NCBI GenBank assembly: GCA_009377695.1
Contig: WHTP01000055.1
Span: 1-37,163, forward strand
Direction of reading: 5' to 3'
Source: Hyphomicrobiales bacterium
GTDB taxonomy: Bacteria > Pseudomonadota > Alphaproteobacteria > Rhizobiales > Xanthobacteraceae
Length of the DNA: 37,163 nucleotides
The notes below the pieces were generated by a model. The model was not told the DNA's origin. It was given only the letters and a program-made list of their open reading frames with translations, and made no database searches. Shown here in pieces: positions 1 through 37,163 of the stretch (position 1 is the stretch's first letter; each line of letters starts with the position of its first letter). A program made the translations under genes and the position numbers.

Positions 1-3000
1 CAGACGGCGGTCGCCAATCAGGTCAATCTCATCAACGTCACTGGCGTCACCCTGCGCTTCTGGGATGGCGGCAATCCGGCCAATCACGACAACAACGTGG
101 TCAATGGCGGCAATGGCATATGGAATGTATCGAACGCCAACTGGACCGAGGCCAACGGCGCAGCGAACGGGGCATGGAGCAACGGCCATTTCGCCATCTT
201 CGAGGGACAGGCCGGCACGGTCACGGTCAACGGCGCGATCTCGGTCGCCGGCATGCAGTTTGCGACCGACGGCTATCGGGTCGAGGGTGATGCGATCACG
301 CTCGAGCGAGCGGAGACCATCATCCGCACCGGCTTTGGCAGCCACAGCGGCGCCGGCGTGACCGCGACCATCGCCTCCGAGCTGACCGGGACGGGCGGAT
401 TGGTGAAGTCCGACTTCGGCACCTTGGTGCTGACGGCCACGAACAGTTACACCGGCGGCACCATTGTGCGGGAAGGGACCTTGCAGCTTGGCGACGGCGG
501 CACCACGGGCTCGATCCTCGGTGATGTCACCAACCACGGCACGCTCGCCTTCAACCGCTCCGATAGCGACACATTCGCTGGCGCGATCAGCGGCACCGGC
601 ACGGTTGTACAGGCGGGGCCAGGCACGACGGTGCTGACCGGCGCCAACACCTACAGTGGCGGCACGACCATCAGCGCCGGCACACTGTCGGTCGCCGCCG
701 ACGGCAATCTCGGCACCGCCGCGGGCGGGCTCACCTTCGACGGCGGTACGCTGCAGACCACGGCGGCGTTCACGACGGTGCGCGACATCGCGCTGGACGG
801 TGGCGGCGGCACGCTGCAGACCGAGGCCGACCTCACGGCCAGCAGCGTCATCTTCGGCGTCGGCGCGCTCACCAAGACCGGCAATGGCCGGCTCACCCTC
901 ATTGGCGATAACATCTACACCGGCGGCACGACCATCAGCGCCGGCACGCTGCGCATTGGCGATGGCGGCACGTCGGGTTCGATCATCGGCAATATCACGA
1001 ACAACAGTATCCTCGCCTTCGACCGCTCCGACGATCTCGCCTATGGCGGCACGATCTCCGGTGCCGGCACGCTCGCCAAGTTCGGCGCCGGCAAGCTGAC
1101 CCTCACCGGCGCCAACACCTACGCTGGCGGCACGACCATCCACGCCGGCATACTGTCGGTCGCCTCGGATGCGAATCTGGGTGCGGCGTTCGGCGGCCTC
1201 ATCGTCAATGGCGGCACCCTCGAGAACACCTCGGCCTTCACCACGGCGCGCGCCATCAGCCTCGCCGCCGGCGGCGGCACCTTCAACACGGCCGCCGATC
1301 TCACAGCTACCGGCATCGTCGCCGGCACCGGCGCGCTCACCAAGCTTGGCGCCGGTACGCTGACCCTCACCGGCAACAACACCTACAGCGGCGGCACGAC
1401 CATCAGCGCCGGCACGCTGAAGATCGGCAACGGCGGCACCTCAGGCTCGATCGTCGGCGACGTCGCCAACAACGGTGTCCTTGCCTTCGACCGCGCCAAC
1501 GATTCCAGCTACGGCGGCATCATCTCCGGCATCGGCGCGCTCGCCAAGTTCGGCGCCGGCACGCTGGCGCTGACTGGCACCAACACCTACAGCGGCGGCA
1601 CAACCATCAGCGCCGGCACACTGCAGATCGGCAATGGCGGCACGTCGGGCTCGATCGTCGGCGACGTCGTCAACAATGGCGTCCTTGCCTTCGACCGCTT
1701 CGATGGTCTCAGCTACGGTGGCGTGATTTCCGGCACCGGTGCGCTCGCCAAGTTCGGCGCCGGCGCGCTGACGCTCACCGGCACCAACACCTACACCGGC
1801 GGCACGACCATCGAGGCCGGGACGCTGCGCATCGGCAACGGCGGCACCTCAGGCTCGATCATCGGCAATGTCGTCAACAACGGCGTCCTTGCCTTCGATC
1901 GCTCCGACGCTCTGACCTATGGCGGCACCGTCTCCGGCAGCGGCGCGCTCGCCAAGCACGGCGCCGGCACGCTGACGCTGACCGCCACCCACACCTACAG
2001 CGGCAGCACAACCGTCGATCGCGGCGCGCTGATCGTCAATGGCGCGATCGCCGAGTCGAGCGGGCTCTTGGTCAATGCCGGTGGCCTCGTCGGCGGCACC
2101 GGCACGCTGCCTGCGACCATGATCAACGGCGGCACGCTGGCGCCGGGGAATTCGATCGGCACGATCAATGTGCAGGGCAATCTCGCGTTCTCGACCGCGG
2201 CAACCTACCTGGTCGAGGTCTCGGCGACCGCCGCCGACCGCACCAACGTCAGCGGCACGGCGACGCTCGGCGGCACCGTGCGGGTGGTGGCCGCGCCCGA
2301 CGACTACGGGCCCCACACGCGCTACATCATCCTTCACGCTGACGGCGGCGTGAGCGGCACCGAGACGCTGTCTGCTGTCAGTAGTGCTTTCCTCGATCCG
2401 TCGCTCAGCGACGACGGCAACAACGTGTTCCTCGATCTGACGCTGCTGCCGTTCAACTCTGCGGCGCGGACACCCAATCAGCACGCCGTTGCCGACGCGC
2501 TGCAAGCCGGCGGCATCAACAGCGCGCTCGGGGCCGCCGTGCTGACTCAGGCCACCGCCGCCGACGCGCGTCGAGCCTTCGACGCGCTCTCGGGCGAGGT
2601 GCACGCAAGTGTGGTTGGCGTGCTCATGGACGACAGCCGCTACTTGCGCGGCGCCGTGCTCGGGCGGCTGCGTCAGGCACCTTATGCGGAGGGGCCGCTG
2701 GCGGCGCTCGGGATCGGCGGTCCGGCGCTTGCCTATGAGCAGCCGCCGGTCTACGCGGCGGACCTTCCGGTCAAGGCGACGCCCATCGCGCCGCCGGCGC
2801 GCTCGCCCGATCTCACGTTTTGGGCGCAGAGCTACGGCGCCTGGGGCACCTTCAACGGCAACGGCAACGCCGCCACCATCGACCGCAGCCTCGGCGGTGC
2901 ACTGGTCGGCGTAGATGGTCAGGTAGCCGACACTTGGCGCGTCGGCTTCGCGGCCGGCTATTCGCAATCCAATGCCAGGATCGATGCGCGCGCCAGCAGC

Positions 3001-3636
3001 GCCAGGGTCGACAGCGGCCATGTCGCCCTCTATGGCGGTAGCAGCTTCGGCGCCTGGAACCTGCGCGGCGGCGCCGCCTATGCGCACCATCAGATAGACA
3101 CCACACGCGCGATCGTGTTCCCGGGCTTCAGCGATCATGCCACCGCCGACTATGGCGGCAGTACTGCGCAGGTGTTCGGCGAGGTCGGCTACGGCGTCGG
3201 GCTCGGGCGTGTCGCGGTCGAGCCGTTCGCGGGGCTCGCCTGGGTGCACGTCCGCACCAACGGCTTCGGCGAGGCTGGCGGCATCGCCGCGCTCAACGGC
3301 GCTAGCGCCACCCAAGAGGTCGGCTACGCGACGATCGGCGCGCGGTTCGCGACCACGTTTGCGCTGGTCGACGGCATGGCGCTGACGCCGCGGGCGTCGT
3401 TCGCGTGGCAGCGCGCCTTTAACGACGTGACGCCCGCAGCAGCGCTCACGTTCCAGAGCACCGGCGTGGGCTTCGGCATCACCGGCGTGCCGCTCGCGCG
3501 CAACAGCGCGCTCGTCGAGGCTGGGCTCGACCTGCGCGTCACCCCGCAGGCGACGCTCGGCGTGTCCTATCTCGGCCAAGTCGCCAGCAGCGTCCAGGAC
3601 CATGCTGTCAAGGGGCAGTTCACGTGGAGGTTCTGA
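1..3636 (+). CDS. Autotransporter with PATR repeats and beta-barrel (5' end missing)
   Basis: The reading frame is open from the first base, so the start and signal peptide lie outside the window; 1211 codons are visible. Residues about 140-665 are a passenger made of autotransporter-associated beta-strand (PATR) repeats, each with a core like NTYSGGTTISAGTL; eight cores are present. A linker follows that is typical of this class (ALSGEVHASVVGVLMDDSRY, residues about 860-880). From about residue 937 (FWAQSYGAWG) to the end there is an autotransporter beta-barrel with alternating aromatic strands, ending in the terminal Phe (FTWRF) used for outer-membrane insertion. The predicted role is a type V secreted, surface-displayed beta-helix, possibly an adhesin; its ligand cannot be read from the sequence. 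A long antisense frame under its 3' half is a GC-bias shadow. Confidence 0.93.
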   Translation, partial: QTAVANQVNLINVTGVTLRFWDGGNPANHDNNVVNGGNGIWNVSNANWTEANGAANGAWSNGHFAIFEGQAGTVTVNGAISVAGMQFATDGYRVEGDAITLERAETIIRTGFGSHSGAGVTATIASELTGTGGLVKSDFGTLVLTATNSYTGGTIVREGTLQLGDGGTTGSILGDVTNHGTLAFNRSDSDTFAGAISGTGTVVQAGPGTTVLTGANTYSGGTTISAGTLSVAADGNLGTAAGGLTFDGGTLQTTAAFTTVRDIALDGGGGTLQTEADLTASSVIFGVGALTKTGNGRLTLIGDNIYTGGTTISAGTLRIGDGGTSGSIIGNITNNSILAFDRSDDLAYGGTISGAGTLAKFGAGKLTLTGANTYAGGTTIHAGILSVASDANLGAAFGGLIVNGGTLENTSAFTTARAISLAAGGGTFNTAADLTATGIVAGTGALTKLGAGTLTLTGNNTYSGGTTISAGTLKIGNGGTSGSIVGDVANNGVLAFDRANDSSYGGIISGIGALAKFGAGTLALTGTNTYSGGTTISAGTLQIGNGGTSGSIVGDVVNNGVLAFDRFDGLSYGGVISGTGALAKFGAGALTLTGTNTYTGGTTIEAGTLRIGNGGTSGSIIGNVVNNGVLAFDRSDALTYGGTVSGSGALAKHGAGTLTLTATHTYSGSTTVDRGALIVNGAIAESSGLLVNAGGLVGGTGTLPATMINGGTLAPGNSIGTINVQGNLAFSTAATYLVEVSATAADRTNVSGTATLGGTVRVVAAPDDYGPHTRYIILHADGGVSGTETLSAVSSAFLDPSLSDDGNNVFLDLTLLPFNSAARTPNQHAVADALQAGGINSALGAAVLTQATAADARRAFDALSGEVHASVVGVLMDDSRYLRGAVLGRLRQAPYAEGPLAALGIGGPALAYEQPPVYAADLPVKATPIAPPARSPDLTFWAQSYGAWGTFNGNGNAATIDRSLGGALVGVDGQVADTWRVGFAAGYSQSNARIDARASSARVDSGHVALYGGSSFGAWNLRGGAAYAHHQIDTTRAIVFPGFSDHATADYGGSTAQVFGEVGYGVGLGRVAVEPFAGLAWVHVRTNGFGEAGGIAALNGASATQEVGYATIGARFATTFALVDGMALTPRASFAWQRAFNDVTPAAALTFQSTGVGFGITGVPLARNSALVEAGLDLRVTPQATLGVSYLGQVASSVQDHAVKGQFTWRF
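445..1992 (+). repeat. Higher-order tandem repeat in the autotransporter passenger
   Basis: The codons of the NTYxGG core recur at 445, 649, 913, 1117, 1381, 1585, 1789 and 1993. The spacings are therefore 204, 264, 204, 264, 204, 204 and 204 bp (68 or 88 codons). The 204-bp type (A) carries IGNGGTSGSI and LAFDR; the 264-bp type (B) carries LSVAxDxNLG and a longer loop. The order A-B-A-B-A-A-A implies duplication of a 468-bp A+B unit followed by amplification of A alone. All spacings are multiples of three, so unit gain or loss keeps the frame. Confidence 0.9.
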
Positions 3637-3944
3637 AGAACGAGACCGATGACATCGTGCTGCGTGCTTCGTCTTCGTGCTTGCGCGACATTGCCGGCCG
3701 CGTGCTAGGACGCGTGCTGACCAAAGGGCAGGTGAAACGGGTTGGTTTAGGCCTGTGTAGTGGGTGTGACGCGACGTGGGCGCCACAGGCGGTCTAGCTT
3801 TATGACCATAAGAATCAAAGCGTAAGCCAATCTATTATGGCTCGACTGCCGTTGGTTAAGACCTTGAGCTCATCGCCCAACTTGAACGTGAGTCCAACGA
3901 TCAACAGACCAGTGGCTCCTTGAGATTGGCTCCGTCGCCGCGTG
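3637..3944. other. Convergent intergenic region, nothing recognised
   Basis: These 308 bp lie between the autotransporter stop and the stop of the dioxygenase gene, which converge. I see no coding frame with family resemblance, no convincing stem followed by a T-run, and no palindromic element of the types found elsewhere in the window. Confidence 0.5.
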
Positions 3945-5393
3945 TCAGCGGTGCAGATTCCGTAACGACCGTCCGCCATTCTCGGTCGGGAAGAAGTTTC
4001 CGTGGAAGCCGAATGGGATCACGTGGGGACACTCGGCCCGCGCGATCTCGGCCATGCGGGAAGCATCGAGAACGAGGAGAAACGACGTATCCCTCTGTCC
4101 ATCGAGGACAACCGAAAGCAACACACCTTCACCTTCATCGTTGGCCCCCGGGGCCGCGACGAACACGGGCTCTCCCGGATAGCAGCCCGGCTCGGCCCAG
4201 ACAGCGCACTGACCTGTTTCGACATCGATCCAGACGAGGCTGTCCAGGAAATTGCCCGGCTCGTGATTTCCTGTGCCCCAGACGACCCGGTAAGCACGAC
4301 CTGCAGTCCGGCCGTAATCGATCCGAGGAAGTTCGACGGCGGTGGTCGTGATCTGGTGTTTTCGCACGCCACTCTTTGTGGGGCCGAGCGGAATGACATA
4401 GCGACAGAGGGAGCCGACTGCGTCGAAAGGCTCACCCGTGCGCAAGCGCGATAGGTAGAGGTGATCGATGATAGCGGGGTCGGGATAGGCGACGAGATCG
4501 AGCACCAACTCGTCCTCTCGCTCATATGCATTGACATGGTGAAAGGCAAAAACGGCTTCGGTTACCGCAGTGACAATTCGTCGGCCACTGTCCTTCTCGA
4601 CGATCTGGAAGCGCAGTCCGCGCTGCGGGTCCCACCGATAATTCCTAATGAAGGGCTTACCGCTGAAGATCAGCCGCAGCGGACTGACGACCAGCGGAAA
4701 CTCCGCCAGCACAAGATAGCGCTCGGTCATAGCGAAACTGTGCATGTAGGCGGGTTGGTCCACCGGCAGATCCGCAACGACGGTTTCGGTACCGTCTTCG
4801 TCTGCCACGCGGAACAGCCGATAGCGGCTTCGCCGCCCGAACTCCACGACATAGCTGAATTGACAGCGGCGGGCCGCGTCATGGTGCGGATGCGCGATCG
4901 AGATCTGGCCACCGACGCGCGGGCCATAGTCGTAATGACCGAGCGTTTCCAGCGTTTCAGGATCGAAGCGGACCGGCAGAGTCGTCTCCGTAAGCGCGAC
5001 GAGCGATTGACCAAAAGCATTGATGCTGACGTTGCAATTGTCCGTCGGCTTGGCCCAGAATCTGGAAAGCACTCGCCCGAACAGCGTGTGGCAGGGATCA
5101 CTGGCAAATTCGCCACGGCTCAAACGGCCCGATCGCTGTTGTTCTCGGTAATTTGCCGAGCGGATGAACCGGTTCGCATAGGCGACGTTGCCATCGGCGA
5201 ACGCGAACCGGTGCAGCATGGCGAGGCCGTCGAACCAGTGGTTCACGGTCTGCCTTCCGAGATCGAACTTGGCGGGCGCCGTCCGCAGCAGCGCGCCTTC
5301 CAGCCATGTCGGTATGGCACCAGCTATAGGCAAGCTCTCGACCGCGACCTCATGTTCAAGATCGGCGAAGCCCTTTGCGAAAATTCGAGTCAT
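3945..5393 (-). CDS. Carotenoid-cleavage / lignostilbene-type dioxygenase
   Basis: A 482-residue member of the carotenoid oxygenase (RPE65/CCO) family, non-heme Fe(II) enzymes that split conjugated double bonds in carotenoids, apocarotenoids or stilbenes. The four iron-binding histidines are visible in family context: His168 in SIAHPHHD, His218 in YMHSFAMTERY, His285 in FHHVNAYE and His464 near the C-terminus in GFHGNFF. Conserved N-terminal features include NHWFDGLAMLH. The ATG at 5393 was chosen over a GTG at 5420 because GAGGA lies about 8 nt upstream of the ATG. Length matches the family. The gene stands alone, with no carotenoid biosynthesis genes in the window, so the substrate is unknown; a stilbene or apocarotenoid is as likely as an intact carotenoid. 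It has no signal peptide and is probably cytoplasmic. Confidence 0.92.
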   Translation of the reverse strand: MTRIFAKGFADLEHEVAVESLPIAGAIPTWLEGALLRTAPAKFDLGRQTVNHWFDGLAMLHRFAFADGNVAYANRFIRSANYREQQRSGRLSRGEFASDPCHTLFGRVLSRFWAKPTDNCNVSINAFGQSLVALTETTLPVRFDPETLETLGHYDYGPRVGGQISIAHPHHDAARRCQFSYVVEFGRRSRYRLFRVADEDGTETVVADLPVDQPAYMHSFAMTERYLVLAEFPLVVSPLRLIFSGKPFIRNYRWDPQRGLRFQIVEKDSGRRIVTAVTEAVFAFHHVNAYEREDELVLDLVAYPDPAIIDHLYLSRLRTGEPFDAVGSLCRYVIPLGPTKSGVRKHQITTTAVELPRIDYGRTAGRAYRVVWGTGNHEPGNFLDSLVWIDVETGQCAVWAEPGCYPGEPVFVAAPGANDEGEGVLLSVVLDGQRDTSFLLVLDASRMAEIARAECPHVIPFGFHGNFFPTENGGRSLRNLHR

Positions 5394-5944
5394 GGTGACG
5401 TCCTCGTCACGGACCAACACCAGAGCATCGGATTTGCACCGATCTCGGGCGAACCGAATAACGGAAGCTGTTGGTCAACTACCGAATCCTCCAGAGAATG
5501 ATACGAGCGAATGCCGGTAGGCCGACGGGCGCTTGCATCAGCCGATTGTCGAGCGCGGGAATACCGGAGGTGATGCCGCAAAACTTAGGAATTTTGCAGC
5601 TTTGCGCGTGCTTCAGAGCTACAACTTCATTGACCTCACTATCGGAAGAGAGCTGTTACTGGCAAATCCGCTTTCTAGACTAGCGATTCAGGTCCAAGCT
5701 CCAGGGTATCGGCGCTTCAAGCAGCGGCGGCCAAGGTTCGGTCTCTCGTTTCTTTCGCATCGAAGTTCGTATAGGAGGCCGCCGCAAAATGGTACGAACT
5801 TCGAAATCGGGACACTAGCTTCAGGTCCGTTTGGAGAGCGTCTGCTCCTAGAGCGAACCTGCTGTCTCGCTCAGAGTCGGACGCTGGCCTGCCGCGCGCT
5901 AGTGCCGCATTCATGCTAACATCTCCTTATGCGAAGGCTGTATT
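5394..5944. other. Divergent intergenic region with one palindromic element
   Basis: This 551-bp gap lies between the divergent dioxygenase gene and the small secreted-protein gene, so it should hold both promoters. Apart from the palindrome at 5761-5818 I find nothing nameable. Open frames of 60-130 codons occur here, but none resembles a known family. Confidence 0.45.
5761..5818 (-). repeat. Palindromic element, module A (locus 1)
   Basis: A perfect 11-bp inverted repeat (CGAAGTTCGTA at 5761-5771 and TACGAACTTCG at 5793-5803) encloses a GGAGGCCGCCGC loop. The 3' flank runs on to CGGGACACTAG, ending at 5818. Read on the minus strand, it closely matches the module A copies that start at 8370 and 32764, from CTAGTGTCC through the GGCGGCCTC loop. 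The outer part of the second arm (left side here) has diverged, so only one CTAG end is intact. Confidence 0.75.
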
Positions 5945-6331
5945 ATGGCAGAGCAAAGCCCGATGCGAGACATGTTTCTTGTGGCGCAGACCTTGATCGT
6001 CCTTGTGATGCTGAGTCCCGTTCCCTCATCTGCCGAAGGCCGTGAGGTGAGAATCGTGAATGAGACCGGATACGGAATTGCCTTCATCGGCGTCAATGCA
6101 CCGGGTGACAAGCGTTGGAGCAAGAATCGAGTCACGAGCGTCATTCGCAACGGAACCAGCGCACAAGTGAGCCTTGTGGAAGACGGACACTGCAGGCGGG
6201 ACATCAGGATTGCCTGGGATCGCAAGAAATTTGCGCCGAAGGTTCTGAAGGACGTTGATCTCTGTTCGCTCAGGATTCTCACGTTGCATTACAATCAAGC
6301 AACAGAGGCGCTCTCGTATGAGAAGCGATAG
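5945..6331 (+). CDS. Small secreted protein, unknown function
   Basis: A 128-residue protein with a clear Sec-type signal peptide: a hydrophobic stretch at about residues 10-25 (FLVAQTLIVLVML), then SSAEG as a likely cleavage region. The mature part, about 98 residues, is basic, rich in beta-type sequence, and has two cysteines (in DGHCRRD and DLCSLR) that could form a disulfide in the periplasm. The start at 5945 is supported by an AAGG about 8 nt upstream; an in-frame ATG at residue 7 is an alternative. The pattern VRIVNETGYGIAF...LCSLRILTLHYN recalls small periplasmic proteins of rhizobia, but I cannot name a family. Confidence 0.65.
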   Translation: MAEQSPMRDMFLVAQTLIVLVMLSPVPSSAEGREVRIVNETGYGIAFIGVNAPGDKRWSKNRVTSVIRNGTSAQVSLVEDGHCRRDIRIAWDRKKFAPKVLKDVDLCSLRILTLHYNQATEALSYEKR

Positions 6332-6921
6332 AGCGCTGTCGACGCGCGGGCTTGTAACGACCGATTCGCGATAGGAGGCAATGGGGCTCCTCAGCAGGTT
6401 TGCTGCTGAACTTGCCACATAGTCGGCCTCAATCGGCTTCTGAGTGCCGTGCCTTGGCGCTTTAAGGTATCTTCGTAGCGCGTGAAAAAATATCGTGCTG
6501 CAGTGCGCAAACATTAGCCTTGTCTTGAGCTTACGTTGAGTCCCAAATTGCGCTTGGGGATTTATGGCTCGCGCGGACTTGTCCTACCCAAGCGCCAGCG
6601 TAAAGACGCTGCTCTCTAGAGGTGTGTCGTGTTGAGCGCTGCTTCAATTCCGTATCCGGGTGATCACCTTCACTCGATGAGGTCGCCTCAAACGATCGGC
6701 CAATCCGAGTTCGTCGCCTCGGCTCGGCAATCTCGACGTCGGACTGGCCACCAAATCGTGGACAGTGTGATGCTTGTCCTTGCCGAGTCGCGCGATAGCA
6801 GGCGTGATTACAGGTCGCGGCGCAGATTAAGTGCTCATCAGCAGTATCTTGGTACACCGGCTGGTGCCAGTCGCTAGGCGCCGGCTGCTTGGATTCATGT
6901 CTAACAGCAGGATTCGATTCG
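6332..6921. other. Intergenic region upstream of ugd, nothing recognised
   Basis: About 590 bp, less GC-rich than the neighbouring genes. A short dyad, TCAGCA-N7-TGCTGA, lies at 6391-6409, some 60 nt after the secreted-protein stop; without a T-run it is a weak terminator candidate. Frames of 80-137 codons exist on both strands but lack recognisable motifs or good ribosome-binding sites. The ugd promoter should be here, but I see no clear -35/-10 pair. Confidence 0.4.
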
Positions 6922-8358
6922 ATGCGCGTTGCTATGATTGGCACAGGTTATGTGGGGCTAGTATCCGGCGCCTGCTTTGCTGATTTTGGTCATGATGTGA
7001 CTTGCGTCGACAAGGACAAGGAGAAAATCGCCGCGCTGGAGCGCGGAGTTATACCGATCTACGAGCCTGGCCTCGACGATTTGGTGAAGCACAACTCGCG
7101 CGAGGGGCGGCTGTCGTTTTCTGTTGATCTGACTGAGGCGGTCGGGTCAGCTGCTGCGGTTTTCATCGCTGTGGGGACGCCTTCGCGTCGCGGCGATGGT
7201 CATGCCGATCTCTCCTATATCTATCGTGCTGCACGCGAGATTGCCGAGAAGCTCCGCGATTTTACCGTGATTGTCACCAAGTCGACCGTTCCCGTCGGCA
7301 CCGGTGATGAAGTCGAGCGGATCATCCGGGAAGCCAGGCCGGATGCGGATTTCGCAGTCGTGTCAAATCCGGAGTTTCTGCGCGAAGGTGCCGCGATACG
7401 CGACTTCAAACACCCGGACCGCATCGTTGTGGGATTCGAGGACGAGCGAGCACGCGAAGTGATGGCTGAGCTTTACCGGCCGCTCTATCTCAACGCCGCA
7501 CCGATACTCTACACCGGCCGGCGTACGGCAGAACTGACCAAGTACGCCGCCAACGCGTTCCTTGCCACGAAGATCACGTTCATCAACGAGATTGCCGATT
7601 TGTGCGAGAAGATCGGCGCCGACGTGCAGGAGGTTGCGCGGGGGATTGGCCTCGACAACCGCATCGGCACAAAATTTCTTCACGCAGGTCCAGGCTTTGG
7701 CGGCTCCTGCTTTCCAAAGGATACGCAAGCGCTGATCAAGACGGCGCAAGACTATGCGGCACCCCAGCGCATCGTTGAAGCGGTGCTGGCTGTGAACGAT
7801 GTCCGCAAGCGCGCCATGGCTCGCAAAGTGGCCATCGCCTTGGGTGGGAGCTTGCGCAACAAGACAATCGCTTTGCTTGGCTTGACCTTCAAACCCAACA
7901 CCGACGACATGCGCGAGGCGCCGGCGATCTCAGTGGTGACCGCGTTGCAGGACATGGGGGCGACGGTTCACGCTTATGATCCGGCCGGTATGGATCAGGC
8001 CAAGAAGGTTCTCCCCGACGTTACGTATTGCGACACCCCCTATAGTTGCGCAGAGGGTGCCGATGCCCTTGTGATCGTGACCGAGTGGGAGCAGTTTCGC
8101 GCGCTCGACTTTGCAAGGCTGAAGAAGTCGATGAAATCAGCCCATCTCATCGACCTGCGAAATGTCTATCGTGCTGAAGAGGTGGCTCGCCAAGGTTTTA
8201 GCTATGACGGCATCGGTCGGCCAAATTCGCACGTCCTCAACGACGAACCGAGAGTCGTGACTTGGCTGAGTGCGGCAGGACCGAGCAGTCATGCGGAATC
8301 CGCCCGTGAACTGGAAGCGTTCTTGGCGCACGCAGATGAGAGGGGTGTTGGTGCCTAG
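6922..8358 (+). CDS. ugd: UDP-glucose 6-dehydrogenase
   Basis: Oxidises UDP-glucose to UDP-glucuronate with two NAD+, supplying uronate for exopolysaccharide or LPS. The N-terminal Rossmann fold shows GTGYVG at residues 8-13 and ends its second strand in VDKD. The catalytic loop GGSCFPKD places the nucleophilic cysteine at residue 263. The NTDDMREAP motif of the C-terminal UDP-binding domain is also present. The ATG at 6922 puts MRVAMIGTGYVG at the N-terminus as in the family, with AGGA about 9 nt upstream; the in-frame upstream codons are not family-like. At 478 residues it is some 40 longer than the usual 435, the extra being a polar C-terminal tail of unknown role. The TAG stop lies 11 nt before a module A palindrome. 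No polysaccharide cluster accompanies it. Confidence 0.95.
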   Translation: MRVAMIGTGYVGLVSGACFADFGHDVTCVDKDKEKIAALERGVIPIYEPGLDDLVKHNSREGRLSFSVDLTEAVGSAAAVFIAVGTPSRRGDGHADLSYIYRAAREIAEKLRDFTVIVTKSTVPVGTGDEVERIIREARPDADFAVVSNPEFLREGAAIRDFKHPDRIVVGFEDERAREVMAELYRPLYLNAAPILYTGRRTAELTKYAANAFLATKITFINEIADLCEKIGADVQEVARGIGLDNRIGTKFLHAGPGFGGSCFPKDTQALIKTAQDYAAPQRIVEAVLAVNDVRKRAMARKVAIALGGSLRNKTIALLGLTFKPNTDDMREAPAISVVTALQDMGATVHAYDPAGMDQAKKVLPDVTYCDTPYSCAEGADALVIVTEWEQFRALDFARLKKSMKSAHLIDLRNVYRAEEVARQGFSYDGIGRPNSHVLNDEPRVVTWLSAAGPSSHAESARELEAFLAHADERGVGA

Positions 8359-8369
8359 TAAGCGCGCAC

Positions 8370-8449
8370 CTAGTGTCCCGATTCCGAAGTTCGTACCATT
8401 TCTCGGCGGCCTCTTTGATTCCAGTGTGGCTTCTGAACCACCACACTGG
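8370..8449 (+). repeat. Hybrid palindromic element, half module A plus short module B (locus 2)
   Basis: 8370-8413 repeats the left half and loop of module A (CTAGTGTCC through GGCGGCCTC). The expected right arm is missing. The sequence passes straight into CTTTGATTC, the linker that follows intact A modules at 23694 and 32764, and then into a short hairpin, CCAGTGTGG (8421-8429) and CCACACTGG (8441-8449), a collapsed module B. The layout suggests a deletion that removed the right arm of A and the inside of B. It may act as a transcript-end hairpin for ugd, which stops 11 nt upstream. Confidence 0.8.
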
Positions 8450-8484
8450 TATGGGATTTGCGTCACCGAACGAGTTTAGCCAAC

Positions 8485-8499
8485 GGAGATCCAATCTCC
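8485..8499 (+). promoter_or_regulatory. Hairpin covering the ribosome-binding site of the 60-residue gene
   Basis: GGAGAT (8485-8490) and ATCTCC (8494-8499) form a perfect 6-bp inverted repeat with a 3-nt loop, and the second arm abuts the ATG at 8500. The first arm contains the only GGAG Shine-Dalgarno-like sequence for that gene, so folding would hide it. The regulatory role is an inference from the layout. Confidence 0.4.
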
Positions 8500-8682
8500 A
8501 TGTCGGAAGTCAGTCTCATCAAAACGGTGCCGGGTGCGGCGGGGAGTTGGCGAGTCTTGATTCAGTGGACCAGCGGTCGCACCCAATACATCAGCGCATT
8601 TGAAAATCGGGACGACGCAGAAAGGTGGATCGATGTTGAGGCCAAGCATTGGCTCGAGTCGGCGGTCCGCATGAAGTTGTAG
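8500..8682 (+). CDS. Small protein of 60 residues, unknown function
   Basis: Starts MSEVSLIKTVPG and ends AVRMKL. The middle (GRTQYISAFENRDDAERWID) followed by WL near the C-terminus looks like a compact alpha/beta protein with a conserved aromatic pattern, of a kind I associate with short hypothetical proteins in rhizobia; I cannot name a family. The ATG at 8500 was chosen because a GGAG lies 11-15 nt upstream and earlier in-frame codons (from 8458) look non-coding. It has no signal peptide and no membrane segment. Confidence 0.6.
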   Translation: MSEVSLIKTVPGAAGSWRVLIQWTSGRTQYISAFENRDDAERWIDVEAKHWLESAVRMKL

Positions 8683-8821
8683 CGAGACGTCGTCTCGCAG
8701 TGATGATGCGTGTCGCGACACGTGAGTGCCCGCATAGGCGGTGTGCTTAAGCGCCACTTGCAAGAATCATTTGCGGCGTACTTGTCGCGCGCTGCCTCGC
8801 AAGGGAATTTTGCAGCGGCTG

Positions 8822-8848
8822 TGCGAACGTTGGATTCGGGAACACTAG
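8822..8848 (-). repeat. Degenerate half of a palindromic element
   Basis: The plus strand reads TGCGAACGTTGGATTCGGGA followed by ACACTAG, which resembles the right arm of modules A and D (TGCGAACTTCGGAATCG...GGACACTAG at 23738-23765). No matching left arm is visible within 100 bp. Its terminal CTAG supplies the TAG stop codon of the minus-strand membrane protein that ends at 8845. Confidence 0.5.
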
Positions 8849-9153
8849 CCGAGATAGGGAGTTGGCGCGCCGCCCGAACTTTCGAACGGCGGGCGCAGCA
8901 TCGCCACAGGCCGAAGGGAGGTGCGGCCGGCTTGCTTGGCGCGGTAGTGGGCGCCGATGAGGTAACCCACTTGCAACGCAAACGCCGCGACAATTGCGCC
9001 GACGATTATGATCCAGCCATCATACTCGTAAGTGACGCCCATTCCAACAATCAACGCTTCAACGATCAGAACTGCGGGGATCAAAACGAAGAACATGAAT
9101 CGCCGCCCGAGAACGACCCCTAGAACAAGGCTGAGAATAACAACGATGATCAT
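8845..9153 (-). CDS. Small integral membrane protein
   Basis: A 102-residue protein starting MIIVVILSLVLGVVLGRR, with three hydrophobic segments at about residues 2-16, 20-40 and 47-70, and a polar, Pro-rich C-terminal tail. The ATG at 9153 was chosen because GGGAG lies about 8 nt upstream; a longer start at 9177 lacks one. No family can be named. The final codons and TAG stop run into a degenerate palindromic repeat, so the C-terminus may have been altered by that insertion. Confidence 0.6.
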   Translation of the reverse strand: MIIVVILSLVLGVVLGRRFMFFVLIPAVLIVEALIVGMGVTYEYDGWIIIVGAIVAAFALQVGYLIGAHYRAKQAGRTSLRPVAMLRPPFESSGGAPTPYLG

Positions 9154-9605
9154 GGCGAACGAACTCTCCCCGAACAAAGATGTCGGTATCCTGATAGGTT
9201 CTTTACCAACATTTAATATCAGTAAACGCCAAAATTTCGGTACGCAACTCTGTTGCGTCGCAGTATTGGTCTAATTTTTGATGTTTGCAACGCAGCACGA
9301 ATTCTTAAATTCACAAATCGAATGTACTTGAACATACGATTTTGTCTGCTTGTGGTCCAGAATCACGGCGTTTTTCACACCAAAGCCATCACGCGCGACC
9401 TGTGCCGCGACAACGCCAGGCAAGATCGCCGTGCGGCACCGAATCTGAATTTCAGCGGGAGCCACAAGTGGGATGATAATGAGCCCGCGAGCGAAACGAC
9501 GCGGCGAACAGCTCATGAAGGGTTTCGAAGCCGACTTTCTGCAGCGGAGCTGAATTCTGCAGTGCAGTGCTCCCGGATGCGGTGAGCGCTCCGGCCTGAG
9601 GTGCT
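9154..9605. other. AT-richer intergenic region, nothing recognised
   Basis: About 450 bp between the small membrane protein and the DUF900 hydrolase, with an unusually AT-rich part at about 9180-9360 for this genome. Open frames on both strands show no family motifs. The promoter of the membrane-protein gene should lie at the left end. Confidence 0.4.
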
Positions 9606-10634
9606 TTAGCCGGCGATACCCCCGCTGTCGACGGCCTGCCGGATAACCTTGCGCACCTCGGCATTCGACATGAATAGATCGTGGTTGATGATGCCCCAGC
9701 CATACTGGGAGGCATCCACCACGCGCAGCCCAAGCCGCTCGAGAGCGGCCTTTTCGGCGGCGCCGACACGCGTAATCCCGCCGGCGACCCGGCTCGACAG
9801 CGCGAGCGCGCGGTCGTTCGTCGCCGTAATGATGGTGATCTTTTGGGCGAGGGGGCCGATGCGTGAGACCGACGACGAGAAAACGTCGAGGTCGATGTCC
9901 GGTGACGCGAACACCACGGCGCCGATCCTTGCCGCTCCCGCGTCGCCATAGCGCCCGTATACCTGACGCAGGCTTTCGAGCGCCAACATCGTGCCCATGC
10001 TGTGGGCGACGATGTGCACGCGGCCGGTGGTCGGATTTGTCATTGCGGATATCAGCACGCGCTCGAATGCATCGCGCGACCACAGTGCGCTTTCGCGATC
10101 ATAGACGTAGTCGAACAGGCCGGCTTTGGACGGCCAGGAGAACACCATCGTGTCGCCGCGGAACTTGATCCCATCGGACAGTCGCGCAGCGTCGAGCGCC
10201 GCTGCTTCGAAAGTCTGCCTGAAGCCGTGCACATAGATCAGCACATCGGGGCCACTGGGGGACTCGGCGAGAAGGTCGCTGACCCGGCCAGGCACCGGCT
10301 CGACGGCGTCGAGACGCCAATCCGACATCCCCACGGACGCAAACGAGAAGCGGCCATAGTCGGGCGGCGTCAATTTCGCCCGTGCAACGCTCATCGTGGG
10401 AGCCCGCTCGGACCCGTACCACGGATTGGCTCGCCCGCCGTTCACCGGCTTACGCGTCGTTGCCACAAGGAGCGTCGGGTTGCTGACGAGGGCCGCGGCC
10501 TCGGGACGGCTTGCGCTCTCGGCCAAGCCTGCGCAACCGCCGAGCGCGAACGCTCCGCCCGAGCACAGTAGCCCGCTCAGAAACGCGCGCCGGGACGTGG
10601 CGGCTTCTAGTTGTAGCGAACGCCGGATGATCAC
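9606..10634 (-). CDS. Tat-type lipoprotein with alpha/beta-hydrolase (DUF900) domain
   Basis: The N-terminus carries a twin-arginine motif (TSRRAFLSG) followed by a hydrophobic stretch and a lipobox ending LGGC, so it should be exported folded and lipidated. The rest is an alpha/beta-hydrolase of the DUF900 type: the oxyanion-region VHGFR motif, FSWPS, and the nucleophile elbow HIVAHSMG with Ser as nucleophile; NHDLF near the C-terminus contains a plausible catalytic His. The likely role is an envelope esterase or lipase of unknown substrate. The start at 10634 is a GTG with GAAG about 7 nt upstream; a TTG at 10676 is the alternative. It reads in the same direction as the J-domain gene about 120 bp upstream. 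Confidence 0.8.
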   Translation of the reverse strand: MIIRRSLQLEAATSRRAFLSGLLCSGGAFALGGCAGLAESASRPEAAALVSNPTLLVATTRKPVNGGRANPWYGSERAPTMSVARAKLTPPDYGRFSFASVGMSDWRLDAVEPVPGRVSDLLAESPSGPDVLIYVHGFRQTFEAAALDAARLSDGIKFRGDTMVFSWPSKAGLFDYVYDRESALWSRDAFERVLISAMTNPTTGRVHIVAHSMGTMLALESLRQVYGRYGDAGAARIGAVVFASPDIDLDVFSSSVSRIGPLAQKITIITATNDRALALSSRVAGGITRVGAAEKAALERLGLRVVDASQYGWGIINHDLFMSNAEVRKVIRQAVDSGGIAG

Positions 10635-10756
10635 ATGAATCTTCAGGTACACCGGGCGCCGTGACCCGTCGGGCAAATTCGTGACGCATCATGGCGGCGA
10701 GAAAAGGGCGGGATCTTAATCAGTGGGCTTGCGACAAGTGTCGATGCGGAACTTCT

Positions 10757-11749
10757 TTACCCCGATACTTTCGCGCGCGGCTCTTGTCCGCCGTTGACGG
10801 CCAGCAGGGCCTCTTCATACGCCGCATTCAGCTTTTTGGTTTCGGCTTCGGCAAGTTCCCGGAATGCAGGCGCAAGGCCGTGCACGCGGTCTGGGTGGCT
10901 CTGTCTCACTTTCGCCTTGTAGGCCTCTCGGACTTCGTCGGCTGTTGCGGTCGGTGGAAGTCCGAGGATCGCGCACCAGCCATCACCGTCGATGAGGTCA
11001 AAGCTCAACGGATCCTCCAGCTGCGCAGTGCTCGGTGCATCGTCGATCAGCTTATCCGGATCGGCGCCTGCGAAGTCGCGCAGCGCTTTCGTTTGCAGCC
11101 GGTGATCACTGTAAAGCTTCGCCCGCCGCATGGTGTAAAGAAGTGGCATCAAGGCCAACACGAATGCAGACGTGATCGCGTTGACATAGAGGAGGCGCTC
11201 GTCAAACGGCCTCCAAAGCATTGCTGTTTCGAGGGTGCTTGCGAGATCCTGCGCCCACAGCGGCTGCTCCGAGAAGTAGATAAAAACCGTCGCCGGGACG
11301 AGGATCGTCAAGTAGGACGCGAGTGAACCGCCGAAAGCGAAGCGCGAGCTGATCACATGCACCCAGGCGCGAAGCCGTTGGATCGGACGTCGCCGGAACA
11401 AGATGATCGACGCGCGCAGATGACGTGCACTGGCGCGCAAGTCTTCGAGCTCGACATCGTATTGTTCTCCGATCTTGATGCGATGTTTCAGCCGTTGCCA
11501 GAGGGAGCCGGTGCCGCCCCTGGCGAGCTTGTCGATCTCGCCCATGCGCTGGCAGATTTTGCGGTACTGCGCTTCCGCGCGGTCGAGTTCGAACGCCTCA
11601 AGCCTGCGAAGGGAAAAATCGGCGGAGACGCGTCGGGTCGCCTGCCGCGCGTAACCCACCAACAGCAACGGCAGAACCAGCGTCAACGCAAACAACGCTG
11701 CGTTCGCGACCGCCATAGGATACGTCTCGATGATTGCCGCCCCCAGCAT
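10757..11749 (-). CDS. Membrane-anchored J-domain (DnaJ-like) protein
   Basis: About 330 residues. There is an N-terminal membrane segment (VANAALFALTLVLPLLLVGY) and two more hydrophobic segments in the middle (YLTILVPATVFIYF and VNAITSAFVLALMPLLY), separated by a charged, coiled-coil-prone stretch. The C-terminal 65 residues are a J domain (AILGLPPTATADEVREAYK, with the diagnostic HPD in QSHPDRV), which would stimulate the ATPase of a DnaK-type Hsp70 from the cytoplasmic side of the membrane. There is no zinc-finger or substrate domain as in DnaJ itself, so it is a specialised co-chaperone. The start is uncertain: GTG 11758, ATG 11749 and ATG 11716 (GAGA about 8 nt upstream) are all possible. 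It is divergent from lemA across about 290 bp. Confidence 0.82.
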   Translation of the reverse strand: MLGAAIIETYPMAVANAALFALTLVLPLLLVGYARQATRRVSADFSLRRLEAFELDRAEAQYRKICQRMGEIDKLARGGTGSLWQRLKHRIKIGEQYDVELEDLRASARHLRASIILFRRRPIQRLRAWVHVISSRFAFGGSLASYLTILVPATVFIYFSEQPLWAQDLASTLETAMLWRPFDERLLYVNAITSAFVLALMPLLYTMRRAKLYSDHRLQTKALRDFAGADPDKLIDDAPSTAQLEDPLSFDLIDGDGWCAILGLPPTATADEVREAYKAKVRQSHPDRVHGLAPAFRELAEAETKKLNAAYEEALLAVNGGQEPRAKVSG

Positions 11750-12037
11750 ATCACGCACGCACTGAACTGTATTATATTACCGCCACCGCAATGTTTGAAC
11801 ATCGGTTCCGTAATGAGTAGTGCATTGCATTCTGACAGAATCCAGGCCGATCGCAGTTAGAAAGCGGCAATATTTGGGCGGAGCTGTTGAGTTTATTGTA
11901 GATTTTCGGAAAGTCCGGCGGTTCGAATTGCCGCGGCAGCAACGCTCGCCTCGTCGAGCGATAGCTCTAAACCTGACTCCGTGCGCTACTTATCCTGCGG
12001 TAGTGCAGGCACGCGGCGGCTCGACATGGAGAAGGCT

Positions 12038-12691
12038 ATGAACAGCGCAGATTCCACAACGATCTCTTGTACCCGCTTTGGCGCTGTTCGAGGTCGCATT
12101 CGTCGAAATCTATCCGTGTGCTTTCGGATGGTTGCCGTTGCGGGTCTCGCACTTTCGGTGTCGGGCTGTGGCATCAACACGATCCCCACTCTCGACGAGC
12201 AGGCCAAGGGCGCATGGAGCCAAGTGCAGAACCAGTACCAGCGCAGGGCCGAACTCATCCCGAACCTGGTCGAGACCGTCAAAGGCTTTGCAAAGCAGGA
12301 GCGGGAGGTGCTGACGCAGGTGGTCGAGGCCCGGGCCAAGGCGACGCAGGTTCAAGTGAATGCCAATCAGCTCACCGATCCGGCGGCATTGAAACGCTTT
12401 GAGCAGGCCCAGTCGCAGCTCTCGGGTGCGCTTGGCCGTCTGCTCGCGGTGAGTGAAAATTATCCCGAGCTCAAATCCAACCAGAACTTCCTCGCGCTTC
12501 AGTCGCAGCTTGAAGGCACTGAAAACCGCATCGCGGTAGCTCGCCGCGACTACATTCAAGCCGTCCAGGCCTACAACACAGAAGTGCGCACGTTTCCGGG
12601 GCGTTTGTGGGCTGTGGTATGGAGCGCGAAGCCAATGGCAACCTTTGCGGCATCGGAAGAGCAGCAGAAGCCGCCCACGGTGAAGTTCTAG
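12038..12691 (+). CDS. LemA family lipoprotein
   Basis: 217 residues. After a basic N-region, a hydrophobic stretch ends in a lipobox (LSVSGC, Cys44) followed by GINTIPTLDEQAK, the classic LemA start. The LemA domain covers most of the rest: WSQVQNQYQRRAELIPNLVE, GFAKQEREVL, VSENYPELKSNQNF and the VRTFPGRLWA end. LemA proteins are four-helix-bundle envelope proteins of unclear role that often sit beside TPM proteins, as here. The ATG at 12038 has GGAG 6 nt upstream; an ATG at 12026 is the alternative. It is the first gene of a three-gene plus-strand operon. Confidence 0.9.
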   Translation: MNSADSTTISCTRFGAVRGRIRRNLSVCFRMVAVAGLALSVSGCGINTIPTLDEQAKGAWSQVQNQYQRRAELIPNLVETVKGFAKQEREVLTQVVEARAKATQVQVNANQLTDPAALKRFEQAQSQLSGALGRLLAVSENYPELKSNQNFLALQSQLEGTENRIAVARRDYIQAVQAYNTEVRTFPGRLWAVVWSAKPMATFAASEEQQKPPTVKF

Positions 12692-12701
12692 GTTGATTGT
12701 C

Positions 12702-13505
12702 ATGGCGCGATGGCGCCTTCCAGCGCTCGTTCTCGCTTTTGTCGCGATTGTTGCCGCCGGCATCAGCGCGACGAGCGGCGAGCCGACGTTCCCCGCACTG
12801 ACCGGCCGCATCGTCGATCAGGCGGGAATTCTTGATCCCGCTGCGCAAGCGCGCATCGAAGCAAAACTGCAGGATCTCGAATCCAAAACGAGCACGCAAG
12901 TCGTGGTCGTGACATTGAAATCGCTGCAAGGATACGACATCGCCGATTACGGCTACCAGCTCGGCCGCAAGTGGGGGATCGGGCAAAAGGGCCAAAACAA
13001 CGGCGCGCTGCTGATCGTCGCTCCGAATGAGCGCAAGGTACGCATTGAGGTAGGTTACGGCCTCGAGGGAACGCTGACCGATGCGATCTCGAACTTCATC
13101 ATCGAGAACGCGATCCTGCCGCGGTTTCGCGCGGGCGACTTTTCCGGCGGTGTCGAACGCGGCGTCGATGACGTCGTTCAGGTTCTTGCCGGCGATGCGG
13201 ACGATTTCAAGCGACGAGCCGCCGAGCGTCACCCGAGCGGCGACCAGGGAATTGGCACATTTGCGATCGTGCTGCTCATTCTCCTGCTGTGGCTCTACAT
13301 GTATGTCCAACAGAGCCGGCGACGGCAGCAGTTCGGTGGACGCCAACGGCCGAGCGGGTGGGGACCTGTGATCATCCCTGGAGGATGGACCGGGGGCGGG
13401 TGGTCGGGAGGTGGCGGCTTCGGCAGTGGCGGCGGATTTGGTGGTGGCGGCTTCTCGGGCGGCGGTGGCTCGTTCGGCGGCGGCGGATCGTCCGGGAGTT
13501 GGTAG
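12702..13505 (+). CDS. TPM-domain (YgcG-like) exported protein with Gly-rich tail
   Basis: 267 residues. A signal peptide (ALVLAFVAIVAAGISATS) is followed by a TPM domain (GRIVDQAGILDPAAQARIE; STQVVVVTL; RKWGIGQKGQNNGALLIVA; VRIEVGYGLEGTLTDA), then one membrane helix near residue 190-205 (GTFAIVLLILLLWLYMYV) and a low-complexity tail made largely of Gly and Ser ending in SGSW. The TPM domain should face the periplasm and the Gly-rich tail the cytoplasm. Tails of this type are common in the YgcG family. It begins 10 nt after the lemA stop. A TTG at 12693 is an alternative start. Confidence 0.88.
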   Translation: MARWRLPALVLAFVAIVAAGISATSGEPTFPALTGRIVDQAGILDPAAQARIEAKLQDLESKTSTQVVVVTLKSLQGYDIADYGYQLGRKWGIGQKGQNNGALLIVAPNERKVRIEVGYGLEGTLTDAISNFIIENAILPRFRAGDFSGGVERGVDDVVQVLAGDADDFKRRAAERHPSGDQGIGTFAIVLLILLLWLYMYVQQSRRRQQFGGRQRPSGWGPVIIPGGWTGGGWSGGGGFGSGGGFGGGGFSGGGGSFGGGGSSGSW

Positions 13506-13508
13506 GCA

Positions 13509-14126
13509 ATGGCACTCGTTCTCACGAGCGCAGATCGTGTTCGCCTCAGTGATGCTATTCGTGCCGCCGAAGAGCACACGGCCGGCGAGATTTATGTCGT
13601 GGTGGCGCGGGAGGCCGCTCACTTTCGCAGCGTCCCGGTGCTGTGGGCGGCGGTGATTGCGCTCATATTTCCCTGGCCACTTCACCTGCTGACGAACTTA
13701 CGCTCAGGGACGATCCTCTTTGCGCAAGTGATCGTCTTTGTACTCGTCGCGTTGGTCGGATCGCTGGAATGGGTACGGCATCGGTTAGTCCCAGACAGAA
13801 TCGCGGGAGAGGCGGCCCGCAAGGCGGCCGAGGCTCAGTTCATGGCCCACGGTGTGCACCTGACTGAGGAGCGGACCGGCATTCTGATTTATGTCGCGCT
13901 AGCCGATCGGCGGGTTGAAGTCGTCGCCGATGCCGGCATCAACAGCAAGATCACGCAGGCTGATCTCGATCGGTTGGTGAAGGATGTCGTCGGCGCAGCG
14001 CGAGCTGGTGCGCTGGCCGATGGGTTAGTCGCTGCGGTCAACGATGCCGGCGCGCTTTTGCGCACGCATTGTCCGCCCAGGCCCGATGACCGCAACGAGC
14101 TGCCCGACCGTGTGGTGGAGATCTAA
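13509..14126 (+). CDS. Second TPM-domain protein, membrane-embedded
   Basis: 205 residues, starting 3 nt after the preceding TPM gene. No signal peptide. The N-terminal part (DRVRLSDAIRAAEEHTAGEIYVVVA) resembles the first half of a TPM domain. Two membrane helices follow (VPVLWAAVIALIFPWPL and ILFAQVIVFVLVALVGSLEW), then the second half (GVHLTEERTGILIYVALADRRVEVVADAGI). The TPM domain is thus split by a helical hairpin, a layout known in the family. Together with the two upstream genes it forms a lemA-TPM-TPM operon, presumably one envelope complex of unknown function. The gene ends facing the urease unit. Confidence 0.85.
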   Translation: MALVLTSADRVRLSDAIRAAEEHTAGEIYVVVAREAAHFRSVPVLWAAVIALIFPWPLHLLTNLRSGTILFAQVIVFVLVALVGSLEWVRHRLVPDRIAGEAARKAAEAQFMAHGVHLTEERTGILIYVALADRRVEVVADAGINSKITQADLDRLVKDVVGAARAGALADGLVAAVNDAGALLRTHCPPRPDDRNELPDRVVEI

Positions 14127-14212
14127 CGGCGATCCGTTCGGCGAGGTCTGTGCCGGTCCTCGCCAGACCTAGAGCAACCGATCTTTCGGGCATGCTCGGC
14201 GTGAACCAGCGC

Positions 14213-14241
14213 GTGCGCACGCCGGGTGCCCGGAAGCGCAC
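14213..14241. terminator. Candidate bidirectional hairpin between convergent operons
   Basis: GTGCGC (14213-14218) pairs with GCGCAC (14236-14241), and inside it CCGGG (14222-14226) pairs with CCCGG (14229-14233) around a 2-nt loop, giving a strong two-part stem. It lies 64 nt past the ureG stop and 86 nt past the TPM stop. Neither side has a T-run, so if it terminates transcription it is not a classical intrinsic terminator. Confidence 0.35.
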
Positions 14242-14304
14242 GTCACTAAAGTTAGAGACGGGTCGGAACCGGAAGTTCACTGGCACGCTGGTTGAGTCCG
14301 GACC

Positions 14305-14922
14305 CTAGTGCAGCCCGCCCTTGTGCTCGATGAAGCGGGCAATCTCGTCGAGCCCGCGGCCGATGCGCAGATTGCTGAAAACGAATGGCCGCGCGCCGCG
14401 CATGCGCTTGGCGTCGCGCTCCATCACGTCGAGCGACGCGCCGACATGCGGCGCAAGGTCGATCTTGTTGATGACGAGGAGATCGGAGCGTGTGATGCCC
14501 GGGCCGCCTTTCGAAGGGATCTTCTCGCCGGCGGCGACGTCGATGACATAGATGGTGAGGTCGGCAAGCTCGGGCGAGAACATCGCGGCGAGATTGTCGC
14601 CGCCGGATTCGATCAGGATCAAGTCGAGGTCGGGAAATCTCGCGCGCATGTCGGCGACGGCGGCGAGGTTCGCCGACGCGTCCTCGCGGATCGCGGTGTG
14701 GGGGCAGCCGCCGGTTTCCACGCCGGCAATGCGGTCCGCCGCGAGCGCACCCGAGCGCACGAGATATTCCGCATCCCATTTGGTGTAGATGTCATTGGTG
14801 ATCGCCGCGAGCTGGTAATTGTCGCGCATCCGCTTGCAGAGCGCGTCCATGAGCGCGGTCTTGCCGGAGCCCACAGGGCCTCCAACACCGACTCGAAGCG
14901 GTCCGTTTGGACTTGGTTGCAT
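14305..14922 (-). CDS. ureG: Urease accessory GTPase UreG
   Basis: 205 residues, the GTPase that drives nickel delivery to apo-urease together with UreD, UreF and UreE. Visible motifs: the P-loop [11 protein letters not shown] near residues 14-24, the nickel-binding [24 protein letters not shown] (switch region) and the guanine-recognition NKIDLAPHV. Length is typical. It starts 2 nt after the ureF stop and is the last gene of the unit. Confidence 0.97.
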
Positions 14923-14924
14923 CG

Positions 14925-15635
14925 TCAGCTCCTGAACAGACGTGTGTATTGCCGCTCATGCCGCATGCTCGCGATATCGGCCCGGAAAGTGGCGCTGCCG
15001 ATCTCGTCGAGCGCGGTGACAAGCGCGCGGCTCGCGGTCGTGGCGATGACCGGCTCGAGCGAGGCGAGCAGGCGCTGCCCATCCGTCTGGCCGAGCGGGA
15101 CTAGCCTGATGCCGGCTGACACCAGATTGGTGGCCACGGCATGCAGGAATGCGGTGAGGGTGTCTTCGAGGGGAACGGCATGGCCGGCTGCCGCCATTCC
15201 GACCGCCGCAGGATAAGCGAGCGGTCCTTCCATCATGTCGGCCAACCGATCGAGCGTCGCGCACGGCCAGGCCGCCCGGGTGGCATCCATGAACGCGCGT
15301 CCCTGTGCGCTCGTTTCCAGGAAGCGTTCTTTCGACGGAGCAAAGGCGGCCGCCAGTTCCGCTATGTCCTTAAGCGCTGCGTCGTCATGGCCGGCCGTCG
15401 CCCGGTAGGCGTGGACGAGGATGGTGGCGTCGCACAGCGCTCCACCATTGCCGATCACCGCAATCAACCAGCGCTGCAGGGTCGCGGCATCAGTGACGTC
15501 GCCCGCCTCGACCGCCCATTCGATGCCGCTCGAATAGGAGAATGCGCCCACCGGATAGGCCGGTGACAGCCACGCCATCAGCCGGTAAAGCGCGGCGGCG
15601 CCGGAGGTGCGTTGCGCGCCCTCCCTGTCACTCAT
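14925..15635 (-). CDS. ureF: Urease accessory protein UreF
   Basis: 236 residues, all-helical, forms the UreD-UreF-UreG complex and gates UreG GTPase activity. Typical sequence: [21 protein letters not shown] near the N-terminus and YTRLFRS at the C-terminus, a common UreF ending. The ATG at 15635 overlaps the end of ureE by 8 nt (ATGAGTGA), implying translational coupling; the longer upstream frame lies inside ureE and is not UreF-like. Confidence 0.95.
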
Positions 15636-16092
15636 GGTCGTGTTGCTCGTAAGCGCCGCCCTCGGGATGAAACGGTGCCTCGATTTCGGTGATCGTCGCT
15701 CCGAGGCCACGCAGCATCGCTTCGAGCACATGGTCCCGGCGGATGCGAAGCTTAGCGCCAACGATCTGCAGGTCGGTGTGGCGGTTGCCGAGGTGCCACG
15801 CGAGGCGGGCGACCTCCTGTTCGTTGGCGGCGCTGATCTCGACGAGTGGTTCGGGCTTGGCGATGACGCGCACGATCGAGCCGTCCTCCAACACGAGGCC
15901 GTCGCCTTCGCGTAGCAACATCGCTCGTGGAAGATCGAGCAGGAATGTGACTCGGCGCTCGCTGGTCAGCAGCATGCGCCGCCGAAAGCGCTCGTCCGAA
16001 TTGAGAAAGACTTGGTCGATCGCAGCCTGTTCCTGCCATCCTCCGGCGGGCCTGATTTCGCATGCTCGCTTCAGATCGGGAAATTGCTTCAT
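15628..16092 (-). CDS. ureE: Urease nickel chaperone UreE
   Basis: 154 residues, the dimeric nickel metallochaperone. The N-terminal peptide-binding-like domain contains [18 protein letters not shown], and the metal-binding domain contains [12 protein letters not shown] with the conserved GNRH. The tail is short (EQHDHE) instead of the long His-rich tail of the Klebsiella type, suggesting nickel transfer without large storage capacity. It starts 2 nt after the ureC stop and overlaps ureF by 8 nt. Confidence 0.95.
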
Positions 16093-16094
16093 GA

Positions 16095-17807
16095 TTAGAA
16101 TAGGAAATAACGTTGCGCCATCGGGAGGACCTCGGCGGGCGTGCAGGTGAGCAGCTCGCCATCGGCGCGAACCTCGTAGGTCTCCGGATCGACCTCGATC
16201 TCAGGCGTCGCACCGTTGTGAATCATGCTCTTCTTGGAGATGCCGTCTCGCGTATTTGCGACTGCGACCAGATCCTTTTGGATACCGAGCTTGCGGCCGA
16301 GCCCGACCTTGACCGCTGCCTTGGAGACGAACACCACCGACGATGCCGTCCGCGCGCGCCCGAAGGCGCCGAACATCGGCCGGTAGTGCACCGGCTGCGG
16401 GGTCGGGATCGAGGCATTGGGATCGCCCATCAGTGCCGCAACGATGGAGCCGCCCTTGATGATCATGTCCGGCTTCACGCCGAAGAACGCCGGCGACCAC
16501 AGAACGAGATCGGCGAGCTTGCCTTTGTCGATCGAGCCGATGTGCTTCGACACGCCGTGCGCGATCGCCGGGTTGATCGTATACTTGGCGAGGTAGCGCT
16601 TCACGCGCAAATTGTCATTGTCGCCTTTTTCCTCCTTCAGCCGGCCGCGCTGCTTCTTCATCTTGTCGGCGGTCTGCCAGGTCCGGATGATGACCTCGCC
16701 GAGCCGCCCCATCGCCTGGCTGTCGGACGCCATCATCGAGAGCGCGCCGATGTCGTGCAGGATGTCTTCGGCCGCAATCGTTTCCTTGCGGATGCGGCTC
16801 TCGGCAAACGCCAGGTCTTCCGGGATCGACGGATCGAGGTGGTGGCACACCATGAGCATGTCGAGATGCTCGTCGATGGTGTTGCGTGTGAACGGCCGGG
16901 TCGGATTGGTGGAGGAAGGCAGGACGTTCTTCAATCCCGCGACCTTGATGATATCAGGCGCATGGCCGCCGCCCGCCCCTTCGGTGTGGAAGGCGTGGAT
17001 GGTCCGCCCTTTGAAGGCCTTGATCGTGTCCTCGACGAATCCGGATTCGTTGAGGGTGTCGGTATGGATCATCACCTGCACGTCGTAGTCGTCGGCCACT
17101 GCGAGACAGTTGTCGATCGCGGCAGGCGTCGTGCCCCAATCCTCGTGCAGCTTGAGCGAGCAGGCGCCGGCCTTGACCATCTCCTCAAGCGCGGCCGGCC
17201 GTGAGGCATTGCCTTTGCCGGCAAATCCGAGATTGACCGGGAATGCATCAGCCGCCTGGATCATGCGCGCGATATGCCAGGGCCCAGGTGTGCAGGTCGT
17301 GGCATTGGTGCCCGCCGCCGGCCCGGTCCCGCCGCCTAGCAGCGAGGTGACGCCCGACATCAACGCCTCTTCGACCTGCTGCGGGCAGATAAAATGGATG
17401 TGGGCGTCGAAGCCGCCGGCGGTGAGGATCTTTCCTTCGCCGGCGATCGCCTCGGTGCCCGGACCGATGATGATGGTGACGCCGGGCTGGATGTCAGGAT
17501 TGCCGGCCTTGCCGATGGCGTGGATTTTTCCGTCCTTGATGCCGACGTCGGCCTTCACGATTCCCCAGTGGTCGAGGATCAGCGCGTTGGTGATGACGGT
17601 GTCGACCGCACCCTGACGGTTTGTGATCTGGCTCTGGCCCATGCCGTCGCGGATGACCTTGCCGCCGCCGAACTTCACCTCCTCGCCGTAGGTGGTGAAG
17701 TCCTTCTCCACCTCGATGATGAGATCGGTGTCGGCGAGCCGCACCCGGTCGCCCGTGGTCGGCCCGAACATGTCGGCATAGGCGGCGCGCTTCATCGTGA
17801 CCGACAT
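16095..17807 (-). CDS. ureC: Urease catalytic subunit alpha
   Basis: 570 residues, hydrolyses urea to ammonia and carbamate. All active-site residues are visible: nickel ligands His136 and His138 (DAHIHF), carbamylated Lys219 (SLKLHEDWG), His248 (IHTDTLNE), His274 ([13 protein letters not shown]) and Asp362 (SDSQAMGR). The flap cysteine is Cys321 and the catalytic His is His322 (MVCHHLDP). Length is exactly typical and nothing is missing. The C-terminus ([13 protein letters not shown]) is standard. It lies 7 nt after ureB. Confidence 0.98.
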
Positions 17808-17814
17808 GGCGTCC

Positions 17815-18120
17815 TCAGAGCTTTCCCATCACGTCCTGGCGGAAACCGTAGACCGTCCGCTTGCCCGCTAATGCCACCAGCGTCACGTCGCGCGTCTGGC
17901 CTGGCTCGAAGCGCACGGCGGTGCCGGCGGCGATGTCGAGCCGCATGCCGCGCGCTTTCTTGCGCTCGAACCTGAGCGCCGGATTGGTCTCGAAGAAATG
18001 GTAGTGCGAGCCGACCTGGATCGGCCGGTCACCTGAATTGGTGACCGTGAGCGTCACAGTCTCGCGGCCGGCATTGAGCTCGATGTCGCCATCCTTGATG
18101 AACATTTCGCCGGGGATCAT
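17815..18120 (-). CDS. ureB: Urease subunit beta
   Basis: 101 residues, the small beta-barrel subunit of the three-subunit (alpha-beta-gamma) bacterial urease. Family landmarks: [20 protein letters not shown] at the start, [15 protein letters not shown], and [19 protein letters not shown]. Separate ureA and ureB genes are typical of proteobacteria. It is separated from ureA by a palindromic repeat. Confidence 0.97.
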
Positions 18121-18143
18121 GGCGTGGCCTTTATTTCTTGATT

Positions 18144-18194
18144 GAGCATGATCTTTTCCGAAAACCGGTACCCACTTTTCGGGATCATGCTCTA
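18144..18194. repeat. Dispersed rhizobial-type palindrome inside the urease operon
   Basis: GAGCATGATC (18144-18153) and GATCATGCTC (18183-18192) form a perfect 10-bp inverted repeat; inside it TTTTCCGAAAACCGG and ACTTTTCGG pair partly. I recognise this sequence from memory as a very common intergenic repeat in Bradyrhizobium-like genomes, but could not verify it here. Its end, CTCTAG, contains the ureA TAG stop codon. It fills most of the 71-nt gap between ureA and ureB, so it will be in the operon mRNA as a strong hairpin. Confidence 0.8.
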
Positions 18195-18494
18195 GCGAAT
18201 GGGTGCGTGCACGGTGACGAGCTTGGTGCCGTCCGGAAACGTCGCCTCCACTTGCACGTCATGGATCATCTCAGGGATTCCGTCCATCACCTGCGCGCGG
18301 GTGATGACATGGGCGCCGGCCTCCATCAGCTCGGCCACGGTGCGGCCGTCGCGTGCGCCCTCGAGGATGAAATCGCTGATGAGCGCCACCGCTTCCGGAT
18401 GATTGAGCTTGACGCCGCGTTCGAGGCGACGCCGCGCTACCGTCGCGGCCATGGCGATCAAGAGCTTGTCCTTCTCCCGGGGAGTGAGAAACAT
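18192..18494 (-). CDS. ureA: Urease subunit gamma
   Basis: 100 residues with the invariant [17 protein letters not shown] start, [20 protein letters not shown], and [15 protein letters not shown] at the end. The ATG at 18494 was chosen because the longer open frame upstream lies inside ureD and is not family-like. It starts 19 nt after ureD. Its TAG stop is formed by the edge of the palindromic repeat at 18144-18194. Confidence 0.97.
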
Positions 18495-18513
18495 GTGAGA
18501 AATTCCACGCTTG

Positions 18514-19386
18514 TTAGTTGATCCACAGTCGCGGCAATGGGGCGGTTCGCAGCGCCTGGAGCGTACACGTGATGTCGTGGCGCAGGGCGGCGCCGTCGCG
18601 CGCGCAAAACCGCAACACGGCGCGGCCGTTCCATGCGGAAACGCCGACCTCGCCACGAAACGCGCCCTCCATGGCGTGAATGGCGTCGGCGAGGGTGGCA
18701 TCACCCGGAACGATCAAGGCTGTCGCAGCGGCCGCGCCGCCATTCGCGACCGCGGTCGCGGCAAGGGTCTCGGATATCCGGCCATCCAGCGTGATGCCTT
18801 CGGCATAGATCAGCTTGCCGCTATGCCGCACGCGCCAGCGATCGTGCAACCCGCCGGTTTTCACGCTTTCGCCCATACCGGTACGACCGAAGATCAGCGG
18901 CTCGACCAGGAGCAGACGCGCGTCTTCGGCGAGGTCGACCTCGATCCGCCTGACCAGTGCGGCTTTGTCGAATATGATCGTCTCCTGCGGCAGCCAGGTC
19001 AGGGTGCCGCCCGCCGCCACGCTGAGCCTCACGTCGATGGTCACCGGCGGGCCAAGGCTTCGGTAGATCTTCTCGGCGGCCGTGGTGGTGACCACGAGCC
19101 GCGCGTTCTCGCCAACCGAGATATCGATGTCGAAGGCGTCACCGCCGGTCATACCGCCGCCGGTATTGACCAAGACCGCCTCCAATTCGCTGGCTTGACG
19201 CCCGGGAAACCGCACCCGAAGCGAGCCGCTCTCGTGCACGCGCCGGCGTCGGGTCATGCCCGACACGGCTTCGACCTCAAGGTCGACACGGCCGCGCGCG
19301 CGAATGGCGGCCAGATTGCGATCTGCCGTTGTGCCCGTCAGGGAATGCATCGCGTCCGCGCTTTGAAGAACATCATGTCTCAACAT
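18514..19386 (-). CDS. ureD: Urease accessory protein UreD (UreH)
   Basis: 290 residues, the scaffold that binds apo-urease and recruits UreF and UreG. Landmarks: [43 protein letters not shown] and ILVEPL-type [16 protein letters not shown]. The ATG at 19386 lies 8 nt after the urtE stop; longer starts would overlap urtE, and MHSLTG at 19350 is a shorter alternative. Its place between urtE and ureA joins the transporter and enzyme halves of the unit. Confidence 0.93.
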
Positions 19387-19394
19387 TATTGCGC

Positions 19395-20090
19395 TCAAAT
19401 CGCAAGGGAACGCTTCAGCGTCGCCTCGTCCATGGTCTCGCGCGTGCATGAATAGACCACGGCGCCGCGATCCATCACCGCAAAATGGTCGCCGAGCTCC
19501 TGGGCAAAGTCGAGATATTGCTCGACCAGCACGACTGCGATCTGACCGAGGTTGCGCAGATATGAGATCGCGCGGCCGATATCCTTGATGATCGAGGGCT
19601 GGATGCCCTCGGTCGGCTCGTCGAGCAGAAGCAGCCGCGGCCGCATCACCATGGCGCGGCCGATCGCGAGCTGCTGCTGCTGGCCGCCGGAAAGGTCGCC
19701 GCCACGCCGGCCCAGCATACTGTTGAGGACCGGGAACAGCGAGAACACGTCGTCCGGGATATTGCGATCGCTGCGCGGGAGCGGTGCATAGCCGGTCTTG
19801 AGATTCTCCTCCACCGTCAGCAGCGGAAAGATCTCGCGGCCTTGCGGCACATAGGCGATGCCCTGGCGTGCCCGCTCATAGGGCCGAAGCCTGGTGATGT
19901 CCTGCCCATCGAACGCGATGCTGCCCTTGCTGACCGGATGCTGCCCAACCAGCGCGCGCAGCAGGCTCGTCTTGCCGACGCCGTTGCGTCCGAGCACGCA
20001 GGTCACCTTGCCGACCTCCGCAACCAGCGACACGCCGCGCAGCACCTGCGCCGCGCCGTAATAAAGGTCGATCGAGCGGACCTCAAGCAT
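19395..20090 (-). CDS. urtE: Urea ABC transporter ATP-binding protein UrtE
   Basis: 231 residues, LivF-like ATPase. Walker A GRNGVGKTS, Q-loop region IAYVPQGREIFP, ABC signature LSGGQQQQ and Walker B LLLLDEPTEGIQPSI are intact. The extended GIQPS after Walker B is typical of UrtE. It begins 2 nt after urtD. Confidence 0.95.
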   Translation of the reverse strand: MLEVRSIDLYYGAAQVLRGVSLVAEVGKVTCVLGRNGVGKTSLLRALVGQHPVSKGSIAFDGQDITRLRPYERARQGIAYVPQGREIFPLLTVEENLKTGYAPLPRSDRNIPDDVFSLFPVLNSMLGRRGGDLSGGQQQQLAIGRAMVMRPRLLLLDEPTEGIQPSIIKDIGRAISYLRNLGQIAVVLVEQYLDFAQELGDHFAVMDRGAVVYSCTRETMDEATLKRSLAI

Positions 20091-20092
20091 CG

Positions 20093-20845
20093 CTATCGCC
20101 CCAGATAGACTTCGATGACGCGCTCGTTCTCCGAGACCTGATCGATCGAGCCCTCGGCGATCACGGTGCCTTCATGCAGGCAGGTCACCTTCACTCCGAG
20201 ATCGCGCACGAACGTCATGTCGTGCTCGACCACGATCACGGTCTTGTCGCGGTTGATCTCTTTCAAGAGGTCGGCGGTCTGCCGCGTTTCGGCGTCAGTC
20301 ATGCCGGCGCCCGGCTCGTCGACCAGCAGCAGCTTCGGCTCCTGCGCCAGCAGCATCCCGATCTCGAGCCACTGCTTCTGCCCGTGCGAGAGGCTGCCGG
20401 CGACGCGTTGGCGTACCGCCTTCAGCCGCACGGTTTCGAGAATGCTATTGATGCGCGTGTCAGCTTCGGTGGTTTCCGCCCAGAACAAGGTGCCGCGCAC
20501 CCGGCGGTCGGCCTTCAGCGCGAGCAAGATATTGTCCTCGACCGTATGCATCTCGAACACGGTCGGCTTCTGGAATTTTCGCCCGATGCCGAGTTCGGCG
20601 ATCTGCGTTTCGTCGAGCTTGGTCAAATCGGCAGCGCCGTCAAACAGGACATCCCCGGTGCTCGGGCGAGTCTTGCCGGTGATGACGTCCATCATCGTGG
20701 TCTTGCCGGCGCCGTTGGGCCCGATGATCGCGCGCATTTCGTTGTCTTCGACGGCAAGGGAAAGATTATTCAGCGCCTTGAAGCCGTCGAATGAAACATT
20801 GACGCCGCTGAGGTAGAGGATCGAGGTGGTGATCTTGTCTTCCAT
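20093..20845 (-). CDS. urtD: Urea ABC transporter ATP-binding protein UrtD
   Basis: 250 residues, LivG-like ATPase pairing with UrtE. Walker A GPNGAGKTT; GIGRKFQKPTVFE (Q-loop, with the KFQKP typical of UrtD); signature LSHGQKQWLEIGM, where LSHGQ replaces LSGGQ as is usual in this family; and Walker B LLLVDEPGAGMTD. It lies 9 nt after urtC. Confidence 0.96.
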   Translation of the reverse strand: MEDKITTSILYLSGVNVSFDGFKALNNLSLAVEDNEMRAIIGPNGAGKTTMMDVITGKTRPSTGDVLFDGAADLTKLDETQIAELGIGRKFQKPTVFEMHTVEDNILLALKADRRVRGTLFWAETTEADTRINSILETVRLKAVRQRVAGSLSHGQKQWLEIGMLLAQEPKLLLVDEPGAGMTDAETRQTADLLKEINRDKTVIVVEHDMTFVRDLGVKVTCLHEGTVIAEGSIDQVSENERVIEVYLGR

Positions 20846-20854
20846 CGCGCACTC

Positions 20855-22039
20855 CTACTCGGCGGGCCGTGGTGCGGGAGCAGCAACGCCATCTTCGGCG
20901 GCAGCGCTTTCTGCGGCGGCGCTTGCTTGTGCGCGGTGGTTCTCGCGCCGCCGTTCCATGAAATAGTTGGCCGTGCCGACGATCCCGCGCGGCAGGAACA
21001 GCGTCACCGCAACGAACATGCCGCCGAGGAGGAACAGCCAATAAGGTGCCAGCATGCCTGACGTGAAAACGGTCTTGGCGTAGTTGACGACGAAGGCGCC
21101 GAGGGCTGCGCCGACCAGCGTTCCGCGGCCACCCACGGCAACCCAGATCACCGCCTCGATGGAGTTCGCCGGCGAGAATTCACTCGGATTGATGATACCG
21201 ACCTGCGGCACATAGAGTGCCCCGGCGACCCCCGCCATGCAGGCCGACAGCGTAAAGACGAAAAGCTTGTAGGACTCGACGCGATAACCGAGGAACCGGG
21301 TGCGGGTCTCGGCGTCGCGGATCGCGATCAGGACCTTTCCAAGCTTCGACGTCACGATAACTCGGCAGATGACGAATCCGAGGATCAGCGCGAGTGCCGA
21401 GGTCGCGAACAGCGCCGCCCGTGTCCCCTGCGCCTGTACGTTGAAGCCGAGGATGTCCTTGAAATCGGTGAGCCCGTTGTTGCCGCCGAAACCGAAATTG
21501 TTGCGGAAGAATGCCAACATCAGCGCAAATGTGAGCGCTTGCGTGATGATCGAGAGATAGACACCGGTGACGCGGCTGCGGAAGGCAAACCAGCCGAATA
21601 CGAAGGCGAGCGCTCCGGGAACGAGAAGCACCATCAGCATGGCATAGGGAAACGACTGGAATCCGTACCAGTAGAGCGGCAGCTCCGACCAATTCAGGAA
21701 CACCATGAAGTCGGGAAGGATCGGATTCGCGTAGACGCCGCGGCCGCCGATCTGGCGCATCAGGTACATGCCCATGGCGTAGCCGCCGAGCGCGAAGAAC
21801 GCGCCGTGGCCAAGCGAAAGAATGCCGCAGTAACCCCAGATCAGGTCGATCGAGAGGGCAAGCAGAGCGTAGCAGATGTATTTGCCGAACAGCGCGACGT
21901 AGTAGGTCGAGACGTGAAACGGTGACGACGGCGGTGTCAGCAGGTTCAATGCTGGCACAATGATCGCGATCGCGGCGAGCAGCGCAATGAAGACGACGGC
22001 GCCGCGGTCGAGTGCGCGAGTCAGTGGAAACGGCGTCAT
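20855..22039 (-). CDS. urtC: Urea ABC transporter permease UrtC
   Basis: 394 residues, LivM-like inner-membrane permease with about ten hydrophobic segments. The landmark IWGYCGILSLGHGAFFALGGY lies in the N-terminal third and the coupling-helix region RFLGYRVESYKL in the middle. The C-terminus is a hydrophilic, Ala/Glu-rich cytoplasmic tail. Its ATG overlaps the urtB stop (ATGA), implying translational coupling. Confidence 0.95.
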   Translation of the reverse strand: MTPFPLTRALDRGAVVFIALLAAIAIIVPALNLLTPPSSPFHVSTYYVALFGKYICYALLALSIDLIWGYCGILSLGHGAFFALGGYAMGMYLMRQIGGRGVYANPILPDFMVFLNWSELPLYWYGFQSFPYAMLMVLLVPGALAFVFGWFAFRSRVTGVYLSIITQALTFALMLAFFRNNFGFGGNNGLTDFKDILGFNVQAQGTRAALFATSALALILGFVICRVIVTSKLGKVLIAIRDAETRTRFLGYRVESYKLFVFTLSACMAGVAGALYVPQVGIINPSEFSPANSIEAVIWVAVGGRGTLVGAALGAFVVNYAKTVFTSGMLAPYWLFLLGGMFVAVTLFLPRGIVGTANYFMERRRENHRAQASAAAESAAAEDGVAAPAPRPAE

Positions 22040-23646
22040 GCTTCGATCGCCCGGCCTTTGAGCGCGAACAGGCCGCGCGGGCGCTTCTGGATGAACAGGA
22101 TGATCAGGACCAGGATTGCGATCTTGGCCAGCACCGCGCCCGCATAGGGCTCGAGGAACTTGTTCGCAATGCCGAGCGTGAACGCGCCGACCAGCGTGCC
22201 CCAGAGATTGCCGACACCGCCGAACACCACGACCATGAACGAATCGATGATGTAGCCCTGCCCGAGATTGGGGCTGACATTGTCGATCTGCGACAGCGCG
22301 ACGCCGGCAAGGCCGGCGATGCCGGAGCCGAGCCCGAAGGTGAGGGCGTCGACGCGGCTGGTGCGGATGCCCATCGACGCGGCCATGGCGCGATTCTGCG
22401 TCACCGCCCGCATCTCAAGACCGAGATGCGTGAAGCGCAACATTGCGAGCAGCAGCAAAAAGATCGTCATCGTGAAGACGATGATCCACAACCGGTTGTA
22501 GGTGATCGTGATGTAGCCGACTTCGAAGGCGCCGCTCATCCAGGACGGATTGCCGACGTCCTTGTTGGTTGGGCCGAAGACGGTGCGCACCGTCTGCTGC
22601 AGGATCAGCGAGATGCCCCAGGTCGCGAGCAGCGTTTCGAGCGGCCGGCCATAGAGGAAGCGGATCACGCCGCGTTCGATCAGGATGCCGACGGCGCCGG
22701 CCACGATGAAAGCGAGGGGGATTGCGATCGGAAGGGAGTAGTCGAACAGCGCGGGATTGTGGGCGCGGATCAACTCCTGGACGACGAACGTGGTATAGGC
22801 GCCAAGCATCACCATCTCGCCATGGGCCATGTTGATGACGCCCATCACGCCGAAGGTGATGGCAAGGCCGATGGCCGCGAGCAGCAGGACCGAGCCGAGC
22901 GACAGGCCGTACCAGACATTCTGAACGCCGGACCACATGGCGAGGTTGGTCTGGATCGCAGCGATAGCGTCTTGGGCCGTCCGTTTGACGCCGTCGGGCG
23001 TGCCCTCCGGCAGGCTCGACAGCAGCCCTAGCGCGTCCTGATCGCCGCGCTGGCGCATGACAGCGACAGCTTCGATCTTCTCAGCCTCGCTGGCGTCCGG
23101 TTTGAACAGCACCACGGCGGCATGCGCTTCAATCAGCGCTTGCCGGATGTTGGGGTTGGTCTCCTTCTTGATCGCGGCAACAAGGGCTTCGATCGCGTTC
23201 GGATCCTTGGACTTGAAGACCGCCCGCGCCGCGTCGAGACGCCGCCCAGGGTCGGGCGAGAGCAGAGTGAGGCCGCCGAGCGCGGCGTCGATCGCTCGGC
23301 GCACGCGATTGTTGAGCCGCACCGGACTGAGGTCGGTGGGAACCGCGGCCGCCGGCTTTCCCGTTGCGGCGTCGAGGACGGCACCGGTGCGGTCTCGAAC
23401 ATAGACGCGCTTTTGCTGTGTGCTGAAAAGGAGCCGGCCTTCCTGCAAGGCTTCGATCACCGGGATCGCAAGCGGGCTACCGCTTCGGGCGACGGCTCCG
23501 ACGGCTGAATCAGTATCGGCAAAACTGTCCGCAGTGAAACCCGAGAGTGCGCTCTCGATATCCTGCGCCTGTGCGGCGGACGTGCCAATCAGCACGAGCC
23601 ACAGCATCACAATGAGCGATGAAACCCCATGGCGCACAACGCGCAT
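22036..23646 (-). CDS. urtB: Urea ABC transporter permease UrtB with N-terminal extension
   Basis: 536 residues. A signal peptide (VMLWLVLIGTSAAQAQ) precedes a roughly 200-residue helical, HEAT-like periplasmic region (such as RRLDAARAVFKSKDPNAIEA and NPNIRQALIEAHAAVVLF). The LivH-like permease follows, with INMAHGEMVMLGAYTTFV and the C-terminal GSGIAGLAGVALSQIDNVSP. The N-terminal extension is a hallmark that separates UrtB from amino-acid LivH permeases and supports urea as substrate. The gene is separated from urtA by 393 bp filled largely with palindromes. Confidence 0.95.
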   Translation of the reverse strand: MRVVRHGVSSLIVMLWLVLIGTSAAQAQDIESALSGFTADSFADTDSAVGAVARSGSPLAIPVIEALQEGRLLFSTQQKRVYVRDRTGAVLDAATGKPAAAVPTDLSPVRLNNRVRRAIDAALGGLTLLSPDPGRRLDAARAVFKSKDPNAIEALVAAIKKETNPNIRQALIEAHAAVVLFKPDASEAEKIEAVAVMRQRGDQDALGLLSSLPEGTPDGVKRTAQDAIAAIQTNLAMWSGVQNVWYGLSLGSVLLLAAIGLAITFGVMGVINMAHGEMVMLGAYTTFVVQELIRAHNPALFDYSLPIAIPLAFIVAGAVGILIERGVIRFLYGRPLETLLATWGISLILQQTVRTVFGPTNKDVGNPSWMSGAFEVGYITITYNRLWIIVFTMTIFLLLLAMLRFTHLGLEMRAVTQNRAMAASMGIRTSRVDALTFGLGSGIAGLAGVALSQIDNVSPNLGQGYIIDSFMVVVFGGVGNLWGTLVGAFTLGIANKFLEPYAGAVLAKIAILVLIILFIQKRPRGLFALKGRAIEA

Positions 23647-23693
23647 CGTTAGACCCCGGCAAATGCATGGGAGGCATTCAGCCTCCCGCTATT

Positions 23694-23765
23694 GTCCTTC
23701 GATTCCGAAGTTCGCATGATTTTGCGGCCCGTTCGTTTGCGAACTTCGGAATCGAAGGACACTAG
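23694..23765. repeat. Palindromic element, module A (locus 3)
   Basis: A perfect 23-bp inverted repeat: 23694-23716 (GTCCTTCGATTCC...) and 23738-23760, with a 21-nt loop containing TTGCGGCC. The right end runs into ACTAG; the left flank reads CTATTGTCC, one base from CTAGTGTCC. It is the most perfect copy in the window, and the first of four adjacent palindromes between urtB and urtA. Confidence 0.92.
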
Positions 23766-23778
23766 CAACTCTTTGATT

Positions 23779-23857
23779 CCAGTGGAGTGGATTTGACATT
23801 CGCTACCCTGTTGAGCGCACGCTCGCAAAGCGAATGTCAAATCCAAAACTCCACTGG
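23779..23857. repeat. Palindromic element, module C
   Basis: Left arm 23779-23804 (CCAGTGGAGT then GGATTTGACATTCGCT) and right arm 23829-23857 pair over 10 + 16 bp with a 3-nt bulge on the right arm. The ends are CCAGTGG/CCACTGG, a variant of the CTAGTG ends of the other modules. This is the only copy in the window. It is joined to module A by the linker CAACTCTTTGATT. Confidence 0.85.
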
Positions 23858-23871
23858 CAACTTATTACTTG

Positions 23872-23948
23872 CTAGTGGTCCTTTGATTCTAACGTTCGCA
23901 AAGGTGCCTGCCGCAACGGGATGCGAACGTTTAGAATCGGACCACTAG
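23872..23948. repeat. Palindromic element, module D
   Basis: Left arm 23872-23900 starts CTAGTGGTCC and ends ACGTTCGCA; right arm 23922-23948 starts TGCGAACGT and ends GGACCACTAG. They pair along nearly the full length with two small bulges. The terminal CTAG at 23945-23948 is shared with module B, so D and B are fused end to end. Confidence 0.85.
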
Positions 23949-24021
23949 TGTGGCTTTGGTTCAGAAGTCCGCATGTCGAACTCGCCGCGAGAATGATGCG
24001 GACTGCTGAACCGCCACACTG
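23944..24021. repeat. Palindromic element, module B (locus 3)
   Basis: Left arm 23944-23973 (CTAGTGTGG...GTTCAGAAGTCCGCAT) and right arm 23995-24021 (ATGCGGACT...CCACACTGG) with a loop TGTCGAACTCGCCGCGAGA. Nearly identical to the module B copy at 32852-32929. Its right end lies 18 nt beyond the urtA stop codon, so in urtA mRNA it is the first structure met after translation ends. Confidence 0.9.
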
Positions 24022-24039
24022 GTGGTACGGTCAGGACGT

Positions 24040-25347
24040 TCAGCCGCCGCACTTCTTGGTGACAGTGTTGTAGTTGCCGCATTTGAGCTTGACCCAATCG
24101 GCCTTCAGGTCGCGCGATCCTTCAAGGTGAGGCGACCAGGCTGCGCCGGGAACGAGGTCGGGCGTCTTCCACACCACGTCGAATTGGCCGTCGCCGCGCA
24201 CCTCGCCGATAAACACCGGCTTGGTGATGTGATGGTTCGCCAGCATGGTGGAGGTGCCGCCCGACAGGTTGGGCGCGGTGATGCCGGGCAGCGCGTCGAT
24301 GACAGCGTCGGGATCGACCGATTTCACCTTCTCGACGGCGTTGACCCACATCCGGAAGCCGATGACGTGCGCTTCCATCGGATCGTTGGTCACGCGCTTG
24401 GGATTTTTCGTGAAGGCCTTCCACCGCTTGATGAACTCGGCGTTGATCGGCGCCTTGAGCGATTCGAAGTAGTTCCAGGCCGCCAGGTGTCCAATGAGGG
24501 GCTTCGTATCGATGCCAGCGAGCTCTTCCTCGCCGACCGAGAACGCCACCACGGGAATGTCCTTCGCGCTGACGCCTTGGTTGCCCAGTTCCTTATAGAA
24601 GGGAACGTTGGCATCGCCGTTAATGGTCGAGACCACCGCCGTCTTGCGGCCCTGTGAGCCGAACGTCTTGATGGCGGCGACCCGCGTCTGCCAGTCCGCA
24701 TGGCCGAACGGGGTGTAGTTGATCGAGATGTCGCCGGGAGCGACCCCCTTCGACTTCAAATAGGCTTCGAGAATACGGTTGGTGGTGCGCGGGTAGACGT
24801 AGTCGGTGCCTTCGAGCACCCAGCGGACGACTTTTTCCTCCTTCATGAGGTAGTCGACGGCGGGGATCGCCTGCTGGTTCGGCGCTGCGCCGGTGTAGAA
24901 CACGTTGCGCTCGCTCTCCTCGCCCTCGTACTGGACGGGGTAGAACAGGATGTTGTTGAGCTCCTTGAAGACCGGCAGCACGGATTTGCGCGACACCGAG
25001 GTCCAGCATCCGAACACCGCGGAAACCTTGTCGTTAGAAATCAGCTCACGCGCTTTTTCGGCGAACAGCGGCCAGTTCGACGCCGGATCGGTGACGACCG
25101 CTTCGAGTTTGCGCCCCAGCACGCCGCCCTTCGCGTTCTGGTCTTCGATCAACATCAGCATCACGTCTTTCAACGTGGTCTCGCTGATAGCCATCGTTCC
25201 TGACAGGGAGTGGAGAATTCCGATCCGGATCGGGCCTTGCGCCCGCGCCGTTGAAATAAGTGCGGGGCTGCAGACGAGCCCGGCGGCAGCGGCCAACCCG
25301 CCCCGGAGCACCGTTCGCCTTGCAATAGATTTGACTGGAGTCCTCAT
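24040..25347 (-). CDS. urtA: Urea ABC transporter substrate-binding protein UrtA
   Basis: 435 residues, periplasmic type I binding protein of the urea/short-amide class. A twin-arginine signal (SIARRTVLRGG, Arg10-Arg11) is followed by a hydrophobic region and an AxA cleavage site (STARA, residue 36). Landmarks: IRIGILHSLSGTMAISE, VFGCWTSVSRKSVLPVFKE, LFYPVQYEGEE and NYFESL. The CWTS and PVQYEGEE motifs are typical of UrtA. The ATG at 25347 was chosen because GAGGG lies about 8 nt upstream and because the sigma-54 promoter sits inside the longer upstream frame. First gene of the 11-kb urea unit. Confidence 0.96.
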   Translation of the reverse strand: MRTPVKSIARRTVLRGGLAAAAGLVCSPALISTARAQGPIRIGILHSLSGTMAISETTLKDVMLMLIEDQNAKGGVLGRKLEAVVTDPASNWPLFAEKARELISNDKVSAVFGCWTSVSRKSVLPVFKELNNILFYPVQYEGEESERNVFYTGAAPNQQAIPAVDYLMKEEKVVRWVLEGTDYVYPRTTNRILEAYLKSKGVAPGDISINYTPFGHADWQTRVAAIKTFGSQGRKTAVVSTINGDANVPFYKELGNQGVSAKDIPVVAFSVGEEELAGIDTKPLIGHLAAWNYFESLKAPINAEFIKRWKAFTKNPKRVTNDPMEAHVIGFRMWVNAVEKVKSVDPDAVIDALPGITAPNLSGGTSTMLANHHITKPVFIGEVRGDGQFDVVWKTPDLVPGAAWSPHLEGSRDLKADWVKLKCGNYNTVTKKCGG

Positions 25348-25409
25348 CGCGATGTCCCTCTGTTTGACGCAGCGAGCCACCCGGCGCTGCGACCACCAGC
25401 GGACGTGAC

Positions 25410-25424
25410 GCAAGGACTGTGCCA
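25410..25424 (-). promoter_or_regulatory. Sigma-54 promoter of the urt-ure unit
   Basis: On the minus strand the sequence reads TGGCAC-AGTCC-TTGC, an exact match to the -24/-12 consensus TGGCAC-N5-TTGC. It predicts a start near 25398, leaving a leader of about 50 nt before the urtA ATG with its ribosome-binding site. Sigma-54 control implies an enhancer-binding activator, most plausibly NtrC under nitrogen limitation; the activator itself is not in the window. Confidence 0.8.
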
Positions 25425-25526
25425 TCGCATTAACCCCCGCCAAGCGATTGATCGACAAATCGTTTACCGTCGCGCTCGGGTGACCGGCGAAACGACGTGC
25501 CCGATTTAAGGTCGCCGTCCCGCTTG

Positions 25527-25549
25527 CTCTGCCTAAGTCATAGGCAGAG
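25527..25549. promoter_or_regulatory. Dyad upstream of the sigma-54 promoter, candidate activator site
   Basis: CTCTGCCTA and TAGGCAGAG form a perfect 9-bp inverted repeat with a 5-nt centre (AGTCA). The centre is about 140 bp upstream of the predicted start, a normal distance for an enhancer-binding protein. It does not match the TGCACC-N5-GGTGCA form expected of NtrC, so the protein it binds is unknown. There is no T-run, so a terminator is unlikely. Confidence 0.4.
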
Positions 25550-25683
25550 AAGTGGGCGGCGATGGCCAGAAATGCCCAGTAGCTGGGCTGCCCGTGCCCA
25601 AGATTTATCGGGCGGGAGTCCTGACATATGAAGGAGCTTCGGCGGACGCCGTGGCGGCCTGTCGCGAAGGTGAGCTGACTTGA

Positions 25684-27468
25684 TTAGCACTCACCGGGCC
25701 GACTGCTGCGGCCGGCCGCGTCCATCACCGCCGCCACTGCGGGCAGCGCACTCGCGTTCAGCAACTCCTCCAGCGGTACGGCAAGCCGGCGGCGCCAATT
25801 AGGATGCTCCTCGACCGTACCCGGCAAATTGACCTGGTTGATATCGCCAAGCGCATCTTCGAGACTCACCATCAAAAGGCGTGATGGCGTGTCGGCGAGA
25901 AAGCGGGTAACTGACAGGAAGTCCAACGTCGGTAACCCACGCCATGCCATCGTGCGTCCGAGAGCGTCCTTTGCGGCTGCGCGGTCGCTGTCGCTCTCGC
26001 CTGGATCGATGTTGAGGCTGCGCTTGACCGTGAGATCGTGACCCGACGCCCAGCCGGCAAAGGTCGGCAGGTCATGGGTGGCGAACGTCACTAGCGCATT
26101 CTTGCGATAATGGTCCGGTGCGACAAAGCCGCCGTCGGCGGCGCGCTGGAACAGCATGACCTGGAACGACCAGACGCCCCAATGCGCGAGTGTGTCCTGG
26201 AAGCCTGGCGGCACCGTACCGAGGTCCTCGCCGATAACGATGCAGCGGTTGGCGATGCTCTCCTGCGCCGCTGCGGCCAGCAAGGCCTCGAACGGAAAGC
26301 GCACGTAAGCGCCCTGGTCGGCCCGGAAGCCGCGCGGGATGAGGTAGAACCGCTTGAGACCCAGGATGTGGTCGATCCGGATTGCGCCGGCATATCGCAT
26401 GGAGGCGCGCATCACCTGGCGAAAGGGTTCGCATCCGCTCTCGATCAGGCTCACGGGATTGATGCCGGCAAGCCCCCAGGCCTGCCCCTGGGTATTGAGC
26501 TGATCGGGCGGCGCACCGATCTCGAGCGAAGGAAGAATGAAATGCTGGTTGCTCCAAGCATCGAACCCGTCGGCGCGGACGCCGACCGCGAGATCGAGGT
26601 AAAGCCCGATCGGCAGCCCGACGCTCTGCGCCTTCTCCCGGCAGGCGGCGAGTTGCTGGTCGGCAATCCATTGGACGAATGCGAAATAGTCGAGCTGATC
26701 CGCGTCCGTTGAACGAAGCTCGTTCAACACCTGCCGATCAGGCTTTTGAAATTCCGGCGGCCATTCCCACCATGGCTTGTCGAAGCGGCGGCGCAGCAGT
26801 TCGAAGGCGGCAAAGGCGTCGAGGAGCGCGCCGCGCCTATCCTGGAAGTCATCGAATTGGCGGCGGCGTTCATCGGAGCCGCTCTTACAGAGGACCTTGA
26901 ACGCGAGGCGAAGCCCTTTCGACTTGGCGGCTGCGACCCCCGCGTAGGCGACGAGCTCGCGTTTTCTCATGTCCTCGAAAGCCGAGCCAAGCTCCGCCAC
27001 CGAATCGTGCGGGAATTCCGGGATGGCTTCGACATCGATATAGAGTGGATTGAGGAACAGCCGGCTACTGGGAAAATAAGGGCTCGTCTCGTTGGGGCGG
27101 TCGTCGAACAGAGCGTGCAGCGGATTGAGCCCGATCCCCGCGGCACCAAGCTTCGATGCGATGTCGATCAGGTTGGCGAGGTCCGTGAAATCGCCATGGC
27201 CCCAGTTGCGGTGCGAGCGCACGCCATAAAGCTGGACTGCAATCGCCCATGAACGCTGCGGAAGGGCGTCGCTACCTTGAAAGGCGCGCACGCCATCTGG
27301 TGGCTGCGCCGACGCATCCGGGGCGGCCGGCGGCTCGCCGGCACCTGCGCCGATCGCTTCAAGGATGCGCGCAAGCACCGTCGGCTCCACCTGCCAGCGG
27401 CGACCGAGCCCGTCGTGGTGAGACGTCTCGATGCCCCACTTGGCGGCTTGCTCATGGATGCGGTTCAT
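25684..27468 (-). CDS. malQ: 4-alpha-glucanotransferase (amylomaltase)
   Basis: 594 residues, GH77. Transfers alpha-1,4-glucan segments between malto-oligosaccharides, recycling the short chains left by glycogen phosphorylase and debranching enzyme. Motifs: SPYFPSSRLFLNPLYIDV, the nucleophile in AIRIDHILGLKRFY, the acid/base Glu in VIGEDLGTVP, and the third carboxylate in FATHDLPTFAGW. The N-terminus has the short extra domain common in proteobacterial MalQ. Transcribed divergently from glgX across 180 bp that must hold both promoters; I see no obvious operator there. Confidence 0.95.
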   Translation of the reverse strand: MNRIHEQAAKWGIETSHHDGLGRRWQVEPTVLARILEAIGAGAGEPPAAPDASAQPPDGVRAFQGSDALPQRSWAIAVQLYGVRSHRNWGHGDFTDLANLIDIASKLGAAGIGLNPLHALFDDRPNETSPYFPSSRLFLNPLYIDVEAIPEFPHDSVAELGSAFEDMRKRELVAYAGVAAAKSKGLRLAFKVLCKSGSDERRRQFDDFQDRRGALLDAFAAFELLRRRFDKPWWEWPPEFQKPDRQVLNELRSTDADQLDYFAFVQWIADQQLAACREKAQSVGLPIGLYLDLAVGVRADGFDAWSNQHFILPSLEIGAPPDQLNTQGQAWGLAGINPVSLIESGCEPFRQVMRASMRYAGAIRIDHILGLKRFYLIPRGFRADQGAYVRFPFEALLAAAAQESIANRCIVIGEDLGTVPPGFQDTLAHWGVWSFQVMLFQRAADGGFVAPDHYRKNALVTFATHDLPTFAGWASGHDLTVKRSLNIDPGESDSDRAAAKDALGRTMAWRGLPTLDFLSVTRFLADTPSRLLMVSLEDALGDINQVNLPGTVEEHPNWRRRLAVPLEELLNASALPAVAAVMDAAGRSSRPGEC

Positions 27469-27648
27469 GCCGGGAAATCTCTGTGCCTGCAGTTATGCAT
27501 TCTCGATCAGAATTGGCCCATACGTGGAAGCGAAGCTTGTTGAGCGCGCCGGCCGTCTTCGATAATGCTGGTCGGAACACTTTGTTTCGCGTGGTCCCAG
27601 GCGCGCAAACCTTGCGCGGCTCCATGATCCGTTTCAATCGAATTCGAT

Positions 27649-29724
27649 ATGCGTGTTTCCGCCGGTGTGCCTGACCTGCTTGGGACGACTTTCGATGGGA
27701 AGGGGGCCAATTTTGCGCTGTTCTCCGCCCATGCCGAAAAGGTCGAGCTATGTTTGTTCGATGCGGGCGGAGACCGTGAGCGCGAGCGGGTCGCGCTGCC
27801 GGAACGCACGAACGACATCTGGCACTGTTATCTGGCCAACGTCACGCCCGGGCAGCTCTACGGCTACCGGGTGCACGGTCCATACGAACCCGAGCAGGGG
27901 CACCGCTTCAATCCCAACAAGCTCTTGCTTGACCCGTATGCGAAGGCGCTGAGCGGACAGTTCGTCCCAAGCGATTTGCATTTCGGGTTTCGTCCTGATA
28001 GCCGGCGCGAGGACTTATCGTTTGACCGGCGCGACAACGCATCGGCCATACCGAAGGCGGTGGTGGTTGCATCATCATCGTCCGCACGTCACGCGCGGAA
28101 GCCGCTGGTCGCGTGGGAAGACACCATCATCTACGAGGCGCATGTCAAAGGCCTGACCAGGCTCCGGCACGACATTCCTGCGGGGCTGCACGGCAAATTC
28201 GGTGCGTTGGCGGCACCAGGCGTGATCGACCACCTGAGGCGGCTCGGTGTGACCACGATCGAACTGCTCCCGATCCATACCTTCGTCGACGAGCCGTTCC
28301 TGTCGGCGCGCAGGCTGACCAATTACTGGGGCTACAACACGCTGAACTTTTTCACGGCGGACCAGCGCTACGGCACGCTCGATGAGTTTCGCACGACCGT
28401 CGCCCGCCTGCACGATGCGGGGATCGAGGTCGTTCTCGATGTCGTCTACAACCACACCGCCGAGGGCGATCATCTCGGCCGGACGCTGAGCTTCCGCGGC
28501 ATCGACAACAAGTCATACTACTGGCTCAAGGAGGATCAGCCGCGTTTCTACGAGAATTTCACCGGCTGCGGGAACGCGCTGAACCTCTCGCACCCGATGG
28601 TTCGCGCGCTGGTCATGGAATCGCTGCGTTACTGGGTCGAGACCTGCGGCATCGATGGCTTTCGCTTCGACCTTGCGACCACGCTGGCGCGCGGACCGCA
28701 CGGCTTCGAGAGCCATTCGCCATTCTTTCAGACGATCTGGGCTGACCCTGTCCTGGCCAAGGTCAAGTTGATCGCCGAGCCCTGGGACATCGGCCCTGCC
28801 GGCTACCGCGTCGGCGCATTTCCGCCGGAATGGTCGGAGTGGAACGATACCTTCCGCCGCACCATGCGCCGTTACTGGGCGGGCGAGGGCGGGTTGGCCC
28901 GCGAACTGGCGACACGGATGACCGGCTCTGCCGACATTTTCGAGCACCACAATCGCACGCCGCGCGCAAGCATCAATCATGTGACCGTTCATGACGGCTT
29001 TACGCTCGCCGATCTCGTGAGCTACGAGCGCAAGCACAATGAGGCCAACCGCGACGATAACCGCGACGGATCGGATTTCAACCTGAGCATGAATTGCGGG
29101 GTCGAGGGCCTGACGAACGATGCGAATATCGTGGCCACGCGTCGCAGGCTTCGGCGCAACTTCCTGGCGGCGTTGCTGCTCGCGCAAGGCGTTCCGCTTA
29201 TCCTCGCGGGCGACGAGGTCGGCAACAGCCAGGGCGGCAACAACAACGCCTATTGCCAGGACAACGAGATCGGGTGGGTCATCTGGTCGGGCCTCGGACG
29301 CGCAGGCGAGGACATGACCGCGTTCATTGGGCAACTCACGCAGATGCGCAAGCGTTTCCCGCAGCTTCAGGGGCGCCGCTGGCTCAACGGTGGCGGCCCC
29401 GACAGTGCCGCCGATGTCCAGTTGTTCACCCCCGACGCCACCGAGATGACGGATGAGGACTGGAATTTTCCGAACGGACGCTTCCTGTCATATGTGCTCG
29501 GGCCTGAGGAGGGTGGGCAAGCGCCGCTCTTTCTTGTGCTCAATGCCGCGCCGGAAGCGATCGCGTTCACGCTGCCAACTGTTCCGGCCTGTAGCCATTG
29601 GGAGAAGATCCTCGATACGTCATCCGATGCACAGGCAAGCGGAACGCACGCCGTCGGTGCGCGACTGACAGCGCCCGGGCGATCGGTGCTTGTCTTCAGC
29701 GGCGAAGCGCCGCCGGCCGGGTGA
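27649..29724 (+). CDS. glgX: Glycogen debranching enzyme GlgX
   Basis: 691 residues, GH13 isoamylase-type, cleaves alpha-1,6 branches of phosphorylase-limit glycogen. An N-terminal CBM48-like domain (GTTFDGKGANFALFSAHAEK; YGYRVHGPYEPEQGHRFN) precedes the catalytic barrel: DVVYNHTAEGD (region I), GFRFDLATTLAR with the nucleophile Asp (II), LIAEPWDIG with the acid/base Glu (III) and VHDGFTLADLVSY (IV). Length is typical. The ATG at 27649 has no strong Shine-Dalgarno sequence. It is convergent with ppc. Confidence 0.96.
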   Translation: MRVSAGVPDLLGTTFDGKGANFALFSAHAEKVELCLFDAGGDRERERVALPERTNDIWHCYLANVTPGQLYGYRVHGPYEPEQGHRFNPNKLLLDPYAKALSGQFVPSDLHFGFRPDSRREDLSFDRRDNASAIPKAVVVASSSSARHARKPLVAWEDTIIYEAHVKGLTRLRHDIPAGLHGKFGALAAPGVIDHLRRLGVTTIELLPIHTFVDEPFLSARRLTNYWGYNTLNFFTADQRYGTLDEFRTTVARLHDAGIEVVLDVVYNHTAEGDHLGRTLSFRGIDNKSYYWLKEDQPRFYENFTGCGNALNLSHPMVRALVMESLRYWVETCGIDGFRFDLATTLARGPHGFESHSPFFQTIWADPVLAKVKLIAEPWDIGPAGYRVGAFPPEWSEWNDTFRRTMRRYWAGEGGLARELATRMTGSADIFEHHNRTPRASINHVTVHDGFTLADLVSYERKHNEANRDDNRDGSDFNLSMNCGVEGLTNDANIVATRRRLRRNFLAALLLAQGVPLILAGDEVGNSQGGNNNAYCQDNEIGWVIWSGLGRAGEDMTAFIGQLTQMRKRFPQLQGRRWLNGGGPDSAADVQLFTPDATEMTDEDWNFPNGRFLSYVLGPEEGGQAPLFLVLNAAPEAIAFTLPTVPACSHWEKILDTSSDAQASGTHAVGARLTAPGRSVLVFSGEAPPAG

Positions 29725-29828
29725 CCTTCGCGTCGCTCCAGGCGTCCGATAGCTCGACAGGGCTTTGTCGGCGTGCGCCGAACCGCGCCGCGGTCTCGTT
29801 GATCTTCGCCGGCATCGGCAGGCTCGCT

Positions 29829-29897
29829 TCATTGCCGAGATGCTGGATCGCGTAAGCTGATGTCGATGGAGCTCTGGCCGATGAAGAGGGCCTTCAT
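29829..29897 (-). pseudogene. Possible remnant of a PfkB-type sugar kinase start
   Basis: Beginning 5 nt after the ppc stop, an ATG with GGA about 9 nt upstream opens MKALFIGQSSIDISLR and stops after 22 codons. The first 13 residues look like the start of a PfkB-family carbohydrate kinase (MKALFIGQxxIDxx), after which the similarity is lost. Another minus-strand frame continues towards glgX (LGNEASLPMPAKINETAARF), but I cannot assign it. The identification rests on a short match. Confidence 0.3.
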
Positions 29898-29902
29898 TGT
29901 TG

Positions 29903-32656
29903 TTATCCGCTGTTCCGCAAGCCGGCTGCTATTCCGTTGATGGTGAGGTGGATGGCCTGGACAACGCGCTCTTCGGTATCGCCGGCGCGGTAGCGTTTCA
30001 AAAGCTCAAGCTGCACGTGATTGAGCGGGTCGATATAGGGGAAGCGGTCGCGGATGGTGCGAGCCAGCGCCGGGTTGCGTTCGAGCAAAGTCGTCTGCTT
30101 GAGGATCGTCAGCAGCGCCTGCCTGGAACGTTCGTATTCATCGCGGATGCGGGCAAAGATCGCTTCACGCACCTGCGCATCCGTGACCAGCTCCTTGTAG
30201 CGGGCCGCAATTCCGATGTCGCTCTTCGCCAGCACCATGTCCATGTTCGATAGGAGCGTCTGAAAGAACGGCCATTCGCGCGCCATGTTTTGCAGCAACG
30301 TCATGCCGCTGTCCGGGTGCGCTTCGACAAAGGCGGTGATCGCCGAGCCGAAACCGTACCAGGCCGGCAGCATCAGCCGGCATTGCGCCCAGCCGAACAC
30401 CCAGGGGATGGCGCGCAAATCCTCGACGCGCGTCGACTCCTTGCGCGACGCCGGCCGGCTGCCGATGTGCAGGTTGGCGATCTCGCTGATGACGGTCGAT
30501 TCCCAGAAGTAGCGCTCGAAGCCGTCGGTCTCGTAGACCAGCGCGCGGTAGGCGCGGTAGGCATGCGCGGACAATTCCTCCATCGTCTCGATGAATTCCG
30601 GACGCGGCGCCGCTTCGTGCGGATGCAGCAGCGCGACCTCCAGCATTGCCGCGACGAGATGATCGAGATTCTGCCGGCCAAGCTCGGGATTGAGATATTT
30701 GCCGGCAATGACTTCGCCCTGCTCGGTGACTCGGATACCGGCCTGCACGGCGCCCGCGGGCTGCGCCAGGATGGCATCGTAGCTCGGGCCTCCGCCGCGG
30801 CCGACCGATCCGCCGCGGCCGTGGAATAGGCGCAAGCCGACCTTTCTGCGCTTGAAAACGTCGATCAGCGCCATCTCTGCTTTGTAGAGTTCCCAACCTG
30901 ACGTGAGGAAGCCGCCGTCCTTGTTACTGTCGGAATAGCCGATCATCACCTCCTGCACGCGGCCGCGGCCGTTGAGGAGGCGGGTGTAGTCCGAGATCGA
31001 CAGAAGCGAGTCCATGACGTTGCCGCAACTGCGCAGGTCATCGATGGTCTCAAACAGCGGAACGATGTTGAGATCGAGCGCTTGGTCGCGCGCCCGCAGG
31101 AGTCCGACTTCCTTCAGCAGCAGCGCTACTTCGAGCACGTCGGAGACGGTGGTCGCCTGCGAGATCACGTAGTTGGGGACGGCGTCCTTGCCGTAGCGGC
31201 GCTGGATGTCCGCAGCCGTGCGCAGGATCGCGAGTTCGCCCGCGGTTTCTTCCGAATAGGTCACGAATGGCGAGATCAGCGGGCGTGCGGTCGAGAGCTC
31301 GGCGAGCAGCAGCGCCGTGCGCGATTGTTCCGGCATCTGGCGATAGTCGGCGCCAGACCCGGTCTCGAACAGCTCCGCCAGGACCCGCTCGTGCACGTCG
31401 GAGTTCTGCCGCAGATCGATGCTGGCGAGGTGGAAGCCGAAGACCTCGACCGCGCGTCGCAACATGCGCAACCGCCCGCGCGCGATCAGCGCCGAGCCAT
31501 TGGCGACGAGAGATCGATAGAGGATGTCGAGGTCGCTGCGCAGCTCGGCGGCCGTGGCATAGGGCCTTGCTTCCGCCACCTCATGGCGCGGCAACACGTG
31601 CTGTCCGAAGCCGCGCGCCGATGCGACGAGCCGCGCATAGATGCCAACGATGGCTCGCCGGTACGGCTCGGACGCACGCCGCGGTGAGTCGTCCGGGCTG
31701 CGGCTCACTAATTCTTCGAGCTGCGACGACACGCTGACCCGGTTGCGGTTGAGCGACAGCTCCGCCCCCAGAAGGTGCAACTCGTCGAGAAAGAAATCGA
31801 GCACCTGCTTGCTCTGCATCTCGATCGCCTGGCGCAAGACGTCCGCGGTCACGAACGGATTTCCGTCCCGATCGCCGCCGATCCAGCTTCCCATGCGGAT
31901 GAAGGAGGGCAATTCGGTGTTGCTCCAGGCCGGATCGTTTGCGGCGAGGCCGTCTTCGAGGTCGGCATAGAGGGCCGGCACTGCACGGAAGAACGTGTGG
32001 TCGTAGTAGGAGAGGCCGTTAGCGACCTCGTCCACGACGGTCGGGCGCCCGCGCCGCAAGAGGCTCGTCTGCCACAGCGTGAGGACCGCCCGCGACAAAG
32101 CATTGTCGCTAGCCGCGGCTTCTCTCGGCGTCAGCGGCATCCGGTCACGGTCGGCGAGCAGTTGCGCGACCTCTATCTCACGGTCGAGCACGCTTTTGCG
32201 CCGTACTTCGGTCGGATGTGCGGTAAGCACCGGGCTGACCAGGATGGTGTCGAACAGGGCTTGCAAGGTCGCGCGTGAGACGCCGGCGGTCTTGAGCGAC
32301 GCCAATGTGTTGTAAATCGTGCCACGGAGCGCTGATCCTTCCTCCTGTTGCACGCGCATGCGGCGGATCTGATGCTGATCCTCGGCGATGTTGGCGAGAT
32401 GGGAGAAGTAGCTGAAGGCGCGGACCACCTCGATGGTGTGTTCATGCGACAGACTGTTGAGCATGGCCTCAAGCTCGCGGCGTGCCGCGGCGTTGCCATC
32501 ACGGCGGAAGGCAAGCGATATCTGCCGGATGCGCTCGACCGTCGCAAAGACGGCTTCGCCTTGCTGGTGTCGGACCGTGTCGCCGAGCACGCGTCCGACA
32601 AGCCGGACGTCGTCCCGCAGGGCCCGTTCGCGACTGGAAAGTTCAAGGATGTTCAT
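29903..32656 (-). CDS. ppc: Phosphoenolpyruvate carboxylase
   Basis: 917 residues from the ATG at 32656 ([17 protein letters not shown]). Fixes bicarbonate onto PEP to give oxaloacetate, the main anaplerotic step. Catalytic landmarks: [13 protein letters not shown] (His147), [42 protein letters not shown] and the C-terminal [17 protein letters not shown] start at 32713 would add 19 residues; I prefer the ATG because [10 protein letters not shown] is where family-like sequence begins. It lies downstream of a pair of palindromes and a dead glgA. Confidence 0.96.
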
Positions 32657-32763
32657 GGTGCGCCGCGCCCATTCGCTCTGCGTCGGACCAAGCCTAGAGA
32701 TATATACCTGCAAGAAGCGCGCCTAACAGGGAGTGATTGAGATGCCCCTGAATCCGGCAGTGG

Positions 32764-32838
32764 CTAGTGTCCCGATTCCGAAGTTCGTACCATTTCGCAG
32801 CGGCCTCCTCTACGAACTTTGGAATCGAAGGACACTAG
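32764..32838. repeat. Palindromic element, module A (locus 4)
   Basis: Left arm 32764-32789 (CTAGTGTCC...GAAGTTCGTA) and right arm 32811-32838 (TACGAACTTTGG...GGACACTAG) pair over their whole length apart from a 2-nt insertion and one mismatch. The loop holds GCAGCGGCCTC. Both ends are CTAG. The linker CAACTCTTTGAAT follows, then module B, the same A-linker order as at 23694. Confidence 0.92.
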
Positions 32839-32851
32839 CAACTCTTTGAAT

Positions 32852-32929
32852 CTAGTGTGGCTTTGGTTCAGAAGTCCGCATGTCGGGCTCGCCGCGAGAA
32901 TGATGCGGACTTCTGAACTGCCACACTAG
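32852..32929. repeat. Palindromic element, module B (locus 4)
   Basis: Left arm 32852-32881 (CTAGTGTGG...GTTCAGAAGTCCGCAT) and right arm 32903-32929 (ATGCGGACTTCTGAAC...CCACACTAG), loop TGTCGGGCTCGCCGCGAGA; nearly identical to 23944-24021. The right-hand CTAG supplies the TAG stop codon of the glgA remnant on the minus strand (32926-32928). Confidence 0.92.
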
Positions 32930-33203
32930 TTTTTGGCCGATAAGAGCCCGGTATAGAGTTTGGCAAATGCGGCGGCAGGCCCGGCCCAGGAGACATCGAC
33001 CTGCATGCCGTTCAATTGAGTCAATTGCCACGCAGCGCGGTCGGACCAGAAGGCGGCCGCCCGCTCGATCGCCGTTTCGAGCGCTTCATGTGTTACCGGA
33101 AATGGCCGTGACGATGTCCGGCACGAAGGCCGCGATCTCCCCGAGCGCAATGCGTGATGCAGCCCATGATAGGGCGCCGAAGCGGAACACTAGTTGCCGA
33201 CGA
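32926..33203 (-). pseudogene. glgA: Glycogen synthase remnant with internal deletion
   Basis: Two parts of GlgA (ADP-glucose glycogen synthase, about 480 residues when intact) survive in different frames. Right after the glgP stop, one frame reads FRFGALSWAASRIALGEI then AAFVPDIV, matching the N-terminal domain of GlgA around the position where E. coli has LRFALLGWVGAEMA...RPDVVHAHDW. Near 33090 the frame changes and the rest reads PVTHEALETAIERAAAFW, then SDRAAW, GMQVDVSW and AKLYTGLL, matching the GlgA C-terminus. About 280 internal residues and roughly the first 100 are gone. The stop lies in a module B palindrome. Confidence 0.8.
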
Positions 33204-35732
33204 TTACGGGTTGCGGCCGGCTGCTTTCGCAGGTGTTACGAACGGCACGTTCCAGATATCCTCTGCGTACTCGCCGATGGCGCGGTCGGAGGAAAACCAG
33301 GCCATGTGCGCGATGTTCATCATGCACATCCGGTTCCAGTCGGCGGGCGACATCCAGAGCTTGTCGAGGCGCCGCTGGGTTCTCGCGTAATCATCGAAGT
33401 CGGCGGTCACCATGTAATAGTCGTGGTGCTGTAGCTCGTGCATGAGAGGAGCGAACAGTCCCCCTTCGCCGGGCCAGAAGATGCCGGCATCGATGGCATC
33501 GATGGTCCGCGCCAGCATCGGGGAGGCCGCGATTGTCGCGCTTGCATCGAGGCCCTGGCGGCGCCGTTCCGCGACCTCGTGCGCTTTCAGTCCGAAGATG
33601 AAGATGTTGTCGGCGCCGACGTGTTCGCGAATTTCGATATTGGCGCCGTCGAGCGTGCCGATCGTCAGCGCTCCGTTCAGCGCGAGCTTCATGTTTCCGG
33701 TGCCGGAAGCCTCCATCCCGGCGGTCGATATCTGCTCGGACAGGTCCGCGGCGGGAATGATCGACTCCGCCAAGCTGACATTGTAGTCGGGCAGGAAGAC
33801 CACCCGCAAAAGATCGCGCGTGACCGGGTCATTGTTGACCACTTTCGCTACGTCATTGATCAGCTTGATGATCAGCTTCGCCTTCGCGTAGCTCGCCGCC
33901 GCCTTGCCCGCGAAGATTTTCACGCGCGGGACCCAATTCCGCGTCGGGTCATCGCGGATGGCGAGATAGGTGGCGACGGTTTCCAGTATGTTGAGCTGCT
34001 GGCGCTTGTATTCGTGAATGCGCTTGATCTGCACATCGAACAGCGCGTCGGGGTTGAGCTGCAGGCCGACGCGCTCGCTGACCAAGCGTGAGAACGCCAC
34101 CTTGTTCGCGCGCTTGGCGGCGGCGACGCGCTCGCGGACCGACGCATCACCGGTCACGTCGGCAAGCTTCGCGATCAAGGACGGATCGTCCGGCACCGCG
34201 TCGCCGCAAACGTCACACAGCACTTTCGTGAGCGCCGGGTTGGCCTGCAACAGCCAGCGGCGGAACGTGATGCCGTTGGTCTTATTGACGATGCGGTCGG
34301 GATAGATCGTATGCAGATCGTGGAATACGGTGTCGCGCATCAGGCCGGTGTGAAGTGCGGAGACGCCGTTGACCCGGTGCGAGCCGACGAAGGCGAGGTG
34401 GCCCATGCGAAGCTTGCGGCCACCTTGCTCGTCGATCAGCGAAATCGCTGCAAGACGATCGGCGAAGCCCGTGGGATCCTTGCGCTTTGCGGTCTCGATA
34501 TGCTCAGCATTGATGTGATAGATGATCTGCAGATGCCGCGGCAGCACGCGTTCGAACAAATGCACCGACCAGGTTTCGAGCGCCTCCGGCAGCAGCGTGT
34601 GATTGGTGTAGGAGAATGTACCGACAGTGATGCGCCAGGAATCGGCCCACGGCAGGCCATGCACGTCGACCAACAGCCGCATCAGCTCGGCGATGGCGAT
34701 GCTCGGATGGGTGTCGTTGAGCTGGATCGCCGCTCGTTGCGGCAGGAAATGCAGATTGCCATCGGTACGCAGGTGACGCTTCACCAGATCCTGCAACGAC
34801 GCGGAGACCAAGAAATACTCCTGCCGCAGCCGCAATTCGCGCCCGGCCGGAGTCTCGTCGCTGGGATAGAGGACTTTCGAGATCGCTTCCGCGCGGGATT
34901 GCTCGACCAGCGCGCCGACATGGTCGCCGCGGTTGAATGCGTCGAGCCGGACCGGGTCGACGGCGCGCGCAGTCCACAGCCGCAACGGATTCACGTTGCG
35001 GCCGCGCCAGCCCACGATCGGCGTATCGTAGGCGACGGCTTCAATGGTCTCATCGGGCAGCCATTCATGCCGCGTCGCACGCCCCGGCTCATGGACGGCT
35101 TCGACTCGGCCGCCGAAATGGATGTCGTAGATGACCTCGGGACGGGCGAACTCCCAGGGATTGCCGAACGACAGCCAGTCTTCCGGATACTCCTGCTGCC
35201 AGCCGTCCTTGATGACTTGGCGGAATAGGCCATGATCGTAACGGATGCCGTAGCCGTAGGCGGGGATGCCGAGGCTCGCCATGCTCTCCATGAAGCAGGC
35301 GGCCAGCCGGCCGAGACCGCCATTGCCGAGCGCGGCGTCGGGTTCCGCCGACCGCAGGCGATTGGGATCGACGCCGAGGTCGCCAAGCGCGGCGCGCGCG
35401 ATGTCGGCAAGGCCGAGATTGCAGAGCACGTCGGAAAGCAGGCGGCCGATCAGGAATTCGAGCGACAAATAGTAGACACGCTTCTCGCCCTTGGCGTTGC
35501 TCTCGCGTTCCGCCGACAGCCAGCGATGAATGATCCGGTCGCGAATGGCATAGGCAGTCGCGACGAACCAGTCCCGATCGGTGGCAGAGCTGGCATCCTT
35601 GCCGACCTCCAGCGCAAGTTTGGCGAGGACAGCGCCTTTGAATTCGGTGAGTTCTTCCTCCGTCGGTGCGCTCACCAATGAACGTTCGTGGGACGCTGCT
35701 GAGATGTCGCGGGCGAGACCCGATTCTGGCAT
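33204..35732 (-). CDS. glgP: Glycogen phosphorylase
   Basis: 842 residues, GT35. Releases glucose-1-phosphate from glycogen with pyridoxal phosphate. Landmarks: RVYYLSLEFLIGRLL, AALGNGGLGRLAACFMES, IQLNDTHPSIAIAELMR, FAGKAAASYAKAKLIIKLIN and the PLP lysine in EASGTGNMKLALNGA. The ATG at 35732 is preferred over upstream codons because GGAAG lies 8 nt before it and family-like sequence begins soon after. It appears intact, unlike the glycogen-synthesis gene that follows it. Confidence 0.96.
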   Translation of the reverse strand: MPESGLARDISAASHERSLVSAPTEEELTEFKGAVLAKLALEVGKDASSATDRDWFVATAYAIRDRIIHRWLSAERESNAKGEKRVYYLSLEFLIGRLLSDVLCNLGLADIARAALGDLGVDPNRLRSAEPDAALGNGGLGRLAACFMESMASLGIPAYGYGIRYDHGLFRQVIKDGWQQEYPEDWLSFGNPWEFARPEVIYDIHFGGRVEAVHEPGRATRHEWLPDETIEAVAYDTPIVGWRGRNVNPLRLWTARAVDPVRLDAFNRGDHVGALVEQSRAEAISKVLYPSDETPAGRELRLRQEYFLVSASLQDLVKRHLRTDGNLHFLPQRAAIQLNDTHPSIAIAELMRLLVDVHGLPWADSWRITVGTFSYTNHTLLPEALETWSVHLFERVLPRHLQIIYHINAEHIETAKRKDPTGFADRLAAISLIDEQGGRKLRMGHLAFVGSHRVNGVSALHTGLMRDTVFHDLHTIYPDRIVNKTNGITFRRWLLQANPALTKVLCDVCGDAVPDDPSLIAKLADVTGDASVRERVAAAKRANKVAFSRLVSERVGLQLNPDALFDVQIKRIHEYKRQQLNILETVATYLAIRDDPTRNWVPRVKIFAGKAAASYAKAKLIIKLINDVAKVVNNDPVTRDLLRVVFLPDYNVSLAESIIPAADLSEQISTAGMEASGTGNMKLALNGALTIGTLDGANIEIREHVGADNIFIFGLKAHEVAERRRQGLDASATIAASPMLARTIDAIDAGIFWPGEGGLFAPLMHELQHHDYYMVTADFDDYARTQRRLDKLWMSPADWNRMCMMNIAHMAWFSSDRAIGEYAEDIWNVPFVTPAKAAGRNP

Positions 35733-35926
35733 GACTTGAACTTCCAATTTTCGCCGCTCCGACCGCGCCCTCGCCGCGGGGCAGCGAGCGCGTGCGCAGG
35801 TCCCTTGTAGCGTACTACTGCAAGACATATGCCGGGCAGAGGTATGCTGTCGCCTCCGGTCATTGGCCTTAATCGTTCGCGAACCCGGCTAAACCGTTGG
35901 ATGGGAAACTGTTTTCGTTGTCTTGA

Positions 35927-35945
35927 TGCTCCCGATCAGGGAGCA
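35927..35945. repeat. Short perfect dyad upstream of the zinc-ribbon remnant
   Basis: TGCTCCC and GGGAGCA flank a 5-nt centre (GATCA), 29 nt before the ATG at 35974. It could be an operator or leader hairpin that survives from the time the downstream gene was active. Confidence 0.4.
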
Positions 35946-35973
35946 CAACATCAGCGGCGGCCCGGAATGAACA

Positions 35974-36033
35974 ATGAAATTGTTCGAATGTCGGAACTGC
36001 GGTCAACCGCTTTATTTCGAGAATACCCGTTGA
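35974..36033 (+). pseudogene. Zinc-ribbon protein start, frameshifted remnant
   Basis: An ATG with GGAA about 8 nt upstream opens MKLFECRNCGQPLYFENTR and stops at 36031. This is the zinc-ribbon start of a family of putative zinc-binding peptidases (first knuckle CRNC). The following bases would encode ESCNR, the second knuckle, if two bases were restored after TG at 36031-36032, so a 2-nt deletion made the stop. The rest of the gene is missing: within 10 codons the sequence changes to a transglutaminase tail. Confidence 0.65.
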
Positions 36034-36057
36034 AAGCTGCAATCGGCCTCGATCGGC

Positions 36058-36225
36058 CTCGATCCGACCAATGGTATCCTGGCGGGCAACGAGCATATCG
36101 TGCTGGCAATCGGGCGGGACTACGCCGACGTCGCTGCGATTGACGGAGTCATCCTTTGCATCCGGCGAGCAGCGGCTCCAAGTCTGCGCCCGCAAGTCTG
36201 CGTCCGCGTCGTGCCGGTTGCTTGA
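36058..36225 (+). pseudogene. C-terminal remnant of a transglutaminase-like protein
   Basis: The frame from 36058 reads LDPTNGILAGNEH, then IGRDYADVAAIDGVIL, the diagnostic end of periplasmic transglutaminase-like (cysteine protease-fold) proteins, where the Asp of the catalytic triad lies in DPTNG. Near 36156 the frame shifts to SGEQRLQVC. A 14-bp tandem duplication (36179-36192 and 36193-36206, one mismatch) then shifts it again, after which VRVVPVA and a stop at 36223 match the usual end. Undoing the shifts rebuilds a normal C-terminus of about 55 residues. In related genomes this gene neighbours zinc-ribbon peptidase genes, so one deletion may have fused the two. Confidence 0.65.
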
Positions 36226-36237
36226 TGTTGGAAACGT

Positions 36238-36450
36238 TCAGGCGCCCTGGATCGCCGTTGTCGTGGTGCTCGCCGACAACGCCGGTCGCCGGCTTGTTTC
36301 CGCAACGATATCGCTGGTCGAAGTTCCGCACCGGCAGACAAAAACGCGCAGCAGCATGTTGGCGAATTTCGGATGACGCTCGGACCGGACCAATGAGGTC
36401 GCGCGCCCGCAGGCTTCACAACTCGGGGGATCTTTTGTGTTCTTAGGCAT
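36238..36450 (-). CDS. Small zinc-ribbon-like protein
   Basis: 70 residues starting MPKNTKDPPSCEACGRAT. A CxxC pair (SCEACG) and a CxC pair (FVCRCG) about 30 residues later suggest a single zinc ribbon, of a type common as tiny hypothetical proteins in Bradyrhizobium-like genomes. The C-terminal 25 residues (SRRPALSASTTTTA...) are low complexity and may be a frameshifted or extended tail. No strong ribosome-binding site lies before the ATG at 36450. Its own function is unknown. Confidence 0.5.
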   Translation of the reverse strand: MPKNTKDPPSCEACGRATSLVRSERHPKFANMLLRVFVCRCGTSTSDIVAETSRRPALSASTTTTAIQGA

Positions 36451-36631
36451 GGGGACCGATTTGGTAACGCGCTCGCCGCCGCTTCGTTCCCGAAAAATTG
36501 AAAAATGTTCATTAGCCGTGCGTGGACGGGTGGCTTGATCAACGTCGGAAACCATGCGCGTACGGGCAGCGAACAGGCTGTGGTTGCTCATAATTGCGCG
36601 CGCCGACGGTACGGGGTTCGGCGCGGCCGGA

Positions 36632-36768
36632 TTCCCGAAGCTCAACGCTGTGCGGTCGAGGCGCTGGCCGATCCGGCGGTGCAGAAGCAACTCGTCGCAA
36701 TTGGTCACGAGTTGCCGCCGCGCGACATGCAGATGCCGGAGGCGTTTGCCGCCTACAGGATCATTCGA
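36632..36768 (+). pseudogene. C-terminal remnant of a TctC/Bug solute receptor
   Basis: One frame gives FPKLNAV; one base later the frame reads AVEALADPAVQKQLVAIGHE, then LPPRDMQMPEAFAAY. This is the usual C-terminal helix pair of tripartite tricarboxylate (Bug/TctC) periplasmic receptors (PKLNAAxVEALADPxVxxxLxxxG...PEEFAAYxxxE). No upstream receptor domain is present, and the end overlaps the convergent YCII gene. It is a decayed tail. Confidence 0.6.
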
Positions 36769-37138
36769 TGGTCACGGTCTGGTCGGAGTAGTTGACCCGG
36801 ATGCCGTAGCTGCCTTCATTGACCGTCCAACGAGTCAGCGTGTAGGTCCGCAAGCCGTTCTTGTGATAGGGGTCGCTATCCGCGATCGCGCGCGCGGCTG
36901 CAAACGAGTCCGCGCGGATGATGATCATGCCGCCGACGCGCGCGCCGTCCTCGCCCGCGAGCGGTCCGGCCGCAAACATGGTCCCTTCCTTTTCTAATCT
37001 TATTTGGTGTGCGAGATGCGCGCCGAGGAGCTTGTCCAACTCCTCCCGCGGCGCCACCGGCGTGGTGACGATCACGTAGAAATTCTTACCCAGGAAGTTC
37101 TTGGTCAGGTCGCGATGCTGCTGATCGGAATTTGCCAT
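36761..37138 (-). CDS. YCII-domain protein
   Basis: 125 residues from the ATG at 37138 (GGGGA 9 nt upstream); a second ATG at 37147 adds three residues. The fold is YCII-like, a small ferredoxin-like dimer: FYVIVTTPVAPREELDKLLG, HLAHQIRLEKEGTMFAAGPL with the conserved HL..L..G..AGP pattern, and AARAIADSDPYHKNGLRTYT with the conserved Asp-Pro-(Tyr/Phe). YCII proteins are proposed small-molecule enzymes, often for chloro-aromatic or amino-acid derivatives; no function can be assigned here. It ends over the TctC remnant. Confidence 0.85.
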   Translation of the reverse strand: MANSDQQHRDLTKNFLGKNFYVIVTTPVAPREELDKLLGAHLAHQIRLEKEGTMFAAGPLAGEDGARVGGMIIIRADSFAAARAIADSDPYHKNGLRTYTLTRWTVNEGSYGIRVNYSDQTVTIE

Positions 37139-37163
37139 CGGAGTCATCCCCAGTGCGCTGCCG

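Follow-up and report, generated by a model that had tools for sequence, protein, structure and literature searches.

Nested two-hairpin elements between urtA and urtB: probable IS630-mobilized MITEs of alphaproteobacteria

The palindrome cluster between urtA and urtB in the window (the whole 37,163-nucleotide stretch analysed, from contig WHTP01000055.1 of a Hyphomicrobiales bacterium) consists of two elements, not of four modules: a C-D element lies inside an A-B element of ~166 bp that has two hairpins. Each such hairpin pair is very probably one non-autonomous MITE (miniature inverted-repeat transposable element) of ~165 bp, moved in trans, most likely by a transposase of the IS630 (Tc1/mariner) family, and inserting at the TA in CTAG. 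A preliminary description of this DNA, partly supported by our results, had left REP/BIME-type and MITE-type readings side by side; the MITE-type reading is borne out by hundreds of dispersed intergenic copies, nesting at CTAG, a relative without the cluster and IS630-like outer arms.

Architecture of the cluster and nesting of its units

Structurally, all four palindromes are present in the gap between urtB and urtA (both genes named via NCBIfam models), in the order A, C, D, B (Table 1). They had been described as four modules lying almost end to end; the palindromes themselves are real, whereas their independence is not, since they form two nested two-hairpin elements and D and B have one CTAG in common. 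The uninterrupted A-B element further along the window corresponds to the state before the C-D insertion, and its hairpin B, reported earlier as a near-identical copy, matches that of the cluster at 94.7% over 76 nt; the recurrences claimed for A were also found. A short linker common to the modules had been proposed as well, which holds for A-B units, to which linker CAACTCTTTGAWT is confined, and not for C-D units or for E-F units (a third pair, found elsewhere in the genome), each with a linker of its own. A de-novo finder, for which an exact CTAG is needed at one foot of each hairpin, called five hairpins in the window, namely A, D, B and both members of the 32764-32929 pair, and 1, 1, 0, 1 and 0 in five block-shuffled controls; it missed hairpin C because the feet of C are CCAG and CTGG. 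The window's A owes its perfect arms to a three-nucleotide insertion, usual on the inner arm, that is present on the outer arm too; template switching, with one arm copied onto the other, would be a possible cause.

Table 1 Features of the window (positions count from its first letter)
Feature	Position	Strand	Remark
urtB	22036-23646	-	
Hairpin A (class I)	23689-23765	+	Left half of interrupted A-B element; left foot CTAT, right foot CTAG
A-B linker CAACTCTTTGATT	23766-23778	+	Matches CAACTCTTTGAAT of the uninterrupted copy at 32839-32851
C-D element	23779-23948	+	Inserted at the CTAG beginning B; 168-bp unit, recurs in own genome
Hairpin C (class II)	23779-23857	+	Part of C-D element
C-D linker	23858-23871	+	Between hairpins C and D
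Hairpin D (class I)	23872-23948	+	Part of C-D element
Hairpin B (class II)	23945-24022	+	Right half of interrupted A-B element; CTAG 23945-23948 common to D and B
urtA	24040-25458	-	
Uninterrupted A-B element	32764-32929	+	A 32764-32838, linker 32839-32851, B 32852-32929; CTAG at both outer feet
Lone, partly decayed hairpin A	5745-5818	-	86.7% over 75 columns
Left half of hairpin A in decayed A-B copy	8370-8415	+	B-like piece at most 20 nt further on

Two smaller features of the window stand apart from these. Just upstream of urtB, at 23669-23688, is a small hairpin, GGGAGGC-ATTCA-GCCTCCC, that is kept in G401, a genome of the same genus without the four palindromes; conceivably this is an older stem-loop between the two genes, next to which the elements inserted. 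An extra arm, CTAGTGTTCCCGAATCCAACGTTCGCA, at 8848 on the minus strand, has an imperfect partner ~90 nt off and is left unassigned among types A-F.

Pairing is fixed, A with B, C with D and E with F, and 117 of the 125 units analysed combine a class I with a class II hairpin under a refined class rule (a cruder rule gave 60 mixed pairs of 72), so that the earlier notion of different hairpins assembled in different combinations falls away. Units are 163-170 bp long, typically ~165 bp, and single hairpins are 74-80 nt with CTAG at their feet. Extra nucleotides, mostly 2-4 and a few bases inside the CTAG, are found on the inner arm of both hairpins in 125 of 137 adjacent pairs (hairpins 6-22 nt apart, the commonest linker length being 13 nt), namely 35/40 in the own genome (G000), 19/19 in G402, 23/26 in G441, from another genus of the family, and 48/52 at named loci, a set of 80 loci of which 49 contained a pair. 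Three G441 hairpins have no inner insertion at all (L243:9139-9213, L245:11462-11534 and L245:13896-13967); two of them lie outside called pairs, and they would be exceptions to pairwise movement if they had been inserted singly. CTAG is present at both outer ends of 50 of the 71 full units in a similarity-based set (foot counts from the de-novo finder are biased by its need for an exact CTAG), while its frequency outside hairpins in the G441 sample is one in 4,646 bases. One CTAG is common to neighbouring hairpins in 11, 3 and 9 cases in the samples from G000, G402 and G441, respectively.

Mixed rows of hairpins arise by nesting of whole units. Two before/after pairs were found in which a whole unit sits at a CTAG within another, C-D in A-B as in the window, and E-F in C-D, where E-F is inserted at the CTAG beginning D at other places of the own genome. 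Each of the two nested insertions brought a net gain of one CTAG, which is compatible with duplication of TA or of CTAG. Among relatives, G401 is collinear across urtB-urtA and lacks the cluster, with 19 nt between alignable blocks, and a second A-B element (L103:3239-3404) has no counterpart in the corresponding intergenic stretch of G402; because both relatives are too diverged, neither empty site displays the exact target and its duplication. The flanks of 85 clusters were compared with relatives' stretches, most of which were too diverged, and two spanning matches were obtained. One of these is the L103:3239-3404 case in G402; the other looks like an unrelated repeat and was discounted.

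Copy number, genomic location and spread

Numerically, the own genome (5.85 Mb in 235 contigs) contains 87+75 exact matches to the D arm alone and 271+262 = 533 matches to a strict arm pattern, CTAGTGN{2,7}GRWTYNRAMRTYCGCW, the reversed pattern giving 0+0. Copies of the whole C-D block occupy at least 40 distinct places of this genome, the window's own included (40 of 469 candidates were scored). Across the window and 20 own-genome stretches that were picked for containing matches (396,502 bases together), 130 hairpins were found by similarity and 101 by the de-novo finder; scaled via the strict arm matches, the genome would hold very roughly 480-610 hairpins. In the single 5.9 Mb contig of G441, 20 evenly spaced 20-kb stretches held 66 hairpins (0 in a shuffled control), which extrapolates to ~980. 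The preliminary description had proposed a count of copies and pairings as a check, with few copies or one known insertion sequence behind all arms as outcomes against it; copies proved numerous, pairings are fixed, and no single known insertion sequence accounts for all arms.

With respect to location, few clusters lie inside ORFs of at least 200 aa, as called mechanically: 4/50 in G000, 1/26 in G402 and 1/31 in G441, where the corresponding fractions for random placements are 0.805, 0.785 and 0.838. Short, dispersed, mostly intergenic and present in many copies, the elements thus have the general features of MITEs. Several copies lie less than 100 bases from contig ends of the own genome (C15, C66, C133, C142 and C152), so the repeats probably break this draft assembly.

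In the order, 12 of 397 genomes contain the strict arm pattern, and in the genus 5 of 8, the own genome included in both counts; elements whose arms differ, among them G441's type-i units, escape these counts. The two-hairpin architecture itself recurs in many alphaproteobacteria with differing arm sequences: a scan of named genomes, among the matches listed (at least 113 stretches; 80 listed loci), gave Bradyrhizobium, Afipia, Nitrobacter, Mesorhizobium, Phyllobacterium, Methylocystis, Hyphomicrobium, Caulobacter, Phenylobacterium, Asticcacaulis, Paramagnetospirillum and Terasakiella, with the full two-hairpin unit at some, not all, of the 80 loci. A comparison of the A-B element with a plasmid collection gave no match, and the literature searched, which left most subscription journals outside its coverage, yielded no description of this two-hairpin element. 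Arm sequence varies by genus while the arms of each hairpin remain complementary: in 22 chosen class II hairpins, 95.3% of the cells are paired and 104 cells show changes in both arms (30.9 in shuffles), none of 500 shuffles being as high. G-U pairs make up only 8 of ~566 paired cells in the class II alignment, a rarity that would suit ends held identical as DNA more than pairing as RNA.

IS630 ends and the proposed mechanism

IS630 matches occur in 105 of 198 genomes of the family (NF033545, E<=1e-10), and the copies examined are ~1.1-1.2 kb and carry a transposase gene. By scanning loci around transposases for arms like those of the hairpins, we found an intact IS630 element (L150) in G400, a genome of the same genus, that is 1,180 bp long, lies between CTA and TAG, and has the ends GTGTCCTGAGCCAGAAATTCGC and GTGTCCTGAATCAGAGATTCGT and a transposase of 379 aa assigned to the IS630 family (NF033545, 287 bits; Pfam DDE_3). 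Among 31 IS630 loci, 16 have ends matching at least 14/24, of which 13 are flanked on both sides by CTA/TAG, as counted with an end search that required only TA and left CTAG unrewarded; another end finder was unusable for this count because it rewarded CTAG in its scoring. IS630 of Shigella reportedly prefers the TA in CTAG.

The outer arms of the elements resemble such ends. Against 35 IS630 ends, chosen by hand with the GTACCC type and several others left out, as the 17 arms were also hand-chosen, the arms of A and B reached 18/22, one arm from Caulobacter 19/22, one from Bradyrhizobium 20/22 and that of L062 21/22, in each case with none of 2000 shuffles scoring so well; the likeness is weaker for E and F (16/22 each, with 4 and 2 of 2000 shuffles as high), D (16/22, 10/2000) and C (15/22, 27/2000). 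In G441, type-i arms are closest to that genome's own IS630 (17/22; 14 and 15 for the next genome), and type-ii arms match the IS630 ends of other genomes better than those of G441. The best match of B is the right end of an IS630 on a Bradyrhizobium barranii plasmid (L370), the left end of which is A-like; L370 is a single copy and may be a chimera. Its transposase has its stop codon supplied by the flanking TAG of the target (L370:1622-1640). Two IS630 copies start exactly at a CTAG foot of a hairpin of this kind: L183, and L158:178-1221 (146 bits), which begins at the right foot of a hairpin A standing alone in G402. The latter is of another type, with GAGCG/ATTTTCC-like ends and a CTAG target. 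A second IS630 type in G400 (L161:145-1265) has GTACCC ends in CTAG, with a left side unlike the element arms.

Searches of the own assembly with PF13358 (0 at E<=1e-3) and NF033545 (0 at E<=1e-10; 11 of 27 candidates scored) found no IS630; a query with the L172 protein also gave 0 at E<=1, which, run without a positive control, shows little. Nor was IS630 found in G398, which has 97 arms, so that no cognate transposase was found in either of these two carriers, while G441 has IS630. Within the genus, IS630 and strict arms do not co-occur, G397, G401 and G403 having IS630 and zero strict arms, and none of the IS630 copies found has its two ends identical to the two outer arms of a single unit. 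As to the suggested search for a transposase with matching terminal repeats, IS630 ends do resemble the outer arms, while none was found in the own assembly and none equals both arms. These three points (none found in G000 and G398, lack of tracking within the genus, and lack of equal ends) speak against IS630, which remains the likely mobilizer by inference. They would be expected if elements outlast the transposase source they depend on, or if draft assemblies have lost it.

Mechanistically, each element has four terminal-repeat-like arms, the two outer ones resembling IS630 ends and the two inner ones with mostly 2-4 extra nucleotides. We posit that an IS630-type transposase would bind the two outer ends, excise the unit and insert it at the TA in a CTAG, with TA as the probable duplicated target. 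With extra nucleotides separating CTAG from the remainder of the repeat, the inner arms would be poor substrates, and the pair would therefore move together. In the window, the C-D element jumped into the middle CTAG of the A-B element between urtA and urtB.

Known systems, rival explanations and meaning

By mechanism, the closest known system is RUP of Streptococcus pneumoniae with IS630-Spn1: RUP is a short non-coding repeat with IS630-like ends that inserts at TA (PMC2229807), the first features being those of the elements here and the TA insertion being that of RUP. In that source, RUP measures 107 bp and its terminal repeat 9 bp, whereas our elements are ~165 bp, have two hairpins and four terminal-repeat-like arms, and come from a different phylum. 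Pneumococcal repeats also insert into each other (PMC10969869). ISY100, a member of IS630, cuts at its ends and duplicates TA (PMC2170065); insertion sequences of the IS630 family have ends like the outer arms, but the IS630 copies here have a transposase gene and the elements have none. By layout, the closest is CIR (CcrM-associated intergenic repeats) of Caulobacter and Brucella, ~110 bp with two inverted-repeat arms and a linker, TA termini, an intergenic location and a conserved GANTC at a terminal loop, for which PMC2229807 gives mobility as unknown. Our elements are likewise alphaproteobacterial and intergenic, with two arms, a linker and TA at the termini, and are set apart by their ~165 bp and by the distribution of GANTC. 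GANTC occurs in class II loops in 27/36 cases in G000, 4/18 in G402, 0/22 in G441 and 7/45 at named loci, and in class I arms in 31/34, 18/20 and 42/51, being absent from all 23 G441 units; because it is absent in G441 and common in class II loops only in G000, we did not file the elements as CIR. They may still belong to the CIR, RIME1 or Bru-RS family, the comparison with CIR being one of descriptions. The likeness to RUP and CIR falls short of demonstrating a common family with either, and the elements would be a variant with two hairpins and four end-like arms.

REP/BIME and REPIN sequences are, as here, high-copy inverted doublets of imperfect palindromes, and the doublets with short spacers resemble REP head-head dimers as described in PMC3733652. 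That the elements are large repetitive extragenic palindromes of this kind, moved by a RAYT of the Y1 family, is nevertheless very improbable, and the REP/BIME reading of the preliminary description is not upheld. None of the distinguishing features of REP/BIME (GTAG/CGTC tag, 20-40 bp units, tyrosine transposase) fits ~165-bp units with CTAG feet and 74-80 nt per hairpin. The own genome does have one Y1_Tnp match, but this sole locus has a single arm ~1.2 kb away and no flanking pair, and a RAYT flanked by the repeats was found in none of the carriers, some of whose genomes are incomplete. Nor do Y1 matches track the elements in the genus: with several genomes incomplete, PF01797 matches occur in G397 and G403, which lack strict arms, and not in G398, G399 and G400, which have them. 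In Bradyrhizobium, which belongs to the same bacterial family, the repeats Br-REP1 and Br-REP2 are also intergenic and palindromic, but their consensus (PMC5082802) has no CTAG feet and, by eye, no resemblance to the arms here.

Equally hard to credit is a structured RNA or regulatory element under selection at its sites, for instance one that stabilises the mRNA between the urtA and urtB cistrons. The position of the cluster, with a binding-protein gene of the urt set on one side and a permease gene on the other, would suit such a role, as would the strong arm covariation. Yet the scarcity of G-U pairs is that of identical DNA ends, hundreds of copies occupy varied intergenic sites and nest in one another, and G401 does without the cluster at urtA-urtB. 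Four Rfam matches in the region all scored far below their gathering thresholds and were dismissed as chance. A mobilizer from another DDE transposase family that duplicates the whole CTAG, such as one of the IS481 type, with the element read as TG...CA, is improbable too, if a little less so. IS481 targets CTAG, every arm has CTAG followed by TG, and the nested insertions alone cannot separate TA from CTAG duplication; against this, where loci recovered with the IS481 profile (NF033577) have matching arms beside the gene, as L150 does and L161 at one end, the gene is that of an IS630, and the own genome has zero IS481 matches above the cut-off of that profile.

Thus, we favour non-autonomous MITEs moved by an IS630-family transposase. 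Much more tentatively, and with doubt outweighing confidence, they might represent a widespread alphaproteobacterial four-end element with working outer repeats and inner ones inactivated by a fixed insertion, movable only as a block, whose arms change with the resident IS630 repeats and which may be a larger relative of CIR that supplies the mobility mechanism of CIR. If true, a large class of unnamed alphaproteobacterial intergenic palindromes, with ~1,000 hairpins in one complete genome by extrapolation, one element pair of which sits among urea-transporter genes, would be explained as one transposable-element design, with IS630 named as the likely transposase family and a mobility mechanism suggested for CIR-type repeats.
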